Virus record (IMG/VR): IMGVR_UViG_3300033997_000092
Span: 124,001 to 188,000 of that record
Direction: 5' to 3' (one strand)
Length of the DNA stretch: 64,000 nucleotides
Origin: a virus
The notes under the pieces are model-generated. The model made no database searches. It saw nothing but the letters and a program-made list of their open reading frames with translations, and was not told the origin of the DNA. Below are positions 1 through 64,000 of the stretch, one piece after another (positions within the stretch are counted from its first letter, which is position 1; the number at the start of each line of letters is the position of its first letter). The position numbers and the translations under genes are program-made.

Positions 1-513
1 CAACTCCGTTATAAAATCAAGCCGCTCTTTTGGTTTAGCGCGTTGGAAAGAACAGTCACGCTGCATCTGAATGTAACAGGTAGCATAGAACATATTTTCC
101 CTTATAGGAAACATCTGCGCTATGCGTGAACGTGCTACCTCCAGTTTAATAGCTTTAGTGTCCTCGAAGTCACCTTTAGCATTAGCATCGTAGATAAAGA
201 TCTTGGACGCAGTTTGCTTTATACGGACAACTTTACCTGAATGCGTGGCAATGTCAAGAAATGTCGAGCTGGTAGCTGTCTTCAACAGCTCCTTTTTATT
301 TTTCTTAACAAGTGACATCGGATCGTTTTCATAGATCGTTGTTGCAATCGGAGAAAACAAACGTGTTTTACCAACAGCGTTAGTGTTGTCACGGACCGAA
401 CTATCAAAGTTCTCACCAGTAACAACATACAAGCCGTGGCTATTGCTAAGATTAATCGCGGTGTCGCTGAATGTAGCGAAGTCACTAACACCCCAACCTT
501 TCAATTGAATCAT
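1..513 (-). CDS. SbcC/Rad50/gp46-like ATPase, N-terminal part (gene runs off window)
   Basis: The gene is open from an ATG at 513 to the window edge (171 codons). Near residue 35 it has a P-loop-like GEN...NAVGKTRL segment, spaced as in SMC/Rad50 ATPases. Around residues 142-170 a segment rich in FYATCYIQMQ, followed by KERLDFITEL, resembles the Q-loop region of SbcC/Rad50/T4 gp46. Members of this family form the ATPase half of a dsDNA nuclease complex used in recombination and end processing. The start lies 2 bp after the clamp-loader stop, so the two genes are probably co-transcribed. The coiled coil, signature motif and Walker B lie outside the window, so the family call rests on the N-terminus only. 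Confidence 0.72.
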   Translation of the reverse strand, partial: MIQLKGWGVSDFATFSDTAINLSNSHGLYVVTGENFDSSVRDNTNAVGKTRLFSPIATTIYENDPMSLVKKNKKELLKTATSSTFLDIATHSGKVVRIKQTASKIFIYDANAKGDFEDTKAIKLEVARSRIAQMFPIRENMFYATCYIQMQRDCSFQRAKPKERLDFITEL

Positions 514-515
514 CG

Positions 516-1748
516 TTACGCCTTATCTTTTTTCTTACTTTTGGATCCTGCACTGTCAGGGTCTTTACCTTGCACAGTAAGGAAATAACGGTCAATACTT
601 AAATCAGCCAGTGCAACATAAAGTGCAGTGTTGCCTGAGAACGCAGGTGTTGTCAGAATACGGTAATCGACTTCTTGCAATGTAGAAAGGATTTTAATCA
701 GTGAAGCAGTAGATACTTCAATTGGCTGATTTGCTTTTTCCTGTTTAGCAAGTGCAGTGTTCCAGATCTTACCAATAGCAGGAGTGTATGGTACAATACC
801 CAAATTGCTTTCGATAATCCAGTCAATCAGGTAACTGATCTTCATAATGAGTTTGCGGGGATCGTTTGCCTTCTTAACGAAAGACACAGTGTTATTCAGA
901 TTGTTGCGTAATATCGCAGCCAATACCTGAACAGCATAAGTGTCAAAGTCTTTGTCGGTTAACGAAGAAGCAACCATCTGTACAGTAGAAGAGGAGAATT
1001 TGTTACCATCAGCAACAAGGCTCAACAAAGAATCCAACTGGCTTAATGCACTACGCATTTGGCCTTCGGATTGGGCTGCAATTGCCTTCAATGCTTTCTG
1101 GGCCTTTTCATCGTCTTTGACTTTGTGGCCTTCAAGCTTACATACCTGAGTCAGGCGTTTGACAATAACGTCTTCAGGAATAGGACGAATGGCAATCTGC
1201 GTACAGCGGTTACGCATAGTGTCTTTCATCTTCTGCGGGTCAGTAGTACAGAATATAAATATGGTGTCCTTGCTAGGACTTTCGGTAGGCATCAGCAAGT
1301 TGCTTTCTGCCTTGTCGGTAAGCAAATGCGATTCGTCGATCAATATGATACGACGGCGGAAACGTGGTTTTTGTTTAGCGGCACGTAACACATCATCAAT
1401 GTTCTCTACTTTACCGTGAGTACCAGCATTGACTTCAACTACATCAGGCAAGTCTTCGGTATCATGCGAACAATAGCTACACTTGCCGCAGGCGTTCATC
1501 GTTTCACAGTTAACAACACGGGCAATCAAACGGCCGAATGTTGTTTTACCGCTACCAGTAGTTCCATGCAGTAGTATTGTCTGAGGGAAGCGTTTTTGTT
1601 TGATGAATCCACGGACAACACCAACAGCGGCTTCTTGTCCTACGAAATCGTCAAGTGTTACAGGACGATATTTGGCTGCCAAGTTGTAAGATGATAAATC
1701 ATCAGGTGACATAACGGGTTGTTTTTTGGTTTTTGATTTGGAGGACAT
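516..1748 (-). CDS. DNA polymerase III gamma/tau-like clamp loader ATPase
   Basis: This is a 410-residue AAA+ protein of DnaX/RFC type, expected to load a sliding clamp at the replication fork. It starts after a Lys-rich tail with a KYRPVTLDDFVGQ segment. Walker A is GTTGSGKT (62-69). A four-Cys zinc module lies at C81, C87, C90 and C93, as in bacterial DnaX. The DESH Walker B is at about 138-141, sensor 1 CTTD at about 167-170, and NRC (180-182) stands where the family has its SRC box. The C-terminus ends in a short lysine-rich SKSKKKDKA tail. It is about the length of the short gamma form. A CTGTAAATA motif lies 32 bp upstream of the ATG. Confidence 0.93.
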   Translation of the reverse strand: MSSKSKTKKQPVMSPDDLSSYNLAAKYRPVTLDDFVGQEAAVGVVRGFIKQKRFPQTILLHGTTGSGKTTFGRLIARVVNCETMNACGKCSYCSHDTEDLPDVVEVNAGTHGKVENIDDVLRAAKQKPRFRRRIILIDESHLLTDKAESNLLMPTESPSKDTIFIFCTTDPQKMKDTMRNRCTQIAIRPIPEDVIVKRLTQVCKLEGHKVKDDEKAQKALKAIAAQSEGQMRSALSQLDSLLSLVADGNKFSSSTVQMVASSLTDKDFDTYAVQVLAAILRNNLNNTVSFVKKANDPRKLIMKISYLIDWIIESNLGIVPYTPAIGKIWNTALAKQEKANQPIEVSTASLIKILSTLQEVDYRILTTPAFSGNTALYVALADLSIDRYFLTVQGKDPDSAGSKSKKKDKA

Positions 1749-1779
1749 AAGAGTATTCCAGTTAAGAACATTACTCTTG

Positions 1780-1788
1780 TATTTACAG
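1780..1788 (-). promoter_or_regulatory. CTGTAAATA motif upstream of clamp loader
   Basis: The minus strand reads CTGTAAATA, 32 bp upstream of the clamp-loader ATG. The same 9-mer or a one-base variant occurs upstream of several other genes here (12389, 19218, 23682, 35571, 40532, 52326 on plus; 10194 on minus). It is read as a phage-specific promoter element or RNA-processing site. There is no experimental support. Confidence 0.5.
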
Positions 1789-1801
1789 AAATGGGGTCGA
1801 T

Positions 1802-1844
1802 GAGGAAAAAGAAAAGGCAGTGGACTGTTAAATCACACTGCCTT
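1802..1844 (-). terminator. Intrinsic terminator (distal of a tandem pair)
   Basis: A 9-bp perfect stem (AAGGCAGTG 1814-1822 with CACTGCCTT 1836-1844) is followed on the minus strand by TTTTCTTTTT. It lies between the nucleotidase gene and the clamp loader, downstream of a second hairpin, and should separate the two transcription units. Confidence 0.75.
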
Positions 1845-1853
1845 CGAGAATAG

Positions 1854-1907
1854 AAAAATTGGCAACGTCGGTAAACAGTTGCGCCTGACAAGAAACCCGA
1901 CGTTGCC
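1854..1907 (-). terminator. Intrinsic terminator (proximal of a tandem pair)
   Basis: An 11-bp perfect stem (GGCAACGTCGG 1861-1871 with CCGACGTTGCC 1897-1907, 25-nt loop) is followed on the minus strand by AATTTTTC. It is the first terminator met by a transcript leaving the nucleotidase gene. The remaining bases to 2026 show only weak hairpins and no convincing ORF. Confidence 0.75.
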
Positions 1908-2026
1908 TTGTGACAAACCCTTAACCAGGTTACATAAAGGTATGCGTCACTACTAGGGACATTTCCACATCCATTGGAAAGGTGGAGAGTGGGGAACATT
2001 CTCCAACATATTCAAATTACAGAGTT

Positions 2027-2683
2027 TCAACGAATAGGTAGGTAACTTATGTTTAAATCTACCGCGTAATTCGCAGGAACACTGTGAGTCCAAGGACGCA
2101 AACTTTTAACAGTCGGTATACCAGCAGACATAAACTCTGCGATAGTATCTGGATGGTCTTCAAACATAAGTGAGAAGTCTTCACCAAATAAATCATCAGC
2201 GATGTCCAGTTTAGATGTTCCTAACGGACTGGCTATTAGGGTATCAGGAAGTATTCCGTTTTGCTCAAGCAATTCGTATGCAACACGGAATCCATCAGGA
2301 CGGTAACCACGATGCGTAATCATAACAACGTGATGTGGAACTGAAGGCAAACCAAAGTAAGATGGAAGACTACCATCACGGAAACCTTGAATGATTCCAG
2401 GACTATACTGGCACATGGTAACACGCTTGAAAGCATCGGTCTCATGTAATACTTTGCGTATCAATGAAACGTCAACACCAAGAGCGTTACTCATGCTATA
2501 AACATTCAGGTCAGCAACTGTGTGATTGGTACCACATAGTTTGTTTATTTCTTCCAGATACGAATGGTTCACGTTCCAGATAACTTCATCCAAGTCAAAT
2601 CCAACAACAGGCGTACCAGGCACATAAGGAACAAAATGCTTGATACGCACTTCTTGACTTGTATTATCCAACATTAAAGTCAT
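2027..2683 (-). CDS. HAD-family 5'(3')-deoxyribonucleotidase-like protein
   Basis: The 218-residue protein has a HAD phosphatase layout. Motif I is GFDLDEV with D30 and D32, motif II is the Thr in MITHRG (about 102-107), followed by TSKLDIADD (motif III Lys) and MFEDHPDT (motif IV acidic pair). The arrangement fits the NT5C-type nucleotidases often found in phages, which remove phosphate from deoxynucleoside monophosphates. A role in adjusting dNMP pools is inferred; other small-molecule phosphatase substrates are possible. It follows the zincin gene after 13 bp and ends before the tandem terminators. Confidence 0.75.
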   Translation of the reverse strand: MTLMLDNTSQEVRIKHFVPYVPGTPVVGFDLDEVIWNVNHSYLEEINKLCGTNHTVADLNVYSMSNALGVDVSLIRKVLHETDAFKRVTMCQYSPGIIQGFRDGSLPSYFGLPSVPHHVVMITHRGYRPDGFRVAYELLEQNGILPDTLIASPLGTSKLDIADDLFGEDFSLMFEDHPDTIAEFMSAGIPTVKSLRPWTHSVPANYAVDLNISYLPIR

Positions 2684-2696
2684 TGAAGGTAATACC

Positions 2697-3851
2697 TTAA
2701 TAAATACGTTGTAAGTTTTTCAAAGTCTTCACACAGGCTTTCATCAAATCACCTGTAAGCTTGGTGCCTGTAAGGTAATAAGACATAGTTTCTGCAAAGA
2801 ATTCTTTGGGATTCGTCATAGCATATTCGCTTGGGTCCATAACAGGAATGCCGATGTCGGTCATTGAAGGCCACAGGCGCTCCAGACGATCTTTGCGTCC
2901 AGTGTCATGCAACAAGTCCAAATCGAAACGATCCAGCTTGTGTACTTTTTTGATGTACGCTATGACTTCTTTTAAAATTACTGATGTGGTGTCATCCGCC
3001 ATCTCTTTTAAGAAATCGCCGATGGAACCATCGTAAGTCATAACTTCTTTGAGAAGACCACGCAGTTTCTTCTCGTCATATTTGCTGACTGTAATGCGCT
3101 TGGCATACAGGCTGAGCCACTTAGCACGGACATCTATTGGAACCATGTGGAACCAAATACCATGTGCTGCTTCGTGCAGTAGTACATACTGAAGATACTT
3201 AGCATCGTCCAACGGAATGTTGTTCAATGACATAACATCTTTACCGCCTTCACCTTCTTTGGTACGGACGTACTTGTAAGTACCTGCCCATTTACCAGCA
3301 CGTGAACGCAGCTCAATATAACCCATACGGTTGATAAAGCCTTCACACTTGTTCTTTTTCAAGATAGTGTAGGCATCAGCAAAAGCACCGACCAAAGTAA
3401 TACGTTCTTCTTTGGTGAATGAGGAACGGTATACACGCAAGTCACACCAGTCTTTGATAGTCAGGGTGCGCTGGTAAGGTTCCACGTTAACATTGAACAC
3501 TTTACCGAATGGAGGATTAGGTCCAAGATTAGCAATGACGTTGTAAGGCTCGACATCGATCTGAACAGAAGTATCGTCTTCTTCAACGCCTTTCTCAAGC
3601 ATGGCACGGCGCTTACCTATAGCAAGAGCCAGATGATTCTTGCCGTTGTACTTAACAACAATGTAGTCATCGGAATCATAAGGTATATGGCGTTCCTGTT
3701 TTTCTTCTACAGGAGCTTTTGCTTTTTTGTCTTTTTTATCAGACTTGGCTGCTTTGTCTTTCTTTTTCTTTTTGTCAGAAACAGGATCAGACTTGCCTTT
3801 GACTTTCTTTTTAGTTTCTTGCCCTTCTGGGGCGCGTAACCTGCTTATCAT
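2697..3851 (-). CDS. Putative zinc metallopeptidase (HEXXH) with Lys-rich N-terminus
   Basis: The 384-residue protein has about 50 N-terminal residues that are almost all Lys/Asp/Ser/Ala, then a globular domain. Around residues 226-230 is HEAAH within LLHEAAHGIWFH, a classic zincin motif. Near residue 352 a FFAETMSYY segment could supply the third zinc ligand (Glu), as in gluzincins and anthrax lethal-factor-like domains. The substrate is unknown; virion maturation, host-protein cleavage and structural retention of the fold are all possible. It overlaps the upstream gene by ATGA. No signal peptide is seen. Confidence 0.65.
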   Translation of the reverse strand: MISRLRAPEGQETKKKVKGKSDPVSDKKKKKDKAAKSDKKDKKAKAPVEEKQERHIPYDSDDYIVVKYNGKNHLALAIGKRRAMLEKGVEEDDTSVQIDVEPYNVIANLGPNPPFGKVFNVNVEPYQRTLTIKDWCDLRVYRSSFTKEERITLVGAFADAYTILKKNKCEGFINRMGYIELRSRAGKWAGTYKYVRTKEGEGGKDVMSLNNIPLDDAKYLQYVLLHEAAHGIWFHMVPIDVRAKWLSLYAKRITVSKYDEKKLRGLLKEVMTYDGSIGDFLKEMADDTTSVILKEVIAYIKKVHKLDRFDLDLLHDTGRKDRLERLWPSMTDIGIPVMDPSEYAMTNPKEFFAETMSYYLTGTKLTGDLMKACVKTLKNLQRIY

Positions 3852-4753
3852 AAAAAACCCCGCACGTGGTTAAAATAGAAATCAAGACGTTCAATAGGAG
3901 TGTAGCGTCTAGTTATTAGTTTACACATTCCATCGTAGACAAAATGCAATAAATACTTGTTGTCTGTATTCCTTGGGTCGACCTCACTGACAACACGGGC
4001 AGAGTATTTTAACCCAGAACGCAGTGGAATGTTTAGGTTATAAATACGGTTCGACAAGTCATCAGGAGTAAAAGAACCTGGTGTAACTATAGCAAAGAAC
4101 TCGCTGTGTTTGTGAGGCCAAGCAGGAACTTCCTGAATGTGATCAAACAACATAATCAATGCGGTACGACTGAAATTTTCCTGATACGGAGCGGCTATTT
4201 CACAGAAAGTCCTGAGTGCATTAATAGTGCCGCCTTCAGTTTCAAATTTAAAACTGTGTTTTGAGAATTCACGCTGAATCTTAGCTGAGGCTGCAAACAG
4301 TCGTTTTAGGTTACCATCGAGATATTTTAACTCGGTAGCACCAGAAGACTTGCGAACGAACACACTTTGAGGAGTGCTGCCAAAGCTAAGCATAATGCGG
4401 TCACGTTCGATATAAATACCCATGAACTTAGGACGCTGTTCATAAATCTTGCCGATGTCAACAGTAGATACAGGCAGAAAGAAATCACCGAGAAGTAAAG
4501 GAGCGCTAACACGAACCAAACTAGATTGCATGTAAACGCGGAATTGAGTTTCGTTCAGTACAATAGGAATATGTCGATCAATAACACCTTTAGCGAAAGT
4601 CAAAAGCTTTTTGTTGTCTTCTGTTATTCCGTAGAGGTTGACAGTGTTTCCTTTACGTAACATCTGTTCTATCTGCGATAAGTGATCGGCTACCTTTTGA
4701 TATGTAGGCCCTCCGGGCACTGTATCTTGTCTGTTAAGCACGTATACAATCAT
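3848..4753 (-). CDS. Hypothetical protein, about 301 aa
   Basis: I do not recognise a family. The ORF can be extended to a GTG at 4768, but the ATG at 4753 is preceded by GGGGAAC at suitable spacing and begins MIVYVLNRQD, so it is preferred. The protein has mixed alpha/beta composition without membrane segments or low complexity. Its last codons overlap the start of the metallopeptidase gene by ATGA, so the two are probably translationally coupled. The long untranslated stretch upstream presumably holds its promoter. Confidence 0.7.
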   Translation of the reverse strand: MIVYVLNRQDTVPGGPTYQKVADHLSQIEQMLRKGNTVNLYGITEDNKKLLTFAKGVIDRHIPIVLNETQFRVYMQSSLVRVSAPLLLGDFFLPVSTVDIGKIYEQRPKFMGIYIERDRIMLSFGSTPQSVFVRKSSGATELKYLDGNLKRLFAASAKIQREFSKHSFKFETEGGTINALRTFCEIAAPYQENFSRTALIMLFDHIQEVPAWPHKHSEFFAIVTPGSFTPDDLSNRIYNLNIPLRSGLKYSARVVSEVDPRNTDNKYLLHFVYDGMCKLITRRYTPIERLDFYFNHVRGFL

Positions 4754-5471
4754 AAGCGTGTTCCCCACATGATCAGTTTGTTTTTATTGTGCGCTGCTGC
4801 GCGAAACGTGAGCGGGCTGGCGAAAAAATCGCCGCGCGGATCAAGATCATTTTCCGATCTTTACTAGCAGGAAATCTATTGTGGATCCATTAACCTATTT
4901 TAACATCTTAGCCAGGTAGATCCTAGATATAGAGGTCGTTTGGTTGCAGTGGAAACCAATAGACAGATCCGTCCCATGATACCGATTGATTCAATTGACC
5001 AGAGCACCAATTGTTATATGTTACTCCGGTGCTCCAGTTCCTAGTGTCCATGTCCTCTTGATCCCAGTGTCTGTGGAATGTCTTTAGTGATCAACTGGAA
5101 TCCAGCTTACCGTTAGGTAACATCGCCTGCGCTCCGGTTACCTAACGATCAGTTGAACTACTGTACCAGGTACTAACTAGCCGGGTGAACAGTTTATCAG
5201 TTGAACTCTGTGAGAGTTAATGGGATACAAGCTGACGAATCTTAATTTACAGTATCCTATTTATAACAATACCATGGTAGTATATGTACATCCAATGCCT
5301 ATAGCCTATACTATCATACAATGCCTATACACTACAGATATACACGTATAATAGCTATAAGTACAATTTAGGGGGTTGCTGCAAAACACCAAGGAAAAAG
5401 CTCGAAAAATCGGAAAACTTTTGACCCAGTTTCTAAAAATAGTCCAAAGAAAAATCGTGTTTTTAGACCTG
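4754..5471. other. Non-coding region of 0.7 kb with hairpins and repeats
   Basis: No convincing ORF. Visible structure: GCGC-AGCA-GCGC and GGCGA-A6-TCGCC hairpins (about 4790-4835); AAGATC/GATCTT (4843-4861); GAGCACC/GGTGCTC (about 5001-5035); a perfect 11-bp hairpin (5111-5147) nested inside TCAACT/AGTTGA (5091-5096 with 5151-5156); two copies of CAATGCCTATA (about 5292 and 5318); a minus-strand CTGTAAATT (5244-5252) just downstream of GTTATAAATAGG. The right end (5280-5370) is AT-rich and repetitive. It could be a structured RNA, a long 5' leader for the gene to its left, or an origin. Confidence 0.55.
5111..5147. repeat. Perfect 11-bp inverted repeat in non-coding region
   Basis: CGTTAGGTAAC (5111-5121) and GTTACCTAACG (5137-5147) enclose 15 nt. 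An outer TCAACT/AGTTGA helix brackets it. No U-tract follows on either strand, so it is probably not a terminator. Confidence 0.7.
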
Positions 5472-5503
5472 AAAAAGGCTAGGAAGATTGCTCAGCCTAG
5501 CCT
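5472..5503 (-). terminator. Intrinsic terminator after gene 5511-5732
   Basis: On the minus strand an 8-bp stem, AGGCTAGG with CCTAGCCT (5476-5483 and 5496-5503), is followed directly by TTTTTC. It lies 8 bp past the stop codon of the small gene to its right and closes the operon of 6915-5511. Confidence 0.85.
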
Positions 5504-5510
5504 CATAGTT

Positions 5511-5732
5511 TTATTGCTTTTCAAAACGACTACGCATTTTAGCGCCGATTTGTTTCATTAACGATTCGATGCGATCACCGTCACCGTCCTCTACAGCTTT
5601 AGTTAATTGTTCTCCTAAGTCACTGGACACAATTTTCATAAAGCCTGATAACATCAGACCGCGGCCCTTTTTCTTTTTGGGCTTGCGGCGTGACTCAGAT
5701 ACTAACTTATCCAAATGCAGTGTTACTTTCAT
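5511..5732 (-). CDS. Hypothetical small protein, 73 aa
   Basis: A small basic N-terminal half (RRKPKKKKGR) is followed by a helical C-terminus ending in QIGAKMRSRFEKQ. The start ATG is preceded by TGAGGTAAAT, a good ribosome binding site, and the gene follows the 5740-6915 gene by 7 bp. A terminator follows immediately. Function unknown; its co-transcription with a possible virion protein is the only hint. Confidence 0.65.
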   Translation of the reverse strand: MKVTLHLDKLVSESRRKPKKKKGRGLMLSGFMKIVSSDLGEQLTKAVEDGDGDRIESLMKQIGAKMRSRFEKQ

Positions 5733-5739
5733 ATTTACC

Positions 5740-6915
5740 TCAGTAGATTTTGAACGATTTGAATACGCCTGACAAGAATTCTGATCTTTGTAAGGATCTG
5801 CATGTTACTGACCATTGCCAGAGTTCTTTCTTTGCTGTTGATTTGCGTGGAGCGTTGTTGATTTTAAGAACAAGGTTACGTTTCGGTATGACGATAACGT
5901 CTCCTGACCTCAGTGAGCCTGCACTCTCCGGTAATACTACTTGAATGTCACCTATAGTAGTTTCATCCCTGTAGTTGAGTACATCTTGCTCTGTGTTGAT
6001 GTTTCCTTTTATATCTACTTGGAGCAGTTTGAATATCAATGTAGCGTGGGTAAATTCACGGACGTCACGTACACGCACAGGCATGTTCTTGCCTCGGAAG
6101 CTTTCTATGTATGCGCGCGTTACTACATCGCCCGTAGGCGTTTTTAACGGAAATGTAGCAGGATGTACTACCTCATTATTCCTGATGCTGTAGGACACGT
6201 CCACGAAGTATTTTGGCACCAGGATATTGAATTCTACATAGCTGTTTTCGTCACCTGAGTGAACATACACATTTGGCTTACGAGAAGTATCTTGGTAATA
6301 TCCGTAAGTTTCAGATATGTTGTTGTATGCCAGTATTTGATATTTGTAGTTGACTACATCGAACGCTGGAATGAATCCTTCTGAATAACACACGCCGCAG
6401 TTTTCTTCACTGCCACTGAACTCAGTTGGTAAGAAGTGTTCTGTTGCTCTTGTGTCGTCCTCTGGATTATCTACTGCTGACCTTGTCACTTGGTCGCGGT
6501 TTAGAAAATCTGACAACTCTTTTGGCTGTCTGCTTTCGACAGGATTGTAATCGTGTTTATCGTAGACACCTTCGCCGAACATAGTGTCTGAGCCTAAATC
6601 AATGCGTACTTTGGAAGCGTTGCCTCCTGACATTTGATTTGTTGGAAGTGTTACTTTTGACGATTCCGAATCCGACACATAATCATCGTTACTCTGTAAG
6701 GATTCTATTGTCATAACACTGTGACTGCAAGAGCAAGGAATACCTATGCGAGTTCTACGCATAAGCACTATATCCACTGCATCTACAGCAAGCGCGTTCT
6801 CCACTTTATCGCGGAAAGGGTGCAGTTGTTCGTCAAGTCGTGCCTGTGCTGTGTTGGACGTAAAGTTCAAAGCTCTACGTGCGTTTCTTCTTCTACCTGA
6901 TCCTATATCAGCCAT
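5740..6915 (-). CDS. Probable virion-associated protein, about 391 aa
   Basis: I do not recognise the family. The ATG at 6915 is chosen over one 18 bp upstream because AGGAG lies 7 bp before it. The N-terminus is Arg-rich (GSGRRRNARRALN). Two Cys pairs occur, CSCS near residue 61 and CGVC near residue 173. The middle and C-terminal parts have alternating beta-rich segments (SGDVIVIPKRNLVLKI near the end) typical of structural proteins. A virion role is inferred from composition and its isolation from replication genes, and is weak. It is divergent from the gene at 6997. Confidence 0.6.
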   Translation of the reverse strand: MADIGSGRRRNARRALNFTSNTAQARLDEQLHPFRDKVENALAVDAVDIVLMRRTRIGIPCSCSHSVMTIESLQSNDDYVSDSESSKVTLPTNQMSGGNASKVRIDLGSDTMFGEGVYDKHDYNPVESRQPKELSDFLNRDQVTRSAVDNPEDDTRATEHFLPTEFSGSEENCGVCYSEGFIPAFDVVNYKYQILAYNNISETYGYYQDTSRKPNVYVHSGDENSYVEFNILVPKYFVDVSYSIRNNEVVHPATFPLKTPTGDVVTRAYIESFRGKNMPVRVRDVREFTHATLIFKLLQVDIKGNINTEQDVLNYRDETTIGDIQVVLPESAGSLRSGDVIVIPKRNLVLKINNAPRKSTAKKELWQWSVTCRSLQRSEFLSGVFKSFKIY

Positions 6916-6996
6916 TATCCGACTCCTATACAATTCTCGATATTAAATTATTCGATGTTAATTTGAATCTGATTATAGTTGAAGGAACTACCAGAT

Positions 6997-7230
6997 ATGT
7001 TTAAAGCTTTCATTACAAAAATACTCAAAAATGTGCTGAGTTCCGAATTCCAGTCTTTGGAAAATCGAGTGAGTGAATTGGATAAAGAAGTGGCTGACTT
7101 GCGTTCAAAGCACAGCGACTTGGCGCAACGCCATTTGACATTGCACGACAAATACCGCAGAACTAAAAATGTGGTACGCAATATTGAACGTGGTATGACT
7201 CGTAAACAAAAATTGGCGAAAGCTGCATGA
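6997..7230 (+). CDS. Hypothetical coiled-coil protein, 77 aa
   Basis: The ATG at 6997 has AAGGA 10 bp upstream; an upstream TTG is possible but less likely. Nearly the whole protein is a predicted coiled coil (EFQSLENRVSELDKEVADL and following heptads) with a basic C-terminus. It overlaps the next gene by ATGA, so it may partner with or be coupled to the RuvC-like nuclease. Confidence 0.65.
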   Translation: MFKAFITKILKNVLSSEFQSLENRVSELDKEVADLRSKHSDLAQRHLTLHDKYRRTKNVVRNIERGMTRKQKLAKAA

Positions 7231-7790
7231 TAGTTTTTTCTGCTGACCCAGGAACTAAAAACTTTGCTTGTGCTATTACCGAGCATCGTTATGAGAATGG
7301 TCGTATGGTCTCCAAGATTCTTGCTACTGGCATGATTAAGGATTGCATACGCACACTCAACGAAGATGTTTACGAGGAACTGGCCCGCTTTGAACGTGAG
7401 TTGGTCCGCATCCGTGATTACTACAAACCAGATATTGCTGTGTTCGAGCGTTTCCAATCTCGTGGTCTTAAAGGCACTACGATAGAGTGCATCAATATGA
7501 TGCTGGCTATTTTGATTCGTGTGTTCCGTAAATGCAAGCCCAGATTATTCTTGGCCTCTACTTGGAAGAACCGCATAAACAAACGCGCCGATTTAAAAGC
7601 AACATACAAAGAATTCAAACTTACCAGCAAGAAAAGCCCGAAGACAATCCATGAATTCGACGCTACACTGATCGGATTTTATGCTGCTACCAGACATTAT
7701 GGTATGGTTGACTTCCAATGTTTCACGCCGACAAATTGGAATCCATTTGTTGAGTGGTTTTTAACAAGACCTGGGCTAGCCAAACTGTAA
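7227..7790 (+). CDS. RuvC-fold Holliday-junction-resolvase-like nuclease
   Basis: The 187-residue protein has the acidic pattern of RuvC-like resolvases. D7 lies in SADPGTKNFACAI (strand 1), E74 in AVFERFQSRG, and H142...D145 in IHEFDATLIGFYAA. These residues would bind two metal ions for cleavage of branched DNA. In phages such enzymes resolve recombination and replication branches before packaging. It is coupled by ATGA to the coiled-coil gene upstream. The overall length is close to RuvC (about 170 aa). It could also act on other structures, but the fold call is fairly firm. Confidence 0.8.
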   Translation: MIVFSADPGTKNFACAITEHRYENGRMVSKILATGMIKDCIRTLNEDVYEELARFERELVRIRDYYKPDIAVFERFQSRGLKGTTIECINMMLAILIRVFRKCKPRLFLASTWKNRINKRADLKATYKEFKLTSKKSPKTIHEFDATLIGFYAATRHYGMVDFQCFTPTNWNPFVEWFLTRPGLAKL

Positions 7791-7825
7791 ATTCCATACT
7801 AAATGATAATAGTGGAGTTTTCAGA

Positions 7826-8398
7826 TTGCCACATCAATGCCCATTAGTTACGTTCTTTGCTACGCACGGGAAGTGCAACATTACAACCTGTCAACACAAC
7901 ACTCCTGTTACTAATACAGGATGCCTGTTGCGTGACCGTCAAGAGAGTTCCAGCGGTATTACTGATACCGAACTCCTATTCTACAAGATCCAACCTAAAA
8001 AGGAAAGCTTTGGATCTAAGTCGCTTGATTCCAGATTTGCTAACTATGTCAGGAAGAAGGCAGAGACAGCGGCAAAAAGTAATATGATATTTGCCATGTA
8101 TTATGAATTTGTTCTGGCTAACCACAAACCAAGTCCACGGTTCATCTATGTTAGTGGTAAGAACAAGTTTATTGACGACATTTTGAATTCGTTTCCTTTT
8201 GTTCAAGAAGGTTTTGAATTCGAGTCATGGACATTGCCTTTCCTAGCACAGCCTAAAACATTTAAGGCTTTCTTGGAAAAGCAAAAGAGAAAGATAACCG
8301 AAAAGATTTCACTTATAAATGTTCTTGGCCTTACTCCAGGAAAGTACAAGAACCTTTGTCACGCACTGAAAAATTACCACACTATTAAGAAAGGATAA
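7826..8398 (+). CDS. Hypothetical Cys/His-containing protein, about 190 aa
   Basis: The open frame begins at a GTG at 7754 inside the RuvC-like gene, but a TTG at 7826 with GGAG 8 bp upstream avoids a 37-bp overlap and is preferred. The N-terminal part holds a Cys/His cluster (CP...HGKCNITTCQH...TGC) that could bind zinc. The rest is Lys-rich and ends in a helical segment. Family not recognised. It ends 4 bp before the next ATG. Confidence 0.6.
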   Translation: MPHQCPLVTFFATHGKCNITTCQHNTPVTNTGCLLRDRQESSSGITDTELLFYKIQPKKESFGSKSLDSRFANYVRKKAETAAKSNMIFAMYYEFVLANHKPSPRFIYVSGKNKFIDDILNSFPFVQEGFEFESWTLPFLAQPKTFKAFLEKQKRKITEKISLINVLGLTPGKYKNLCHALKNYHTIKKG

Positions 8399-8402
8399 GA
8401 TC

Positions 8403-9044
8403 ATGAGTAAAATTCCAAGCGTTAAAACTATGTCACTTCAGGAGTACAACAAAGTACACGGTAACGATGATGCGGCTCCACTTTATGTAGCTAACGTGTC
8501 CCGTGATGCCAACGTAATGTTTAGTGTCCAGCAACCAAACGGCCGTGCTGTTGCAGTGTTTATCCCAGCAACATTTGCACCTATCGATTTGACACTGCTG
8601 GCAACAAAAGCTTCTCTGGTCCAATCTACAGACTTCCGTGCAAGTCTGTCTCAGGGCCGTTTGGCAATCGTTACTCCTGAATCCGCCGAAGCCGCGCTGA
8701 AGCATCCTGTTGTTGCTGAAGAAGCACGCCGTGTACGTGAAATGAATGCTGCTCCTACAGAAGCAGGCATCACTACAGGCCAGGATCTGGATCTGACAAA
8801 CATGCGTATGACAACTGCTGCTTCTAATAGCAACGGTGTTGCGTATGAACCTACTCCATACGTAACTCAGTTGGTTGATGCTGTACGTCAGGCCGGCAAC
8901 GACGACACTCGTATCGAATCTATTTTTGTTCGCTCTACTCATAAGTTGAGCCGTGCAGATCTGGATTACATCGTTAAAGAAAATGTTGCAGGTAAGTTGA
9001 CTGACCTGTGTCTGGATGAAATCCGCGAGTTAGAAACAGCTTAA
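8403..9044 (+). CDS. Hypothetical protein, 213 aa
   Basis: A strong AAAGGATAAGATC ribosome binding site precedes the ATG. The codon pattern (regular GTT/GCT/CGT, few rare codons) suggests good expression. No recognised domain. It has a beta-rich N-terminal half (LYVANVSRDANVMFSV, GRAVAVFIPATFAP) and a helical C-terminus rich in acidic and Arg residues. It is the last gene before a bidirectional terminator. It could be structural or a DNA-associated protein; neither is shown. Confidence 0.65.
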   Translation: MSKIPSVKTMSLQEYNKVHGNDDAAPLYVANVSRDANVMFSVQQPNGRAVAVFIPATFAPIDLTLLATKASLVQSTDFRASLSQGRLAIVTPESAEAALKHPVVAEEARRVREMNAAPTEAGITTGQDLDLTNMRMTTAASNSNGVAYEPTPYVTQLVDAVRQAGNDDTRIESIFVRSTHKLSRADLDYIVKENVAGKLTDLCLDEIRELETA

Positions 9045-9052
9045 TATTTTGA

Positions 9053-9090
9053 CCAAAAAAAAAGGGAGCCCATCAGGAGCTCCCTTTTTT
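9053..9090. terminator. Bidirectional intrinsic terminator
   Basis: GGGAGC (9064-9069) and GCTCCC (9079-9084) form the stem, with an A-tract on the left and a T-tract on the right, so it works for both converging genes (8403-9044 and the primase). The left flank TTTTGACC plus A-run is shared with the terminator at 25857-25896. Confidence 0.9.
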
Positions 9091-10156
9091 ATTTGATACG
9101 CATTACAATTTGTTTTACTTCCTCTGTCTTTAACCTCAAACATCCCCTGTCTTTCAAATCACTAACAAGATGCTTCAGTAAATCAATAGGCATGTTGTCA
9201 GGATCCAGCTTTATCAAATTCCCTTTCTTATCTCGGTCTCTTGGTAGTTCATAGAAATCGACTTCTGATTGAGTGTTTACTTTTCCTTCTTCAATGAACC
9301 ATTTTATTTTCTTTGCCATTGCTTTACCTGCACTGTCGTTATCAGGTAACACAAATATAAAATCAAGTTCAAGTCTACGGAGCAACTCAAGTTTCTTTTT
9401 GCTAATGTTTTGTGATCCAAGTATAGCAAGTGCTGGTATACCGTTTAACAACAAACGCATTGCATCACGTGGACCTTCAACAAGGAATACAAAGCGTTTA
9501 CCTCTCAGTCTACGCAGCATTTCTTTTGTGTAGTGGTATGAGAACAATCCTTTTTCTTTTACCCAATCACCTTCAGACGCAACATAACTAAGCTGTCCTT
9601 CTACTTTCTTCGTCTTTGCTTTTACTGCTCCGACTAAATCTTTTCCTACCTTAACAGGGAACAGACATTGCACTTGGTGAATCGATCCTTTCTTTCCTCC
9701 GACAGCAACATATCCTCCCATGTTGTATATCAGCCATCCAGGATATTCACGCCACTCTGATGTTATTGGCCATGGCCTGAATGCAGGGCTTCCCAAGCTA
9801 ATCATCATCTGTTCGATGTTGTCTTTCTTCTGTGACAACATACTGCCTTTGATTTCTGCCAGTTTTGTTTTATACCCAGAAGTCATTAGCACACCTTTCT
9901 TAGGTGTTAGCTTTCCTATTTGCTGTAGTCCCAACTTATCTGCAAACGTATTCCAGTTACCGTGGGCTCCACATCCCAGACAGTTGAATGACCCAAGCTC
10001 GTATCTTGAATCTGTTACTACTACCACGCCACATGAAGGTGTTCTTTCATCGTGAAATGGGCATTGTACCATTACCCTGTTCTTGACGTCTTTCTTTGGG
10101 CCGTCAACTTTTTCAAGTTCGGCCATTACTATAGAGTGAGCATCCATAGCAGTCAT
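9089..10156 (-). CDS. DnaG-type DNA primase
   Basis: The 355-residue protein makes RNA primers for replication. A CHC2-type zinc module is at the N-terminus (C32, H35, C59, C62 in CPFHDERTPSC and CLGC). A TOPRIM core follows: FLVEGPRDAM with E227, AILGSQNIS, then VLPDNDSAG with D272 and D274. It is shorter than bacterial DnaG (about 580 aa) and lacks an obvious helicase-binding C-terminal domain, as is common in phage primases. The start has AGGTGA 5 bp upstream. It is a single-gene minus-strand unit with its own CTGTAAATT element 30 bp upstream, convergent with 8403-9044. Confidence 0.92.
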   Translation of the reverse strand: MTAMDAHSIVMAELEKVDGPKKDVKNRVMVQCPFHDERTPSCGVVVVTDSRYELGSFNCLGCGAHGNWNTFADKLGLQQIGKLTPKKGVLMTSGYKTKLAEIKGSMLSQKKDNIEQMMISLGSPAFRPWPITSEWREYPGWLIYNMGGYVAVGGKKGSIHQVQCLFPVKVGKDLVGAVKAKTKKVEGQLSYVASEGDWVKEKGLFSYHYTKEMLRRLRGKRFVFLVEGPRDAMRLLLNGIPALAILGSQNISKKKLELLRRLELDFIFVLPDNDSAGKAMAKKIKWFIEEGKVNTQSEVDFYELPRDRDKKGNLIKLDPDNMPIDLLKHLVSDLKDRGCLRLKTEEVKQIVMRIK

Positions 10157-10169
10157 AGGATCACCTCAT

Positions 10170-10194
10170 TACTAATTTAGTAGTGAATTTACAG
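10170..10194 (-). promoter_or_regulatory. CTGTAAATT motif and palindrome upstream of primase
   Basis: On the minus strand CTGTAAATT (10194-10186) is followed by a perfect 13-bp palindrome TACTAAATTAGTA (10182-10170), just before the primase ribosome binding site. The palindrome could be an operator or a small RNA hairpin masking the leader. It lies in the 59-bp gap between divergent genes. Confidence 0.5.
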
Positions 10195-10215
10195 TAATCT
10201 AAAAGGTGAGAATAA

Positions 10216-10503
10216 ATGCTTGCGTCTTCTATGAGAAATATAAAAACTAAACCTTCACGCGCCTTATTGATTGCTCCTATGTTCAGTGACGTTGATATGG
10301 AAGCCTGTGAAGTTATCCACGACTCTACTGTAAAGTGTTATATATTACCAATCAAAGTAGAGGATCTGGCTCGCCGTGTAGTGAAATCAAACCATTTCTT
10401 AGGTCGCACAAGTTCTGATAAGTTGTATGTTATGCAACTGAAAACAGGACAGACTTACAATGTTATTGATTTGGGTAACGACAGCCTGATGATACTGATA
10501 TGA
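10216..10503 (+). CDS. Hypothetical protein, 95 aa
   Basis: The ATG follows AGGTGAGAATAA. A basic N-terminus is followed by a compact alpha/beta sequence. No family recognised. It is divergent from the primase and overlaps the Cas4-like nuclease gene by ATGA, so it heads the long plus-strand operon and may be coupled to the nuclease. Confidence 0.65.
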   Translation: MLASSMRNIKTKPSRALLIAPMFSDVDMEACEVIHDSTVKCYILPIKVEDLARRVVKSNHFLGRTSSDKLYVMQLKTGQTYNVIDLGNDSLMILI

Positions 10504-11609
10504 TGTTCAAACCTATTAAGAAGGCGGCCACGACCGCTTTCGACTTTAATGCTTCAATGCAGGATTACAATCCAAATCGTCATGCGCCTTTGAGTAAGCT
10601 GGTTAATGAAGCCATGACTTCTGAGGTAGTTCTTCCTCGTGGCCGTGGTCCTGAGTTTAGACCCAGCTCGTTTCCAAGTTGTCCTATTTTAAACTGGATG
10701 AAGCTGATTCGATTTAAACATCTTGGCAATGTCGAAGCACTGCATTATTTCGGAATGGAGTATTATACTTCTGTTGGTACAACTGTCCACGAGAAGATTC
10801 AATACTTCATGGGCTTCACAGGTAAAATGTGGGGACACTGGAAGTGCATTAATCCAACGTGCCGCGAAGCACACAAAGCGGCTGACAAGCTCGACCCGTT
10901 AGGCAATGTCATTGCTGAAGGTAAGCCAACACGCCGATGTACAACAAACAACAAGTGTCCTGAATGTGCTGAGCCTATGTTCTACATAGAGTTCACTTTG
11001 AAGTTCCGCGGTGTCAAAGGTCACATCGATGGAATTGTAAAACTGGACAACGGTAAATGGATTGTTCTTGATTACAAGACAACTTCCATGAAGAAAGTAC
11101 GCAAAGGTTTATTTCCTGAAAAGAAACACTTGCACCAACTACCATTCTACACTTACGTCCTTGAAAAGAAATACGGCAAGAAGTATGGCATGAAGATTGA
11201 CCACTTCTCGCTTATCTATATACCCAGAGATAACCCACGAGCTTTCTTTGAGTACAAGGAAAAGTGGACAGACAACTGGCGTGTGCGCTGTGCTAAGCGC
11301 TTTGATGCCGAATGTGCTAAATGGGAAGCAATACGTGAAGACGTTGCTGGTGATACATTCCACAATGTTGTTGCCCACAAACCTTGCGCTTGTCCTGCCG
11401 ACTACAGAAATAAAATGTACGGCTTTGGTTCCTGTGTTATGGAATCAGTCTGCTTCTCTAGCGGCAAACTCAAAGGAACACTAGCTACGTGGTTAGACAT
11501 TCACAAACGCAAACCTCCAAGACTAAAAGCTTTCGAGGACGTTGTTGAAATGGTCACCCACGGTGAGTACAAAGCCAAAGCAACAAAATCTAAGGCACTC
11601 TCTATATGA
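10500..11609 (+). CDS. Cas4/RecB-like PD-(D/E)XK nuclease with cysteine clusters
   Basis: The 369-residue protein has an H97 (TTVHEKI), then GHIDGIV with D177 and IVLDYKTTS with D191 and K193, the catalytic core of RecB/Cas4 exonucleases. C61 in the N-terminal part and C296, C298, C312 and C318 near the C-terminus match the spread of Fe-S cysteines of Cas4/AddB-type enzymes. An insert at about 116-156 has two more CxxxC/CxxC pairs that may bind zinc. It probably processes DNA ends during recombination or replication. It is coupled to genes on both sides by ATGA overlaps. There is no CRISPR array in the window, so no adaptation role is implied. Confidence 0.82.
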   Translation: MMFKPIKKAATTAFDFNASMQDYNPNRHAPLSKLVNEAMTSEVVLPRGRGPEFRPSSFPSCPILNWMKLIRFKHLGNVEALHYFGMEYYTSVGTTVHEKIQYFMGFTGKMWGHWKCINPTCREAHKAADKLDPLGNVIAEGKPTRRCTTNNKCPECAEPMFYIEFTLKFRGVKGHIDGIVKLDNGKWIVLDYKTTSMKKVRKGLFPEKKHLHQLPFYTYVLEKKYGKKYGMKIDHFSLIYIPRDNPRAFFEYKEKWTDNWRVRCAKRFDAECAKWEAIREDVAGDTFHNVVAHKPCACPADYRNKMYGFGSCVMESVCFSSGKLKGTLATWLDIHKRKPPRLKAFEDVVEMVTHGEYKAKATKSKALSI

Positions 11610-11989
11610 AGAACACATTGGAGAAGTTACTTAGAATACGATCTAAGTTACCTCAGTCTGTTCAAAGTATACTTGATGTCAACTTGGATCAATCAATACC
11701 CAATATCCATATCTATCTTCACAACATATATTGGGCGCACATACACTTACAGGAAGCAATCACCGAACGTGACCGTATAGTGCCTGCAAAGAAAAGACAC
11801 TTGCAGGTAGTTAAAGCTTCAGGTAAAATAACGAACCACTATAGTTCAGTCAAGCTTGAGTCTTTAGACAGAGCATTGATAAGGCTGGACCGTGCGATTG
11901 TAACCAAACAGGATATAATCGAAATGTACGCTAAAAAAGTTGAGGAACTTTTAGATGCTCATAGAACTAAATTTAGCAAAACCGCTTGA
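11606..11989 (+). CDS. Hypothetical helical protein, 127 aa
   Basis: It overlaps the nuclease gene by ATGA. It is basic and almost entirely helical, with a segment KLESLDRALIRLDRAIVTKQ suggesting a coiled coil. No recognised domain. The next start lies 35 bp inside its 3' end. Confidence 0.6.
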   Translation: MKNTLEKLLRIRSKLPQSVQSILDVNLDQSIPNIHIYLHNIYWAHIHLQEAITERDRIVPAKKRHLQVVKASGKITNHYSSVKLESLDRALIRLDRAIVTKQDIIEMYAKKVEELLDAHRTKFSKTA

Positions 11990-12377
11990 GTCAACTAGTG
12001 GCAACAGTGACTTGAAGTTGCAGACACGTTTAGGCGATACTGGATCTTCAAACATTCGTCCAGAGGGACATGAAGAATTGGTAAAAGCTGAACAAGCCCG
12101 AACTAAAAAGCGTTTGCGTAAGATGACGTTGGACTTGGCTGTTGACGATGCTCAGCTAGATGAAGAAACCAAAAAACAAGAGAAAGAGCTTGATAAACTA
12201 CGGCAGGTTAATTTCTCTTTTGGTACTAAGTCTAAAAAGCCAAGTAAAGGTGTTAAACCAAAAGCTCCTGAAAAAGACGAAGAGGAAGAACCTGAAGAGG
12301 AGCCTGATGAAGGTGAATCTGATGCTGGCGATGAAGAAGACCAGGCCGACGACGAAGAAGCTGAAGGCGACGAGTAA
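11955..12377 (+). CDS. Hypothetical protein with acidic tail, 140 aa
   Basis: The ATG at 11955 lies within the previous gene but has GAGGAAC upstream. The N-terminal half is helical and basic (ARTKKRLRKM). The last 45 residues are almost entirely Glu, Asp, Pro and Ala. Such tails can mimic DNA charge or recruit basic proteins; function is unknown. It is the last gene before the CTGTAAATA/terminator-like element at 12389. Confidence 0.6.
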   Translation: MLIELNLAKPLESTSGNSDLKLQTRLGDTGSSNIRPEGHEELVKAEQARTKKRLRKMTLDLAVDDAQLDEETKKQEKELDKLRQVNFSFGTKSKKPSKGVKPKAPEKDEEEEPEEEPDEGESDAGDEEDQADDEEAEGDE

Positions 12378-12388
12378 CATCTATAAAA

Positions 12389-12427
12389 CTGTAAATACCT
12401 GTCTATACGACGGGTATTTTTATTTTT
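12389..12427 (+). promoter_or_regulatory. CTGTAAATA motif overlapping a weak terminator-like hairpin
   Basis: CTGTAAATA at 12389-12397, 43 bp before the ParB-like gene, overlaps AAATACC/GGTATTT (12393-12399 with 12413-12419), which is followed by TTATTTTT. It could end the upstream transcript and start the DNA-modification operon. The stem is AT-rich, so termination is uncertain. Confidence 0.45.
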
Positions 12428-12439
12428 GGCGGAAAAAAC

Positions 12440-13399
12440 ATGGCTAAAGACAAAGTGAAAGAAAAGAAGAAAGCTAAGGCTGTTGACAAGAATGATGTCA
12501 AGTCAGGCAAGAAGCCAGGCAGGAGAGAACAGGCTGCCAGCTCCAAGAAGCTGATTAAGTCAAAAGGTCCTGAGTTTAAAAAGAACAACAAGACCGCCTC
12601 ACGCACTACTGATTTTACGGTAGATGATTTCAAAGAAGCTCCGTATAACCCGCGATATATCAGCCCTGTAGAATTGCAGCGCTTAGGTAAATCGATGACA
12701 ACATACGGTGACTTGAGCGGTATTGTTTTCAACAGGCACTCGGGTGTGACTATTTCTGGTCACCAGCGCTTGAAGCAAGTACGCTTGTATGAACACGGCA
12801 CTGTACTGAAAGATGTAAAAGATGACGGTTACGGTACTGTTGCTGAAGGTTACGTATGGTACAAAGGTCCTAACGGCAAAGTTCGCATTCCATTACGTGT
12901 AGTTGATTGGTCAGATAAGAAAGCTGAATTCGCAGCCAACATCGCAGCAAACGCACACGGTGGTTCGTTCGATAACAAACTGCTGGCTAACTTGGTTGAA
13001 GCAATTGAACCAGGTGACGGCGAGTTCGATATTGATTTACTTGGTATCGATCCTATTACAATCAAAACACTTCCTTATGAAGACAAGATCGGCGATGCTA
13101 ATAAAGAAACGTCTCCGTCAGGTTCCGGTCCATCGTTTGCAGAGTTCAACTCAGAAAGCTTCGACGGCGAGTTGGTACATGAATGTCCTCGTTGTAGTAT
13201 GCGCTTCAACGACAACGGTGAAGAAGTTGTCCGTAAAGGTTACTCTGAGCCTGAAGACGATGACGAAGAAGATGAAAAGCCTTCAAAGAAAAAGTCAAAG
13301 TCAAAGAAGGACAAAGACAAGCCTTTGAAGAAAGGCGCAAAAGAGCTTGCTGAGTTTTCTACTCCGGCTAAGAAAAAGCCCAAGAAGAAATCAAAATAA
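12440..13399 (+). CDS. ParB-like N-terminal domain protein of the modification cassette
   Basis: The 319-residue protein has a Lys-rich N-terminus (about 60 residues), then a ParB/sulfiredoxin-like domain: PYNPRYISPVELQRLGKSM, IVFNRHSGVTISGHQRLKQV and RIPLRVVDWSDKKAEFAANI. SGHQRL replaces the usual DGxHR box. This domain commonly precedes DNA methyltransferases in phages and may target or nick DNA. A CPRC pair near residue 247 may bind zinc. The C-terminus is a KSKSKKDKDK-type low-complexity tail. The methyltransferase starts 12 bp downstream, so the two are probably one unit. Enzymatic activity is not shown. Confidence 0.75.
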   Translation: MAKDKVKEKKKAKAVDKNDVKSGKKPGRREQAASSKKLIKSKGPEFKKNNKTASRTTDFTVDDFKEAPYNPRYISPVELQRLGKSMTTYGDLSGIVFNRHSGVTISGHQRLKQVRLYEHGTVLKDVKDDGYGTVAEGYVWYKGPNGKVRIPLRVVDWSDKKAEFAANIAANAHGGSFDNKLLANLVEAIEPGDGEFDIDLLGIDPITIKTLPYEDKIGDANKETSPSGSGPSFAEFNSESFDGELVHECPRCSMRFNDNGEEVVRKGYSEPEDDDEEDEKPSKKKSKSKKDKDKPLKKGAKELAEFSTPAKKKPKKKSK

Positions 13400-13411
13400 A
13401 AGGAACGATTC

Positions 13412-14479
13412 ATGGCCAAAACAAAAAAGGCTGAAAAAGAATCGGCAGCAATGCGTATCAGTAGGCTGGTACCATTCGCTGTCCCTTCTATTAAGAAAAT
13501 CAACAAACATCCTAAACGCTATAAGTCCATAAGCTTGTTCGCTGGCTGTGGTGGCAGTAGTACGGGAATGAAGATGGCTGGATTTGATGTAATCTATGCC
13601 AATGAGTTTGTTGATATTGCCGCCGATACTTATGCTGCCAATGCTACATCACATACAAAAGTTGATCGCACAGACATTCGTAAAATCAAGTTCACTTCCC
13701 TTATGCGTGAACTTGGACTTAAAGAAGGCGAACTTGATCATATGGACGGTTCTCCTCCTTGCTCTAGTTTTAGTACAGCAGGTAAGCGTGAAGAAGATTG
13801 GGGTAAAGAGAAAGCCTACTCCGAAGATAAAGTCCAACGTACGGATGACCTGTTCCATGAATTCTGCCGCGCGCTACGTGCGTTTAAGCCAAAGACTTTT
13901 GATGCAGAGAATGTTTCTGGTCTTGTGAAGGGCATGGCTAAAGGTTACTTCCGTGAGATTGCTAAGCACCTTGAAGATTGTGGTTATGTTGTTGCTGCAC
14001 AGCTTCTTGATGCTAGTTGGCTCGGTGTTCCGCAGGCCCGTCAACGTATTGTGTTTGTTGGTGTCCGCAAAGACCTTGCAAAGAAGTACGGCTTCAAGCC
14101 TGTGTTTCCTAAACCTCTGTATCGTCAGGTTACTGTTCGTGAGTGTTTGCCTGACATAGCACGTATCAAAACGAAAGTACAGAGCGTTATCAAGTACGTT
14201 GATAGTAACAGGCCTAACAGTACGATTACAGCCAGTGATAGTTTAACTAGCCCGACAGCTAAATTCAGTGACGGTGGCTACATTGAAACATTTGACGGCG
14301 AACAACGCAAGTACAACATAGATGAACTGCGCGTCATCTGTGGGTTCCCTAGCGATTTCAAATTGTTAGGAACCTATGAACAACAATTTGAACGTCTTGG
14401 TCGTAGTCATGTGCCTGTGCAGATGTATTGGGTATGTAAAACTATTGCCGATGAAATTCTCGATAAGATTAAGGATTAG
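13412..14479 (+). CDS. C5-cytosine DNA methyltransferase homologue with altered motif X
   Basis: The 355-residue protein carries the ordered motifs of C5-cytosine methyltransferases: motif I SLFAGCGGSSTG (41-52), motif IV GSPPCSSFSTAG with catalytic C117, motif VI ENV (166-168), motif VIII QARQR (208-212) and LRVICGFPSDF near 306-316. Motif X, normally GNxVP, reads GRSHVPV (330-336). The cofactor-contacting Asn is missing: Arg331 follows the Gly, or Ser332 takes its place if VPV is aligned. Engineered C5-methyltransferases with Lys or Arg at this Asn are reported (from memory) to accept carboxy-SAM. Because a CmoA homologue follows 2 bp later, the enzyme may transfer a carboxymethyl group to cytosine. 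Target sequence unknown. Confidence 0.9.
   Translation: MAKTKKAEKESAAMRISRLVPFAVPSIKKINKHPKRYKSISLFAGCGGSSTGMKMAGFDVIYANEFVDIAADTYAANATSHTKVDRTDIRKIKFTSLMRELGLKEGELDHMDGSPPCSSFSTAGKREEDWGKEKAYSEDKVQRTDDLFHEFCRALRAFKPKTFDAENVSGLVKGMAKGYFREIAKHLEDCGYVVAAQLLDASWLGVPQARQRIVFVGVRKDLAKKYGFKPVFPKPLYRQVTVRECLPDIARIKTKVQSVIKYVDSNRPNSTITASDSLTSPTAKFSDGGYIETFDGEQRKYNIDELRVICGFPSDFKLLGTYEQQFERLGRSHVPVQMYWVCKTIADEILDKIKD
14399..14419 (+). other. Variant motif X of the C5-methyltransferase
   Basis: These codons encode GRSHVPV, residues 330-336. The canonical Asn of GNxVP is absent, with Arg or Ser in its place depending on where one aligns the extra residue. The change is at the SAM carboxypropyl/sulfonium side of the pocket, which is why it matters for cofactor choice. 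Confidence 0.8.
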
Positions 14480-14481
14480 TT

Positions 14482-15258
14482 ATGTCTGAGAGTGGAGATA
14501 ACCACGTAGCCGATGATGGTGCTAAATGGTCCTTTGACGAAAAGGTAACTGCTTCGTTTGACGCTATGCTAGCCGACAGCATTCCAAGCTACGAAACTAT
14601 GCGTAACCTGTGTTTCGAGCTTGGTAAAAACTTTGTCCACAAAGGCAGCCTTATTGTTGACTTGGGCGCCAGTCGCGGTCAGAGTATACAGCGCTTTGTA
14701 GATCATTTCGATTCTATTTACGCGCCGACTGCCTTTGATGTTACTGGTCTTTCATCTGATGGTGTACAGCACGTACTCTTTGAGATTAGTCCTCCTATGA
14801 TGGACGTACTCAAAGATAAATTTTCATTGGCACCAAATATAATGTTGTGTCCAAACGACATTACTGTCCGTGGAAACATCAGTGCTGTGTGCAAGCCAAA
14901 AGCAGCCAGTTTGATTATGAGTATTCTGACAATTCAGTTTACTCCGATTGAGTACCGATTGCAGATCATCGATGAAATCTATCAGAGCTTAGAGCCTGGC
15001 GGTGCTTTTATTTTTGTTGAGAAAGTAATAGGCAATTCAGCACACATTGACCGACTCATGGTAAAAGAATACCTGGCACTAAAAGCCGATCACGGTTACA
15101 CTCAAGAGCAAATCAACAAGAAACGCAAAGCTCTTGAAGGTGTTCTCGTTCCTGTAACCGCCAAGTTTAACGAAGAAATGTTGCGTGATAGTGGATTCCG
15201 TTCTGTTGACTGTTTCTATCGTCACTTAAACTTTGCTGGCTGGATAGCTATCAAATGA
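14482..15258 (+). CDS. CmoA-like carboxy-S-adenosylmethionine synthase
   Basis: The 258-residue protein resembles E. coli CmoA along its whole length: WSFDEKVTASFDAMLADSIPSYE (16-38), motif I IVDLGASRG (58-66), FEISPPMM (100-107), LTIQFTPIEYRLQIIDEIYQ then LEPGGAFIFVEK (149-181), HGYTQEQINKKRKALEGV (204-221) and a final RHLNFAGWIAIK. CmoA converts SAM and prephenate to carboxy-SAM. The KKR at 213-215 aligns with the E. coli segment holding the Arg that contacts the added carboxylate. In bacteria CmoA serves tRNA cmo5U through CmoB; no CmoB is present here. Position between a C5-methyltransferase and an amide-forming enzyme points to DNA instead. Confidence 0.87.
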   Translation: MSESGDNHVADDGAKWSFDEKVTASFDAMLADSIPSYETMRNLCFELGKNFVHKGSLIVDLGASRGQSIQRFVDHFDSIYAPTAFDVTGLSSDGVQHVLFEISPPMMDVLKDKFSLAPNIMLCPNDITVRGNISAVCKPKAASLIMSILTIQFTPIEYRLQIIDEIYQSLEPGGAFIFVEKVIGNSAHIDRLMVKEYLALKADHGYTQEQINKKRKALEGVLVPVTAKFNEEMLRDSGFRSVDCFYRHLNFAGWIAIK

Positions 15259-16094
15259 AGAAAAAGAAACTTCCAAAAGTAAGGAAACTATTGGGAGAAG
15301 CATTGCAGCCACATCGTAAAAAGCGTTGTGGCGTTTTGCTTTCTGCTGGTGTGGATTCTCACAGTGTTTTACATGCCTGTTTGGATGTAGGCATACGACC
15401 ACTCGTAATAAGCTTTACTCGTCGTGATCACGAAAGCCGTGACTTCAAATCGGCACGTGAAGCTGCAACTCGTTTAGGATTGGATTTCTTTCCTGTCTAT
15501 CTTAAATCAGATCCAGAAGTTCTTGTACGTTATTTGCGCCATGCTGCAAAGCACGGTGTTCGTGGTAAAGCCGCTTTCGAGTGTCTATATCCGATGATGG
15601 CAACTGCCCGTAAGTTAAAACGTAAAGGCATAAAGATCGATTGTTTATTTTCCGGTTACGGTGCCGACGCCTTCTTTGCTTTGAGTAAGAAAGGATGTAT
15701 GCACTACCGTGACAAGATGGCTGAATACGCACTGGAAGCACATGCCCGATATGTCCGTAAAGGATCCCAGCTTGATATTCTCAAACGGTATTTCAAAGAT
15801 GTTGCCTGTGTCAAGTACAGTAGTCCGTGGTGTGCCGAATCTATCCGTGACAGCTTTACAAGACACACGTACTCACATGACGACTTAAACAAGCCAAAAC
15901 AAAAATGGCCTGTACGCAGAGACTTTGACAAAGAGTTCTCTGAGTCAAAAATTTTCAACCACACAAACTACCAGTTGGGTGATAGTGGTATTAGTGCAAT
16001 GTTCCTGCAGTTGCTCGATCACCGCATAAATAGCAAAAACTATAAATCAACTACTGGTATATACAACGACATTGTTCGGAGTCTCGATAAATGA
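15255..16094 (+). CDS. Asparagine-synthetase-like ATP-dependent amide synthetase (no glutaminase domain)
   Basis: The 279-residue protein has the PP-loop LLSAGVDSHSVL (S30-S35 as SxGxDS) and FSGYGADAFF (132-141), matching the SGxGADExF motif of AsnB-type enzymes. These adenylate a carboxylate and let an amine displace AMP. The N-terminal Ntn glutaminase domain of AsnB is absent, so the nitrogen donor would be free ammonia, another amine or a partner protein. A Lys-rich N-terminus could contact DNA. It overlaps the CmoA-like gene by ATGA and the next gene by ATGA. I infer that its substrate is the carboxymethyl group on cytosine. Another PP-loop reaction remains possible. Confidence 0.8.
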   Translation: MKKKKLPKVRKLLGEALQPHRKKRCGVLLSAGVDSHSVLHACLDVGIRPLVISFTRRDHESRDFKSAREAATRLGLDFFPVYLKSDPEVLVRYLRHAAKHGVRGKAAFECLYPMMATARKLKRKGIKIDCLFSGYGADAFFALSKKGCMHYRDKMAEYALEAHARYVRKGSQLDILKRYFKDVACVKYSSPWCAESIRDSFTRHTYSHDDLNKPKQKWPVRRDFDKEFSESKIFNHTNYQLGDSGISAMFLQLLDHRINSKNYKSTTGIYNDIVRSLDK

Positions 16095-16570
16095 ATCACC
16101 TGCATCACCTGTATAATCAAGTACGCAAAGCAATACTTGCCGAAGCTACAATGGATAAAGAAGATCGACTTCTCCATAGTTGGCAATTTTTAGTTCAACT
16201 GAAAGGCGTCAACTACGTTGTTGGTAAGACAGGCTACAATACTATGTTTTACCGTATAGGTGATAAGGGCGATACAGTTACTGGCTACCCAGATGATATA
16301 CTCAAAGTGATATTGTCTTGGACCAAGGAAAAATATACAGGCTACATTATTTATGATGGCACTGAAATACGCCGTAAGTCAAAAAGCATCGAAAGCTTAC
16401 TCGAACGTACTGCTAAAAAGGACTACGTCATATTTGGTGTTCGGCCAGATAATACATGGTCCGCTTTGTATGAGGCCAACAACAGCCTAAAAGGTTACCG
16501 TTGGGTAAAAGTTAAAGCACCTGCATCTGACGTTAAAGTTAAAAAGACAAAGTCCAAAACAAAGCACTAA
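16091..16570 (+). CDS. Hypothetical protein, 159 aa, coupled to the modification cassette
   Basis: It starts in the ATGA overlap with the amide synthetase. It is an alpha/beta protein with many aromatic residues (YNTMFYRIG, YTGYIIYDGTEI) and a basic tail (KVKVKKTKSKTKH region). No known family. The coupling makes a role in the same modification pathway possible, for example as a binding subunit or amine-donor partner, but nothing in the sequence shows this. Confidence 0.65.
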   Translation: MNHLHHLYNQVRKAILAEATMDKEDRLLHSWQFLVQLKGVNYVVGKTGYNTMFYRIGDKGDTVTGYPDDILKVILSWTKEKYTGYIIYDGTEIRRKSKSIESLLERTAKKDYVIFGVRPDNTWSALYEANNSLKGYRWVKVKAPASDVKVKKTKSKTKH

Positions 16571-16604
16571 TTTGTTTGTACACAAATAATGTGTCGGAGG
16601 CACT

Positions 16605-17270
16605 ATGTCTAAGCAATATCGTGGTATACGTTCCAGTGTTCGTAAAACCAAATCAGAAGCCCGTCGTATGTTCGAGGCTAGACAGGAGCAATTAAAGAGC
16701 TTGTCAGCTCGTAACATAAAAGCCAAGCCTTTACGCAATAGCGTTAAAGATGGTTCGCATCCACCAATGCCTGATCGGGCTGTACGCATTGTTCCACTCA
16801 AAAAGATAGGTACTCTTGTTCAGCAGTTGCCTGATACTCCGATTACTCGTAAGGGTATGACGTTACGGCAATTGATGACAAAGACACCAGCGTTAATGCG
16901 TAACAACTCTGACGATGTTCAAATTGAAACATTGTCGAAGAAGAAAACAAAGTCAGGTTTGCCTGTAGTAGTTGCTAAGGGTTATACTGTTGACCCGTTT
17001 CGTCCAAAAGCAACTCGCCGTGTGCATGAGCTTTATATTGTAGGTCTTGATTCTCAATCGACTCCGATCAGTAAGCAGCGCCGTGTGCTTGTAAGTTGCA
17101 GTTGTGAAAACTACTGCTTTGTTTTTGAGTACGCGAATGCCTATCACGGCGCCAGTAAAATTCTTTACGGAAACGGCCAGAGTCCAGACTTTACTAATCC
17201 AGGTCTGTTACCTGGACTGTGTAAGCACTTGTACTCATTGGCTGAAATTGTACGTGAGAGAGGTATGTAA
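16605..17270 (+). CDS. SWIM-type zinc-finger-like protein, 221 aa
   Basis: The N-terminal half is basic and probably disordered. The C-terminal part contains VSCSCENYCFVFEYANAYHG, then a spacer with NPGLLPGLCKHLYSL. This CxC...CxH arrangement matches SWIM zinc fingers, which bind DNA or proteins. TCGGAGG precedes the ATG at 16605. It overlaps the next gene by one base (TAATG). A nucleic-acid-related role is inferred only from the finger. Confidence 0.65.
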   Translation: MSKQYRGIRSSVRKTKSEARRMFEARQEQLKSLSARNIKAKPLRNSVKDGSHPPMPDRAVRIVPLKKIGTLVQQLPDTPITRKGMTLRQLMTKTPALMRNNSDDVQIETLSKKKTKSGLPVVVAKGYTVDPFRPKATRRVHELYIVGLDSQSTPISKQRRVLVSCSCENYCFVFEYANAYHGASKILYGNGQSPDFTNPGLLPGLCKHLYSLAEIVRERGM

Positions 17271-17536
17271 TGGCTTGTGAAGGATGTCGCCGTCGCCGCG
17301 AAGCTTTGAAGCGTATGGCAAGCAATGTTATAAATTCCGTGACCCGTGCTGTCAGTCCAAGTCCTGAACCTGCACAATCACGTGGTACTGCATGTGCAGG
17401 ATGTACAACAAAAGCAACATCAGCAGGCTGGGTTAATGTGTGTCGTATTTGTTTGGGACAATCAGATCCGACGCCTTCTCCGAACCACTCTAATGAGCCT
17501 AAATGTAACTTATCTGTTTGTGAGCGTAGAAAATGA
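17270..17536 (+). CDS. Hypothetical Cys-rich protein, 88 aa
   Basis: It begins MACEGCRRRRE, then has CAGC, CRIC, and a final C...C pair, suggesting one or two zinc sites linked by a flexible Ser/Pro/Thr segment. It overlaps the next gene by ATGA. No family recognised. Confidence 0.6.
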   Translation: MACEGCRRRREALKRMASNVINSVTRAVSPSPEPAQSRGTACAGCTTKATSAGWVNVCRICLGQSDPTPSPNHSNEPKCNLSVCERRK

Positions 17537-18192
17537 CACAAGAAAATCAATTAAATGGAACTGAATCCGCAGAAGCGGCTGAGTTGCGCCACGCCCGTGA
17601 ATTAATATCAAAGGCCGAAGATGTGATACAAAGACTTCGTGCCAGTTCTGACGTAGCCACTGAGGAGCTTGGCTCTGTTACAAGTAAGCTGCTTGACCTG
17701 CGTGTTGAACATCGCCTTTTAAAGTCCAAGCTTGATGCCACTTTATTCGACAAAGAAGCATTCAAGCAAAAGTGCGACAAGTTAGAAACAACTGTTAAAA
17801 ACTTGGAAGCCGAACTTGTCAAGCGTAGCACTCAGCTATTACGTGCTTCCAAGCGTAACCAAGAATCACTTGAATTATTTTCCAAGTGCGCTGTACTTTT
17901 CGCTTCTTATGTTTCAAGCTCGAAGCTTCCTGTTTATGTACTCACTCGCTTGAAAGAAATAAACTTTCCTAAGCCAAATACGATCCGTCGTGTTGTTGGT
18001 TTGCCTGCAGAAGCGTGTGCTGTAGAAGCTGTTAAGGTCGTGTTTGATCCGTTTAAGTCTATCAACAAAACTCCACCGACATTCACAAATTCAGATATGC
18101 CGATGGACTACTTCTTAAACGCATTTTATCACACCGTGTCTCCTATCGTTATTGAAGATGCGGAAGTGGCTGCTGGCGAGGAAGCCTCGTAA
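17533..18192 (+). CDS. Hypothetical coiled-coil protein, 219 aa
   Basis: Residues about 15-110 form a long heptad-patterned helix (including LVKRSTQLLRASKRN); the rest is a short globular region with an acidic end. It overlaps both neighbours (ATGA upstream, TAATG downstream). Function unknown. Its coupling to the sigma-like gene makes a partner role conceivable. Confidence 0.6.
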   Translation: MTQENQLNGTESAEAAELRHARELISKAEDVIQRLRASSDVATEELGSVTSKLLDLRVEHRLLKSKLDATLFDKEAFKQKCDKLETTVKNLEAELVKRSTQLLRASKRNQESLELFSKCAVLFASYVSSSKLPVYVLTRLKEINFPKPNTIRRVVGLPAEACAVEAVKVVFDPFKSINKTPPTFTNSDMPMDYFLNAFYHTVSPIVIEDAEVAAGEEAS

Positions 18193-19208
18193 TGCTCGAA
18201 GGTAACCTTACTGGTGGCCAAATACAGGAAGTCATGGATAGGCTACTGTATGATGCACTCGCTCCTGTTATCAGATACACTAACGTATTTGACACCCAGC
18301 TTGTGTATCTTTTGGCTACCGTAACAAAGAATAAAAAGCGCAAGGTATGCGCTGTAAGCAGGCCTGAGACAATTGACTTTTTGTGTAAGGCACTTGCTAC
18401 TTCTGACCCAGAAGAAAAAATGATGTACATAAAGAAGTTGAAGATCGAACGCTCGTTCATTCACGTTTTCCTTAAACGGTTTGTTCAGGCGTATAAAGGT
18501 CCAATCTTCTCATTGTACTACCAGTTTATGTCAGACACTAAAAACAGACAGATATATTCCAAGCGCATGAAGCCTTATTTGGCAAGTGTTGGTTGTTCTG
18601 GCCGTTCCGAAATATTCATAGCGATAACTTCCTGTGAATCTAGTCTGACCCGTTTCTACCATTACTTCGACCGGGTCATTTCTCAGTATTACAAGCTGTG
18701 CTACTTAAAAGCAAAAGGCTTGGTTGATACTAATCCGAATAACAACTATGATTTCCATGACCTCGTGCAGAATTTAAGGCAGCGTACCATAACTGCCTTG
18801 AATAAGTACGATGCCTCTAATGGAGCCTTGACATCTTACATCAAGTGGTGGTTATTCAACAGCTTGACTTGTGGTAGTGGCCAGCATGAATACGGTTTGG
18901 CGTACACTGTTCCACAAAACGTAAAAAGAAAGTTGATGCAGTCTGACGGTCTTGGTGTCAACTTCTCTGTTAGTATGGACTCATTATTATCTGAATCTGA
19001 TGATGGTGAGAATTCAAACTTACACAACCTTATAGCTGGTGAGACTCCAGAGCTGGACGATGAAATCGCGTCCATATCGGAACTCAACCGTATGTATATG
19101 TTTGCCAAGAACGCTGACCCTCACGGCATAGCTAGACTGAGTTTAGAGCTGCCTGAAGTATTCAGTCCTAAAGAGTTGGCTAACATGCGTAAGACAACTG
19201 TGTTATAA
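18192..19208 (+). CDS. Sigma-factor-like protein (region 2 pattern)
   Basis: The 338-residue protein has a segment at 186-225 reading YDFHDLVQNLRQ, then ALNKYDASNGALTSYIKWWLFNSL, which follows the sigma70 region 2 pattern (DLvQ...lgllrA...fD...G..FstYa.wwIr). A VPQNVKRKL at 240-248 resembles the start of region 3. The rest is divergent and long acidic loops follow (about 265-290). I infer a phage transcription factor that directs host RNA polymerase. Candidate targets are the CTGTAAATA sites. The gene lies directly before SSB and RecA, the first of which has such a site. A more distant structural similarity cannot be excluded. Confidence 0.62.
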   Translation: MLEGNLTGGQIQEVMDRLLYDALAPVIRYTNVFDTQLVYLLATVTKNKKRKVCAVSRPETIDFLCKALATSDPEEKMMYIKKLKIERSFIHVFLKRFVQAYKGPIFSLYYQFMSDTKNRQIYSKRMKPYLASVGCSGRSEIFIAITSCESSLTRFYHYFDRVISQYYKLCYLKAKGLVDTNPNNNYDFHDLVQNLRQRTITALNKYDASNGALTSYIKWWLFNSLTCGSGQHEYGLAYTVPQNVKRKLMQSDGLGVNFSVSMDSLLSESDDGENSNLHNLIAGETPELDDEIASISELNRMYMFAKNADPHGIARLSLELPEVFSPKELANMRKTTVL

Positions 19209-19217
19209 AAGCCGTAT

Positions 19218-19226
19218 CTGTAAATA
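19218..19226 (+). promoter_or_regulatory. CTGTAAATA motif upstream of SSB
   Basis: CTGTAAATAAACAG begins at 19218, 33 bp before the GTG start of the ssDNA-binding protein gene. Spacing to the start resembles that at the clamp loader and primase genes. Confidence 0.5.
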
Positions 19227-19258
19227 AACAGATCGATACTAAAAGCAAGGAGAAAACT

Positions 19259-20476
<1,218 letters not shown>

Positions 20477-20479
20477 TCT

Positions 20480-21970
20480 ATGTCTAAAAAGTCAAAATCA
20501 ATTGCTGTGGCGTCGAAAGACGTTCCAGCAGTCTTTGATGATTCACTCAAGAAAGGCAAGAAAGGCAAAGCAAAAACAGAGCTTGCTGCTTTCGACCCGA
20601 GTGCCTTACTTGATGAATTACAAGACCAGACCGAACGTAAATACGGCCTGAGTTCTACAACACTTGATCGTGATGAAGCCCGCTTATCTACAGGCCTTAG
20701 TGCCTTAGATTTATTATTGATGGGTGGTATAGTTGGCGGTGGTTGGTACACAGTTTACGGCGGTGAGCAATCTGCCAAGTCAACTCTTACAATGCAACTT
20801 CTTTCTATGATAACGAACGAAGTTGAACGCCGTAACCGTAAAATCGCAAGTAGTATTTTCGACTATGAAGGTTCTTCTGATCCTGAGTACATCGGAAACA
20901 TTATGCGTACACTTGGTCTTCGTGGTGACCCGTCAACAATCTTTGGTATCAAAGATGATGATACTGGTGAGTGGCTTGTGCGTCCTACAATCCGCTACTA
21001 TGCACACGATGTCGGTGACGACTTCTTCAAGTACATTGGTAAGTTGAAGCGTGGCTTACCTGACCTTGAGAAGCACGGTAAGGACTATTACTATGTATTC
21101 GAGCATACCAAAGAGAACAAATCAAAACTCGCTGGTCTGTACGATACTAAGTACCTGACGCGCTACAATAAACTTCGTGTTCCTGCTCCTGATGGCTTTA
21201 TGCAAGCAGTTACAATCGTTGACAGCTATCCTGCTATGTTACCAGACGGCTTGGATGATGATGATCGTAACGAAGCAATGGCCGAACAAGCACGTATGTT
21301 CAGTACTGGTATTCGTAAAATCCGCGGCGGTATGCGTAAAAAACGCATGACTGTTATCGGTGTTAACCAGTTACGTGAACGTCCGGCTACAATGTTCGGT
21401 AATCCTGAATATGAGCCTTGCGGCCAAGCACTGAAATTCTACAGTGATGTCCGTATTAAATCCACCTCACGTGCTTCTGTTCCGTACGGTGGCTTCAAAC
21501 TTGACAAAGGCATTTGTGAAGAAGCAAGTGTTGATATTGAAGGCGGTAAGGATATCTATCGTTTCGTTTGTTTGAAGACAACTAAGAACAAACTTGGCGG
21601 TATTCCTAACCGTGAAGTATGGGCACGTATTTGGGTAAGCGATGCTAACGGTCAGGCGCGTGGCTTCGATCCGGTATTCGATACATTCGAGTATTTGAAA
21701 CAGTTAGGTCTTGTGTCTGGTACAATGGCTAACCTCAAGTTCGATAAGTCTACACCGTTGGGTGATGCTAAGAAAATCACGTGGATGGATTTCAAGTTGT
21801 TAGTTCTTGGAAGCAAGAAAGAAATAACTGAAGTTTGTAAACGTGCCGGCATCAAGCCTGGCTCTATCCGCTCTTGGGTTAAGAAACATTGCGCTAAAGG
21901 TGATGGTCCTCGTTTGTATAAAGAGCGCATCGTTAGCGGTAAAACTGCCGAAGAAGACAGCGACGAATAG
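20480..21970 (+). CDS. RecA/UvsX-like recombinase
   Basis: The 496-residue protein has Walker A GGEQSAKST (94-102), then a SIFDYEGSSDPEYI strand (like RecA FIDAEHALDP), QAVTIVDSYPA (Walker B), VIGVNQLRERP (L2 region) and GQALKFYSDVRIKS, all in RecA order. It would form a filament on ssDNA for strand exchange and repair. It is longer than RecA (about 350 aa), with a Lys-rich N-terminal extension of about 55 residues, an insert around residues 165-245 and an extra C-terminal domain. It starts 3 bp after the SSB stop, matching their joint work on ssDNA. Confidence 0.9.
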   Translation: MSKKSKSIAVASKDVPAVFDDSLKKGKKGKAKTELAAFDPSALLDELQDQTERKYGLSSTTLDRDEARLSTGLSALDLLLMGGIVGGGWYTVYGGEQSAKSTLTMQLLSMITNEVERRNRKIASSIFDYEGSSDPEYIGNIMRTLGLRGDPSTIFGIKDDDTGEWLVRPTIRYYAHDVGDDFFKYIGKLKRGLPDLEKHGKDYYYVFEHTKENKSKLAGLYDTKYLTRYNKLRVPAPDGFMQAVTIVDSYPAMLPDGLDDDDRNEAMAEQARMFSTGIRKIRGGMRKKRMTVIGVNQLRERPATMFGNPEYEPCGQALKFYSDVRIKSTSRASVPYGGFKLDKGICEEASVDIEGGKDIYRFVCLKTTKNKLGGIPNREVWARIWVSDANGQARGFDPVFDTFEYLKQLGLVSGTMANLKFDKSTPLGDAKKITWMDFKLLVLGSKKEITEVCKRAGIKPGSIRSWVKKHCAKGDGPRLYKERIVSGKTAEEDSDE

Positions 21971-22008
21971 TTTTCGTGGACAGGGATGTCCCGATTTAAG
22001 GAATCTAT

Positions 22009-22302
22009 ATGCAGGATATGTCACAGCTAATCAAATTTCAAGGTAATAAGTTTGTTGTAGAGTTCTCCGGTAAGCTTGTTGAAGGTACTGAGAACGAGCC
22101 TTGGCCTAAATCAATTCAATCTGTTACTTTCACAAACTGCTGTCCTAATATGACTGAAACGCAGACTATTATGGAAAGTAGTTTTGAAAAGCAAGGTTGC
22201 TCACAGATGGCAAATCACATCAGACGTAAGCTGTGGATTGAAATTGTCCGTCATATAGTCACTGTTTTCGGAGTCAAGCCTGACGAAATCTTTAAGGAGT
22301 AA
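22009..22302 (+). CDS. Hypothetical protein, 97 aa
   Basis: AAGGAATCTAT precedes the ATG. It is alpha/beta, with a possible Cys pair (NCCPNM). A GGGACA-like inverted repeat (GGACAGGGATGTCC, about 21978-21991) lies in the leader and might regulate it. No family recognised. Confidence 0.65.
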   Translation: MQDMSQLIKFQGNKFVVEFSGKLVEGTENEPWPKSIQSVTFTNCCPNMTETQTIMESSFEKQGCSQMANHIRRKLWIEIVRHIVTVFGVKPDEIFKE

Positions 22303-22306
22303 GTCA

Positions 22307-22501
22307 ATGAAAGATAAAACTCTCGGCCAAATTGCCTACGAGGCTTACTGCACTACTACCGATTGGAAAAGTGCTGTGTCTGGTGCACCACTTCCTCAGT
22401 ACCATGAACAACGCAAAGAAGTTATTGATGCGTGGGAAGCTGCTGGTACTGCTGTTGGTGCACACGTAATGCTTAACGGTGACGGCAATGCAAACACTTA
22501 A
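22307..22501 (+). CDS. Small conserved-type phage protein, 64 aa
   Basis: AAGGAGTAAGTCA precedes the ATG. The pattern AYEAYC...W...LP.Y...R.EVIDAWEAAGTAV matches a widespread small helical phage protein type without known function. The next tiny gene overlaps its 3' end. Confidence 0.65.
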   Translation: MKDKTLGQIAYEAYCTTTDWKSAVSGAPLPQYHEQRKEVIDAWEAAGTAVGAHVMLNGDGNANT

Positions 22502-22613
22502 TTTGCCTCTGTCATTTGAACACAACAACATCTGGTTCAGTTACGGTCATGTTACTGGTGAAGATGTTTTCGATATTTCTAAAGGCTACGTGCCTTACAT
22601 CGGAGTCCTGTAA
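22488..22613 (+). CDS. Hypothetical peptide, 41 aa
   Basis: A short ORF bridges two genes. It starts inside the 3' end of the previous gene and ends TAATG on the next start. It encodes MQTLNLPLSFEHNNIWFSYG and 21 more residues. It fills an otherwise empty 110 bp in the same way its neighbours overlap, which supports translation. Function unknown. Confidence 0.5.
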   Translation: MQTLNLPLSFEHNNIWFSYGHVTGEDVFDISKGYVPYIGVL

Positions 22614-23332
22614 TGGAACAAACAACTAAACAAACGCGCAAAGTCAAGCTCGATCAGATTCTTGCTACTTGCTGTCCTATGTTCAACAACCGTTTGGCTG
22701 CATCAGGTAAAGAAACAATCGTTTCGGAACTTGACGGCTCTTACGACGAAGTTTATAAACCTCTTCACCTGATGTTTGCTGCCCGTGATTTCCTGGATAA
22801 CTACGAAGATTGTAATCACATTCGTCAGTTGTTGCCTTATGTTGTTGTTCGTGACACTGACGGCCGTATTGCCATGTACCAACGTACAAGCAAAGGTACT
22901 GAGTTCCGTTTGCAGAACAATTTATCTATCGGCTTTGGCGGCCACATTGATATTTCTGATTTGGTATTGCAGGATGTACCTAATCACAACTTAATTGATG
23001 TCCGTGCTACTATCATGCAAAATGTCGCAACTGAGTTAGGTGAAGAACTTTCTTTGTTTGCCGACAACATGATTCCTGATGTTGAATCCGCTAATCGCCA
23101 CGTACATATCATCAGCAATGCTGGTGCTGTTAATCGCGTACACTTAGCGATTGTGTTTAGCGTTACAGTCCGTGATATTTCTGTTTTGCGAATCGAAGAT
23201 GAATTAAACTTTATCGGCTGGTTCAATCAAGGTCAACTTTTGTCTGAATTTGACTTAGGTGACTTTGAAGTCTGGACTCAGGCACTGCTTGGTATTGACC
23301 TATCTACAGTACCTGCGTTACCACTTCCATAA
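22613..23332 (+). CDS. Nudix-like hydrolase, 239 aa
   Basis: The central part has LSIGFGGHIDISDL, then after a short insertion NVATELGEELSL, a Nudix box (Gx5Ex7REUxEExGU) with the Arg replaced by Thr and an insertion in the loop. Nudix proteins hydrolyse nucleoside diphosphate derivatives. The substrate is unknown. A phage could use it on damaged nucleotides, caps or signalling nucleotides. The degenerate box leaves catalytic activity uncertain. Confidence 0.6.
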   Translation: MEQTTKQTRKVKLDQILATCCPMFNNRLAASGKETIVSELDGSYDEVYKPLHLMFAARDFLDNYEDCNHIRQLLPYVVVRDTDGRIAMYQRTSKGTEFRLQNNLSIGFGGHIDISDLVLQDVPNHNLIDVRATIMQNVATELGEELSLFADNMIPDVESANRHVHIISNAGAVNRVHLAIVFSVTVRDISVLRIEDELNFIGWFNQGQLLSEFDLGDFEVWTQALLGIDLSTVPALPLP

Positions 23333-23344
23333 AGGAGCTGTGCT

Positions 23345-23656
23345 ATGAGTAACATCGCTATTCCAAATCCGTTAAAGCGTACAGAAATCAATGCAAAGAT
23401 TGCCTTAGCTCGTTCCCAGATTGAAGGTCTGGTAGCTTACGCCGAAGCAAACTATTCTGTGTCCTGTACTGAAGCCAAAGCGTTGCTGGCCCGTGTAGAT
23501 AAAGGTGATAAAATCTCCGATTACTTGCACAAGCTCAGTGACTTGGTTACAATGCGTGACCATTTAACTGAAGTCATCCACAACGCAGCCCTTGAAGATG
23601 CAAAGCACTTCACTGAGTTGTCAGGCCGTGTGGACAACTTCGTACTTCCCAAGTAA
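23345..23656 (+). CDS. Hypothetical helical protein, 103 aa
   Basis: AAAGGAGCTGTGCT precedes the ATG. Almost fully helical, without low complexity. It is the last gene before the tRNA. Function unknown. Confidence 0.6.
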   Translation: MSNIAIPNPLKRTEINAKIALARSQIEGLVAYAEANYSVSCTEAKALLARVDKGDKISDYLHKLSDLVTMRDHLTEVIHNAALEDAKHFTELSGRVDNFVLPK

Positions 23657-23681
23657 GTTGTCTCTACTTAGTAATTTATAT

Positions 23682-23690
23682 CTGTAAATA
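23682..23690 (+). promoter_or_regulatory. CTGTAAATA motif upstream of the tRNA
   Basis: CTGTAAATAAAC begins at 23682, 20 bp before the tRNA 5' end. It is flanked by an 8-bp inverted repeat TTAGTAAT/ATTACTAA (about 23669 and 23702), so it could sit in a hairpin loop. It reads either as a promoter or as an RNA processing signal. Confidence 0.5.
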
Positions 23691-23710
23691 AACAAGTATA
23701 GATTACTAAC

Positions 23711-23787
23711 GGCCCCTTAGCTCAGTTGGTTAGAGCACTCCCCTCATAAGGGATTGGTCTCCAGTTCAAATCTGGAAGGGGCCACCA
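23711..23787 (+). tRNA. tRNA with CAU anticodon, most like tRNA-Ile2
   Basis: A full cloverleaf is visible: acceptor GGCCCCT with AGGGGCC, D arm GCTC/GAGC, anticodon loop CTCATAA (CAT), T arm TCCAG-TTCAAAT-CTGGA, discriminator A and an encoded CCA. The acceptor GGCCCCT and loop CTCATAA match, from memory, E. coli ileX-type tRNA rather than tRNA-Met or initiator tRNA. In such tRNAs the host TilS converts C34 to lysidine so that AUA is read. The window uses ATA codons often, so an AUA-reading tRNA would help. The stem has one C-T mismatch at 27-43. Confidence 0.92.
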
Positions 23788-23801
23788 CTCAAGAGGCAAC
23801 T

Positions 23802-24197
23802 ATGTCTACATTGAAATTTATTACTGATCGTGGAATTGTTGATGGTTCCAAAGCAACGTCAAACGATTTTCTAGGTTCTGTTCGTACAACAGTTAATCCT
23901 GAAGTAGATGTGGAGTATGTACTCCATGCAGCAAAGAAGTTCGGGTGGAACACACTTGTTGTTAAGTCATCCACTTCTCCTGTAGTGATTGAAACTACTA
24001 TCAGCGCTCCTGGTAATTTGAACAACGCAATCTGGATAGATTTATCTCAATGTCCTAACGCTCCAGATACTGTAAACTATGATACAGAACTTCCAGCAGG
24101 CAAAGCAGTTATGTATGCGTGGGAACACCCTGTTACTGCTTTCCGTTTTAAATCGACAGCTCCCTTTGACATCGAATTCTGCTCTAAGCACGACTAA
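23802..24197 (+). CDS. Hypothetical protein, 131 aa
   Basis: The ATG at 23802 lies 14 bp after the tRNA, with AGAGGCAACT upstream. The protein looks beta-rich (TLVVKSSTSPVVIETTIS, AWEHPVTAFRFKSTAPFDI), of the kind seen in small virion or fibre-associated proteins, but no family is recognised. It is followed by the non-coding structured region. Confidence 0.6.
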   Translation: MSTLKFITDRGIVDGSKATSNDFLGSVRTTVNPEVDVEYVLHAAKKFGWNTLVVKSSTSPVVIETTISAPGNLNNAIWIDLSQCPNAPDTVNYDTELPAGKAVMYAWEHPVTAFRFKSTAPFDIEFCSKHD

Positions 24198-24685
24198 ATT
24201 CCTCGGGAGGGAATGGCCCCGAAAAGGCACACACGGCGGAACTTGTTAGTTTTCTCCGTATCTGATTGGTTCCTTGCATGAGCCGTGTGTGCCCCAGTAG
24301 GCCAACTGTTTATAGACCTGTTTCCTGTCACTTCGTAGACTTACTTGTCTCTGGTTGCTTTAGTAGCGACCAGCAAGATTTTGTTGCTACCGCATATAGC
24401 ACAAGTCTACTGCATAGAGAATGTAGCTGCCCTTATCGCTGCGCTTTGGACCATTCTTTATCGCATGAAAGCCTTATCCAATACAGCAAAATGAATCAGC
24501 CGCATATCGCCTTCGCAGGACTTATCCAGCTCACGGGCAGCAGCTTGAATATTTTTGTTGTGGGTACGTCACGACAGCACTAATGCCTGCTGTAGGCGAG
24601 CGCCTAATTTCTGGATTCGCGTACTCCAGAGCTGTGGCAGGGAACAGGACTATAAGCAGTTACGCAGTTCATAAGGAACAAACGT

Positions 24686-24850
24686 ATGCACGATATTTTT
24701 ATTTCGCTGCTTGTAATCATCATATTGGTTAACTGGTGTGATTACAAGTTATTCCATCGCCCTACGAGGAGACGGAACGCTACGGGGATCATAAATGCCT
24801 CGTTCCGTTGGGCGGAATGGCCGGCAACCTATTTCACTCCACGTATATGA
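24686..24850 (+). CDS. Possible small membrane peptide inside the structured region, 54 aa
   Basis: An ATG with AAGGA 11 bp upstream opens 54 codons: MHDIFISLLVIIILVNWCDY, which could be one transmembrane helix, then a basic tail. The same bases form the 10-bp helix 24710/24739 and its long-range partner, so the frame may be accidental. Low confidence. Confidence 0.25.
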   Translation: MHDIFISLLVIIILVNWCDYKLFHRPTRRRNATGIINASFRWAEWPATYFTPRI

Positions 24851-25197
24851 CTAGCGCCTCGGACATCTTATAAATGAATCCTCAAACCAGTTAACTGGAT
24901 GTCTGATACTCTGGGCGTGATGACAAAATACAGAACGTACACCAAGAATTCGATTTTTACAAGACGGTCTCCTGTGCATTGTAACATACATTGGGTGTGG
25001 TGCACAGGAGAACCTAGAATTTATAGAGCAGGACACTGAGTACGCGCCGTCCACGTTCGGCTGCTGAGTACATATTACGCCCGTCGGCTTTCGTTTCCTC
25101 CAAGTTTCTGAGGCCGACAACTCGCTCAGTGTTCTGCACTATAGGTTCTTTGGTCAGGATCTATAGCATAGCTTTACCACAGTTTATTTGCTTTTTC

Positions 25198-25224
25198 GGC
25201 GATCTTCGGGTCGCCATTTTTTTT
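25198..25224 (+). terminator. Intrinsic terminator of the structured RNA, just before the kinase gene
   Basis: GGCGATC-TTCG-GGTCGCC (25198-25215), a 7-bp stem with a UUCG loop, is followed by A and eight T. It sits directly against the GGAG ribosome binding site of the thymidylate kinase gene, so readthrough or a promoter inside the region is needed for the kinase. Confidence 0.92.
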
Positions 25225-25234
25225 GGAGAATTGT

Positions 25235-25861
25235 ATGCTTATTGTATTTGAAGGAATGGACGGTTCAGGTAAATCAGAACAAAGTTCTAGGCTTGTACAA
25301 TATTTCAATCGCATCGGACTGAAAGCTGTGCTATTACGTGAACCTGGCTCTACACCTCTAGGCGAAAATGTCCGTGATATAGTAAAGTTCCGTCCAAACA
25401 ACATGCAGATTAGTGTTTGCGCCGAAACACTGTTAATCTTTGCTTCGCGCGCCCAGCTCGTAATAGATATAAAACAGTATTTGGAAGATGGATATATTGT
25501 TGTACTTGATCGTTGGGTATTTTCTACCTACGTGTATCAGTGCATTGCTAAAGGTGCTCCCGCAGAGGACATCGTAAACCTTTTCTATATCTCTAAGGCA
25601 AATACCGTTGTTCCTGATTTGATCATATACATGGAAAACTCTAGTTCTGTTGTCAAGCGTCCTGATGATAAACTGGAGCAAGACACCGTCGATAAAAGAG
25701 ACATTATGCTTGAAGCTTACCGCAAGCTATTCAAACAAGGCCATGACTCAAAGCTTATGGGTACATTGTTTAAGCCGTACATCGATTGCCCAATTACTCA
25801 TATCGATATAGCCGGTTACCGTATTGAACAAACTGAAGAAAAAATCAAAGCATTATTTTGA
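25235..25861 (+). CDS. tmk: Thymidylate (dTMP) kinase
   Basis: The 208-residue protein has the P-loop FEGMDGSGKS (6-15), LREPGSTPLGENVRDI, ETLLIFASRAQLV and DRWVFSTYVYQ, all in the order and spacing of bacterial Tmk (about 210 aa). It phosphorylates dTMP to dTDP for DNA synthesis. The ATG at 25235 is preferred over an in-frame TTG at 25223 because GGAG lies 6 bp before it. It ends at a bidirectional terminator. The DRW in place of the usual DRY/DRF is a mild variation. Confidence 0.93.
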   Translation: MLIVFEGMDGSGKSEQSSRLVQYFNRIGLKAVLLREPGSTPLGENVRDIVKFRPNNMQISVCAETLLIFASRAQLVIDIKQYLEDGYIVVLDRWVFSTYVYQCIAKGAPAEDIVNLFYISKANTVVPDLIIYMENSSSVVKRPDDKLEQDTVDKRDIMLEAYRKLFKQGHDSKLMGTLFKPYIDCPITHIDIAGYRIEQTEEKIKALF

Positions 25862-25863
25862 CC

Positions 25864-25896
25864 AAAAAAAGGGAGCTCCTAATGGGCTCCCTTTTT
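25864..25896. terminator. Bidirectional intrinsic terminator
   Basis: GGGAGC (25871-25876) and GCTCCC (25886-25891), flanked by A7 on the left and T5 on the right, close both converging genes. The left flank TTTTGACC plus A-run and the stem equal those of the element at 9047-9090. Confidence 0.9.
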
Positions 25897-25903
25897 CATT
25901 TCC

Positions 25904-26185
25904 TCAGAGTGTTCTTACTTTGTCCAAGAACGCCCCGTCTTTTAACAACGTCCAGTCTCCTGACAACAACTTCACTAACCGTACAGCCTTGACTGCTTGG
26001 TTAGATAATTCACCTGCCACATTCAACTGTTCATAGTGAGGAAGTACAGCATTGTAAGTTGCGCTGACTTCGCTGTTACCAACAGACCCATCTACCGCAC
26101 CCTTCAAAACTGTTTTACAATCCTCATAAACGCGATTGCTGTCCACGATAGTACCTCTCTGTGTTGTGCTGTATCGCACTATCAA
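25904..26185 (-). CDS. Hypothetical protein, 93 aa
   Basis: A lone minus-strand gene. The start is TTG at 26185, or GTG at 26179, behind AGGAGATAAT. Helical, without a known domain. Its upstream region faces promoter P1 (26204-26260) on the other strand, so the two promoters overlap or adjoin. Confidence 0.55.
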   Translation of the reverse strand: MIVRYSTTQRGTIVDSNRVYEDCKTVLKGAVDGSVGNSEVSATYNAVLPHYEQLNVAGELSNQAVKAVRLVKLLSGDWTLLKDGAFLDKVRTL

Positions 26186-26203
26186 ATTATCTCCTAATCA
26201 CTA

Positions 26204-26260
26204 TCTCTGTTATCCGTTGCATAAATAGGCTATTGACCTACGACTCTAACCCTTGTATAA
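26204..26260 (+). promoter_or_regulatory. Sigma70 promoter P1 of the conserved-block family
   Basis: TTGACC (26232-26237), 17 bp spacer and TATAAT (26255-26260). The upstream block CTCTGTTATCCGTTGC then ATAAATAGG is shared with four other promoters in the window. It drives the gene at 26310. Confidence 0.85.
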
Positions 26261-26309
26261 TTCTCCCATCTGCTACAGAGCAGATTAACCCACTATCAAG
26301 GAGTTTGAA

Positions 26310-26702
26310 ATGAGCCATTTAGAAACTGTTGATGCTGAGCAATATACTGCCTTGCAGCGTGTTGCCACTAAGTCACACGGTGCCGTTGTTATTCTATCTT
26401 GGGCAACCGAACGCTTGTTACTTGTTCTGGATGAGCAGACAGGTGAAACTAAAACTGTTCCAGTCAGTGAAGTCACACACATCATTGACTATGACATCCG
26501 AAGCGTTGAACGTCAGTTGACTGATGTTGTTGTGGAGTATCTGACTTCCGATTGCTCTGACTTAGATTCTGACTCAGACCTGTACGGTGTTGTGTCTGAA
26601 GCACTGGACAGTGATGATTCAAACCGAATCAAAGATTACTTCCAGCGCTTTATCGACAACTTGAACTGGAACTCTATTCAGAAGAAGGTCGAAGCTAACT
26701 AA
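26310..26702 (+). CDS. Hypothetical protein, 130 aa, behind strong promoter P1
   Basis: CAAGGAGTTTGAA precedes the ATG. The N-terminal half is beta-rich, the C-terminal half acidic (SDCSDLDSDSDL) then helical. A hairpin CTGGGGA/TCCCCAG (26708-26729) follows the stop without a U-tract. Being behind a near-consensus sigma70 promoter, it is a candidate early, host-interacting protein; the activity is unknown. Confidence 0.65.
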   Translation: MSHLETVDAEQYTALQRVATKSHGAVVILSWATERLLLVLDEQTGETKTVPVSEVTHIIDYDIRSVERQLTDVVVEYLTSDCSDLDSDSDLYGVVSEALDSDDSNRIKDYFQRFIDNLNWNSIQKKVEAN

Positions 26703-26749
26703 ACTGTCTGGGGAGCATGGTCTCCCCAGCACTGGCACAAACTTCATAT

Positions 26750-26806
26750 CTCTGTTATCCGTTGCATAAATAGGATATTGACTTTGCCTATATCCTAGTG
26801 TATAAT
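26750..26806 (+). promoter_or_regulatory. Sigma70 promoter P2 with dyad over the -35
   Basis: TTGACT (26778-26783), 17 bp spacer and TATAAT (26801-26806). The upstream block matches P1. A perfect inverted repeat TAGGATAT (26771-26778)/ATATCCTA (26790-26797) straddles the -35, as an operator would. It drives the gene at 26878. Confidence 0.85.
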
Positions 26807-26877
26807 ACACCTAGCCAATGAGCTAAAACTATTGTGTCAATTATGGCATCAATGATTAACTATTAAGGAATACAAAA

Positions 26878-27345
26878 ATGAACAATACAAAAATGTTAGC
26901 CGATTCTTCTCTTTCTGTTTCTGTACAACGCCACCGTTTAGTTATCGTGGGTAATGTGTTTGAAGAAACAGGCGCCGTATCTCGCACCCTGTGCCGTATC
27001 CCTCTTACCGACAAATCTCCAGAAGAGGTTGTCGAGCATGTCAAACAAATGCTGTCTGCTTTACCTATCTACACACCTATCAAGTTGTTTGACTCAGAAG
27101 GTTATCCTGCTGACGTCCGTATTTACGGTAACTACTGGGTAGTGTTTAAAGAGACAGCGGGCCGCAGCGCTATCCGAATTCGTGTCGATGCACAAAAACT
27201 CCATGCAGATATACCTTACATGGCACTTCGCATCTGCCTGAAATACGGCCTTGATGAAACGAGCCCTACGTACATCGTCCTGTGTAAATCACTTCAGGCA
27301 ATGTATGACGCCAAATTCCGTAAATACCTGCGGGGTACAGTATGA
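26878..27345 (+). CDS. Hypothetical protein, 155 aa, behind promoter P2
   Basis: AAGGAATACAAAA precedes the ATG. Alpha/beta protein with a central segment (PIYTPIKLFDSEGYPADVRIYG) of no recognised family. It overlaps the next gene by ATGA. The promoter suggests early expression. Confidence 0.62.
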   Translation: MNNTKMLADSSLSVSVQRHRLVIVGNVFEETGAVSRTLCRIPLTDKSPEEVVEHVKQMLSALPIYTPIKLFDSEGYPADVRIYGNYWVVFKETAGRSAIRIRVDAQKLHADIPYMALRICLKYGLDETSPTYIVLCKSLQAMYDAKFRKYLRGTV

Positions 27346-27821
27346 TTGCTTATGCTTTCTTGCGTAATGTAAATATCGAACCAACAACTACTTTCTTTGA
27401 TCTGCTGGCTCCCATCGATTGTGATGGGGCCAACCAGAATGCTCTGCAACTGGAGTTGATCTTAGAAGCTATCGTCAATCACATGCCTGAACGCACACGC
27501 ATCCTGAATTCAATCAAGCTGCGTGTTGCTTACCAGCAGGCACCGTGGTCGCTTAGGTGTTTGACGCCTATGAGTCGTGCTTTAGATGCTTTGAGTCCTA
27601 AACTCAAAGAGCAATTGGATAAGTACATGGCTTTGCCTTACAAGCAATACCCTTTCTTGTCCTGCTACGATTCTCGCAGGATAGGAAAGATCGTTGACCT
27701 GCGTAACGTAGTCTGGTTCGATCCTGTAACTAGCTCACTGTTGACGTACAACAAGAATGCTATTGACGCATTCTTTCTTACGTTGCCTGCTACTACGGAG
27801 TATATCGATGGCAGAAAATAA
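27342..27821 (+). CDS. Hypothetical protein, 159 aa
   Basis: It overlaps the gene before by ATGA and the next by 14 bp. Mostly helical; no recognised domain, no membrane segment. Confidence 0.6.
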   Translation: MIAYAFLRNVNIEPTTTFFDLLAPIDCDGANQNALQLELILEAIVNHMPERTRILNSIKLRVAYQQAPWSLRCLTPMSRALDALSPKLKEQLDKYMALPYKQYPFLSCYDSRRIGKIVDLRNVVWFDPVTSSLLTYNKNAIDAFFLTLPATTEYIDGRK

Positions 27822-27987
27822 AACAGCACGGCTGGTCGATAAGAACCGAAAGCTGACCGCTCTGTTAGTCACTGCAAAGAAAGACTACCGTGACCTGAAG
27901 AACAATTACCATGCAGCACTTCAGTTGCTTTCGGCGTATACAAACAAAAGCATGGAAGAATTAAAACAACAATTGGAAAAACAGTAA
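27808..27987 (+). CDS. Hypothetical coiled-coil peptide, 59 aa
   Basis: ATG at 27808 with ACGGAG 9 bp upstream. Lys-rich helical sequence (MAENKTARLVDKNRKLTALL) with heptads. It ends TAATG on the next start. Confidence 0.6.
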   Translation: MAENKTARLVDKNRKLTALLVTAKKDYRDLKNNYHAALQLLSAYTNKSMEELKQQLEKQ

Positions 27988-28142
27988 TGAAACCAAAGCA
28001 AACTAAACTTGTACAGCCTTCAGGTAAAATAGTTGTGGTTGTATCAAAGCGGCGCCTTGCACATACAGGCACCATCCACATCAACTCAAATTCAGAAACA
28101 GGGTCTTTGTATGAAACAAGACATAATCCAGTACAACAGTAA
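27987..28142 (+). CDS. Hypothetical peptide, 51 aa
   Basis: A short ORF beginning at TAATG, coding MKPKQTKLVQPSGKIVVVVS and 31 more residues. It runs 32 bp into the start of the NADAR gene. Coupling to its upstream neighbour supports translation. Function unknown. Confidence 0.45.
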   Translation: MKPKQTKLVQPSGKIVVVVSKRRLAHTGTIHINSNSETGSLYETRHNPVQQ

Positions 28143-28656
28143 AATCGCAGGCACGGAATACCTGAGTTCGTTCTATATTTGTTCTCTGGTTGTCCGTGTC
28201 CGTGATAAGAAAGGCAATGAGTTATTGTTGACTTTCAATTCCGTTGAAGCGGCTTTTCATTACTTCAAAACGAAGACGCCGTTGTTCCGTGAAAAGATTT
28301 ATAGCTGTTCGATGCCTAGCAAAGCACGGTACTATGGCTCTGAGAAATCCGGCTGCCCGATGCGTGATGACTGGGATGAAATCAAATCCCGCGTTATGTA
28401 CAAACTCAACTTAGCTAAGTTTACCCAGAACCTCCTTCTCGGTACTTGGCTTGTTGCTACAGGCGAAGCCAAACTTATCGAGTTTTCCCCTTGGGATAAA
28501 GTTGACAACTTCTGGGGCGTCAACGAAAAAGGTGAGGGTAAAAACAAACACGGCCGCATCCTGACAAAAGTCCGCGCTAAACTGTCTGGTCGTAAGTACA
28601 AAATGTCCGACTTAGATCCAAGTGATCTGATTGTCGATATGTCCGAATATTATTAG
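28111..28656 (+). CDS. NADAR-domain (YbiA-like) protein
   Basis: The 181-residue protein fits the NADAR/YbiA family: FNSVEAAFHYFKT, PSKARYYG, MRDDWDEIKSRVMYKLNLAKF (W and M...K pattern), LLLGTWLVATGEAKLIEFSPWD (LxxTGxxxLxE...D), FWG, and KHGRILTKVRAKL. Such proteins cleave N-glycosidic bonds in ADP-ribosylated molecules; some reverse guanine ADP-ribosylation made by DarT-type toxins. In a phage it may protect DNA or NAD-linked pools from host defence. This is inferred from family and context. It starts inside the preceding small ORF. Confidence 0.75.
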   Translation: MKQDIIQYNSKIAGTEYLSSFYICSLVVRVRDKKGNELLLTFNSVEAAFHYFKTKTPLFREKIYSCSMPSKARYYGSEKSGCPMRDDWDEIKSRVMYKLNLAKFTQNLLLGTWLVATGEAKLIEFSPWDKVDNFWGVNEKGEGKNKHGRILTKVRAKLSGRKYKMSDLDPSDLIVDMSEYY

Positions 28657-28666
28657 GAGAAGTGCG

Positions 28667-29602
28667 ATGGTTGATATTAATGCAATTGCCGATTTACTTA
28701 TCGGTGCTTATCATTTAGCTTCAACGTCAGGTAAAGACGTTGTTGTTACCCGTGACATTCTCGATAAAGTTATGGGTGCAGACAACACTGAGTCAGACCG
28801 TATAGCTAATCTGCATGCCGTGCAGACTCTTTTGGCTCAACGGGACTTTGGCTTTGTTAGCTATCGTATGCAGGATCATCCTGTGTATCTGATCTCCAAC
28901 AACCTCAAAGATAAGATTGATTCTGCTGGACGTATCACTGATGATCACGTTAATCAAATGGTACGCAAGCAACGCAGTCGTGGTTTGGCAGCTATTCGTG
29001 ATTTGGCTGATTTGGATATGAGCGAATCCTTGCTGACCAAATCAACGTGTTCGGCTATCGGCCATTCCCGCATCGGTTACGTTGTACACAAAGACGGGAA
29101 GACTACCGTACAACAGAGCCAAGTGCGTTGTGTGCGTTGTGGTGCGTCAGGCTTGAAGTCATTACCTGCATTCATTATCGAAATGAAAGCTGTCAGTAAG
29201 ACTAAGCCTAACCAGTTGAAGATCACAGGCGTTTGTATTTCTGACTATGCCACAACCGACGTTGTTGAGTTGTCTTGGCGTGATGTCATTCACGTACCTG
29301 GACGTCGTAGCAACGTATTGTCTAAGGCCGCAGCTACATTCCCCCAATCTATCGCGCAAACTGATACTTACTTGCGTGATGTAATTGCAGAAGCAACTAT
29401 GTCTGGTACTGGTGATGACTGCAAACCTGAGAAAGCCCGTTTGCTTAAAGCTCCGTCCAAAAACAAAGATGCTTCTCAAAATAAAGTCAAAGAAGCTCCG
29501 CCGAAGAAAGTGCGTGACAAAAAGCCAGCTAAAGCTAAGCCAGCTAAAGCCGATAAGGACAAAGCTAAAAAGGATAAAACTGACCAGAAGAAACCACGTT
29601 AG
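28667..29602 (+). CDS. Hypothetical protein with CVRC pair and Lys-rich tail, 311 aa
   Basis: AGGAGAAGTGCG precedes the ATG. Helical N-terminal region, then CVRCGASG near residue 158, a possible half zinc site. The last 60 residues are Lys/Ala/Pro/Asp low complexity (KAKPAKADKDKAKKDK). Tails of this type are shared by many replication proteins in this window. Unknown function, possibly nucleic-acid associated. Confidence 0.62.
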   Translation: MVDINAIADLLIGAYHLASTSGKDVVVTRDILDKVMGADNTESDRIANLHAVQTLLAQRDFGFVSYRMQDHPVYLISNNLKDKIDSAGRITDDHVNQMVRKQRSRGLAAIRDLADLDMSESLLTKSTCSAIGHSRIGYVVHKDGKTTVQQSQVRCVRCGASGLKSLPAFIIEMKAVSKTKPNQLKITGVCISDYATTDVVELSWRDVIHVPGRRSNVLSKAAATFPQSIAQTDTYLRDVIAEATMSGTGDDCKPEKARLLKAPSKNKDASQNKVKEAPPKKVRDKKPAKAKPAKADKDKAKKDKTDQKKPR

Positions 29603-29638
29603 CCTGAGTGCGGAGCTTGTCTCCGCTGGAGATTTTGT

Positions 29639-30163
29639 ATGATCGACACCAATAATGTAGTAGCTCATTTGATGTCAAAGCCGTTTCCGAAAGCAACAGT
29701 GAAGTCGCCTAAGTTTTGGTTTTTCGTAGGTAACACACCTACAGAATATTTTATGCGTATGCCTGATGAAGGACAGTCATGTGGTGTACATTGTTCCTTT
29801 GTAACGATGCAGGAACCTTTACGGGAAGTTAAAATAACACTGGCTAACTTTGTCGATGACCTGCGCTTATCCGCACGATCTGTTTTGATGCAGATGAAAT
29901 TGCTTTGTATGTCTGAGCATTGCTGCTCTCCTAGTATGGATAAGTTTGTTGCTTGTCCTGAAAAGATTGACGAGTTTGTGCAAGAACTCCGCATCTATAT
30001 GGTAGAAACAAAGAATCCGCTATTCCCGATATTGGATTTTGTCGAAATCTATCTTGATAAAGCCAATCAGTCTGTTTGTGTGCGTGTAGTGCCTAACTAT
30101 GTCGGCATTTGCAAATCAGCGCGTGAACATTCGATTCCTTTGTTTGATTCAATGCAGGTATAG
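29639..30163 (+). CDS. Hypothetical protein, 174 aa
   Basis: CTGGAGATTTTGT precedes the ATG. Several Cys residues (SCGVHC, CMSEHCCS) may be structural. No family recognised. Confidence 0.6.
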   Translation: MIDTNNVVAHLMSKPFPKATVKSPKFWFFVGNTPTEYFMRMPDEGQSCGVHCSFVTMQEPLREVKITLANFVDDLRLSARSVLMQMKLLCMSEHCCSPSMDKFVACPEKIDEFVQELRIYMVETKNPLFPILDFVEIYLDKANQSVCVRVVPNYVGICKSAREHSIPLFDSMQV

Positions 30164-30164
30164 T

Positions 30165-30410
30165 ATGGCGACTTATCATCTTGCTTTGCCTAAAGGCCTA
30201 CACAAGGCCAATTACAAAAACTGGATTGTTGTCCAACAAATATCTCCTGGTACATTTGTTAAGTTCAACTCTACCCATAAATACAAGCGTGATGACTTTG
30301 AAGCTGTTGGTATTATGGATGTTGTTGAGCTTGTATCTAAACTGCAGGCACAAATTGCAACGTACCAGGACGTCTTATCAAAACTATTAAGGAAATCCAA
30401 ATGCGACTGA
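30165..30410 (+). CDS. Hypothetical protein, 81 aa
   Basis: The ATG at 30165 follows the previous stop at once; the frame can be opened upstream to 30099 but that would overlap the neighbour by 65 bp. A beta-rich first half and a helical second half. Overlaps the next gene by 10 bp. Confidence 0.6.
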   Translation: MATYHLALPKGLHKANYKNWIVVQQISPGTFVKFNSTHKYKRDDFEAVGIMDVVELVSKLQAQIATYQDVLSKLLRKSKCD

Positions 30411-30745
30411 CCGTTCTATGTGTTCCTCCGTACGATCAGCAACAGCCTGACGATTACAAAAATTTCTTAGATTTACTTCAGGAATTCTGTAAACAATTTG
30501 AACCCGGCGAAATCTTTACTACTGTCGGAATTTACCCTGATGGAAGCCTTAAATGGAACGGTGTTCCTGCAAAGAATCTTCCTGACCACATTTTGTACAA
30601 TATTATGAATCGGGGCGGCCGTACATTTTTAGTAAACGGTCTTGTATTCAACGCGGGAGCTTATGACCAGCACGAATTGCGTAATCTTTACGAGATTTAT
30701 TCCCAACGCTGTGCTGCTAAGCACGACACTCAACCTTATTGCTGA
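30401..30745 (+). CDS. Hypothetical protein, 114 aa
   Basis: AAGGAAATCCAA precedes the ATG inside the end of the upstream gene. Alpha/beta sequence without a recognised domain. Confidence 0.6.
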   Translation: MRLTVLCVPPYDQQQPDDYKNFLDLLQEFCKQFEPGEIFTTVGIYPDGSLKWNGVPAKNLPDHILYNIMNRGGRTFLVNGLVFNAGAYDQHELRNLYEIYSQRCAAKHDTQPYC

Positions 30746-30753
30746 GGTACACT

Positions 30754-31419
30754 ATGTCAAAGTTTAATGTTTTGGAAACGGAATACACTGATATAAAATC
30801 AAAAGAGACTTTTAAATGTGCGATGCTTTGTAACAACTCACGCATAAAGTTTGGCTTCCTTATGACTCAGGGACTTGTAGCTATGGTACCTGGCTATAAG
30901 CCATTAGTGTTTATGCTTATGAATGATCACCACAAAGCGGCTGCCTCAGGTACGATTGTTATAAAATCGTCTGGTATTTCTGATGTTGACTGCCGTACAG
31001 TAGTAAACGCTTTTGCTTCTGCGTTGGATGACAAACTAACCAACGTGTTGATTGCTGTTCCTACGTATGATATTTCTGACATTGAATCGGTTGAACCCAA
31101 CTATGCAACTATACTGACCTCGTACACTTTCGCGTATTTAGATTCTTCAAACTACTACGAAGGTACGTTTGGCTTGAAGACTTCGGTTTGTACAAGTTCT
31201 TGTTCGGTGGATGTCCTTGTATATGATTTGGAGTACACTAAAGAAACTCTATCTACTGGCGAAATGGTTGAACAAAATTACCCTATGCCAATTGATGAAT
31301 TGTGTGGGACATTCAAACTTTCTTTAGATATGTTTGTGTTTGATAAGACATGCAGCGATGTTGCATCGGACGGTGCATCCAACGTGGTATTAGTTGACTC
31401 TTCCAGTACACTACAGTAG
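30754..31419 (+). CDS. Hypothetical protein, 221 aa
   Basis: TGAGGTACACT precedes the ATG at 30754. Beta-rich protein with many Ser, Thr and Cys (SVCTSSCSVDVLVYD). Resembles small surface or virion proteins in composition only. It ends 7 bp before the UV endonuclease start. Confidence 0.6.
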   Translation: MSKFNVLETEYTDIKSKETFKCAMLCNNSRIKFGFLMTQGLVAMVPGYKPLVFMLMNDHHKAAASGTIVIKSSGISDVDCRTVVNAFASALDDKLTNVLIAVPTYDISDIESVEPNYATILTSYTFAYLDSSNYYEGTFGLKTSVCTSSCSVDVLVYDLEYTKETLSTGEMVEQNYPMPIDELCGTFKLSLDMFVFDKTCSDVASDGASNVVLVDSSSTLQ

Positions 31420-31426
31420 GTACAGT

Positions 31427-32461
31427 ATGCGTATAGGTTTTGCATGTAAGTATGTCCATCCTGACCAAAGTCTTCCTAAGAAGCACCTGAAAGAAATCGA
31501 AGGCCGTTACAACATGCGAAGCACTACGGCCACACGCTGCCGTAACGATCCTGACTGGCAGGATTTGTTATGGGAGATTGCTGAGCATAACGCACAGTGT
31601 ATTATTAACCTCGTAGAATACGTTAGCTCTTTGCCAAAAATGGCACACATGGTCCGTATAAGCAGTGATGTTCTTCCACTGTACACTCATGTTGAGTTTC
31701 AACATTTCTACAAACGCAAAGATGTCCGCACTATGTTAGCTAAATGCCTGGCTCCTGCAGGTCAGTTAGCCCGTGACAAGGATATCCGACTTAGCTTTCA
31801 TCCAGGTCAGTTCTGTGTGTTAGCTTCTGATAGACCAGATGTAGTTGAGAACTCTATCCTTGAGTTTGAATACCATACAGACGTTGCCAAGTACATGGGT
31901 TACTGCAAATCGTTTCAGGATTTTAAATGCAATGTTCATCTGTCGGGTAAGGGCGGTGTAGAACAATTCCGTAAGACGTTTAAGAAGTTGAGTCCTGAGG
32001 CACGTAATATCCTTACGATAGAGAACGACGAGTATAGTGCAGGCCTTGATTATGTATTGTTTGTGTCTGACATTGTTCCAATCGTTTTAGATATTCACCA
32101 CAATTGGATAAACACAGGCAACTACATACGACCGTCAGACCCCCGCGTTAGGCAGGTTTTAGATAGTTGGCAAGGCAAACGTCCTACCATGCACTATTCG
32201 TATAGCCGTGAAGAAGTTCTGCTGAGTGCTGGCCATAAGTGTAAATACACTAACCCAAACATGGATAAACTTTTAAAGCGTGGCGCTGTATCAGGTAAGT
32301 TAAGGGCCCACAGCGACTTTTATCCAAATGTATCTGCCAATCGTTGGGCACTAAGTTTTTTGCCTGAGTTTGATATTATGTGTGAGAGCAAGATGAAAAA
32401 CTTGGCTTCACTGGAACTAATTGAATTTTACAGGAGCATACATGCAAGCAATGCTACTTAG
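31427..32461 (+). CDS. UV-damage endonuclease (UvsE/UVDE family)
   Basis: The 344-residue protein has the TIM-barrel signatures of UV-damage endonucleases: MRIGFACKY start, HMVRISSDVLPLYTH, SFHPGQFCVL, NVHLSGKGG, LTIENDE and VLDIHHNW. The His, Glu and Asp residues in these strands bind the metals. The enzyme nicks 5' of UV photoproducts and other lesions and begins repair without photolyase. It may also mend damage inflicted by host nucleases. Its length is typical (about 300-350 aa). Start ATG at 31427 rather than upstream in-frame starts because the upstream gene ends there. Confidence 0.9.
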   Translation: MRIGFACKYVHPDQSLPKKHLKEIEGRYNMRSTTATRCRNDPDWQDLLWEIAEHNAQCIINLVEYVSSLPKMAHMVRISSDVLPLYTHVEFQHFYKRKDVRTMLAKCLAPAGQLARDKDIRLSFHPGQFCVLASDRPDVVENSILEFEYHTDVAKYMGYCKSFQDFKCNVHLSGKGGVEQFRKTFKKLSPEARNILTIENDEYSAGLDYVLFVSDIVPIVLDIHHNWINTGNYIRPSDPRVRQVLDSWQGKRPTMHYSYSREEVLLSAGHKCKYTNPNMDKLLKRGAVSGKLRAHSDFYPNVSANRWALSFLPEFDIMCESKMKNLASLELIEFYRSIHASNAT

Positions 32462-32732
32462 TGATTTGGACGCATCTGCCATAATCTATGGTTTCCGTCC
32501 TCGCACAGAAAAAGAAAACGTGCAAGAATACCGTAATGAGTTTGCCGTTGCTTTACGCCGCGGCGGTCACGGTGAATCTGCCTTCTGTGTTTATACCAGT
32601 TTGCGTCGTGATGACTTCTCTGGTCAGAATCCATTTGACGTACTCAAAATATTCGACAAAGTTAAAGCACTAGAAGATGATCCGAAGTATCTTCATGTGG
32701 AAGCTTTGCCCCGTTATAAGGCGTCCTCGTAA
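32442..32732 (+). CDS. Hypothetical protein, 96 aa
   Basis: CAGGAGCATAC precedes the ATG, which lies 20 bp inside the UV endonuclease gene. Alpha/beta with basic patches. Family not recognised. Confidence 0.6.
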   Translation: MQAMLLSDLDASAIIYGFRPRTEKENVQEYRNEFAVALRRGGHGESAFCVYTSLRRDDFSGQNPFDVLKIFDKVKALEDDPKYLHVEALPRYKASS

Positions 32733-32759
32733 GGCTGTAATCGTTGGAGTGTAAACGAT

Positions 32760-32927
32760 ATGAAAGAAATTCGCAGAGACATCTACCGTGATGGCCTCAA
32801 CAAAATGCCATATCCTCAACTGGACAGAACGTATGCCAGCTTGATGGGTTCGCAACCTAATCTACGTGAGAGTGCGGCTCGCCGTGCTGCTATGCAGCGC
32901 CGTGTATTGCGTAGCTTATTAAAATAA
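32760..32927 (+). CDS. Hypothetical basic peptide, 55 aa
   Basis: GTTGGAGTGTAAACGAT precedes the ATG. Arg-rich and helical (MKEIRRDIYRDGLNK start, RRAAMQRRVLRSLLK end). Missed by ORF size limits but it fills the gap between two genes. Function unknown. Confidence 0.5.
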   Translation: MKEIRRDIYRDGLNKMPYPQLDRTYASLMGSQPNLRESAARRAAMQRRVLRSLLK

Positions 32928-32949
32928 TGTCAATAGAAGGAAATATACT

Positions 32950-34677
32950 GTGGAACATGCAATCGATGATTTAAAACAGCTTCCTGTTTCTGCTGTGCTT
33001 GGGTTTGTTGAAAAGTACCATCCCAGCTACGCAGACACTTTGTACAACAACCACTCAGGCCTCAACCTGAATGCAGCTATTCGCTTTTTAATACTGGCCG
33101 ACGTGTTGGCTAAATTCAGTACGTTTAAATACTTCCTTGTTCACACAATGATGCTGGAAGACTCTATCGATGTCTTCAACGGTAAAGTTCATGTGACAAC
33201 AAGCAAGTTTGCTGAATTGTATGAATCTTTATCGCCTGAAGCCCTCGGTATCTTACTTGGCGCGGCCATTCAGGCTCCTGGTCACCTGGACTTCGATCCT
33301 GATGTCGCTAATCAGTTGCACAGCAAAGACAAACAGCAAGCCGTTTACGCCTTGATTGCTTTGTTGGGTTACCTGATGCCTTTTGATCGCAGTGACTTCT
33401 CTAAATTCGTAGAGGCGCGCACCGAAGCAGTTTTTGAAACAACAACACACTCAGGTGATTACGTTTCTGCCCGGTTTAACAACGGCCATGTCGAAACCCT
33501 GTATGAGTTTATCGGCAGCTCTGATGCACCAGTATTGTTTTCTCCTGAAGGCAAATACTACGGTATTTCTTACAGTGTTGATTCCGAGGTTGACTTTGCA
33601 GCGCAGCCTGTTATCGAAGGTGAAGTCGAAGCTTTGGAGATTCTTATTCCAAACATGATGACGAATGCTGAAATCGAAGAAGCAGAGCCTGCATATCTGC
33701 GCCGTATTGCTTTGATTCAGGCTCTTCCTAACAATCAGGATTTAGATTTGGCTAAACTGGCTACTCTGCCTGATAGCGTTCTGGCTAAGATGGGAGATCC
33801 TGCGACTCACCACAGTGCGTTTAACAAGCTGCGTCCTACTAAAGTTAGTCGCAGTACAGGCTACTCTAATCAGTGTCGTGATTTAATTGCTCCTACGATT
33901 CTCAGTTTGAAAACTGACTTGGAGCAATTCGGCGAATCGTTTATGATTGTTGGTGCCGCCACTGTGCAGCGTTTGATTGCTTCTATGCGTAGCCTCAAAC
34001 CTGCTGAAGACGGTCACGACCATAACGCACATTTTAACGTAGTTTCTTTTATGGGCGAGAAGTTTGCCGACAGTAAAGCTGCCGAATTGCCTATCAAAGT
34101 AATTGAGTCCTGTGTTGAAGGCGACACAGTATTTGTTCCGTTTGACCGCGCGTTGCTTACCGACTATTTGCAGTCTGTTGGTATGCCGTACAACACAAAA
34201 CGGATCAAAGAAGGCGCGTTGATTATTTCTCTGTACAATGCGTTGGATGATTACCGTAATCAGTATCAGCTTTCACAGCATGGCACAGATGCCGACGACG
34301 AAGATAATGACGAAGCCGACACAGAGTCGTATGAAGGTGAAACCAGTAACGAACTTGGTGCCCGTGACATTGTTGCTCTGCATAATCTCAGTTTGACAAT
34401 ACAGGTAGCAGGTCAGGATTATCAGATTCCTACCTCTATCGAACACGGCCTTGACCTGCCTTTGAACAACGTGGCTCCTCGTGTGAATGAAATAGCGACG
34501 GATGCGTCCAACGCTATTAAGCACTTGGTTGGTCAACTCAAAGCATGTGAGGGTGACGGACGTATCGATAAGCTGGTAGAGCTTGGATATGACCGCGATA
34601 CGTTAGAAGCGTTAGACCCAGAGATTAGTGAAAACTATCTCAATCGTCTGCTGGCGCAACATAGCCTCAAACGCTAA
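32950..34677 (+). CDS. Hypothetical protein, 575 aa
   Basis: GTG start behind AAGGAAATATACT. A large, mostly helical, moderately acidic protein with one acidic linker (DADDEDNDEADTESYEGE, about 445-465). No recognised motif, no signal or membrane segment. Being large and soluble with its own site before a promoter pair, it could be a virion or replication-associated protein. No evidence decides. Confidence 0.62.
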   Translation: MEHAIDDLKQLPVSAVLGFVEKYHPSYADTLYNNHSGLNLNAAIRFLILADVLAKFSTFKYFLVHTMMLEDSIDVFNGKVHVTTSKFAELYESLSPEALGILLGAAIQAPGHLDFDPDVANQLHSKDKQQAVYALIALLGYLMPFDRSDFSKFVEARTEAVFETTTHSGDYVSARFNNGHVETLYEFIGSSDAPVLFSPEGKYYGISYSVDSEVDFAAQPVIEGEVEALEILIPNMMTNAEIEEAEPAYLRRIALIQALPNNQDLDLAKLATLPDSVLAKMGDPATHHSAFNKLRPTKVSRSTGYSNQCRDLIAPTILSLKTDLEQFGESFMIVGAATVQRLIASMRSLKPAEDGHDHNAHFNVVSFMGEKFADSKAAELPIKVIESCVEGDTVFVPFDRALLTDYLQSVGMPYNTKRIKEGALIISLYNALDDYRNQYQLSQHGTDADDEDNDEADTESYEGETSNELGARDIVALHNLSLTIQVAGQDYQIPTSIEHGLDLPLNNVAPRVNEIATDASNAIKHLVGQLKACEGDGRIDKLVELGYDRDTLEALDPEISENYLNRLLAQHSLKR

Positions 34678-34734
34678 CTCTGTTAACCGTAGCAAAAATA
34701 GGGTATTGACTTATCACCAATACCCTAGTATAAT
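34678..34734 (+). promoter_or_regulatory. Sigma70 promoter P3 with perfect 10-bp dyad
   Basis: TTGACT (34706-34711), 17 bp spacer and TATAAT (34729-34734). Upstream block CTCTGTTAACCGTAGC then AAAAATAGGG. The inverted repeat TAGGGTATTG (34699-34708)/CAATACCCTA (34718-34727) overlaps the -35. It lies about 130 bp before P4 and both fire toward 34916. No ORF is evident between P3 and P4. Confidence 0.85.
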
Positions 34735-34809
34735 GTACCCATGCACAGCGCATAGAATACATAGATTACTGAGGGACTAAAGCAGATAGTATCTGTCCCA
34801 TAAGTAGTT

Positions 34810-34865
34810 CTATTAACCGTAGCAAAAATAGGGTATTGACTACGGGCACCTAACCCGTGTATAAT
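34810..34865 (+). promoter_or_regulatory. Sigma70 promoter P4 (tandem to P3)
   Basis: TTGACT (34836-34841), 18 bp spacer and TATAAT (34860-34865). The upstream block TCTATTAACCGTAGC then AAAAATAGGG is nearly identical to P3. A small inverted repeat ACGGG/CCCGT lies in the spacer. Confidence 0.82.
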
Positions 34866-34915
34866 CTGCCCTGTAATTTGATTCGTTTTTCACAACTATT
34901 TATTGGAGAGCTACT

Positions 34916-35539
34916 ATGGCTATCAAACGCAAAAATATCGCAGGTAAGAAATCTTCAACTAAAGCAGCAAAAGCTGAAACTCAGGTGAAGTTGGTTAAAC
35001 CCAAGGCTTTGAAGAAAGTCAAAAAAGCTGATGCTGACAAAGGTGTAAATAAAGCACCACAAGCAGCTACTACCAAGCTGAATGCTAAGGCTAAAGAAAA
35101 GCTGACCAATTACTTGGCCACGCAAGGTGCCTTAGTTAGCACAATGTTTGCTGCTGTTGAAGAACACGGTGTTGATCGAGTATTGGCTGCTCTGGCTAAC
35201 ATCAAACCAGGTAAGCCTGCGAAAGAACCGAAAACAACTAAAGCTCCTAAAGACTCTAAAGCTAAGGTTGTGCAGTTCACACGTCCTGGTCGCGAGTTCC
35301 CTGTTTCTCTGAAAAAGCAAAAACAGGATTTTGCAACTATCAAAGACGGCTACCGTGATGCTATGGCTAAAGTGCCTAAAGAGCTGGGTGTTCGTATGAC
35401 ACACTTCAACAAAGTGATCACTGCGAACAAAGTCACCTTGTTAGTTTCTGGTGTTCGTCGTGTAGACGGCGTATGGTCGTTCACTGGTATCACTGCTGAC
35501 AACAAGAAAGCAAACGTACCAGTCGAATCTGTTTTGTAA
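34916..35539 (+). CDS. Lys-rich hypothetical protein, 207 aa
   Basis: TTGGAGAGCTACT precedes the ATG, behind two promoters. The N-terminal 50 residues are Lys/Ala/Ser (histone-like), then a helical patch, a Lys/Pro spacer, and a C-terminal beta-rich domain (LLVSGVRRVDGVWSFTGI). Likely abundant and DNA- or RNA-binding, inferred from charge only. First of six highly charged proteins in this block. Confidence 0.6.
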   Translation: MAIKRKNIAGKKSSTKAAKAETQVKLVKPKALKKVKKADADKGVNKAPQAATTKLNAKAKEKLTNYLATQGALVSTMFAAVEEHGVDRVLAALANIKPGKPAKEPKTTKAPKDSKAKVVQFTRPGREFPVSLKKQKQDFATIKDGYRDAMAKVPKELGVRMTHFNKVITANKVTLLVSGVRRVDGVWSFTGITADNKKANVPVESVL

Positions 35540-35544
35540 TACAT

Positions 35545-35579
35545 GGTGGGTAATACCCACCTTTCTAATTCTGTAAATA
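35545..35579 (+). terminator. Hairpin GGTGGGT/ACCCACC followed by CTGTAAATAAACC
   Basis: A 7-bp stem (35545-35551/35555-35561) with an AAT loop, then TTTCT, is followed by CTGTAAATA at 35571-35579. The pattern hairpin then motif repeats at 40502 and approximately at 41178. It may be a weak terminator followed by a promoter, or a processing site. Confidence 0.5.
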
Positions 35580-35626
35580 AACCAACGTGATTCAAAAATC
35601 ACAAATATCAACTGTGGAGAGTTAAC

Positions 35627-37393
35627 ATGCCTAAAGTTAAAAGTAACTCAGGTTTAGTCGGTAAGTCAGTTGCACGTTTAGATGGTTCAACTGATAAGAT
35701 TATTGAAGTAATCGGCCGTGGTTACAAAACTAAGTCTGGCGGCCGCGCCATCAGCCCTGATTGCCTGGTGTCTGTCAAAGGTAAACTGACCGAAATCGAA
35801 CCTGTAAGCAAACGTCTGATCGAAGACTCAGGCAAAGGCTATGCGAAGCTGACCGAAGAAGCGCCAGCTAAAAAATCCAAGTCAGGTAAAGAAGAAAAAG
35901 CTTCTGGTAAATCTGGCGGTAAATCTGGCAAAGGCTCAGGCAGCAAATCTGGCAAAGATGAAAAGCCAGCTAAAGGCAAAGCTAAGAAAGCTGATGCCGA
36001 TGAAAAGCCAGCTAAAGGCAAAGCTAAACGTAAACAGGCCGAAGACGTTGATCTGGAAATGGACGATGATGTTCAGCAGGTAGAAATTGACGACATCAAC
36101 CAAAACCTGGCAAACGAAATCAATAAGCTGGCCAAAAACACACTGACTGCCGTGCTGAAAAAGCATTACAGCAACGTCACCGATGTTAAAGTGCAGGTAC
36201 AGTTCAATCCTGATAGTTCAGATGACAATCAGGTAGTGAACGTCAACTCCAGCGTGTTCATCGCTATGCCTCAGATGCCTGAGTTTGAAATGTCGAAAGC
36301 CGTTTCAAAAGTAGTGTTGGCCGGTGTGTGGGAAAAGCAAGTCGAAAAAGAAAGCAGCGTTGCTAAGAAAGTTGCTTCTCTGTTAGACCTGGACGAAGGT
36401 GTGTATCCTGAAGTTGGTTCAAGCCTGGTCGATGAAGATGGCAGCATGTTCTTCTTTGTTGGTATTCACAAAGACAAAAAGCATTTTGTCCTGCAGGACG
36501 AAGACGGTGCAGCGGTACTGTTGTTAACTGCCGACTTTGAAGCCTACGACATGCCTGTGTCTTCTGCTGCTCCTGAAGAGGAAGAGCTTGACCTGGACAT
36601 GGACGATGAAGACGAACTGGAACTGGATCTGGACGAAGACGATTCTGATGCCGACGGCGAAGACGAAGACGGTGTTGACGACGAAAGTGGTGACGATAGC
36701 GAAGACCCGTTAGAAGGCATGGATGAAAAGTCCATCGCTAAACTTCTGAAGAAGAAGTGGACACGTGCCCAGATGGAACAGTACCTGGATGATTACTTCG
36801 AGTTAGATGACGAAGAAATCGAAACCATTTCTGAACTTTCTGATGACGAGCTGGCCGACTACGTAGCTAACTACTGTGCTGCTGCGGATAACGCTGCCGA
36901 CGAAGAAGAGGAAGAGGAGTCTGACGAAGACGACGATTCTGGCCTGGACGAAGACTTCTCCGAAACTGACGAAGACGAAGACGAAGACTCCGACGACTCT
37001 GATGAAGAGGAAGAAGAGGAATCTGACGAAGATTCTGACGAAGACGAGGAAGAGGAGTCTGATGAAGATTCTGACGAAGACGAGGAAGAGGAGTCTGATG
37101 AAGATGAAGACGACTCGGATGCCGACGAAGAAGAGGAAGAGGAGGAAGAGGAGTCTGATGAAGACGACGAATCCATTGACGCCGATTACATCAACGGCCT
37201 GAGCGGTTCTGAACTGGCTACCTTCTACAATGAAAACAAACAGTCATTGCCTCCGATGCCTAAAGCTATCCGCAATCAGACAGATAAAAAGAAACGCAAA
37301 GCTGCTCTGGCTGCCTGGCTGATCGAAAACTTAGTCGAAGAAGACACCGATACTCTGGGTCTGGACGAAGACGAATTCGGCGACGACGAATAA
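35627..37393 (+). CDS. Acidic repeat protein, 588 aa
   Basis: The first 110 residues have a small SH3-like opening (VGKSVARLDGSTDKIIEVIGRGYK) then Ser/Lys/Gly repeats. A central folded region (about 145-305) has helices and strands. The C-terminal half is Asp/Glu/Ser repeats (DEEEEESDED units at about 425-520). A globular piece (INGLSGSELATFYNENK) closes. A 56-nt block (36992-37047) is identical to one in the 38767 gene. Role unknown; a highly charged scaffold or DNA mimic is possible. Confidence 0.6.
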   Translation: MPKVKSNSGLVGKSVARLDGSTDKIIEVIGRGYKTKSGGRAISPDCLVSVKGKLTEIEPVSKRLIEDSGKGYAKLTEEAPAKKSKSGKEEKASGKSGGKSGKGSGSKSGKDEKPAKGKAKKADADEKPAKGKAKRKQAEDVDLEMDDDVQQVEIDDINQNLANEINKLAKNTLTAVLKKHYSNVTDVKVQVQFNPDSSDDNQVVNVNSSVFIAMPQMPEFEMSKAVSKVVLAGVWEKQVEKESSVAKKVASLLDLDEGVYPEVGSSLVDEDGSMFFFVGIHKDKKHFVLQDEDGAAVLLLTADFEAYDMPVSSAAPEEEELDLDMDDEDELELDLDEDDSDADGEDEDGVDDESGDDSEDPLEGMDEKSIAKLLKKKWTRAQMEQYLDDYFELDDEEIETISELSDDELADYVANYCAAADNAADEEEEEESDEDDDSGLDEDFSETDEDEDEDSDDSDEEEEEESDEDSDEDEEEESDEDSDEDEEEESDEDEDDSDADEEEEEEEEESDEDDESIDADYINGLSGSELATFYNENKQSLPPMPKAIRNQTDKKKRKAALAAWLIENLVEEDTDTLGLDEDEFGDDE

Positions 37394-37456
37394 TTCTTCT
37401 GTCCTGAATAGGAAGACTAATAAGAGGGCACATCTGCTGCCCTCTTTGGAGATTGC

Positions 37457-38749
37457 ATGTATCGTATTATTCCAAGTTTGGATATTGCTGCATTGACTCA
37501 ACTTATCTATTCCGGGTTTGTTGATGTTGCTGTACGCAATCAGGAAGACACGGACATTGCTATTCCATTAGCTCTGTCTGGATCGAAGTACGAAGTCGGT
37601 GCCAAAAACGTACAGAAACAATTTGCCCCACGTATATTAAAGTCGGACCTATTAGGTTTGTATAAACGTATGTGTCGCGGTTCGTTTCATGCGATTGATG
37701 TTATCAAACTTCTTTACCGTACAGGTATCGCTGTTCCAAAAAGCGAAGTCCTTACCGCGCTGTGGGCTGAAATGCCTGTTGACGGTTCGTTAGAGTTGCC
37801 AGATAATACAGTCCTGACGTTCGCTGATCTGAAAGCTGTGTTTAAAGAGCATCTACGTGCGGCATTCAAACGCAGTGGCATCTACTGCTATCCGAAAAAA
37901 TTCGTAGACTACTACGAAGACCTGTTTAAGTATGTTGAACCATCTAAACGGCCTTCTGGTGTACGGCTGAAAAATTTATTGGTCGTATCAGGCTGCGAAG
38001 CCGACGTTGTTCTGACCTACACTGTGTTTATGGGTAAACTCAGATTGACGTATGCTGGCGCTAAGCTAGGCACACGGATTTATGATATTACTCCTCAGTG
38101 TAAGATAAACCGAAGCATTCCAAACAATATGCCAAACACAATAACTAAAAAGCTCGAAGGCTTGAAAGTGTCCGTGTTCGGTAAATTTGTTTTCACTAAG
38201 GACGCACGTACACGTTTTGATAAAAGCCAACTTGATGCTGTTGTGGAAACCTTCGTTGGTTTGGATGTTGATTCTTACCAAGATACAAAGCTTGAACGGT
38301 TTGAATCTTCACATCCTATCAGGCCTTATTTACGCCGTTACGAAGAACGCTACGCATCGGCAAAAACATTCATAGCAGAACATGCTAAGAATAGTATCAA
38401 GCGTGACAAAGCCTCAAAGTTTGTTGCAGAGTATGATGCCAAACAGGCTGAGTACGACAAAGCAATAAGCGAATACCGCGCTAAGTTGCGTCAGGAAGAT
38501 CCAATTAAGTGTTTGCATTTCCTTGCATTCGACTTTGTTAAGTCTTCTACCAATTTAGACCGTACGGCAAAATTTGCTCCTGTTCGAGCCAAGTACCCGT
38601 CAGTTATAGAAAAACTGAAAGAGCTTGAGTTTGACACTATGCACGTTTCGTTCGACAATACTCCACTTAGCAAGAACCCGTATTGCTATAAAGGTGTTAT
38701 GCACCGAATCGAAGTAGACGGTATTCCTATGTGGATAAAAGAATCTTAA
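37457..38749 (+). CDS. Hypothetical protein, 430 aa
   Basis: TTTGGAGATTGC precedes the ATG. Globular, without low complexity, unlike its neighbours. Basic, with a helical stretch AEYDAKQAEYDKAISEYRAK (about 325-344). No family recognised. It might be the folded partner of the charged proteins either side. Confidence 0.6.
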   Translation: MYRIIPSLDIAALTQLIYSGFVDVAVRNQEDTDIAIPLALSGSKYEVGAKNVQKQFAPRILKSDLLGLYKRMCRGSFHAIDVIKLLYRTGIAVPKSEVLTALWAEMPVDGSLELPDNTVLTFADLKAVFKEHLRAAFKRSGIYCYPKKFVDYYEDLFKYVEPSKRPSGVRLKNLLVVSGCEADVVLTYTVFMGKLRLTYAGAKLGTRIYDITPQCKINRSIPNNMPNTITKKLEGLKVSVFGKFVFTKDARTRFDKSQLDAVVETFVGLDVDSYQDTKLERFESSHPIRPYLRRYEERYASAKTFIAEHAKNSIKRDKASKFVAEYDAKQAEYDKAISEYRAKLRQEDPIKCLHFLAFDFVKSSTNLDRTAKFAPVRAKYPSVIEKLKELEFDTMHVSFDNTPLSKNPYCYKGVMHRIEVDGIPMWIKES

Positions 38750-38766
38750 ACCGAAAGGAAAAAGCT

Positions 38767-40488
38767 ATGTTACATCAAAATCTGATCAAACTGACCTCTG
38801 CCGAAATTCAGGAACTTTTACGTTCCGATGACCGTCCGAATTGGGCAACCTATGCTACGGACACACTGATTGAAGCCTCACTGGCTGTTGATTCAAACCT
38901 GTCCTTCTTCGACGTTAAGGATTACCGCGGTACTGCTGACCAGTGCGACACACGTAACCGCATGCTGGCTATCCAGTGTCTGGACAAATACTTCGATGGC
39001 GCTACTGCCAACGCTTCTGTTGACGTTGTTGAAGAAGTAGCTATTCAGGCTACTGCCGGTGCGGATGCTCAACCTGAAGTTGTTGATGTCGAAGAAGACT
39101 TCGATGAAGATGATTCTTCAGAAGACAGTGAAGAAGATTCTGACGACTCTGATGAAGAGGAAGAAGAGGAATCTGACGAAGATTCTGACGAAGACGACTC
39201 CGAAACTGAGCTTATGGAAATCATCGAACTTCTGGAGCAGCCTGTTCAGACGCTTGCGGATGTCCTTATCGAATCTCTTGACGAAGAACAGTTAAGCGAT
39301 TTAACTGAAATTCTGGTCGAACACATTGACGGTGATGACAGCGACGACGAAATCGATCTCGATGATGACGAAGACGACGAAGACAGCGACGAAGGTGATG
39401 AAGACGGTGAGTTTGATAACCTGTCCGATGTATTCTACGCCGACCAATCATCTATCGCTGCTAACCTGGTAATCGTGTTGTCTGCCGCCGATACGGCTGA
39501 ATTGTTCCCACACCGCAACGCTTTAGCGACAGTTAAATCTGTCGATGTTGCTGGCGAAGATGTCATTGTTGATATGGTGCGTGGTCTTACTGGTTTGAGC
39601 CAGACTGACACTAACGCAGACAACCGTAAAGGTTTACTGGTTCCTGGCCTGATCGAAGCGTTTGAGCATGTAGAACATTTCAACTCACGCGACCTGTTAG
39701 TTGCTGCTGGTAGTTCGAGCCAGTTCGTCCGTGCAGTTAATGCGCTTGCTGCGCGTTTAAGTGATGAAGTTCTGGTAAGCTTCCAGAACAGCTTCGACAA
39801 CTTAGGTCTGGCTGACTTTAACCTGGAAACTGAAAACGGTTCTTTCAACGCCGGTTCTTTCGTCAGTGTCCGTGCAAGTGTAGCTCCAGTTACTTCTGAT
39901 TCTACCGTAAGCACGGCTATCACTGTGTTTGTTCAGTTGCGTATTCCTGGCATGTTCGTTACACGTTTACGTGATACTTACATCCAGTCTATTGTTGATT
40001 ATGTTGAATCCAATGACATCAACACTCCGGTTACTTTAATGGTTTCCGCGAACGCTACTGATTTGCTGTTTAACAACAAACTGGTTGCCCCAGCAACACC
40101 TAAGAATCCGGCAAAAACTTACGACCTTCAGAACATCCTGAAGCAAACTGAAACTACGCAGATGTACGGCTTCCAGACGTTCAGTATGCCTCAGTTGCTG
40201 GATATTGCTGAATCGTTGAACCGTGCCCACGAAAGTGATTTGATTCTGGACTCCGATGACAGTAATGACATCGAATCTCTGGACATTGACTCTACTGTTG
40301 GCGGCAGCACGATTCCAGAAGCAGACTTCAATCTCAGCATCCTGCCGCTGAATGGCTCAGCTACAGGTATTCTGCCGTGGGGTGATACTCACGTTATGAT
40401 TGCTGATTTGAACGCTGGTAGCGTTGAAGAAGACGAAGAAGGTGATTCTGACGACATGGAAGGCCTGGACTTCTCTGACGACGAATAA
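38767..40488 (+). CDS. Acidic repeat protein, 573 aa
   Basis: AAAGGAAAAAGCT precedes the ATG at 38767. Residues about 105-150 and 190-225 are Asp/Glu/Ser tracts; the middle (about 230-500) is a folded domain with helices and strands (FVSVRASVAPVTSDSTVSTA). It ends with an acidic tail (GLDFSDDE). It shares a 56-nt identical block with the 35627 gene (39142-39197). Function unknown. Confidence 0.6.
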   Translation: MLHQNLIKLTSAEIQELLRSDDRPNWATYATDTLIEASLAVDSNLSFFDVKDYRGTADQCDTRNRMLAIQCLDKYFDGATANASVDVVEEVAIQATAGADAQPEVVDVEEDFDEDDSSEDSEEDSDDSDEEEEEESDEDSDEDDSETELMEIIELLEQPVQTLADVLIESLDEEQLSDLTEILVEHIDGDDSDDEIDLDDDEDDEDSDEGDEDGEFDNLSDVFYADQSSIAANLVIVLSAADTAELFPHRNALATVKSVDVAGEDVIVDMVRGLTGLSQTDTNADNRKGLLVPGLIEAFEHVEHFNSRDLLVAAGSSSQFVRAVNALAARLSDEVLVSFQNSFDNLGLADFNLETENGSFNAGSFVSVRASVAPVTSDSTVSTAITVFVQLRIPGMFVTRLRDTYIQSIVDYVESNDINTPVTLMVSANATDLLFNNKLVAPATPKNPAKTYDLQNILKQTETTQMYGFQTFSMPQLLDIAESLNRAHESDLILDSDDSNDIESLDIDSTVGGSTIPEADFNLSILPLNGSATGILPWGDTHVMIADLNAGSVEEDEEGDSDDMEGLDFSDDE

Positions 40489-40501
40489 TCGCTCCTGGTG
40501 C

Positions 40502-40540
40502 GCTGGGTAGAAATACCCAGCTTTCCTTAATCTGTAAATA
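40502..40540 (+). terminator. GAAA-loop hairpin followed by CTGTAAATA
   Basis: GCTGGGTA-GAAA-TACCCAGC (40502-40521) is followed by TTT, then CTGTAAATA at 40532-40540. A second copy, CTGTAAATG, lies at 40574-40582 before the gene at 40641. Confidence 0.5.
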
Positions 40541-40640
40541 ACTATGTAAGATTCGCTGTTTTTGAATTTGATTCTGTAAATGATAATTCAGTAATTCAGT
40601 AAATCGAGCCAACAACCAACACCGATAAAAAGGAACTGTT

Positions 40641-41168
40641 ATGTCTAAAGACAAAAAATCGCTGCCTGCGAAGACCGGCGGAGCGCAACGTCCAAGTCGC
40701 TTAAACAAAGTGATTAAGAAACTGGATAAAATCTCTGCACTGTCCGACACAAAAGGCCTGCCGTTTAATATCCGCGTTATCGCACGTAACGCACCTACTG
40801 AAATCAGCGGTATCATTATCAGCCTGGACAACGCTCTGACTATTCAGGGCACACGTCACGGTTCTTCAAAAGAAGAAGTGACCAGTATTCCTCTGAACAA
40901 AATCATTAGCATTGTAGGTGGTGTTAATCAGCCTTCAATCGTTACTTATCGCGGCGATGCAGTTCTGATGCAGACCAAGCGCGGTACTCTGACTCCTAAA
41001 GTTATCGGCGGTCAGTCTGTTTATCACATCATGGACAAAGTCACTGGTGACGAAATCGTTGTGTTTAACCATGACGATATTACAGTTGAAGCAAAAGGCG
41101 ATCCTAACGAGATCCGCGAATCTTCTGCTGCGAAAAAGAAAAAGCCAGGCTTTAAGAAAGCCAAGTAA
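40641..41168 (+). CDS. Hypothetical protein, 175 aa
   Basis: AAGGAACTGTT precedes the ATG. Basic N-terminus, then a compact beta-rich domain (FNIRVIARNAPTEISGIIIS, TSIPLNKIISIVGG), and a Lys-rich end KKKKPGFKKAK. Small RNA- or DNA-binding fold possible, not established. Confidence 0.62.
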   Translation: MSKDKKSLPAKTGGAQRPSRLNKVIKKLDKISALSDTKGLPFNIRVIARNAPTEISGIIISLDNALTIQGTRHGSSKEEVTSIPLNKIISIVGGVNQPSIVTYRGDAVLMQTKRGTLTPKVIGGQSVYHIMDKVTGDEIVVFNHDDITVEAKGDPNEIRESSAAKKKKPGFKKAK

Positions 41169-41201
41169 TTCTGACTCAGGGTTCTTGTTAGAATCCTGAA
41201 T

Positions 41202-41210
41202 CTGTAAATC
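41202..41210 (+). promoter_or_regulatory. CTGTAAATC motif
   Basis: A one-base variant of the recurring motif, 65 bp before the gene at 41275. It is preceded by an imperfect hairpin CAGGGTTCT/AGAATCCTG. Confidence 0.4.
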
Positions 41211-41274
41211 TGAATTTGGAAGATACACTCTTTCCCAAATAAGTGTTACGTAACAATAAAGAAGGAAAACCAAA

Positions 41275-41739
41275 ATGGCTAAAGCCAAGAAAACGAAGTT
41301 AAGCCCAATCGCTCAGGCCCTGTTAGCTGCTCTGTCTGCTGCTGTTGAAGAAGGTCTGTTGACTGCTGCACAAATCGCTGAAGCTGCCGGTATCGAAGCC
41401 GAAGAAGAAGCTCCTGCGAAAGGCAAAGGCAAAGGCAAAGCTGAAAAAGCTCCTGCGAAAGGCAAAGGCAAAGGCAAAAAAGCTGCCGACGAAGACGAAG
41501 ACGATGACGACGATGATGACGGTGACGACGACGAAGATGGCGATGACGACGAAGACGAAGACTTCGACCGTGATGAAGCCATCGAAACTCTGGTTGAAGC
41601 CGGTCACAAAAAGGCCAAGCTGAAAAAGCTGGATGACGAAGAACTCCAGGAAATGCTGGACGAGCTGGAAGACGAAGACGGTGATGATGACGACGATGAC
41701 GACGACTTCGATGACGAAGACGACGAAGACGACGAATAA
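41275..41739 (+). CDS. Charged repeat protein (Ala/Gly/Lys then Asp), 154 aa
   Basis: GAAGGAAAACCAAA precedes the ATG. N-terminus helical (AQALLAALSAAVEEGLLTAA), then KGKGKGK repeats, then DDDDDD tracts, and a short helical unit (DEAIETLVEAGHKKAKLKKL) reminiscent of SAP-type helix pairs. Ends in Asp/Glu. A polyampholyte; function unknown. Confidence 0.6.
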   Translation: MAKAKKTKLSPIAQALLAALSAAVEEGLLTAAQIAEAAGIEAEEEAPAKGKGKGKAEKAPAKGKGKGKKAADEDEDDDDDDDGDDDEDGDDDEDEDFDRDEAIETLVEAGHKKAKLKKLDDEELQEMLDELEDEDGDDDDDDDDFDDEDDEDDE

Positions 41740-41822
41740 CATCTGATCTGCCTGGTACAAGAACCGTAAATTAAAAACAATGGGCAGTTTAACACACTGC
41801 CCAATTTTCTGGAAAAACGAAA

Positions 41823-42272
41823 ATGAAACAACTGAAGAAAATCGGGAGTTCAGCAACCCGTCTGTTAAAGATTGCTGATGCACTGGACAAACAAGCAGAA
41901 GCGTTACGCGCTGAAGCGAATGCAATCACCGGTCAGGTAGCCGAAGCTTCAGGTGCTGAAGCTCCTGCTAAAGGCAAAGGCAAAAAAGCTGAAAAGCCTG
42001 CCAAAGCTGAAAAAGCCGAAAAGTCTGGCAAAGGCAAAAAAGACAAAAAGGCTGAAAAAGCAGCTAAGTCTGAAAAAGCCGAAAAGTCTGGCAAAGGCAA
42101 AAAGGACAAAAAGGCTGAAAAAGCTGAAGCTGCTGAAAAGCCGGCCAAGTCTAAAAAAGACAAAAAGGCCGCTAAGTCTGAAAAGCCTGGTAAAGGCAAA
42201 AAGGACAAAAAATCAAAAAAGCCTGAAGGGGCCGATACTGAGGATTTCGACTTCGGCGATGAAGACGAGTAA
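41823..42272 (+). CDS. Histone H1-like Lys-rich repeat protein, 149 aa
   Basis: A helical N-terminal 45 residues (ATRLLKIADALDKQAEALRA) are followed by about 90 residues of repeated KSGKGKKDKKAEKA-type units and a short acidic end. Similar in composition to bacterial and phage H1-like proteins that compact DNA. DNA binding is inferred from charge alone. The ribosome binding site is weak (TGGAAAAACGAAA). Confidence 0.6.
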   Translation: MKQLKKIGSSATRLLKIADALDKQAEALRAEANAITGQVAEASGAEAPAKGKGKKAEKPAKAEKAEKSGKGKKDKKAEKAAKSEKAEKSGKGKKDKKAEKAEAAEKPAKSKKDKKAAKSEKPGKGKKDKKSKKPEGADTEDFDFGDEDE

Positions 42273-42302
42273 ACCCGATGTCGGTTCCCGTTGAACTGAA
42301 GG

Positions 42303-42329
42303 AAAGCGGGGCTTAGGCTCCGCTTTTTT
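42303..42329 (+). terminator. Intrinsic terminator closing the charged-protein block
   Basis: AAAGCGGGGC (42303-42312) pairs with GCTCCGCTTT (42317-42326; one G-T wobble) around TTAG, then TTT and G. It lies 30 bp past the Lys-rich gene. Confidence 0.85.
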
Positions 42330-42347
42330 GCTTTCTGAGGACCATCT

Positions 42348-42770
42348 ATGATTCTTGAATTAACACAATATTTGGCACAGTGCAGTTCTCCGGGTATGGC
42401 GCTACAGGCATTGCACAGTAACGCTGTTATCTTGGCACAGGAACTAAATCAATTACGCTTCGAGTTTGATTCTTGTGAAGTTACTGTTGCCAAGAATTCA
42501 CATTTCCTAAAAGATTCCAAATCAAACTGGGACACGGCAGCATACAAACTCGCAATCAGTAAAGCTGAGCGGGACAGAACTCTGCTGTCTTATCGTATCG
42601 TCCAAGCAGAGAAGCTCCAAAAGATCTTACTCAGTAAGATCAGTGATCTGTCTGGAATTTCTGTTCTGGACGTTGAAGATTTGTTAGATCCGTCTCTTAT
42701 GGATCAAGTAATATCCCTGTCCCAGATCCATTTAGAGAAGGCATTATCATCTATCAAACAACTGGAGTGA
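42348..42770 (+). CDS. Hypothetical helical protein, 140 aa
   Basis: CTGAGGACCATCT precedes the ATG. Mostly helical and coiled-coil like. Overlap of its end with the next ribosome binding site indicates coupling. Unknown function. Confidence 0.6.
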   Translation: MILELTQYLAQCSSPGMALQALHSNAVILAQELNQLRFEFDSCEVTVAKNSHFLKDSKSNWDTAAYKLAISKAERDRTLLSYRIVQAEKLQKILLSKISDLSGISVLDVEDLLDPSLMDQVISLSQIHLEKALSSIKQLE

Positions 42771-42772
42771 TT

Positions 42773-43162
42773 ATGGACTCTGCACTTAAGGATTGTATAT
42801 TTAAAGTGCAGGCTGCAAAAGCCGCACTTGCTCAATCGAACAAAAATTTGATTGAGTATGTTTTCCGCGTATGTCCGTTAGGAAACTACTGCCTGCTTGT
42901 TACTATAGATCCAGACAAGCTACAAGGTCGATTATCTCCAGATTTTGAATTTGAAGCGTGTGTCTCTTTGCAGATATTGCACCCTGTTAGCATGGAAGAG
43001 GCACACTTATCTCCCACTACATCGGATAGTGTAACACTTCAAGAACTAACTAAAATCAGAAGAATTCTTGAATCTGGTCAGTTGCCTGAGCGTGACGACA
43101 CACTAACAAAACGATTTATCGAAGTTATGGAAATGAAATATAGCGGTGAGCAACATGGCTAA
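42773..43162 (+). CDS. Hypothetical protein, 129 aa
   Basis: ATG at 42773 behind GGAGTGATT; an upstream in-frame GTG is less likely. Alpha/beta. It overlaps the topoisomerase start by 8 bp, so it is probably coupled to it. No family recognised. Confidence 0.6.
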   Translation: MDSALKDCIFKVQAAKAALAQSNKNLIEYVFRVCPLGNYCLLVTIDPDKLQGRLSPDFEFEACVSLQILHPVSMEEAHLSPTTSDSVTLQELTKIRRILESGQLPERDDTLTKRFIEVMEMKYSGEQHG

Positions 43163-45206
43163 AGTGAAAAAAGCGCAAGCATATTCCGAGGACAGTATTA
43201 GAGTCCTCGAAGGATTGGAAAAAGTACGCAGTAACGCGACTATGTACATGGGCGACTTGGGTACGCCGATGGTATATCGCATGGTTAAGGAAGCCGTAGA
43301 TAACTTCTACGATGAAGCACAAGCTGGCCGTAATACTGGCGGTATAGTTGCATTCAGCCTAAAAGAAAATCGCTACATCATTGCTGACTTCGCGCAGGGT
43401 ATTCCTGTCGGTATGAAGAAAGTAGGCGGCAAGAGTGTTAGTACATTGACTGTTGTTATGACCGAGCTGCATGCCGGCGGTAAGTTTGATGACAGTGCTT
43501 ATAAAACTTCATCAGGTACACATGGTGTTGGTATCAGTGCTACCAACGCATTGTCGAAAGAGTTCCGTGTTTGGACTCGCCGTGAAGGCTCCTGGTACTT
43601 CCAGGAATTCAGTTGTGGTGTTGCATTAGCTGATGTTAAAAAGCTCAGTGACGACAAAGCACTAATTAAACGCTGTGACTTCCTGAAGCCGTATCGCAAA
43701 CGTCTCGGCACAGTGATCGAGTTTATTCCTGATCAGTCAGTGATAGCAGAAAACGCATCGCGTACAAAGAAAGTCAAAAATCTTATTGAAGCAAAGTTGG
43801 ACATCAAAGTTGCTGGCCCTTGGCTGCGTAACTTAGCTATGCTTACTCCTGGTCTTGAAATTACCTACATGCACTTGGATAAAGACATCAGCAAGACTTT
43901 CCAGAACAAGAAAGGCCTTCCTGGTATCATCAACAACATCGTCGAGAAGAACACTCTGACTCCACTGAACAGCCGTGCTATGTTCGAGTACAGTGACGAT
44001 TATCTGAGTATGTGTTTGCTTTGGACTACACACGCCGACGACAATTACTTCCAGTCGTTTGTAAACAGTAGCCCGACTATCGATCACGGTATGCACGTAA
44101 AAGGTTTCCGTGATGCTTTGGCAGAAGCACTTAAACCGTATCTGCCTAAAAAGAAAGCAACAAAAAGCAAGCGCAGTAAGAAACCTGAGAACGATTTTAA
44201 AGTCGAAGATTTGTTTATCGGCCTTGTAGGTGTTATCAACTGGCGTATGAACTCCGCACAGTTCTCTGGTCAGGTGAAAGACAAACTTGTTTCAAAGGTC
44301 GATGTGCAGATCTATGAAAAGCTTGTCGGTGAACTCAAAGCATTCTTCACTAAGCACAAAAAGCTCGGTAAAGAAATTGTAGCCCGTGCCGTAGCAGCTT
44401 CCGGTGTTCGTGCTTCACTGGCAAACATTATGAAGTCGATGTCCGAAGTGCGTTCAAGCACACGTAGCATGTTGCCTGCCTGTTTGACCGAAGCTCCTAA
44501 CTGCTCAGATGAAGATCGTGAACAGTATATCGTTGAAGGTGACTCGGCTGCGGGTACTGCAAAGAACGCACGTAACGCTAACCAGGAAGTTGTGTCGCTT
44601 TCTGGTAAGATTCTCAATGCCTTGCGTGAAAGTTTACCGAAGTTGCTTTCTAACGAACGCATACAAGACTTGATTGCTTGTGCTGGTGCTGACCTGAAGT
44701 CGTTGGATCCAAAAGACAAGAACCCGCATTTCTCTGTTGAGAAGTTGCGTGTTGGTCGTGTGATACTTCTTGCGGATGCTGACCCTGACGGCTTCCACAT
44801 TACAACACTGTTGATTGCTTTCTACTGGCGTATGTTCCCAGATTTGATTAAGCAAGGCCGCCTGTATGTTGTTGATGCTCCACTATTCAACGCTATGCAC
44901 AAAGGCAAACACTACGGCGGGAACTCTGCTGAAGAATGTCTGGCAGCTATGGAAAAAGACAATGTTCCTAAGCAGCTTATGTTCCGTGCTAAAGGTTGGG
45001 GTGAAGTACCTGAAGATATGTTGGGTTACATTGCCTTTGATCAGAAGACACGTAAACTTATCCGTATCACAGAGGAAACCTGTAAAGACAAGTTGCGCTT
45101 CTACTACCAGTTCATTGCTGAAGATGCCTCAGCCAGACGCCGCCTGTTAGGTCTTAAAGGTTCTGCTGGTGCTGAGATACCTGTAGAAGAATCTAAGGAA
45201 GACTAA
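43155..45206 (+). CDS. Type II topoisomerase, GyrB/ParE-like ATPase subunit
   Basis: The 683-residue protein has a GHKL ATPase: EAVDNFYDEA (about 46-55), GGKFDDSAYKTSSGTHGVGI (about 111-130), and a transducer with a QS...K-type loop. Its TOPRIM domain has YIVEGDSAAG (about 458-467) and ILLADADPDGFHI (about 536-548). A Lys-rich linker (KKKATKSKRSKK) is inserted near residue 335. It is the size of ParE (about 630 aa) plus the insert. With the breakage-reunion subunit at 46465 it forms a phage topoisomerase that relieves supercoiling or separates daughter DNA. Canonical catalytic residues are present. Confidence 0.9.
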   Translation: MAKVKKAQAYSEDSIRVLEGLEKVRSNATMYMGDLGTPMVYRMVKEAVDNFYDEAQAGRNTGGIVAFSLKENRYIIADFAQGIPVGMKKVGGKSVSTLTVVMTELHAGGKFDDSAYKTSSGTHGVGISATNALSKEFRVWTRREGSWYFQEFSCGVALADVKKLSDDKALIKRCDFLKPYRKRLGTVIEFIPDQSVIAENASRTKKVKNLIEAKLDIKVAGPWLRNLAMLTPGLEITYMHLDKDISKTFQNKKGLPGIINNIVEKNTLTPLNSRAMFEYSDDYLSMCLLWTTHADDNYFQSFVNSSPTIDHGMHVKGFRDALAEALKPYLPKKKATKSKRSKKPENDFKVEDLFIGLVGVINWRMNSAQFSGQVKDKLVSKVDVQIYEKLVGELKAFFTKHKKLGKEIVARAVAASGVRASLANIMKSMSEVRSSTRSMLPACLTEAPNCSDEDREQYIVEGDSAAGTAKNARNANQEVVSLSGKILNALRESLPKLLSNERIQDLIACAGADLKSLDPKDKNPHFSVEKLRVGRVILLADADPDGFHITTLLIAFYWRMFPDLIKQGRLYVVDAPLFNAMHKGKHYGGNSAEECLAAMEKDNVPKQLMFRAKGWGEVPEDMLGYIAFDQKTRKLIRITEETCKDKLRFYYQFIAEDASARRRLLGLKGSAGAEIPVEESKED

Positions 45207-45238
45207 TTTATAGCTATCCGTTTAATAACGAGGTAGCT

Positions 45239-45628
45239 ATGTACTACGTTCTCCTTGATGTAACATGCAGTCCAGTGGAGACAGCGGACTTACGATTCGT
45301 TCAGTCTCCATCACTGGTTACTTTTTGGTTCTGTGTAGAGAAACTCCCGACATATTTAATGATTGCTTCGTTGATGGTTCTTGATAGCGAAGGCAATATA
45401 TTGAAGTCTGTATGGGACAGTTACAAAAAGACCGTTGATGCGTATACACTTGATTTAATCGACAGTATATGTATTGACGGCACAACAACTGATTTCTCAA
45501 AATACATAGATCCTTCTGGTATGCCAAATCTCGGTTACGATTCATTCTATGATTCGGATTTAATATACGAACGCAAACGAGAGATGTTGCCGCGTATAAA
45601 CAACATACTTTCAACAATATTGAAGTGA
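45239..45628 (+). CDS. Hypothetical protein, 129 aa
   Basis: CGAGGTAGCT precedes the ATG. Hydrophobic, beta-rich first half (FWFCVEKLPTYLMIASLMVL). It sits between the topoisomerase subunits. No family recognised. Confidence 0.6.
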   Translation: MYYVLLDVTCSPVETADLRFVQSPSLVTFWFCVEKLPTYLMIASLMVLDSEGNILKSVWDSYKKTVDAYTLDLIDSICIDGTTTDFSKYIDPSGMPNLGYDSFYDSDLIYERKREMLPRINNILSTILK

Positions 45629-45635
45629 GGATTTT

Positions 45636-46088
45636 ATGGCCACTAAAGCAGAAAGCACTGTCTTTTTATTCATGCCGTTTCATTTTGCTGGACATACAAA
45701 TACTTGGTTCAAAACAACATTGCCTGTGATTCGTGGAGAACGCGAACACCGTGATGGTACGCCAGCGCAACGGCTGTTAGATGTAATGCCGTCTTTCGCT
45801 GCTGCTGTTATCGTAGATAGCCTAGGCTACTTTATTAAAAAGCAACCAAGCAATATGTTTGGTGAACACGTTATCCGTGTGTTCTCTGAAGGCATGCAGT
45901 GGTTAGAACAGAATTCAGTTAGCATTAGCCGTGACGCACTTTTGTCTGAGTTGCAGGTTGTATCAAACCCAAACAACAGGCTGAAGACCGTTAAGTCCAC
46001 GGCATCATCGGATGCTTATAACAGCAAGGCGTTTACTGATTTCCTGACTATCGTACTTCCTAAGGGTGTCCCTTCTGCTTTAGGATAA
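45636..46088 (+). CDS. Hypothetical protein, 150 aa
   Basis: TGAGGATTTT precedes the ATG. Alpha/beta, basic. The next promoter P5 overlaps its stop region. Function unknown. Confidence 0.6.
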   Translation: MATKAESTVFLFMPFHFAGHTNTWFKTTLPVIRGEREHRDGTPAQRLLDVMPSFAAAVIVDSLGYFIKKQPSNMFGEHVIRVFSEGMQWLEQNSVSISRDALLSELQVVSNPNNRLKTVKSTASSDAYNSKAFTDFLTIVLPKGVPSALG

Positions 46089-46089
46089 T

Positions 46090-46147
46090 CTCTGCTATCC
46101 GTTGCAGAAATAGGTCATTGACATCTGATATTCTCCTGTAGTATAAT
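46090..46147 (+). promoter_or_regulatory. Sigma70 promoter P5 of the conserved-block family
   Basis: TTGACA (46118-46123), 18 bp spacer and TATAAT (46142-46147). The upstream block CTCTGCTATCCGTTGC then AGAAATAGG matches P1 and P2. It drives 46176 and the topoisomerase A-like gene behind it. Confidence 0.83.
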
Positions 46148-46175
46148 CGCGTGAGTGATTCTTTGGAGAAACTCT

Positions 46176-46526
46176 ATGAATAACGCTGATGAATTTCTTA
46201 AACGCAAAAGGATATTCATTGCTACATTTATTCCCACGGACAAATATCCTAAGCCTCCTGCATCCAATCATTGGACCGTTCATGTTCCAGTTGTGTTCGA
46301 TTACAGGTCTAATCAACTCAAGGCTTATGTGATGGGGAATGATTATGTTGTTGAAGCAGTTCACTCTGGCTTCATCCACAAGTTTTTTAGTTTACGGGAA
46401 GTTCCTTCTACAGACGCCCAGTACCAAAACATAGTAGAACGAGTAAAGTACATTCGAGGGATCTATGAGAGACAAAAAGAAAGCGATAAAAGCCGCGAAG
46501 TCCAAAGCGCCTGGCAAAGAACCTGA
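46176..46526 (+). CDS. Hypothetical protein, 116 aa
   Basis: TTGGAGAAACTCT precedes the ATG. Small basic protein with an aromatic-rich core. Its last 62 bp overlap the next gene in another frame. Unknown function. Confidence 0.58.
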
Positions 46527-48033
46527 AAAGAAAAAGAAGGGCAAAGGTCACGGCAGATTAACCGCTGACCAAGTAATGCAGATTCTACCTGACACCGTTG
46601 TTGATGAAACAATGATGTCGTACTCTGCCCGTGCAAGTTTCAACTACGGTTCGTTTGTTGTTGAAGACCGCGCCGTTCCCGATTTTCGTGATGGCCTGAA
46701 GCCTGTACAGCGACGAGTTATTTATGCGATGTACAACTTGGGTCTTGGACACAAAGCTAAGTTTAAAAAGTCTGCGCGTGTTGTTGGTGACACGCTTGGC
46801 CTGTATCATCCACATGGTGATGCTGCATGTTATGGTTCTCTTGTTGGTTTAGCTAACACGATTCCGAAGATTGTTGATGGTCAAGGTAACTGGGGTAGTC
46901 CAGTAGACAATGCCGCAGCGCAGCGTTATACCGAATGCCGTTTAAGTTCGTTCAGTGATCTATTCCTGTTAGATCCGGGTTACATGAAGGTAGTTCCGCA
47001 CGAACAGAACTACGACAACACAACAACGATTCCAATGTATTTGCCTTCAACAGTCCCAACAATGATGTTGATGGGTAACGTCGGCGGTATCGCGTATGGT
47101 GTCCGTGCCTGTAACCCAGCGTTTGAGTTTGAAGGTGTTATCAAACTTTCTGAGATTGCGTTATCTGGTAAAAAGGTAACACACAAAGATTGTATCAAGC
47201 ACCTGAACATTCGCGCTCCGTACGGTTCCAAGTGTGTATCAAGTCCTGATGAAATTGCGGAGTTTATCCGTACAGGCCGTGCATCGTTGAAGTTTGTTCC
47301 TCACATCGAACTCAATGAAAAGCAAAAGATCATTGAAATCAAATCATACTCGCCTGGCTTTTGCTCAGCCAAGCAAGTTGAGAAAGCTGCTCAGAAGATT
47401 GCAAGCCACAAGTCTGTTGCTCGTTGGACTCCTGACTGCGGTAAGAAAAATCCCAAAGCGGGCCCGCATGGTGCGTACTACTACATTACGCCTAAGCGCG
47501 GTATCAGCGAAGACGACCTGTACGACCTGCTTGATGATGTAACTAAGATCTTGACAGGCAGTGAATACTATTGCTTGGGTGTTACTGTTCGTAAGCTGGA
47601 TGACAAGAACGTGTTTAGCTATTGCAGCTATTCTACCTTCTTTAATCAGTGGGCTGCCTACCGCCTGAAGCTGGAACGCAGCTATCTGTTGAGCTTAATC
47701 AGCCAGACTGAAATAGAGCTTGACAGGCAAGAGCTTTTGCTGTATGCTGTTGTCAACCGTAAACAAATACTTGCGGTGCTGGCAAAAGCGTTGGAGAGTT
47801 CTGACCCAGATGCTTACATGGCTAAGGCACTCAAGATTGACAAAGCGAAAGCGAAAGCAATCTTGGACTTGCAGGTAAGGCGTTTAGCTAAACTCGAACA
47901 GGGTGAGTTGCAGGCAAAAATCACAGAGTTGAAGGCCCGCATCAAGCAATACAAATTGGACCACAAAGATCCAATTAACCGCACAGTTTCTCACATGAAG
48001 AAAACTGTAAATCAATACCTGAAGAAGCAGTAA
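46465..48033 (+). CDS. Type II topoisomerase, GyrA/ParC-like breakage-reunion subunit
   Basis: The 522-residue protein starts with a Lys-rich tag (about 30 residues), then [56 protein letters not shown] and [11 protein letters not shown] with active-site Tyr155. It cuts and rejoins DNA. It lacks the C-terminal DNA-wrapping beta-propeller of GyrA, like T4 gp52 and truncated ParC, so relaxation or decatenation is more likely than supercoiling. It overlaps the previous gene by 62 bp; GAGGG lies 4 bp before the ATG. Confidence 0.9.
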
Positions 48034-48115
48034 AATGTTTGAGGGTGGTCTGGGTCGCTAATTTGATTCCAGATTCACCCTCCAGATCTATAGGATCTAA
48101 CTAGGAAGTAAAAAC

Positions 48116-49429
48116 ATGAGCAAACTGACTGGAAACTCGGTCCAAGCTTTGATTGCTGGATTAGAGTGTGTTAAATCCGTTGTAAATACTGCACAAGCCA
48201 CACCTCAACTATTGCACTCAGAGGAACGTGCGCTTCAATCCCTTTCATCATGCACTGAAGGCTTAAACAGTTTTCTCAGTGTGTCCCGTGAGCCAGCGGC
48301 TCGCCAGTTACGCAAAGAAGTCAAGGTGTTACACAACACGCTTGCGTCACTGGCATCAGGCATAGAAAATGAGGACTTAGATCCTGAGGAATTCTTAGAA
48401 TCCTTGACAGGTGAAGTCAACAATTTAGCCTCATCGATTGAAATCGTAGGCTTATCTATGGCAAATGAATCAGACATATCAGACGCGGAATTGGGTATCG
48501 AATCCGAAAGCGCATCTACCGAACTGTCTGACTTCAAAAAACTCCCAGACCAAGAAGTTGATGTTGCTGATGCAGTTAACACTGTCCGCAAACTAAATCG
48601 CTACGACAGCTACCGTAATGCTTTGGCGCGCAAGCTCCAGAAGCCGTTCTCTGTTCAGCCTGTTGATCTGCCTATTGTCGTCAGGTTCCAGAACAACCGA
48701 CTCAACATGCCTGCGGTACTTGAATCTGTTTTTCCTGGACGTGTTGACCCTGTCGGTGTTACAGGAAAGACTGCTGCCGATATAGGTATTGTGTTGCAGA
48801 ACCAGATTGTTGTTCAGTTCTCAAAGACCTACGCTATGGAAATCGCACAGGAACTTATGAACGAAGACGACACTGCTGAACGCCTGTCGAATTCACGTAC
48901 TGTACTCAACAACTTGCGTAAACGGGAACGCACACTGAATAAAGAGCTTGAGAAGCTTGCCGAAGAGGAAGCAGCACTTGGCAAAAAGATCTCAAAGATT
49001 ACCCGTACTCGTATCGAAAAACAACGCGCCCAGATATTTGCAAACTTAGCAAAGCTGGAAGATCCTATCAAACAGAATATGGACCGCGTAAAAGAAGCAC
49101 AGTCTGTCAAACGCAGCAAAGCCAAAGTCGCCCTGAAGCCTGAAGCTGCCTACCTGACACGACTGAATATGTTTTTGGAAGAATTGTCTGCACGTGGTAA
49201 GAACTACACCACGCTCAGCAATACTTTCTTGACCAGTCCTGCGAACAGTGACTTGGTTCTTGCGTGGTTAGTTCCTACCGCTGCATATACCAAGCTTGCA
49301 AATCTCAGCGGCTCTAACACTGCGGTAACATCTTGGGGATTACCGTGGAGTGGACGTAAAGCTGTTGTTCGTAGTACCGTTGACATTCCTGACGGTGTTT
49401 TCTTACCTACTAAGGTACGCAAGCATTAA
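48116..49429 (+). CDS. Hypothetical protein with coiled coil, 437 aa
   Basis: GGAAGTAAAAAC precedes the ATG. Acidic helical first third, folded middle, coiled coil at about 255-330 (ending KRSKAKVALKPEAAY), then a C-terminal domain. No recognised motif. It abuts the HNH gene by TAATG, so it is possibly coupled to it. Confidence 0.6.
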   Translation: MSKLTGNSVQALIAGLECVKSVVNTAQATPQLLHSEERALQSLSSCTEGLNSFLSVSREPAARQLRKEVKVLHNTLASLASGIENEDLDPEEFLESLTGEVNNLASSIEIVGLSMANESDISDAELGIESESASTELSDFKKLPDQEVDVADAVNTVRKLNRYDSYRNALARKLQKPFSVQPVDLPIVVRFQNNRLNMPAVLESVFPGRVDPVGVTGKTAADIGIVLQNQIVVQFSKTYAMEIAQELMNEDDTAERLSNSRTVLNNLRKRERTLNKELEKLAEEEAALGKKISKITRTRIEKQRAQIFANLAKLEDPIKQNMDRVKEAQSVKRSKAKVALKPEAAYLTRLNMFLEELSARGKNYTTLSNTFLTSPANSDLVLAWLVPTAAYTKLANLSGSNTAVTSWGLPWSGRKAVVRSTVDIPDGVFLPTKVRKH

Positions 49430-49983
49430 TGGAAAATAAACTTCCAGCGAGAGAACAAGCTGGTATGACTCAGTGTTGTATTTGTCACACGTGGACAGGC
49501 ACAATACACTGGCATCATACCATTCCTCGTTCTCTTGGAGGCACTGACAGTTTGCAGATTCCTATTGACGCAGACTGTCACAACAACCTCCACGCAAAAG
49601 CGGATGCAATCGTAGCGATGATTCGTAGTGGAGGTAAACGAACTGTGAAATCTAGGTTCTGGGCTAAACAGGAAGCTGAGAACCGGGCTGAACAGTGGTT
49701 GCAGATATTGATACACGCTATGTTGTATCCTCCTGTATCTGCTGGTGAGAAAATGATACTTCTTCCTTCAATAAAAGTTGATATGTCTACCAGACAACAA
49801 ATTCAACTGTTGCAGAAAGATTTACCAGGTGTTACCAATTTAGAGCAATTGCTCCAGTTTTGTATAAACTACACATTACATAATAAAGGATATAAGAATT
49901 ATGGCGACAAAGAGAAACACTCTGATTCCAACCCGGGGCGAATCACACAAGAAAATAATCGAAGGAAGACTAACTTGTGGTGA
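49429..49983 (+). CDS. HNH endonuclease-like protein, 184 aa
   Basis: The N-terminal domain reads CCICHTWTGTIHWHHTIPRS, then DADCHNNLH: a zinc CxxC plus the HH...N...H core of HNH nucleases. The C-terminal 100 residues are helical. HNH proteins in phages act as packaging nucleases or homing endonucleases. It starts in a TAATG overlap and its last 83 bp overlap the next gene. Its placement is not immediately beside the terminase, which argues against a packaging role. Confidence 0.72.
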   Translation: MENKLPAREQAGMTQCCICHTWTGTIHWHHTIPRSLGGTDSLQIPIDADCHNNLHAKADAIVAMIRSGGKRTVKSRFWAKQEAENRAEQWLQILIHAMLYPPVSAGEKMILLPSIKVDMSTRQQIQLLQKDLPGVTNLEQLLQFCINYTLHNKGYKNYGDKEKHSDSNPGRITQENNRRKTNLW

Positions 49984-50767
49984 TTGTATTGGGCTGACAA
50001 GAGAGGTACTCATTTCTGGGGAAAGTGTCCCCTGCAACAAACAGGGCATGAAAGCTATTAGTAAAGCCTGTCCTAAGTTCCGTCCTGATTGTTTCCAGTT
50101 GCGCGGAGCAATCGAAGCCGAAGAAAATGTGTTAAGCGAGTTTGGTGCGATTATGTCAACCTTTGACACTAATCAGATTCGTATCTTCGGTATCGTAATG
50201 ATGAATGAAGCTATCACACGTAAACACGGCTTTAATTTTTACCAGCGTGTTTATGTCCGCTATCGTGGTACTGCTTCCTCAAACTACCTGTCGAATTTTA
50301 TGACTGCACGGATTCTCATGGCCGATGCAGAAAAAGTTTACATCTGTTCCGACGACGGCAAAATTGTGCTGACGTATGAAAACACTGGTGTTAATGGTCC
50401 TTCTATCTATGATGCGGAATCTTTCATTCCACTTCGTGATATGATGATTGCTAAAGCCCGCAAGATGGATCCTGATGTCCACCGTGCGACAACAAAAGCA
50501 CTGCGTCCTAAAGAAGCAGACTTCGATCTCAAACTCAACACTAACGGTATTCAGGGAACAATTACTGATATTACCCGTGTGTCAAAATCCAACGGCGGCA
50601 TAGGCAAGCGTAAACGCTCCTCTGAGATTGTCGATTTGGTTTCAATCGTACAACAGATTGAACGTGGTACAGGAGGCACAGCTAAGACCGAAGACGGCAG
50701 TGTTGTGTTGCGTCCTGATCGTTATAAGCGTAAGAGCGGTGGTGTCACTGAGTTGTCAGACTTCTAA
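49901..50767 (+). CDS. Hypothetical protein with N-terminal cysteine cluster, 288 aa
   Basis: AAAGGATATAAGAATT precedes the ATG. Cys residues in LTCGDC, VPCNKQ, KACPKFRPDC suggest a zinc module at about 25-65. The rest is folded with a basic C-terminus (KRKRSSE, PDRYKRK). It overlaps the HNH gene by 83 bp. Perhaps a DNA- or RNA-binding regulator; not identified. Confidence 0.6.
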   Translation: MATKRNTLIPTRGESHKKIIEGRLTCGDCIGLTREVLISGESVPCNKQGMKAISKACPKFRPDCFQLRGAIEAEENVLSEFGAIMSTFDTNQIRIFGIVMMNEAITRKHGFNFYQRVYVRYRGTASSNYLSNFMTARILMADAEKVYICSDDGKIVLTYENTGVNGPSIYDAESFIPLRDMMIAKARKMDPDVHRATTKALRPKEADFDLKLNTNGIQGTITDITRVSKSNGGIGKRKRSSEIVDLVSIVQQIERGTGGTAKTEDGSVVLRPDRYKRKSGGVTELSDF

Positions 50768-50777
50768 GGAGTTTGCA

Positions 50778-51956
50778 ATGGCTAAGCTTGACCCAAGATC
50801 GCTTTCCCATTTTATCTGTGATACTCTCCGTGTTAAATATGGGACTCAACAGTTTAAAAACTTAATGAGTTCCACGTTGTTGTACATCTGTACTTCGACA
50901 AACATCAAAGTGTACCACAGAACACTCAAAGACAACGCGGACTTTTCCGTGTTAGATATTACTCCTGCTCAGTTCAGAATGGAACTTATGGATTCAGGTT
51001 ACGTTACTGCTAACCTTAAGTTCTATTCAACTTTCCTTAGCCTGCTTACTGCAAATGCTTTGGATAAGTTTGTGGCTGAGGAGCTTTGTTACAAGTACAA
51101 AATCTGTCCTTGTGATGCAAAGCCTATCTTCAACTTTATTGTTGAACTCAAAGGATTCCGCACAGAGATTCGCAAATTCGCTAAGTCTCGCGGAATAAAG
51201 TCACGCGATTATTCGTTTACCAGATTACAGGAAATCAAAGATACGTTTTCTTCGATGTTGCCTGAGCTGGAAAAACACATTCGCAGAACAACAAACAAGA
51301 AGCTGGACTTCATTCGCAAATATTTCAATATGTCCCGCGAGGAGCTTTGGTCTGATTTAGTAGTGCATACGCTACGTGCCTACTACAAATCGGTACCGAA
51401 TGACTTCAGTGAACTCAAACAGTTGAACTACTTGCGTACCGCAGTAAATAACCGCGCACTCAACCTAATCGAAAGTCATGTCAGCCAGAAGCGCCAGCGT
51501 TTGGTTAACATGGGTTCAGACAACAAAGAAGGTGCGAAGTTCGTCCTTATGGTGGAAGCCGAATCGCAAATGACACTTAACAGTGAAGGCGAATCGCAGT
51601 CTCTTGAAACACTGGGTGAGGGTGAGTTTTGGTTAAACGGAGCTGAGAGTCAGGATTTTACACTGAGCATAGATTCACTGCGTTCTAAGTACCGCAATAC
51701 AAAACGTGGTGTTGTTCTTTCGGTGTTTGCAGGATTTGAGGTTCCACGTCTGACAACATGGATGCGTAAGCGCCGTATGTTACGTGCGGTAGATAAAAAC
51801 TCACAGGACATTATGGAGACCAAAGACATCGGGGAAATGTGCAGCATCCTCGCAGAATTTTTAAATGTCAAAGTCGATGTCATTCACACAGCTTTAGGGA
51901 GATTTGGACATGAACTTGGTTTCTTGCGCCGTGGAGGTAAAGCAGATGCCTTCTGA
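50778..51956 (+). CDS. Second sigma-factor-like protein, 392 aa
   Basis: AAGGAGTTTGCA precedes the ATG at 50778. Residues 187-240 (REELWSDLVVHTLRAYYKSV, then NDFSELKQLNYLRTAVNNRALNLIE) follow the sigma region 2 pattern. A second helical region (about 320-385; TKRGVVLSVFAGFEVPRLTTW) could be a region 4-like helix-turn-helix. It is very divergent; an unrelated helical protein cannot be excluded. If real, the phage encodes two sigma-like factors in this window (other at 18192). Confidence 0.5.
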   Translation: MAKLDPRSLSHFICDTLRVKYGTQQFKNLMSSTLLYICTSTNIKVYHRTLKDNADFSVLDITPAQFRMELMDSGYVTANLKFYSTFLSLLTANALDKFVAEELCYKYKICPCDAKPIFNFIVELKGFRTEIRKFAKSRGIKSRDYSFTRLQEIKDTFSSMLPELEKHIRRTTNKKLDFIRKYFNMSREELWSDLVVHTLRAYYKSVPNDFSELKQLNYLRTAVNNRALNLIESHVSQKRQRLVNMGSDNKEGAKFVLMVEAESQMTLNSEGESQSLETLGEGEFWLNGAESQDFTLSIDSLRSKYRNTKRGVVLSVFAGFEVPRLTTWMRKRRMLRAVDKNSQDIMETKDIGEMCSILAEFLNVKVDVIHTALGRFGHELGFLRRGGKADAF

Positions 51957-52371
51957 TATTGTGTTGAGCGACCAAAAGTCGCTTGTAGATCTCGAACAGA
52001 CTACCTTTGATTTAATATCTGTTCCATCCGATACGTCGTATCGTCGGATGTGCATCTATATCCTGATGCAGACTGTGCAGCAGTACCCAAATACAGGTGA
52101 ATCTATGTTGTGCCACATAATTTCAACTCGTTTTGGTTACCATTCCTCATTTGTACGCGCTTGCCTTCGGGCAGCTTCAAACTACAACGGAATATATACT
52201 TTACGTGCTTGGTCAAATCGCATGATGCGTAAATCATCGGAACGGTTCTATGTAACACATAAGAACTTCGATGCGTATAAAGACTATTTACACTCGTTGC
52301 ATCCGGAGTTCTGCAATCCTGAATTCTGTAAATTGAATGTTGTATGGCCGCAGCTTGAAAAAGGTAAATAA
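51946..52371 (+). CDS. Hypothetical protein, 141 aa
   Basis: Two starts are possible. The ATG at 51946 has a strong GGAGG 8 bp upstream and is preferred; the ATG at 51910 (GGGAG 8 bp upstream) would overlap the previous gene by 47 bp. Helical, with a possible winged-helix-like segment (MLCHIISTRFGYHSSFVRAC). It ends TAATG on the helicase start and may be a helicase partner. Confidence 0.6.
   Translation: MPSDIVLSDQKSLVDLEQTTFDLISVPSDTSYRRMCIYILMQTVQQYPNTGESMLCHIISTRFGYHSSFVRACLRAASNYNGIYTLRAWSNRMMRKSSERFYVTHKNFDAYKDYLHSLHPEFCNPEFCKLNVVWPQLEKGK
52326..52334 (+). promoter_or_regulatory. CTGTAAATT motif inside upstream gene, before DnaB-like helicase
   Basis: CTGTAAATT lies 37 bp before the helicase ATG, the same distance as at the clamp loader, primase and SSB genes. 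It falls inside the 3' end of the previous ORF. Confidence 0.42.
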
Positions 52372-53744
52372 TGTCTAAGTCCTTGTACTCGCCGAATGGT
52401 GAAATGGACCTGATAAAGACACTGACTAATCCCGAGACATCAGATAAATCCCGTGCTGCTGTCTTGGGTAAGTTGGATCAATCGTTATTTAATGCTCCTG
52501 CTACGTTAGCCGCTTTTCGCAGAATTCAAACTCTTGCACAGAAGAGGCAACGTGTCCCTATATGGGACGATCTTATCGATGATCCTTCATTCGATGCAGA
52601 TGTCAGGGCTGAGTTAGAGGAATCAGATCGAGAACCTATCCGCTCTAAGAAACGGCTTACTACCGTAATCGAGCGTCTTGATAAGTACAGGAAGTTGCGT
52701 GAACTGTTACAGATCACTGAAACGTCCATCGCTTATTTTGACAGAGAGGATAAGTTAGATCCAGATGAACTAGCCGATAACATATCCAACAAGTTGGCTC
52801 ATGTCAGGAAGAAACATTCCACAGAACAAAAAATATGGAACATGGGGGTAAAGAGTAATACATCAAAGTTTATCAGAAATACTTTGAACAAGGGCAAAGA
52901 GAAACAACTACTTACCGGGTTCAAGGATTATGATGATCGCAATGGTGGATTGCCTGACTCTGGTGTATTCATACTTGCAGGTACTACATCTGGCGGTAAA
53001 TCAGTTGTAGCAAACAACTTGCTGTACAATCTTGTTACAAACAACCGCCGTTTGTCAGGTGTTAAGATAACACTTGAAATGACCGCCGAACAAGAACTTA
53101 AACGTATCATGTCGATGGTCACAGGTATTCCTTTCTGGCGTATCAAGCAAAACAAACTTAATGCCGCTGAGAAAGAAAGCATAGTCCGTAAGATGGCTAA
53201 GTTCAATAAGAAGATCAAGAAACGTAAGTGTCAGATGTCTTGGGTAAGTCCTGAAGGCTCCATGACTATCGATGACGTCTTGAATATGTGTAAGCCTTTC
53301 GGCTACAACGTAATCTTGTTGGACTACATCAGCTTGCTTGAAGGAGTTGATGATGATAACCAGTGGCGTATGTTGAGTGCTATTGCCCGTAAAGCAAAAG
53401 TATATGCAACAGAAACCAAAACCTTGTTTGTTATTCTATGTCAGTTGGATGGCAAAACTAACCAGTTGCGTTATTCTCAAGGTGTTAAAGAACATGCTGA
53501 CGTAATGTGGGCCTGGAATTACACTGACGAAGAACAACGTGCCTTGAAAGTTTTACCAATCAAAGTAGTTAAAGCGCGTGATGGTGAGTTGTTCAACTTA
53601 GACTTGAGCGAACACTTTGAAGTTATGCGTGTTGGTGATATGGATTCTGATTCAGGTCCTAAGTTTAGTAGTAAAATGCGTAAACCTAAGTCTGGCTCCA
53701 AAGAGGATAATGAAGAAGGAAACGACGGCTATGTGATGTCGTAA
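52371..53744 (+). CDS. Replicative DNA helicase, DnaB family
   Basis: The 457-residue protein has a helical N-terminal region, then the RecA-like motor: Walker A LAGTTSGGKSVV (about 201-212), KITLEMTAEQELKR, VILLDYISLL (Walker B) and LCQLDGKTNQLRYSQGVKEHADVMWAW. It would unwind DNA at the fork with the phage primase. It is the same size as DnaB. The C-terminus is acidic/Ser-Lys. It is followed by a terminator, so it ends its unit. Confidence 0.9.
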   Translation: MSKSLYSPNGEMDLIKTLTNPETSDKSRAAVLGKLDQSLFNAPATLAAFRRIQTLAQKRQRVPIWDDLIDDPSFDADVRAELEESDREPIRSKKRLTTVIERLDKYRKLRELLQITETSIAYFDREDKLDPDELADNISNKLAHVRKKHSTEQKIWNMGVKSNTSKFIRNTLNKGKEKQLLTGFKDYDDRNGGLPDSGVFILAGTTSGGKSVVANNLLYNLVTNNRRLSGVKITLEMTAEQELKRIMSMVTGIPFWRIKQNKLNAAEKESIVRKMAKFNKKIKKRKCQMSWVSPEGSMTIDDVLNMCKPFGYNVILLDYISLLEGVDDDNQWRMLSAIARKAKVYATETKTLFVILCQLDGKTNQLRYSQGVKEHADVMWAWNYTDEEQRALKVLPIKVVKARDGELFNLDLSEHFEVMRVGDMDSDSGPKFSSKMRKPKSGSKEDNEEGNDGYVMS

Positions 53745-53746
53745 TC

Positions 53747-53773
53747 AATGGGGGCCATAGTGCCCCCATTTTG
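53747..53773 (+). terminator. Intrinsic terminator after helicase
   Basis: AATGGGGGC (53747-53755) pairs with GCCCCCATT (53762-53770), followed by TTGCATTT. GC-rich 9-bp stem, modest U-tract. Confidence 0.8.
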
Positions 53774-53805
53774 CATTTATGCGCCAAAATTCAGTGGAGA
53801 TTGCT

Positions 53806-54612
53806 ATGACGGCAATACTTATTAGCCAAGAAGACGGTCCTTACGGAATCGTAACAGAGTCCTATGAGATAGGTCCTTCAGAATTCAATGTTATTCTTTC
53901 TGATAGTGTTGTTGCTACAAACAACCTAATGGTCATTCACTTTGATCATAATGAATATGTTCGGTCGAACAAAGGCAACCAGTTACGTACCCATGTAAAC
54001 CAAGAACTCGAAGAACCTGATGGTGATCTTGACCTTTCACAAATCCGTGACCGTGTTGTGAATTCGATGCCTTATAAAACACGAACCATATTAGCTGACG
54101 TTGCCAAAAGCATGGCAGACGTTGCCGACTTTGAAAATGTAATTGATGTGGATGCTAAAGACTTGGAAAAGTTTACTAGCAAAATATCAAAAGAATCAAA
54201 AGGCCTTTCTAAGAAACTACGTGAAGACCTACTTCCTGCTGTAATGTCATTTGACCACGCCTCAGCCTATGTTGAGGCTTTTGTTCGTGACGGCTTACAG
54301 TTATCTGGTTTCGCTGTCGATAGTGGTGATTTATCTCCACACATTGCTGCCCTTGTTAAAATCCAGACTGTCAGCCATATAGCGGAAGCTATGAAAGGCA
54401 ATAAAAAGCTCATGGCCAAATATATGAGCATGTATACAAAGCAAGCGTTCGATGAAGCTGTCTTACTAGGTAAGAATCTAGCTAAAAGAGTGCTTGCTGA
54501 GCGTTATACGCAAACTTTGTCGAATCCAGTAGGTAGAGTCACTAATTCAATAGGGACAGTATCTGGATTGAGTAAACGACATGAAGAAAAAGCGCATAAT
54601 ATCCAAAGCTGA
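53806..54612 (+). CDS. Hypothetical protein, 268 aa, upstream of terminase
   Basis: GTGGAGATTGCT precedes the ATG at 53806. N-terminal half beta-rich, C-terminal half helical. It overlaps the terminase large subunit by 32 bp, the place where many phages encode the small terminase. It shows no clear helix-turn-helix, so that assignment is only a suggestion. Confidence 0.6.
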   Translation: MTAILISQEDGPYGIVTESYEIGPSEFNVILSDSVVATNNLMVIHFDHNEYVRSNKGNQLRTHVNQELEEPDGDLDLSQIRDRVVNSMPYKTRTILADVAKSMADVADFENVIDVDAKDLEKFTSKISKESKGLSKKLREDLLPAVMSFDHASAYVEAFVRDGLQLSGFAVDSGDLSPHIAALVKIQTVSHIAEAMKGNKKLMAKYMSMYTKQAFDEAVLLGKNLAKRVLAERYTQTLSNPVGRVTNSIGTVSGLSKRHEEKAHNIQS

Positions 54613-56758
54613 CAGTAAGGCCATGTCGCATACGCAAATTGATGCGATAGCAGACCTTATTGGATTGGCTAAAGTACAGACCCGCCTTCCTGATGATTTT
54701 GAAGAATTGGCTGAGCCTAGTGCTGACATAGGCCTGTACGATGACGACTTTGATTTACAATCTATAATCGAGGCCGAACTAACGAATTTCAGCCCTATTC
54801 CAAGGGATATGAAAATCGATGACAGTTCGATGCCTCTAGCACCTAATTTCTACGATTTCTGTATTGGTGAAAGCTTCTTAAACTCACCGCCTTACTTGGA
54901 ACAGGCTCTTATAGGTGTACGTTTCTTTGGCGACTACTGTGTCCATTGTTCAGACAACGAATGGATGAGCGATGATGGTCACGAAGCTGATGAAGGCCTA
55001 CCTATGTTTGAGAGTAAGGTTTGCTTACTCCAAAATGGTACCTGTCCTAAGTGCGGTGCACGTAAAGTAGAAATGTACAAGTCAGGTGAACTGAACTTCT
55101 ACAACGAGTTGGCTGTAAACGCTGGTCAACGTAGTGGTAAGTCTGCTGTGACGACTATGATTGCAGCTTACATACTCCACATGTACTTGAAACTTGGTAA
55201 GCCTAATGACTTACTGGGTATTCGACCTAACGAAGTTCTGCATGGTACATTCCTTGCCTTAACATTGGGCCAAGCGCGTGAGAACTTATGGGACCCATTC
55301 TACGGTTACATTACCGAAAGTCCGTGGTTCAAGAACTACCATAGACTACTACGCCACTATGAGAAGCTGTATGGTGAGCAACTTTTCTCTATCAAAGAAA
55401 TGTTTGTCCGTTACCGTCACCGCAATATGCTGTGGTATCCAGCTACTCCTGACCAACGTACATTACGTGGACGTACACGTATATTCGCCGCAATCGACGA
55501 ATTAGGTTGGTTCGACAACAACAGAGACACCAAGAAAGTTAAAGATAACGCTCACGGTGTTTACACTGCTGCATCAAACAGTTTGGCTACTGCACGTCAG
55601 GCCGAACGACGCCTCATTAAAATGGACTTCGATAGACCTGTAACTGGTTACATGGTCAACGTAAGTTCCCCTAGCAGTATACGCGATAAGATATGCGAAC
55701 TGGTCCGTTTATCAGTTGGATCTAAAAAGCTGCTTGGTCTGCATAAACCTACTTGGAAGATGAACCCGAACTTACCGTTCGACAGTGACATTATCCAAGA
55801 ATACTTCCGTCGTGATCCAATTGCTGCTAAACGCGACTTGGGAGCAGAGCCTTCACTTTCTGCCCATCCGTTTATAGCCAATTCTCAATTCATCCTTAAC
55901 GCTATCCGCGAGAAAGGCCGCAACTGGATTAAATATCGCCTCAAAATCGAAATCTTCGGTAAAGGTAAACTCGCCAAGCGCTATCGCACTGCCGAAATCC
56001 AAGCTGTTCAGGACAAGAACAACAATCCAAGCGTTATGGCTGTGGATGCTGGCCTAACTAACAACAGCTTTGCTCTTACAATAGGTTCGATCCACGATGG
56101 CATACCACATATAGATCTTATCATTGAAGTACAGCCTCTTCCTGGTATTCCAGTTAGCCATACATTGCTCTATACTGACATTATACTTCCTCTTATTGAA
56201 AAGCGTAATGTCCGTGTTCTGTTAGCTGACCGTTGGAATAGTGTAAAGTTATTAGAAGATGCCTTACGTCAGTGTCCTGAACAACTCAAAATAGCCAAAC
56301 AGTATAGCTTAAAGTATACTGACATGGTTGCCACACGCGATGACATAGAAATGAAGAATCTTATGATTCCAATTCCTGAAACTCATCCGTGTACAATAGA
56401 ACAGTTAATCGACCATAACCCAGACGATTATCCTAAGTGTTTTGAAGGACGTCCAGTTGATCACTTCATTGTTCAAATGGCCACAATACAAGACATGATG
56501 AAGAAAGGTGTAGGTAAAGGTGACGGGTTCACTGACGATATTTGGCGCTCTGCTGCATTAACACATTGGGGCCTTCGTAATCCTGATTTTGTAGAACACT
56601 TGATACCTGCTATAACTCAAGCTCCTAAAACGCAACCTCTTATTGCACACATGGGTAAGTTGTCGCGTATTGCGGGAGGAACAAGTGCTGGTGGGACAAG
56701 CGCATCTGTATTGTCGTCTTCTGGCGGCTATTTGGGTTACAGAAAGAGCCTGAAATAG
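54581..56758 (+). CDS. Terminase large subunit
   Basis: The 725-residue protein has the packaging ATPase: Walker A NAGQRSGKSAV (about 181-190), Walker B FAAIDELGW (about 301-308), and the RNase H-like nuclease with MAVDAGLTNN (about 486). A Cys4 zinc module (CVHC about 123-126; CPKC about 155-158) is inserted before the ATPase. It cuts concatemers and drives DNA into the prohead. Longer than T4 gp17 (610 aa). Followed by a small zinc protein and the portal. Confidence 0.92.
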   Translation: MKKKRIISKADSKAMSHTQIDAIADLIGLAKVQTRLPDDFEELAEPSADIGLYDDDFDLQSIIEAELTNFSPIPRDMKIDDSSMPLAPNFYDFCIGESFLNSPPYLEQALIGVRFFGDYCVHCSDNEWMSDDGHEADEGLPMFESKVCLLQNGTCPKCGARKVEMYKSGELNFYNELAVNAGQRSGKSAVTTMIAAYILHMYLKLGKPNDLLGIRPNEVLHGTFLALTLGQARENLWDPFYGYITESPWFKNYHRLLRHYEKLYGEQLFSIKEMFVRYRHRNMLWYPATPDQRTLRGRTRIFAAIDELGWFDNNRDTKKVKDNAHGVYTAASNSLATARQAERRLIKMDFDRPVTGYMVNVSSPSSIRDKICELVRLSVGSKKLLGLHKPTWKMNPNLPFDSDIIQEYFRRDPIAAKRDLGAEPSLSAHPFIANSQFILNAIREKGRNWIKYRLKIEIFGKGKLAKRYRTAEIQAVQDKNNNPSVMAVDAGLTNNSFALTIGSIHDGIPHIDLIIEVQPLPGIPVSHTLLYTDIILPLIEKRNVRVLLADRWNSVKLLEDALRQCPEQLKIAKQYSLKYTDMVATRDDIEMKNLMIPIPETHPCTIEQLIDHNPDDYPKCFEGRPVDHFIVQMATIQDMMKKGVGKGDGFTDDIWRSAALTHWGLRNPDFVEHLIPAITQAPKTQPLIAHMGKLSRIAGGTSAGGTSASVLSSSGGYLGYRKSLK

Positions 56759-56808
56759 AGCTTCCACAACGCTAATTTATAGCTATAGGTTGGCTATGGA
56801 GAATTAAA

Positions 56809-57042
56809 ATGAAAGTCGTTAATCCATTCGATTTATTGAAGCAGGATAAACCGGATAGTTTGGCCAGTCAGAGTTCTGATGGCCTTGTAAGTGAATCAAC
56901 CGTTATAAATGACGATCCAAGTGTGTGCCCTAAGTGCCGCGCTCCTATGGACACAAAGCAAATCAGAACTCCAGACTTCAAAGGTTTGGAGCCTGTATTT
57001 TGGTGCAATAGTTGCAGAGTAACTACGCCTAAACCTCTTTAA
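56809..57042 (+). CDS. Small zinc-ribbon protein, 77 aa
   Basis: ATGGAGAATTAAA precedes the ATG. The second half has CPKC ... CNSC, a zinc ribbon. It lies between the terminase and portal genes. Function unknown. Confidence 0.65.
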   Translation: MKVVNPFDLLKQDKPDSLASQSSDGLVSESTVINDDPSVCPKCRAPMDTKQIRTPDFKGLEPVFWCNSCRVTTPKPL

Positions 57043-57051
57043 GGTAGCAGT

Positions 57052-58860
57052 ATGTTCAATTTCAAATCACGTATTGTTGCCGATTCCGGTTCGGGTAAAA
57101 AACAACAGAGTACGCTGGGTGTTTCTTCTCGCCCGCGTAAATCTCCTTCAAATCCTGGGTTCGTATCTGAATCCAACGCTGGTTCAGGTCCTACATTTGG
57201 CAAGATGGAAGTCGGATTAGATACATCCTTATTGCTTGAAGGTATGGATAGTGAACTCAGAGACAGACAACTATTTTCAGTGTATCGTGATATGTATTGG
57301 CACGATCCTGTTTGTGGTAGCTGTGCGGATTTATTCAGTACGCTCCCATTCAGTGAGTTTAATATTGGTGGTGCCCAAGACAAATACTTGGACTCCTACC
57401 GCGAAGCTATTGAAGTATTAAACTTGCGTAGTATTATGCCTCGCGTTTCCATTGACCACCAAGTAACCGGTGCGTTCTGTGGAAGTATGTTGTATAGTGC
57501 TGAAAAGAAAAAGATCTACGACTTGATGCCTCATCGCTACGATGATATAGCCGTGCATTCACTTCCTCTTTATAGCCAAGATCCTATTATGTATCTTCGC
57601 ATGAACGATGAAATGAAAAACACGCTGCGTTTGGACAGCCGGCGTATCGATATGATCCGTGAGCAGATGGGCGACAAGTTTTTTTCCAAGCTTATGGAAT
57701 CTGAACTTGAGCTTGATCCAATCGGAACAATCTATGTTCCACGTAAGACATTCTCGTTTGGCGAAGGTGTTAGTTACTTTAAACGTGTTCTGCCTCTGTG
57801 GTTAATTGAGAAGAACCTGTATCGTGGTACATTAGTTGAATCAGGTCGCAGGCAACGTGGTATCTTACACTTGATGTTAGGTGAAGAAGACTGGCAGCCA
57901 CAACCTGAAGACTTCCAACGTATCACAGATATGTTTATGGATGCTGATGCTGACCCAATCGGAGCTGTAGTGGCTACACGTTTAGGTATTAGCGTTAGTG
58001 AAATGCGTCAAGGCGGTGACTTCTGGAAAGTAACTGACATCTGGGACCAAACTACCCAAGTTAAAATGCGGGCACTTGGTATCAGTGAAGCATTCCTGTC
58101 TGGTGATGCAAGTTATGCAAACATGGAAGGTTCAATGACCGTGTTTGTTGAAACTCTCCGTGCGTACCGTGATATGATGACACGGAAGATATTCTATGAA
58201 AAAGTCTTCCCGCTTGTTTCATTGATGAATGGATTTACTGCTAAGAACGGCAAGATTTTAACCAAGTCAGGTCTGATGGAAGGTAACACTCAGGATATCC
58301 TGAGACGTATGCAAGACGGCTCTAAGTTGTTTATTCCTACAGTACACTGGGCAAAACAACTCAAGCCAGAACACGACCAGTCTTATATCGATATTTTAAA
58401 CATGATGACTGAGAAAGGCATACCAGTACCATTACGAGCGTTAGCTGCTGCTGGCGGATTCAACTTGGACCAATTGCTAATGAATCAATCCGAAGACTTG
58501 GCTACACAACGTCAACTCTTGGAATACAACAAACAGCTTTCTGATATGAAAGCTAAGTACGCTCCTGCTGAAGCTGGTGCTGGCGGTGAAGGTATGGCTT
58601 CTTTCTCCTCTGTGTTAGGTGATCGCCCTATGCCTAAATTGTTTGACCGTGACTTCGGTGAGCGCTCTGAAATTGTAGGCGTTACACGTACAGGTAAGCC
58701 TAAACATATCATCAACCAGCGCGCCGCTAACGCTAAGATGAACCAACAGATTATCAAAGGTCTGACATCGATTGCCCGCAGCGGTAATACTCCATTAACC
58801 AACTTGACTTCAACAGGAATGTTGCCGTCACCTGCATTATTCCGCGGTATGGGACAATGA
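57052..58860 (+). CDS. Portal protein
   Basis: The 602-residue protein has features of large portals: YRDMYWHDPVCGSCADLFST near residue 78, a long middle domain (RRIDMIREQMGDKF, FKRVLPLWLIEKNLYRGT), helical DMWDQ/MRALGISEAFLSG segment, and a Pro/Gly-rich disordered C-terminus. Its place 300 bp after the terminase is the usual phage order. The portal forms the dodecameric channel through which DNA enters the head. The assignment comes from order and a DP..G...D pattern, without a decisive catalytic motif. Confidence 0.82.
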   Translation: MFNFKSRIVADSGSGKKQQSTLGVSSRPRKSPSNPGFVSESNAGSGPTFGKMEVGLDTSLLLEGMDSELRDRQLFSVYRDMYWHDPVCGSCADLFSTLPFSEFNIGGAQDKYLDSYREAIEVLNLRSIMPRVSIDHQVTGAFCGSMLYSAEKKKIYDLMPHRYDDIAVHSLPLYSQDPIMYLRMNDEMKNTLRLDSRRIDMIREQMGDKFFSKLMESELELDPIGTIYVPRKTFSFGEGVSYFKRVLPLWLIEKNLYRGTLVESGRRQRGILHLMLGEEDWQPQPEDFQRITDMFMDADADPIGAVVATRLGISVSEMRQGGDFWKVTDIWDQTTQVKMRALGISEAFLSGDASYANMEGSMTVFVETLRAYRDMMTRKIFYEKVFPLVSLMNGFTAKNGKILTKSGLMEGNTQDILRRMQDGSKLFIPTVHWAKQLKPEHDQSYIDILNMMTEKGIPVPLRALAAAGGFNLDQLLMNQSEDLATQRQLLEYNKQLSDMKAKYAPAEAGAGGEGMASFSSVLGDRPMPKLFDRDFGERSEIVGVTRTGKPKHIINQRAANAKMNQQIIKGLTSIARSGNTPLTNLTSTGMLPSPALFRGMGQ

Positions 58861-59621
58861 AGAAACTGCTACACACCTTAGACCGTTTATGCCTGTCAGT
58901 TAGCCGGTGGTTAGTTTACCACCGGTTCGCTCAGTATGAGTGGTCTCCAGTACAAAAACTAATAGATAAAAGCGCCCGTGAAGATACTACTGGAATCGAT
59001 TCCGCTGTCCATTCATTGAAAATAAACATCAGTGATAAAGACATGCTAGTTCCTGAACTTGGCTTATTTACAGGACAAGGTGCCTATATATGCAAAGCTT
59101 GGGTAAATCCACTAGGCTTCAATCTGCCTGATTATCCTGGCGGTGACAAGATTGTAACATCGAGTTCGTATGTGAACGCTGTTAAAGCAAAACAAGAATT
59201 GGATGAATTGGTCCAGACCTTGATAGCTTATCTCCGTGATACATTGAAATACGATGTCGATATTGGACGCTGGACTCGGTTTCTGTTTGAAATGCCTGAA
59301 TTGTTACTGTTCCAGTATTTCTCACATCCTCATTTTAAAGACTTTGCCAAAAACTACAGTGTTGCGATAGGCTCCCTTGTAGCTTTTGAACGAAAAGGAT
59401 TCCATACAGATAACACTGAATCTTCTAAAGCCAGACTCAAAGAACTTGAAACACAGTTGCTTCATGTTATGTGTAGCGGTTTGCATTTATACAGTTACAA
59501 GTTTTATTGTGAACTTGTACGTGAACTTCCAAAAGACTTTGCGGAGCGTATGCCTGCAGTCAAACTTAAAATGAAACATACTACACAGGAAACATTTACT
59601 TATGTGTCCTGTAATTTGTAA
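58857..59621 (+). CDS. Hypothetical protein, 254 aa
   Basis: Overlaps the portal gene by ATGA. Helical, basic, without known domain. Possibly a head-morphogenesis factor by position. Confidence 0.6.
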   Translation: MKKLLHTLDRLCLSVSRWLVYHRFAQYEWSPVQKLIDKSAREDTTGIDSAVHSLKINISDKDMLVPELGLFTGQGAYICKAWVNPLGFNLPDYPGGDKIVTSSSYVNAVKAKQELDELVQTLIAYLRDTLKYDVDIGRWTRFLFEMPELLLFQYFSHPHFKDFAKNYSVAIGSLVAFERKGFHTDNTESSKARLKELETQLLHVMCSGLHLYSYKFYCELVRELPKDFAERMPAVKLKMKHTTQETFTYVSCNL

Positions 59622-59630
59622 GGAGCTGTG

Positions 59631-60047
59631 ATGGGATTACCTGATGAATACACATTAGGACAACTCAAGGAACACATAGCTGGTGGTGGTTATCTTCGCA
59701 TACTTGCAAAGTGTAAATCAAAGCCGTACACAGGAGTAGTTTTCATTGTGTCTGGCGTTAAGCACGATGCAGCCGTTAACTATCACGATGTTTCAGTGTC
59801 TTTTGGTTTCTTTTTATCGAATGATATGGGTGACCTGACACTTGAACGTCCTAAGTCTGAGGTACTGCATCTGCGTAAAGCAAATCAGCTTGACTTGGAC
59901 CTGTGTTACTTGGCCGGATTGTATGGCAGGAGGCTAGGTACGTTGTTTACGACTCAGCCTGATTCAGCCTACGTGTCGTCGGCTATATTCAACAACACTG
60001 AATTTGAATCTTCCGTTGTATTAGGAGAATCAACTGATGGCGAATGA
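59631..60047 (+). CDS. Hypothetical protein, 138 aa
   Basis: AAGGAGCTGTG precedes the ATG at 59631. Alpha/beta protein, unknown. Overlaps the next gene by 11 bp. Confidence 0.6.
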   Translation: MGLPDEYTLGQLKEHIAGGGYLRILAKCKSKPYTGVVFIVSGVKHDAAVNYHDVSVSFGFFLSNDMGDLTLERPKSEVLHLRKANQLDLDLCYLAGLYGRRLGTLFTTQPDSAYVSSAIFNNTEFESSVVLGESTDGE

Positions 60048-60291
60048 ACTTGATAAGAAATTTGCAGAGCGTTTTGGTTTGCCTGAGCAAGACTGGACTT
60101 CTGACAAAATCAAAATTCCATTTGAGTCGCTGAAGCTTACTGAAGCACAAAAGACAAAAGCAATGTCCGAAGCTGTAGGTTATGCCAGCGACAAATTCTA
60201 CAAAGGACAAAATCAAGATCCGTACTTGTATTACTTCTTGATGTTGTCTACACCGAATGCCGTTATTATGGCAGCATTACTCAACACATAA
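60037..60291 (+). CDS. Hypothetical protein, 84 aa
   Basis: TAGGAGAATCAACTG precedes the ATG. Helical and charged first half, hydrophobic end (YLYYFLMLSTPNAVIMAALL) that could be a membrane or interface helix. Function unknown. Confidence 0.6.
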   Translation: MANELDKKFAERFGLPEQDWTSDKIKIPFESLKLTEAQKTKAMSEAVGYASDKFYKGQNQDPYLYYFLMLSTPNAVIMAALLNT

Positions 60292-60306
60292 CACTGGGAC
60301 AAATTC

Positions 60307-60738
60307 ATGGATACTTTGTTTAGCTTCTACAATCTTGATGTAGCAAAACTTAAACGTGTGACCTTCTTAAATTCATCAGGTAGTGTTCCTGCTGAAATCA
60401 TGGAAGTTCTCAACGAATTTGCCGACAATATCGACGAACATTTTGATATTGGCCAGGCGACTGATTACGAAACTGCTGAGCCTCTAATGGAAGCTTTGCA
60501 GGAATTTCTGATTGTCAACGGTGTCATGGACGATCCTTCAGAGCTGGACATTGATGAAGACGACGAAGATGCAGAACTTCCGCTGCCTCCAGTCATGATA
60601 GAATCAGTTGTCCGTCTGCGCGTAGGTAATGAAGTTAAATTCCTTATCCACGTTATGGATCCAGACAGTGATATGTACGATGACGAAGAAGAAGACATCA
60701 GTTTTGATGATGACGAAGAAGAGGAAGACTTCGAGTAG
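60307..60738 (+). CDS. Acidic hypothetical protein, 143 aa
   Basis: A folded centre with Asp/Glu tracts in the middle (SELDIDEDDEDAELPLP) and at the C-terminus (EEDISFDDDEEEEDFE). Ends before a terminator-like hairpin. No function evident. Confidence 0.6.
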   Translation: MDTLFSFYNLDVAKLKRVTFLNSSGSVPAEIMEVLNEFADNIDEHFDIGQATDYETAEPLMEALQEFLIVNGVMDDPSELDIDEDDEDAELPLPPVMIESVVRLRVGNEVKFLIHVMDPDSDMYDDEEEDISFDDDEEEEDFE

Positions 60739-60749
60739 TCAGGTGTGGG

Positions 60750-60773
60750 AAGGGCGCTATATGTGCCCTTTTC
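60750..60773 (+). terminator. Intrinsic terminator
   Basis: AAGGGC (60750-60755) pairs with GCCCTT (60765-60770), extended by TTC. Short stem, directly after the acidic gene. Confidence 0.65.
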
Positions 60774-60809
60774 GCGATCTTGTGGCATAAAATTTCGCAG
60801 GTGACTATC

Positions 60810-61124
60810 ATGTTTGTTCAACTTGTACATGAATCCGTGTTAACTGTCGGCCATTATCTTAACAATGTTCAAAACGGTATTTATACGGTTATGTTGGTTC
60901 CGGTAGATTCTAGGGAAGATGCTGTTATACGTCTACGCGCTTTTAGTGACCGTATTCGCCAAAAGCTTCCTGCTATGGACAGTCCTGAGCTAACTGCCTA
61001 TTGTTGTGGTAGCAATCCTATCAAATGTTGTGGTAAGCTACATAGTCATATAGAATCGGTTATCGCACAGGCAAATCCAAAGACGCCTAAAGTTATAGAT
61101 CATAGACGGGACTGGCAAAAATGA
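60810..61124 (+). CDS. Hypothetical protein, 104 aa
   Basis: CAGGTGACTATC precedes the ATG. Cys pairs YCCGS and KCCGK might bind a metal. Overlaps the next gene by ATGA. Unknown. Confidence 0.6.
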   Translation: MFVQLVHESVLTVGHYLNNVQNGIYTVMLVPVDSREDAVIRLRAFSDRIRQKLPAMDSPELTAYCCGSNPIKCCGKLHSHIESVIAQANPKTPKVIDHRRDWQK

Positions 61125-61468
61125 AAATACTTGTAGCTATCTCTGGTGCTGGTGCTGCCAAATCTGTAAATAGTGTAGTAAGAAAAGACGGTAAGATCCA
61201 TTACGCGGGTTTAGTGTTCCCTGACTTCGATAAACCCATTGTCTTAAAGTCAGGCAAACACAAACGTGCCGTACTTGCTAAGAAAGGGAAGTTCTTTAAG
61301 TTGGTTCGCTATGGTAGAGTTGGATATGAAGATTTTACCACCCACAAAGACAAAGAAAGACGCGATAGATTTCGTGCCCGCTTTCGTGGCATCCTAACTA
61401 AAGAAGGGAAGCCTGCTTACAAAGATAAATGGACCGCCGCACACTGGGCTTACTACGACTTATGGTGA
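61121..61468 (+). CDS. Hypothetical protein of DUF5754-like type, 115 aa
   Basis: The C-terminal half (DFTTHKDKERRDRFRARFRG, then KDKWTAAHWAYYDLW) follows, from memory, a small conserved family seen in large DNA viruses, with a HKDxxRR core and Trp-ending tail. Function of that family is not known to me. Overlaps its neighbour by ATGA. Confidence 0.55.
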   Translation: MKILVAISGAGAAKSVNSVVRKDGKIHYAGLVFPDFDKPIVLKSGKHKRAVLAKKGKFFKLVRYGRVGYEDFTTHKDKERRDRFRARFRGILTKEGKPAYKDKWTAAHWAYYDLW

Positions 61469-61471
61469 TAT

Positions 61472-61912
61472 ATGGTTACTGAACTTGTTTTCGGATGTGG
61501 ATGTGTCAAACCAACAAAGCGCGAACCGTTAAAAGCCTCTACTTCTCGTTGTCCTGTACATGGTCATGGAGTAGTAGCATTGACATCGGGTAAGCGTTTG
61601 CGTAACAAGCTCGACACTAAAAAGTTGAAAGCTGTATGCTGTCCTTTGGCAGAATTCACACATGAAGACAGTTTGGTAATTGTTGATTGTTCAAAACCCC
61701 TCAAGGTACTACAAAAACAAGTAACAGGAAAACACGTTGTTTACAAAGATGCTAAGTCATTGGCAGTCCTGTCTCTATGTATCTCATTTGCTAAGTCTGT
61801 TACTGTTCATACACGGAGCCCTTTAGTATTCCGTATGTGTAAATATCCAGATAGCATAACTTCGATGACGCCTAATGGTTCAGGTAAATACGATGTCAAA
61901 AAAGCAAGCTAA
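61472..61912 (+). CDS. Hypothetical Cys-containing protein, 146 aa
   Basis: An N-terminal GCGCVK...RCPVHGHG could bind zinc. The rest is alpha/beta. Overlaps the exonuclease gene by 20 bp. Function unknown. Confidence 0.58.
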   Translation: MVTELVFGCGCVKPTKREPLKASTSRCPVHGHGVVALTSGKRLRNKLDTKKLKAVCCPLAEFTHEDSLVIVDCSKPLKVLQKQVTGKHVVYKDAKSLAVLSLCISFAKSVTVHTRSPLVFRMCKYPDSITSMTPNGSGKYDVKKAS

Positions 61913-62867
61913 AAATATACCGATCCTTGACGTTATAGATGCGTACAATTGGTTGAATCGCGCTTACTTCTCTGCTCCCAAACTCACTACCAAAGCTGGT
62001 GAGCCTACTGGTGCAGTTAAAGGTTTCGTTAATATGGTCAACAGCCTTATTAAAAAGCGCATTGAAAAATATGGTGTGTGTTACTTGGTTGTTGCTTTTG
62101 ACAGCAACAAAGGAAAGAACTGGCGCCACCAATACACCGCTGACTTCCTTTCAAAGAACAAGAAGCACATAGGTGTAATGCCTACAGATACCGACAAAGG
62201 ATATAAAGGCACACGGTTAAAAGATGAAACAAAATCATCTGAACTTAATCCACAAATTGAATTGGCTAAACAGGTACTTGCTGCCCGTGGAATCGTTTGC
62301 TTAGAATCTCCAAGATACGAAGCAGATGACATCATAGGTACTCTTGCCTTACACGCCAGTCCTAAAACGTACAACCTTATGATATGGAGCCGTGATAAAG
62401 ATTTCGCGCAGCTACTTTCTAGGAATGTACGCATAACACAGCAAGCTCAAGGTAATACCAAAGAGATTGTTGTGACACGCATGAACTGCAAAGAAGTCTA
62501 CGGTGTACTTCCAAAACACGTTATACCTTATCTGGCCATGTGCGGAGATAAGTCTGACAATGTTCCTGGTATACCTGGAATAGGACCAGCTAAAGCAGTA
62601 GAGCTGATTGCCTTACATGAGAACAGTGAAGATCTCATGTCTTCGATTTTCGCAGGATCTTATACAAAAGGACTTCAAAAGAAACTTACCGATCCAGTCA
62701 ACCAAAAGTTGTATTATATGTCGGAGACTTTAGTTTCTATTTGCACAGATGTACCAAACGTACCTACAAAATTAAGTGAGTATCGTCTTGGTAAACTTTC
62801 AAACCACATGAAACAACTAAACAAACTTGCCAAGCGTTGGGAGTTTACACAGTTGTTTACCGTTTAG
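61893..62867 (+). CDS. 5'-3' exonuclease / flap endonuclease (PolA N-terminal type)
   Basis: The 324-residue protein has the acidic residues of T5 D15 and PolA exonucleases: D14 and D17 (ILDVIDAYNW), D70 (VVAFDSN), the cluster in YEADDIIG (142-149), WSRDKDFAQLL (165-175) and a helix-3-turn-helix with CGDKSDNVPGIPGIGPAKAV (217-236). It removes RNA primers and flaps. The start at 61893 has AGGTAAATACG upstream; an earlier in-frame ATG (61875) lacks a ribosome binding site. Confidence 0.9.
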   Translation: MSKKQAKNIPILDVIDAYNWLNRAYFSAPKLTTKAGEPTGAVKGFVNMVNSLIKKRIEKYGVCYLVVAFDSNKGKNWRHQYTADFLSKNKKHIGVMPTDTDKGYKGTRLKDETKSSELNPQIELAKQVLAARGIVCLESPRYEADDIIGTLALHASPKTYNLMIWSRDKDFAQLLSRNVRITQQAQGNTKEIVVTRMNCKEVYGVLPKHVIPYLAMCGDKSDNVPGIPGIGPAKAVELIALHENSEDLMSSIFAGSYTKGLQKKLTDPVNQKLYYMSETLVSICTDVPNVPTKLSEYRLGKLSNHMKQLNKLAKRWEFTQLFTV

Positions 62868-62879
62868 CAGGAATAATAT

Positions 62880-64000
62880 ATGAGCGAAGCACATCAAGTA
62901 CAAGGTGAAATCCAATGTGAAGATCAGGTCCAGGGTCACGTTCCTGGAACCCAGGTTAAGCCTGTAGAAATACAGACAGCTTTCATACCTGCACCTGAAC
63001 CAGACCATGCACCTGACGAAACTTACGCTATTTCAAATGATCCGGTTGAGCATTACCGCAAAACTGATCTTACCCCGCACATGGTGTCTGTGTCTCTGAT
63101 CGGTGGTACGTCTGTTGATCCTGAAATTGTTGAAGCAGAAGCCGAAGGCCAGTTAGCTGTTTTAGGCGAAACACAGGTAGAAGTATTGGAAGACGTGGAT
63201 AGTGAAGAGGTCCATGAACCTGTTGACGACCAAGCAGCCGTTGGTCTTGCTGTGCAGACTGAACAGCGTCCTGCTAAACGTAAGAACAAAAACAAATTGA
63301 CCACTCGTAATACTCCTATTGCACAAAACAGTTACAAGCCTGCAGGCAATGAATTGAAAGCAGCGTCTCCTGGTAGTTTGCAGCAATTGGCGGAACGGTT
63401 CAACAACAACGTAGACATTCCATCTCCAATCGATTACGTTGTTTATAGCAGCGTCGGTTACCTGAGCGCTGTCATGACACGTCCTCACCCGGACATGGTA
63501 AAGGCTTCTGCTGAATACAATGCCGGTGACGCGACTGCAAAACGCCGTATGCTTATCCAAACAGAGCAACATGCAGTTGATGTTATGGTTCTTACATCGA
63601 CAGTGTTCGGCAGTTTCAGTAATTGTGGTCGTCCTATCGCAAACAACTACAAAGACTTCGTTAATATGGTGCGTAGTGACCGCGAACCTAAAGCTAAGCG
63701 TTTAGGTCGTATTTCGTTCATGCGTTATGACGCGCAGAACACACGTAAGTTCCTGGCAGCCGCCTTCGTTCAATACAATGACGGCAGCCGCAATCCAGAA
63801 GATGCTACAACTGTCAACTTGAATGCGTTGCGTAAATCTCTGGTCAAAATCTTTGAAACATTCCGCAATGTACGCATCGGTATTATGTTCTTTGGTGACG
63901 ATCAGCACAAGCCTACTCACTGGTCTGAGATTGAATCGGTGATTGAAGCTGTGTGCCGTGAAAACAAACGGCAAGTAACTGTCTTTGTTCACAGCCGTGT
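62880..64000 (+). CDS. Hypothetical protein, at least 373 aa, open at the window end
   Basis: CAGGAATAATAT precedes the ATG at 62880; 373 codons remain open to the window edge. The first 150 residues are Glu/Val/Gln/Pro-rich and probably disordered, including a basic patch KRKNKNK. Then a folded region begins (LQQLAERFNNNVDIPSPIDY, RISFMRYDAQNTRKFLAAAF, RIGIMFFGDDQHKP). I do not recognise a family. It could be a virion protein with a disordered N-terminal arm. Confidence 0.62.
   Translation, partial: MSEAHQVQGEIQCEDQVQGHVPGTQVKPVEIQTAFIPAPEPDHAPDETYAISNDPVEHYRKTDLTPHMVSVSLIGGTSVDPEIVEAEAEGQLAVLGETQVEVLEDVDSEEVHEPVDDQAAVGLAVQTEQRPAKRKNKNKLTTRNTPIAQNSYKPAGNELKAASPGSLQQLAERFNNNVDIPSPIDYVVYSSVGYLSAVMTRPHPDMVKASAEYNAGDATAKRRMLIQTEQHAVDVMVLTSTVFGSFSNCGRPIANNYKDFVNMVRSDREPKAKRLGRISFMRYDAQNTRKFLAAAFVQYNDGSRNPEDATTVNLNALRKSLVKIFETFRNVRIGIMFFGDDQHKPTHWSEIESVIEAVCRENKRQVTVFVHSR

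Follow-up and report, generated by a model that had tools for sequence, protein, structure and literature searches.

A predicted carboxy-SAM-dependent cytosine hypermodification cassette in a distant relative of jumbo phage PaBG

A five-gene cassette and its recurrence

The window analysed here, a stretch of 64 000 nucleotides, comprises bases 124001–188000 of a 261,032-bp IMG/VR virus record. Four complete open reading frames (ORFs) lie on its plus strand at 12440–16094, encoding ParB-like, C5-cytosine methyltransferase (C5-MTase), CmoA-like and asparagine-synthetase (AsnB)-like proteins (table 1). Gaps of 12 bp and 2 bp separate ParB-like from C5-MTase and C5-MTase from CmoA, respectively, while ATGA overlaps join CmoA to the ligase (15255–15258) and the ligase to a fifth ORF (16091–16094). 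An earlier note on this DNA had described the four genes, their strand, both gaps and two ATGA overlaps, all of which we confirmed, with the refinement that the partner in the second overlap is the ORF at 16091–16570, just beyond the range it covered. The four family identities it proposed also hold, on matches to phrog_620, PF00145, TIGR00740 (below the curated cut-off) and PF00733.

Table 1. Genes of the cassette (window coordinates) and loci of a second CmoA-linked module (locus coordinates).
Feature	Length (aa)	Position	Strand	Match
ParB-like	319	12440..13399	+	phrog_620 ParB-like, E=5e-29
CmoX (predicted DNA cytosine C5-carboxymethyltransferase)	355	13412..14479	+	PF00145, E=7e-49; 8YF3
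CmoA (predicted carboxy-SAM synthase)	258	14482..15258	+	TIGR00740, E=2.9e-35; 4GEK
CmoY-like ATP-dependent amide ligase (predicted)	279	15255..16094	+	PF00733, E=8e-11; S-B43 CmoY
Fifth cassette gene, phrog_23597, no assigned function	159	16091..16570	+	phrog_23597, E=2.6e-31
Second CmoA-linked module		L044:5293-8723		
Second CmoA-linked module (Pseudomonas phage SM1)		L284:4190-10038		
Second CmoA-linked module (Aeromonas phage HJ05)		L285:91-6321		
Second CmoA-linked module (Gordonia phage Evaa)		L286:1-3952		

The earlier note had suggested searching phage genomes for the same four-gene order. The order ParB-CmoX-CmoA-AsnB-like recurs in Pseudomonas jumbo phage PaBG (locus L003) and in three further loci (L030, L110 and L111). 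The cassette proteins of these four loci have diverged strongly from those of the window (about 32–56% identity between window and PaBG), and the preservation of gene order despite this divergence argues that the arrangement is beyond chance. Several further window genes have homologues in PaBG and L030, and the phage is therefore a distant relative of PaBG (Baikalvirus). On these grounds and those set out below, we consider it highly likely from the sequence that the cassette is a phage DNA hypermodification set of the CmoA-CmoX-CmoY kind.

The ParB-like protein yielded no Pfam match. It is 50% identical to the PaBG ParB-like protein over 62% of its length, and the PaBG gene likewise adjoins CmoX; it is probably a DNA-binding or targeting partner of the cassette.

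CmoX, CmoA and the carboxylate-binding arginine

The reference system is that of Synechococcus phage S-B43, in which 5-carboxymethylcytosine (5cxmC) was described as a natural base by Yang et al. (Nat Commun, 7 Dec 2025; PMC12783734). According to the main text of that paper, CmoA and the C5-MTase homologue CmoX make 5cxmC and the asparagine-synthetase-like CmoY adds glycine; each enzymatic step was demonstrated, the crystal structure of CmoX with carboxy-SAM was solved (8YF3) and 5gcxmdC was found in S-B43 phage DNA by LC-MS. The same text reports 5,615 candidate CmoX sequences, frequently with ParBc-domain neighbours to which it assigns no role, and states that no N6 or N4 candidates were found. 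Within the collection of papers searched, we found no second report of such a system in nature.

The window methyltransferase finds its best PDB match in S-B43 CmoX (8YF3, E=3.6e-57), while ordinary C5-MTases match at 1.5e-19, the next best value, or worse. It is 56% identical to its PaBG counterpart and 39% to S-B43 CmoX. In alignments it keeps C117 in the SPPC nucleophile motif and E166 in ENV, and R331 (ERLGRSHVP) corresponds to R350 of SpCmoX (ERVGRMVPP) and to the position of N304 in HhaI.

The window CmoA, which falls below the curated cut-off of TIGR00740, matches PDB 4GEK (E=4e-23) and is 42% identical to the PaBG protein and 31% to that of S-B43. Its R215 and E180 align with R199 and E164 of E. 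coli CmoA, whose roles are described in PMC3663124; Arg199 holds the carboxylate. As S-B43 CmoA appears from the alignment to have lysine at the Arg199 position, we regard Arg215 as supportive but not essential.

We then analysed the association of the CmoX arginine with CmoA. Among loci found with CmoX as the query, 77 of 80 contained CmoA. CmoX relatives were thinned at 90% identity to 84 sequences, and four Erwinia-type phages with CmoA elsewhere in the genome were scored as positive. CmoA accompanied 76 of the 77 Arg-type sequences; the sole exception (L157) is located close to the end of its contig. All seven non-Arg relatives (six Met, one Leu) lacked it. The Fisher value of 2e-9 is descriptive only, as the sequences are related. 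In the earlier note, a complete lack of co-occurrence between CmoA homologues and the methyltransferase variant would have counted against its reading, and the opposite was seen. The rule is not absolute, since in Staphylococcus phage vB-SscS-F1 (L007:5278-7796) CmoA and CmoY-like genes adjoin a C5-MTase without the carboxy-SAM arginine; this enzyme has Gly-Gly in its place, reads GSPC, and scores more weakly, under the score cut of the 84-sequence set. In viral_contigs, alignment-based scans recovered CmoA and CmoX, whereas single-protein scans gave 0 matches for CmoA and 1 for the ligase.

Two further observations concern relatives of these genes. CmoX of Erwinia and Yersinia jumbo phages is split by an intein of approximately 340 aa, identified by Hint/Intein_splicing matches (L024:3663-5771, L025:3666-5771, L026:3666-5744 and L027:5629-7758); its insertion point is exactly in front of the catalytic cysteine of SPPC, and the residue that follows it would thus serve as the CmoX nucleophile. 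A further set of loci has CmoA but no neighbouring C5-MTase; this second CmoA-linked module consists of a ParB gene, a fusion of a ParB domain with a class I methyltransferase-like domain (phrog_5475, roughly 510–530 aa) and CmoA (table 1). CmoA was present in 80 of 80 IMG/VR loci found with the fusion, which is a candidate user of carboxy-SAM by another chemistry. For the same 530 residues, the fusion gene measures 1,590 bp in L044, L216 and L218 but about 2,096 bp in a large number of other loci (L220-L224 among them), suggesting that the longer form carries an intron or intein of about 500 bp.

The ligase and the fifth gene

The window ligase consists of a single AsnB-type synthetase domain with the PP-loop SxGxDS retained. 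It is 29–31% identical to S-B43 CmoY over 90% of its length (E=4e-16) and 35% identical to the PaBG ligase. Its structure was modelled with AlphaFold2 at a pLDDT of 94, and a Foldseek search with this model yielded beta-lactam synthetase and asparagine synthetase B as the closest hits (E~1e-8). No glutaminase domain of the N-terminal Cys2 type (GATase_7) was detected in the ligase or in the whole record.

The ligases of CmoX loci form two classes, short (mostly 260–320 aa) and long (mostly 460–480 aa), which separate in a tree. S-B43 CmoY and the PaBG and window ligases belong to the short class, and the window protein groups with the CmoY-like members; an MCG glutaminase start was seen in many long-class ligases. 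C110, Q216, H236 and Q240 are hallmarks of the short class, being common to the window ligase and CmoY and missing from glutaminase-type ligases. At position 159, on the other hand, the window ligase and its nearest relative (L030) have alanine where nearly all others, short and long, CmoY included, have arginine, so the amine used or the activity could differ. The two classes should yield different bases.

Variation around the ligase was observed in other phages. In Erwinia phage pEa_SNUABM_23 (L006:1947-6825), CmoA is separated by three uncharacterised genes from a CmoY-like ligase that groups with S-B43 CmoY and not with other jumbo-phage ligases. A 2OG-Fe(II) oxygenase directly follows the CmoY-like ligase at L028:6044-6685, L008:6745-7392 and L010:7047-7685, the loci of Yoloswag, Y3 and Salmonella phage Sen-NF (assigned by PF13640 for L028 and by annotation for the others), and possibly performs an extra tailoring step. 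No PF13640 match to such an oxygenase, as found beside CmoY in Erwinia phages, was present in the record of the window, and a search for a Dam-family adenine methylase was also negative.

The fifth gene is conserved with the cassette. In L030 the phrog_23597 homologue immediately follows the ligase gene, in PaBG, L110 and L111 it immediately precedes it, and Erwinia-type phages carry it close by. CmoA and CmoY were found within 8 kb in all 26 IMG/VR loci identified with phrog_23597. Among annotated phages the family is present in 53 records, only from genera that also have the ligase, as judged by comparing organism lists and not record by record. Since most carriers belong to one jumbo-phage lineage, shared descent explains part of this co-occurrence; its changing position beside the ligase nonetheless suggests a functional tie. 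The AlphaFold2 model (pLDDT 79.5) yielded no PDB match in a fold search, and the single significant viral match was its own PaBG homologue. The gene does not feature in the account given in the main text of PMC12783734.

Proposed pathway, alternatives and known systems

We propose that CmoA would convert SAM and host prephenate to carboxy-SAM, and that CmoX, directed by its own recognition domain and perhaps also by the ParB-like protein, would carboxymethylate phage DNA cytosines at C5, with C117 as the nucleophile and R331 holding the carboxylate of the carboxy-SAM donor. In the last step, 5-carboxymethylcytosine would be adenylated by the CmoY-like ligase and joined to an amine, for which glycine is the most likely candidate; the product would then be 5-glycylcarboxymethylcytosine (dC +115 Da as the nucleoside). 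Such a base would shield the phage genome from host restriction. Homology, key residues, operon structure, co-occurrence and the steps shown for the S-B43 homologues support the core of this reading strongly, and carboxy-SAM is very probably made and used on DNA cytosine by the window enzymes. Weighing against it are the modest identity to the characterised enzymes (39% for CmoX, about 31% for CmoA and CmoY), Ala159 of the ligase and the exception in Staphylococcus phage vB-SscS-F1. The activities in this particular phage, glycine as the amine, the site recognised and the roles of the ParB-like and fifth genes are inferred. The earlier note had put forward a new pathway of this type; its carboxymethylation core is strongly supported by homology and key residues, but its novelty is not, as the pathway has already been shown experimentally for the homologous enzymes of S-B43 (PMC12783734).

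The methyltransferase might instead be an ordinary SAM-dependent 5mC enzyme, with CmoA serving tRNA cmo5U modification. The gene does carry generic C5-MTase hallmarks (PF00145, E=7e-49) and could be annotated so, but it has the carboxylate-binding arginine, its closest solved structure is a CmoX, and wild-type SpCmoX, bearing the same arginine, did not accept SAM according to the main text of PMC12783734. The frequency of CmoA in CmoX-anchored loci also speaks against this combination, as does the lack of CmoB, which the earlier note had remarked on and which now extends to the 261-kb record (no TIGR00452 match anywhere). We consider it extremely improbable, and rejected it on the absence of CmoB and the presence of the arginine.

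The remaining alternatives keep the carboxymethylation core and differ in the amine. Our best prediction from the protein comparisons is that the ligase couples an amino acid to 5-carboxymethylcytosine, with glycine as the first candidate, and we lean towards glycine itself. Addition of free ammonia would give 5-carbamoylmethylcytosine (dC +57 Da), the plain amide that the earlier note expected as the final product. In favour of this, the ligase has an asparagine synthetase fold, and Yang et al. proposed ammonia-type ligases, glutaminase-bearing forms of which occur in other CmoX loci (PMC12783734); nevertheless, the lack of a glutaminase domain in the ligase or elsewhere in the record, together with its grouping among short CmoY-like ligases, whose sole characterised member uses glycine according to that paper, favours an amino-acid amide and leaves the plain amide unsupported. 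We think ammonia improbable, and rejected it as the best reading for want of a glutaminase. A different amino acid or small amine, which would add a new product to the 5cxmC-amide series, is rather unlikely too, though less so: Ala159 in the window/L030 pair and the distinct active-site residues of the ligase clusters described in the main text of PMC12783734 point that way, but most short-type hallmark residues are common to the window ligase and glycine-using CmoY. We would likewise give only a modest chance to a five-gene 5cxmC variant, in which a non-glycine amine is used and phrog_23597 acts in the modification as an accessory or tailoring factor so far unrecognised.

With the predicted cassette, a DNA hypermodification described only recently would reach a separate lineage of jumbo phages, one with ties to PaBG and to those of Erwinia. 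The prediction also applies to phages in culture, the DNA of which could be checked already. The analysis further adds a conserved fifth gene, sets two ligase classes apart, lends independent support to the published pathway and provides new leads.

Four known systems can be compared with the window. The bacterial CmoA/CmoB tRNA cmo5U pathway has in common with it a CmoA homologue making carboxy-SAM, but the window lacks CmoB and its acceptor enzyme is a DNA C5-MTase homologue. Glutaminase-bearing CmoX-linked ligases (Streptomyces phage TurkishDelight; the A0A7T0Q3R0 cluster of Yang et al.) likewise have an AsnB-like domain adjoining CmoX and CmoA, but are about 460–480 aa long with an N-terminal glutaminase domain and are probably ammonia users, whereas the window ligase is 279 aa without one. 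S-B43 resembles the window in having the three enzyme families side by side, the catalytic cysteine and carboxylate arginine in CmoX, a single-domain ligase and no CmoB, with ParBc neighbours reported for the family. It differs in gene order (CmoA-CmoY-CmoX versus ParB-CmoX-CmoA-CmoY-gene 5), in sequence (39% identity for CmoX and about 31% for CmoA and CmoY) and in the arginine that CmoY has in place of Ala159. In PaBG (PaBG_00176-00180), where the record annotation uses generic names only and phrog_23597 precedes the ligase instead of following it, ParB-like, CmoX, CmoA, phrog_23597 and AsnB-like genes lie together on one strand, as in the window.

Follow-up and report, generated by a model that had tools for sequence, protein, structure and literature searches.

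The window, a 64 kb stretch of DNA analysed within a virus record of 261,032 bases, contains a C5-cytosine methyltransferase gene whose product has the sequence GRSHVPV at motif X. The Asn usual at this position is absent, as the first-pass annotation had noted. Two questions are raised by this locus, namely whether the residue that replaces Asn directs the enzyme to carboxy-SAM (Cx-SAM), and to which pathway the gene belongs. A natural Asn to Arg change of this kind is not new. The CmoA-CmoX-CmoY system of Synechococcus phage S-B43 has been published with this residue in the same role and within the same pathway (PMC12783734, Nat Commun, 7 December 2025; PDB 8YF3), and hence the novelty is low. 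In S-B43, the carboxy-SAM produced by CmoA serves CmoX as donor of the carboxymethyl group for C-5 of cytosine, and CmoY joins glycine to this group (PMC12783734). A literature search, with preprints and most subscription papers outside its scope, revealed no further paper on the use of carboxy-SAM for DNA in phages. The S-B43 study lists 5,615 candidate CmoX proteins having SPPC and the Arg, and its sources include IMG/VR v4. Hence, the window record may be among these candidates.

Motif X and active site of the window enzyme

The features of the locus are listed in Table 1. Arg331 of the window protein pairs with Arg350 of 8YF3 in the phmmer alignment, which is gap-free at the C-terminus, and a separate MAFFT alignment gave the same pair. 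The first-pass annotation had allowed either Arg331 or Ser332 at the position of the Asn; the former assignment holds, while Ser332 is ruled out by both alignments. There is no support for the pocket being occupied by an Asn from another part of the protein, as the structure model has 8YF3 as its best PDB match and the motif X region is free of gaps in the sequence alignment. Among the 80 C5-methyltransferase frames from loci retrieved with CmoX seeds, using patterns that lie outside motif X, 79 have Arg at this position and one has Leu. Thus, Arg331 is not due to chance or a sequencing slip.

Table 1. Location of genes and motif X residues in the window.
Feature	Position	Strand	Supporting data
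319-aa protein with a ParB-like domain, lying upstream of CmoX	12440-13399	+	phrog_620, E 5.1e-29; PaBG_00176 at the same place in PaBG
CmoX, predicted C5-cytosine carboxymethyltransferase, 355 aa	13412-14479	+	PF00145, E 6.7e-49; 8YF3, E 3.6e-57
Motif X, GRSHVPV	14399-14419	+	read directly in the CmoX open reading frame
Arg331 codon, cgt	14402-14404	+	equivalent of SpCmoX Arg350 and HhaI Asn304 (HhaI equivalence from PMC12783734)
Ser332 codon	14405-14407		
CmoA relative, predicted carboxy-SAM synthase, 258 aa	14482-15258	+	TIGR00740, E 2.9e-35
CmoY relative, predicted ATP-dependent amide ligase, 279 aa	15255-16094	+	PF00733, E 8e-11; SpCmoY region, E 4e-16, 30.9%
159-aa protein, function unassigned in phrog_23597	16091-16570	+	overlaps CmoY by 4 bases; 33% to PaBG_00179

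PMC12783734 names nine residues of SpCmoX, and each of them is identical in the aligned window protein: F25, E47, F48, D69, S95, P96, P97, C98, and R350 correspond to F43, E65, F66, D88, S114, P115, P116, C117, and R331, respectively. The first four of these belong, like the Arg, to the Cx-SAM pocket. The catalytic motifs SPPC (114-117), ENV (166), and QARQR (208) are intact in the alignment. Overall, the window CmoX is 37.3% identical to SpCmoX over 327 columns and 55.8% identical to the CmoX of Pseudomonas phage PaBG over 335 columns, and the stretch linking its motifs VIII and IX differs from that of SpCmoX.

An AlphaFold2 model of the window CmoX, built from 32 aligned sequences, had a mean pLDDT of 87.3 and a pTM of 0.88. 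The best PDB match was 8YF3, both by sequence (phmmer) and for the model by Foldseek (E 1.9e-27). In VIA-align 2, 8YF3 was again at the top (Z 34.2, rmsd 2.5, 294 aligned), followed by M.HaeIII (1DCT, Z 30.4), with M.HhaI near 29.5 and M.MpeI (4DKJ) at 26.0. PADLOC matches to CmoX, of which the best 25 of 59 were considered, were to general methyltransferase models and were set aside.

The window enzyme resembles SpCmoX in the C5-methyltransferase fold, SPPC, ENV and QxRxR motifs, Arg at the place of HhaI Asn304, the Cx-SAM pocket residues, and linkage to CmoA and CmoY. M.HhaI shares the fold and the catalytic motifs, but has Asn304 at motif X and uses SAM. A parallel with M.MpeI, drawn in the first-pass annotation, is also found in PMC12783734, where the engineered N374K variant is likened to SpCmoX Arg350. 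As in the window enzyme, a basic residue occupies the place of the motif X Asn in this variant, which uses carboxy-SAM; however, it is a Lys introduced in the laboratory into a CpG-specific enzyme, whereas the window enzyme is natural and has Arg.

Arg350 of SpCmoX replaces Asn304 of HhaI and contacts the carboxylate of the cofactor (PMC12783734). Given these data and the alignment of Arg331 with Arg350, the earlier proposal that a basic residue at this position would pair with the carboxylate of carboxy-SAM is supported, and homology gives strong support to the predicted choice of cofactor through this residue.

Palindrome frequencies in the window were determined with regard to GC recognition, which is a property of SpCmoX. 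The 4-base palindromes containing GC occur at 0.85-1.03 of the expected frequency and are thus less depleted than most of the others (0.41-1.09), but no difference was seen between GC-containing and other 6-base palindromes (0.615 versus 0.601). CTAG, CCGG, and GATC are strongly scarce in the window (1-64000) at 0.41, 0.49, and 0.63 of expected, respectively.

Genes adjoining cmoX

The CmoX gene is followed after 2 bases by the gene for the CmoA relative, in line with the earlier claim that a carboxy-SAM synthase gene adjoins the methyltransferase gene, and the CmoA and CmoY genes overlap by 4 bases. The CmoA relative scores 122.1 bits against TIGR00740, under the equivalog cut-off of 193.3, and the assayed SpCmoA is also under this cut-off with 115.6 bits. 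As SpCmoA is active, a score under this value says nothing decisive about the activity of phage CmoA relatives. The window CmoA is 31% identical to the tested enzyme in the alignment. Its Arg215 aligns with Arg199 of E. coli CmoA, which binds the carboxylate according to PMC3663124, and which is chain position 213 of 4GEK if the 261-residue chain is the 247-residue protein extended by 14 residues at the N-terminus. SpCmoA has Glu in the same column, with an Arg four residues further on (alignment A1); thus, the window CmoA keeps the bacterial form. A single-protein CmoA scan found no relative. The CmoY relative is an asparagine-synthase ATP-pyrophosphatase domain that lacks the amidotransferase part. 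It misses the NCBIfam equivalog cut-off, as does the tested SpCmoY.

The gene order in the window is CmoX, CmoA, CmoY, whereas in S-B43 it is CmoA, CmoY, CmoX. ParBc genes adjoining CmoX have been described (PMC12783734). PaBG shares with the window the upstream ParB gene, CmoX, CmoA and CmoY genes, and a gene for a 150-aa relative of the 159-aa protein. The position of this small gene differs, as it separates CmoA from CmoY in PaBG and follows CmoY in the window. The PaBG cluster has no annotation beyond methylase, tRNA methyltransferase, and asparagine synthase, and a paper found in a search on this phage and methyltransferases (PMC7824862) has no mention of carboxy, CmoA or asparagine synth.

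A CmoY-like ligase gene also adjoins an oxygenase gene in Salmonella phage Sen-NF (L007, 5869-6744), where neither a C5-methyltransferase nor CmoA is annotated in the 12.7 kb around the ligase.

Association of the motif X residue with CmoA

Related loci were collected by IMG/VR scans seeded with CmoA, CmoX, Fpv8/L092-type, and ordinary enzymes, and the best 80 loci of each were taken out of several hundred candidates. A fifth IMG/VR scan with a Gly-type seed gave four loci, and named phages were added to the set. All five sequences that seeded the CmoX scan (A4) were Arg-bearing, although none of the scan patterns covered motif X. A broad C5-methyltransferase model matched 275 frames at E <= 1e-3, and dropping seven with less than 100 bits gave 268 frames, in six of which motif X was unreadable. 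The set excludes L001, which duplicates part of the window.

CmoA was present within the examined locus for 88 of the 92 frames with Arg at motif X and for all six frames with Gly, but for none of those with Asn (0/83), Met (0/80) or Leu (0/1), nor was it near any of the six unreadable frames; these are counts of related sequences rather than independent events, and many of the loci are cut by contig ends. The distance from the Arg frame to CmoA had a median of 80 bases and a maximum of 1,362. Among the four Arg frames lacking CmoA, two (L136 and L139) are followed by the contig end about 1.0 and 0.3 kb beyond the C5-methyltransferase gene, respectively, and the other two (L006 and L180) have CmoA elsewhere in the same genomes. 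One of the 88 (L169) is a different C5-methyltransferase beside a Gly-type one, and the single Leu case (L092) has a contig end close upstream. Because the retrieval pattern for the Asn set covers the GN of motif X, Asn is selected in this set but the absence of CmoA is not. Likewise, the 32 rows of alignment A7 (the window and 31 of 36 diverse frames) were picked as Arg-bearing, which makes the invariance of Arg331 there a product of selection.

These data bear on the alternative that the window enzyme is an ordinary SAM-using C5-methyltransferase tolerating Arg at motif X, and that the adjoining CmoA serves tRNA or something else. Some related C5-methyltransferases have Met or Leu with no CmoA in the examined flanks, which indicates that Asn is not strictly needed at this position. 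However, wild-type SpCmoX takes only Cx-SAM and its R350N mutant takes neither cofactor (PMC12783734), the 88 of 92 Arg frames stand against 0 of 164 with Asn, Met or Leu, and no second match to a C5-methyltransferase family is found anywhere in the 261,032-base record. A plain SAM-dependent methylase was rejected on the basis of the SpCmoX assays and the association of the residue with CmoA, and this explanation is considered very improbable. From the sequences, the motif X Arg is confirmed as a mark of carboxy-SAM use: across the examined loci, it sorts almost perfectly with the carboxy-SAM synthase.

Variants of CmoX-related enzymes

The C5-methyltransferases with Gly at motif X (VVGGVINQ) that adjoin CmoA come from Staphylococcus phages, F1 among them, and related contigs (L008, 6789-7796; L186, 6001-6999; L169-L172). 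In L169, the second C5-methyltransferase, beside the Gly-type one, has Arg (GRTVFIPII). Met (GMSVPP) is found in all 80 readable frames of a CmoX-related clade (L173, 5965-7032; L187-L266), and no CmoA is nearby in these loci. Use of another SAM analogue by this Met-type (Fpv8) clade was considered and rejected, as no conserved partner gene besides the methylase itself was found within 5 kb, the next same-strand cluster being present in 15 of 79 loci.

In the CmoX of Yersinia phage fHe-Yen9-02 (L006, 4666-6744; L180, 1142-3271), a long, intein-like insertion directly precedes the catalytic Cys of SPPC. Matches in many Erwinia phages likewise begin at this Cys.

A ParB-methyltransferase fusion beside CmoA

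The best 80 CmoA-seeded loci (L009-L088) include a C5-methyltransferase in only four cases, versus 60 with a ParB-methyltransferase fusion (phrog_5475), which lies just upstream of CmoA with a median gap of 436 bases. Two further loci have CmoY alone, and 14 have none of the fusion, C5-methyltransferase, and CmoY; in these 14, CmoA is at most 1,145 bases from the locus start, and in four of them part of a fusion gene scores at least 80 bits. In the best 80 phrog_5475-seeded loci (4 kb flanks; L347-L422 included), which share contigs with the CmoA-seeded set, CmoA was found in all 80, a C5-methyltransferase in one, and CmoY in none. All 14 named phage records with full-length phrog_5475 also contain CmoA. 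Phage HJ05 (L183), Gordonia phage Evaa (L184), and phage SM1 (L185) have phrog_5475 and CmoA without CmoX.

The fusion gave no match to the C5-methyltransferase models used, and its structure model was poor (mean pLDDT 46.3). No paper that treats CmoA, phage, and ParB together was found in the literature search. A preliminary search reported in PMC12783734 gave no CmoA-linked candidates for adenine N6- or cytosine N4-carboxymethyltransferases. It is conceivable, at somewhat below even probability, that phage CmoA also supplies enzymes other than the Arg-type CmoX, with phrog_5475 as a second class of nucleic-acid modifying enzymes that depend on carboxy-SAM and the C5-methyltransferases of the Gly type from Staphylococcus phages as a third solution.

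Predicted pathway

Judged from sequence, the window very probably carries a CmoA-CmoX-CmoY operon for the hypermodification of phage DNA, with transfer of a carboxymethyl group to C-5 of cytosine. The assignment draws on features observed here, namely Arg331 and its pairing with Arg350, the nine kept residues with the conserved pocket, 8YF3 as the best match, the order and tight packing of the genes, and the association with CmoA. The low identity to the tested enzymes (37% for CmoX and 31% for CmoA) speaks against it.

For the chemistry, the choice of amine, the target sequence, and protection of the DNA, the prediction relies on analogy with S-B43. CmoA would convert SAM and prephenate to carboxy-SAM. 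CmoX would flip out the cytosine, Cys117 would attack C-6, and Arg331 would hold the carboxylate of the cofactor, leading to transfer of the carboxymethyl group to C-5. The product is likely 5-carboxymethylcytosine (5cxmC), which would then be capped as an amide, and the modified DNA would resist host restriction.

The capping step was weighed against free 5cxmC as the final base, with CmoY acting elsewhere. CmoY was found in 28 of the best 80 CmoX-seeded loci (flanks up to 8 kb), and thus in many phages 5cxmC may be the end product, or the ligase gene may lie at another site. For the window this is most unlikely, as CmoY is within the same tight operon, and in S-B43 DNA 5gcxmdC is present and 5cxmdC absent (PMC12783734).

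A different amine in the capping step, with the pathway otherwise the same, is a less remote alternative, though still an unlikely one. Here, CmoY would join an amine other than glycine, perhaps helped by the 159-aa protein, and the final base would differ from 5gcxmC. The window CmoY is only 33.5% identical to SpCmoY over 248 aligned columns, and several ligase clusters differ in their active-site residues (PMC12783734). The 159-aa gene, which overlaps CmoY, has relatives only in PaBG, L089, L090, L084, L048, and L181 among the loci compared for this gene, and none was found in the 12.7 kb of S-B43 examined (L003). Against this, the lack of a glutamine amidase domain in the window CmoY fits the SpCmoY cluster, as does the C-terminal LNKPKQK..VR..F block that is common to both proteins.

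With the CmoA-CmoX-CmoY assignment, a PaBG-like jumbo phage would join the phages known to have the 5-carboxymethylcytosine pathway, and its ligase gene is accompanied by a small gene that overlaps it. The wider set of loci suggests that the carboxy-SAM route in phages extends beyond the published Arg350 criterion, and if this is true, the Gly type would have been missed by a filter for Arg350.

Follow-up and report, generated by a model that had tools for sequence, protein, structure and literature searches.

The closest described system is that of Synechococcus phage S-B43, a disguise of the phage DNA in which a trio of CmoA, CmoX and CmoY was characterised (Yang et al., Nat Commun, December 2025, PMC12783734). 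In this phage, CmoA makes carboxy-SAM (Cx-SAM) and CmoX makes 5-carboxymethylcytosine (5cxmC) in DNA at GC motifs. CmoY, a homologue of AsnB without a glutaminase that is encoded adjacent to CmoA and CmoX, ligates glycine to 5cxmC with ATP. The glycyl product 5gcxmC was present in the virion DNA and free 5cxmC was absent (PMC12783734).

The window analysed here is a stretch of 64,000 nucleotides covering positions 124,001-188,000 of a 261,032-bp virus record (IMGVR_UViG_3300033997_000092) of a jumbo phage. On its plus strand, genes for a ParB-like protein, a CmoX homologue and a CmoA homologue form a short-spaced run upstream of a CmoY-type gene. The ParB-like gene (12440..13399; phrog_620, 5e-29) is a recurrent neighbour of CmoX, and the one upstream of CmoX in Pseudomonas phage PaBG shares 50% identity with it; a ParBc association was also reported in the S-B43 study (PMC12783734). 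The next gene (13412..14479, +) encodes a putative cytosine-C5 carboxymethyltransferase and matched PF00145 at 6.7e-49. In the alignment to S-B43 CmoX, its SPPC motif was found at residues 114-117, and its R331 corresponded to R350 of the S-B43 enzyme and to Asn304 of M.HhaI. This Cx-SAM arginine was present in 53 of the 54 CmoX-type rows, the window included, in which the Cys and Arg positions could both be scored. Among the scorable methylases beside a CmoY, it is missing from one alone, that of Staphylococcus phage vB-SscS-F1 (L009, 5789-6796), which has VGGV and a GSPC motif; this enzyme may use plain SAM, may have arrived at another solution, or may be misaligned at its end. The GC and CG dinucleotide ratios in the window were 1.13 and 0.96, respectively, which indicates no obvious avoidance and is uninformative on the specificity of CmoX.

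The gene of the CmoA homologue, a putative carboxy-SAM synthase (14482..15258, +), starts after a gap of 2 nt. Its match to TIGR00740 (2.9e-35) fell short of the curated cut-off, and the comparison with E. coli CmoA in the PDB (4gek) gave 4e-23. Counted on the PDB alignment, R215 of the window protein corresponds to R199 of E. coli CmoA, which forms a salt bridge to the cofactor carboxylate and is a marker of the family (PMC3663124). Bacterial CmoA works in tRNA cmo5U synthesis (PMC12783734), and the window trio might likewise act on tRNA or on a small molecule instead of DNA. This is highly improbable, since the enzyme that accepts the carboxymethyl group is a C5 DNA methylase whose S-B43 homologue modifies DNA, and a match to CmoB was not seen among the genes examined.

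The CmoY-type gene (15255..16094, +) begins with ATG and encodes a protein of 279 aa, the putative ATP-dependent amide ligase. The tetranucleotide ATGA at 15255-15258 is common to the CmoA stop and the CmoY start, and a second ATGA at 16091-16094 is common to the CmoY stop and the start of the gene for a 159-aa protein (p159; 16091..16570, +; phrog_23597, 2.6e-31). The first-pass annotation had described the gene as translationally coupled to both neighbours, and the overlap on each side agrees with this. Residues 9-150 matched Pfam PF00733 (Asn_synthase, E 8e-11), with no GATase_6/7 or other glutamine-amidotransferase family among the Pfam matches. The score against TIGR01536 (asparagine synthetase B) was 37.6 bits and did not reach the curated cut-off of 267.1. 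The AF2 model, built from an alignment of 32 sequences, had a pLDDT of 96.2 and a pTM of 0.92. From residues 1-3 to 279 it superposed solely on the C-terminal synthetase domain of AsnB-like structures, namely beta-lactam synthetase (1mc1 216-488, Z 23.0), human ASNS (6gq3 222-526, Z 22.7), carbapenam synthetase (Z 21.6) and E. coli AsnB (1ct9 203-506, Z 20.0). The N-terminal Ntn glutaminase domain of the TIGR01536 type is thus absent by both Pfam and the model, which covers AsnB 203-506 alone, and the loss of this half that had been proposed from the sequence was borne out. A single-sequence phmmer search of the PDB gave bromodomain matches, which were rejected as spurious; the profile search returned AsnB and beta-lactam synthetase instead. 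Against the proven enzyme of S-B43 (SpCmoY, A0A514ABJ0), the identity was 31% over 90% (E 4e-16), indicating whole-length homology.

Residue assignments in CmoY rest on hhalign and HMMER alignments, and conservation was counted in 38 non-redundant glutaminase-free CmoYs, comprising 27 window-type and 11 S-B43-type sequences. The PP-loop and the SGYGADAFF motif were both found as previously annotated. In the PP-loop SAGVDS (residues 30-35; 15342..15359), S30 was kept in 27/27 and 11/11 sequences of the two types and D34, which aligned with the Mg-binding Asp of AsnB in hhalign, in 26/27 and 11/11. D138 of SGYGADAFF (residues 133-141; 15651..15677) aligned with the second Mg-binding Asp. Between these motifs, K105-AAF-E109 (15567..15581) provides a Lys and a Glu that are invariant in all 38 proteins. 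Both also occur in the glutaminase-fused protein of Streptomyces phage TurkishDelight; the pair is not found in AsnB, which has R325 at the position of E109. Q172 (15768..15770) aligned with AsnB Asp385 (gene numbering) by both methods. Judged from the human sequence, this position would adjoin Val-401 of ASNS, which is listed as a tunnel residue (PMC11615228). K105 and E109 may read the common acyl substrate, 5cxmC, and the clade-variable columns the amine.

The neighbourhoods of CmoY relatives were compared on stretches that reached at most some 5-6 kb to either side. Scanning viral contigs yielded 67 CmoY loci; among the 80 loci of CmoY relatives in all, CmoA was present on 68 and a CmoX-type methylase on 56. 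The CmoX-CmoA-CmoY arrangement is not due to chance. Across 50,697 phage records, CmoY relatives were found in 58 and CmoA relatives in 82. Membership of PF00733 would also fit an AsnB-like gene of ordinary metabolism whose place beside CmoA is a coincidence. This is the least probable of the explanations, as Asp385 and Arg325 of AsnB are not kept and the linkage to CmoA and CmoX is conserved across diverse phages. In Synechococcus phage RN05-S (L089, 4962-6801), CmoA is followed directly by CmoX without CmoY; this phage shares its Synechococcus host with S-B43 and lies outside the 58 CmoY records, and it thereby offers a natural no-ligase control. In Erwinia jumbo phages (e.g., MW366843.1 near 31387-32106), CmoA and a CmoX-like methylase are some 18 kb apart; the methylase aligns with window CmoX in separate blocks, as would be expected had a long insertion split it (phrog_36001, 715 positions). 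Elsewhere in the window, 19259-20476 encodes a 405-aa protein whose C-terminal half consists of long Asp runs alternating with Lys/Ser-rich stretches, with no Pfam match.

Our main reading, to which we give a probability of roughly 0.78, is that 15255-16094 encodes a CmoY homologue that amidates 5cxmC in phage DNA within a CmoX-CmoA-CmoY pathway. CmoA would convert SAM and prephenate into carboxy-SAM, with which CmoX would carboxymethylate cytosine at C5 in phage DNA. CmoY would bind ATP-Mg at the PP-loop and activate 5cxmC in DNA by adenylating the carboxylate of its carboxymethyl group; a small free amine would then displace AMP to give an amide-linked hypermodified cytosine. We infer that the reaction steps of S-B43 take place in the window phage and that they pass through an adenylate intermediate. 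The synthetase-only architecture argues for this assignment, as do the conserved residues of the ATP site, the operon that joins CmoY to CmoX and CmoA, the recurrence of the trio in diverse phages and the diagnostic Cx-SAM arginines. Against it stand the identity of 31% to the proven enzyme, a position outside the S-B43 clade and the differences at residues 172, 243, 265 and 268. The earlier proposal, in which a carboxymethyl group placed on DNA by the CmoA route is amidated at the expense of ATP, matches the S-B43 experiments (PMC12783734), and the window has every one of the genes and diagnostic residues. The idea was right in outline, and the S-B43 results had already established it for a relative.

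AsnB-type enzymes are able to use free ammonia too. A CmoY taking free ammonia would yield a plain carboxamide, 5-carbamoylmethylcytosine, as is thought for the glutaminase-fused phage homologues, and the AsnB-like fold of CmoY is compatible with this. A glutaminase-fused AsnB occurs in the same gene set of phage TurkishDelight, and a cluster with such a protein (A0A7T0Q3R0), of the same architecture as TurkishDelight gp124, was also reported (PMC12783734). However, Glu364 of human ASNS, which sits beside the ammonia tunnel (PMC11615228), corresponds to Glu349 of AsnB (gene numbering) and is replaced by Y135 in window CmoY. This Glu was kept in E. coli AsnB, human ASNS and the TurkishDelight protein, but in 0 of the 38 glutaminase-free CmoYs. 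In addition, neither GATase_7 nor class-I GATase was found in the 261-kb phage record, which may be incomplete, so that the absence is not final. With the tunnel Glu lost in 38/38 and a glutaminase absent from the record, a host-derived organic amine is favoured over glutamine-derived ammonia, and the free-ammonia product is unlikely. The first-pass annotation had left ammonia and a larger amine side by side; the larger organic amine was favoured and glutamine-derived ammonia was not. The most probable amine is an organic metabolite of the host, for which glycine or another amino acid would be the leading candidate.

Glycine has been demonstrated as donor for the S-B43 clade only (PMC12783734). 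In a maximum-likelihood tree, SpCmoY fell into an 11-member clade with support of 100/100 and a stem of 0.9 changes per column, and window CmoY lay outside it. Four columns best separated the two groups. At position 172, the window-type sequences have Q (27/27) and those of the S-B43 type G (11/11); at position 243, D (27/27) stands against a gap (11/11); at position 265, S or A (26/27) against R (11/11); and at position 268, G (23/27) against D (10/11). The window protein has Q172, S265 and G268 and lacks the G172, R265 and D268 signature of the S-B43 clade. It is possible, at somewhat less than even odds, that the window-type CmoYs (27 of the 38, including the window protein, that of PaBG and those of several Erwinia, Yersinia and Staphylococcus phages) form a separate specificity class that joins a non-glycine amine to 5cxmC and makes one or more undescribed DNA bases. 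The position outside the glycine-type clade does not by itself exclude glycine for window CmoY.

A phage-encoded supply of the amine was rejected, as neither an alanine racemase (PF01168), a DUF1611 protein or a 2OG oxygenase (PF13640) nor a second PF00733 gene was found in the record. In some other jumbo phages, a DUF1611 protein is encoded between CmoA and CmoY (L012 4018-4950 and its neighbours, L008 3899-4951, L010 3893-4966 and L051 4821-5897), and it co-occurs with both types of CmoY. In Erwinia phage pEa_SNUABM_23 (L012), an alanine-racemase-family protein is also located between the two genes. These neighbours hint at a D-amino acid or an otherwise processed amino acid as donor for the DNA amide. 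A 2OG-Fe(II) oxygenase gene follows CmoY directly in Erwinia phage Y3 and Salmonella phage Sen-NF and lies nearby in a further contig (L006 6047-6685, L007 5745-6392 and L043 7000-7671), where further oxidation of the amide base is possible.

The coupled p159 had been put forward as a candidate partner of CmoY, and it might supply the amine as a trans-acting glutaminase or as an amine-charged carrier. The ATGA overlap and the fact that the GenBank phage records with p159 all hold CmoY too would fit such a role. However, the 53 phage records with p159 homologues are all large Erwinia, Dickeya, Yersinia or Pseudomonas (PaBG) phages and represent one jumbo-phage lineage, and shared ancestry accounts for the association as well as function does. 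The position of the gene also varies: it follows CmoY directly in the window and in contigs L014 and L051, separates CmoA from CmoY in PaBG-like loci, and in Erwinia phages is located further downstream, about 0.5-2 kb from CmoY. Beside the CmoY genes of S-B43, Staphylococcus phage F1 and Sen-NF, p159 was absent. An N-terminal Cys is lacking in p159, and the protein shows neither a match to a functional family nor a glutaminase fold; its AF2 model reached a pTM of 0.58, and Foldseek gave no match at E<=0.001. Since purified S-B43 CmoY ligates glycine with ATP (PMC12783734), p159 is not needed for the chemistry of that enzyme. As a lineage gene that is missing from more distant CmoY loci, p159 has very little chance of being the donor; we rejected it as a glutaminase or donor, and the proposed partnership was not upheld.

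On the preferred reading of a CmoY that joins an organic amine to 5cxmC, the DNA hypermodification pathway described in 2025 gains a jumbo phage of 261 kb and reaches into another CmoY subfamily. If the amine is not glycine, the locus would make new functionalised cytosines with a compact set of genes; such bases could protect against restriction and be used to label DNA by amide coupling. Since cultured phages (PaBG and several Erwinia phages) carry window-type CmoY, the base chemistry is readable by LC-MS without cloning.

Compared with E. coli AsnB, human ASNS and beta-lactam synthetase, window CmoY has the synthetase fold, the PP-loop and the Mg-binding Asp residues in common but lacks the glutaminase or Ntn-like half, and Arg325, Asp385 and Glu349 of AsnB are replaced by E109, Q172 and Y135. 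The locus of TurkishDelight has the order ParB-CmoX-AsnB-CmoA, and its gp124 shares the K...E motif; unlike window CmoY, gp124 has Cys2, a GATase_6/7 domain and the Glu of GEGSDE, and is a presumed ammonia user. Closer in layout are PaBG (PaBG_00180) and the L014 and L051 jumbo-phage contigs, which carry ParB-CmoX-CmoA-CmoY plus p159 and the window-type signature residues. The CmoY identity was 33-35% to PaBG and 34-46% across this set; the gap between CmoA and CmoY is occupied by p159 in PaBG and by the DUF1611 gene in L051, unlike in the window. In S-B43, as in the window, CmoY stands alone as an AsnB synthetase domain (about 271-279 aa) and is encoded adjacent to CmoA and to a CmoX with SPPC and the Cx-SAM Arg, and K105, E109, N212, K217 and H236 are common to both enzymes. 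They differ in clade, in gene order (X-A-Y in the window, A-Y-X in S-B43) and at Q172/G, D243/gap, S265/R and G268/D (window/S-B43). The characterisation of the S-B43 trio (PMC12783734) means that our interpretation is no longer new and its surprise limited; the window trio with its ParB-like gene is very probably a member of this system, known since 2025, in a jumbo phage.
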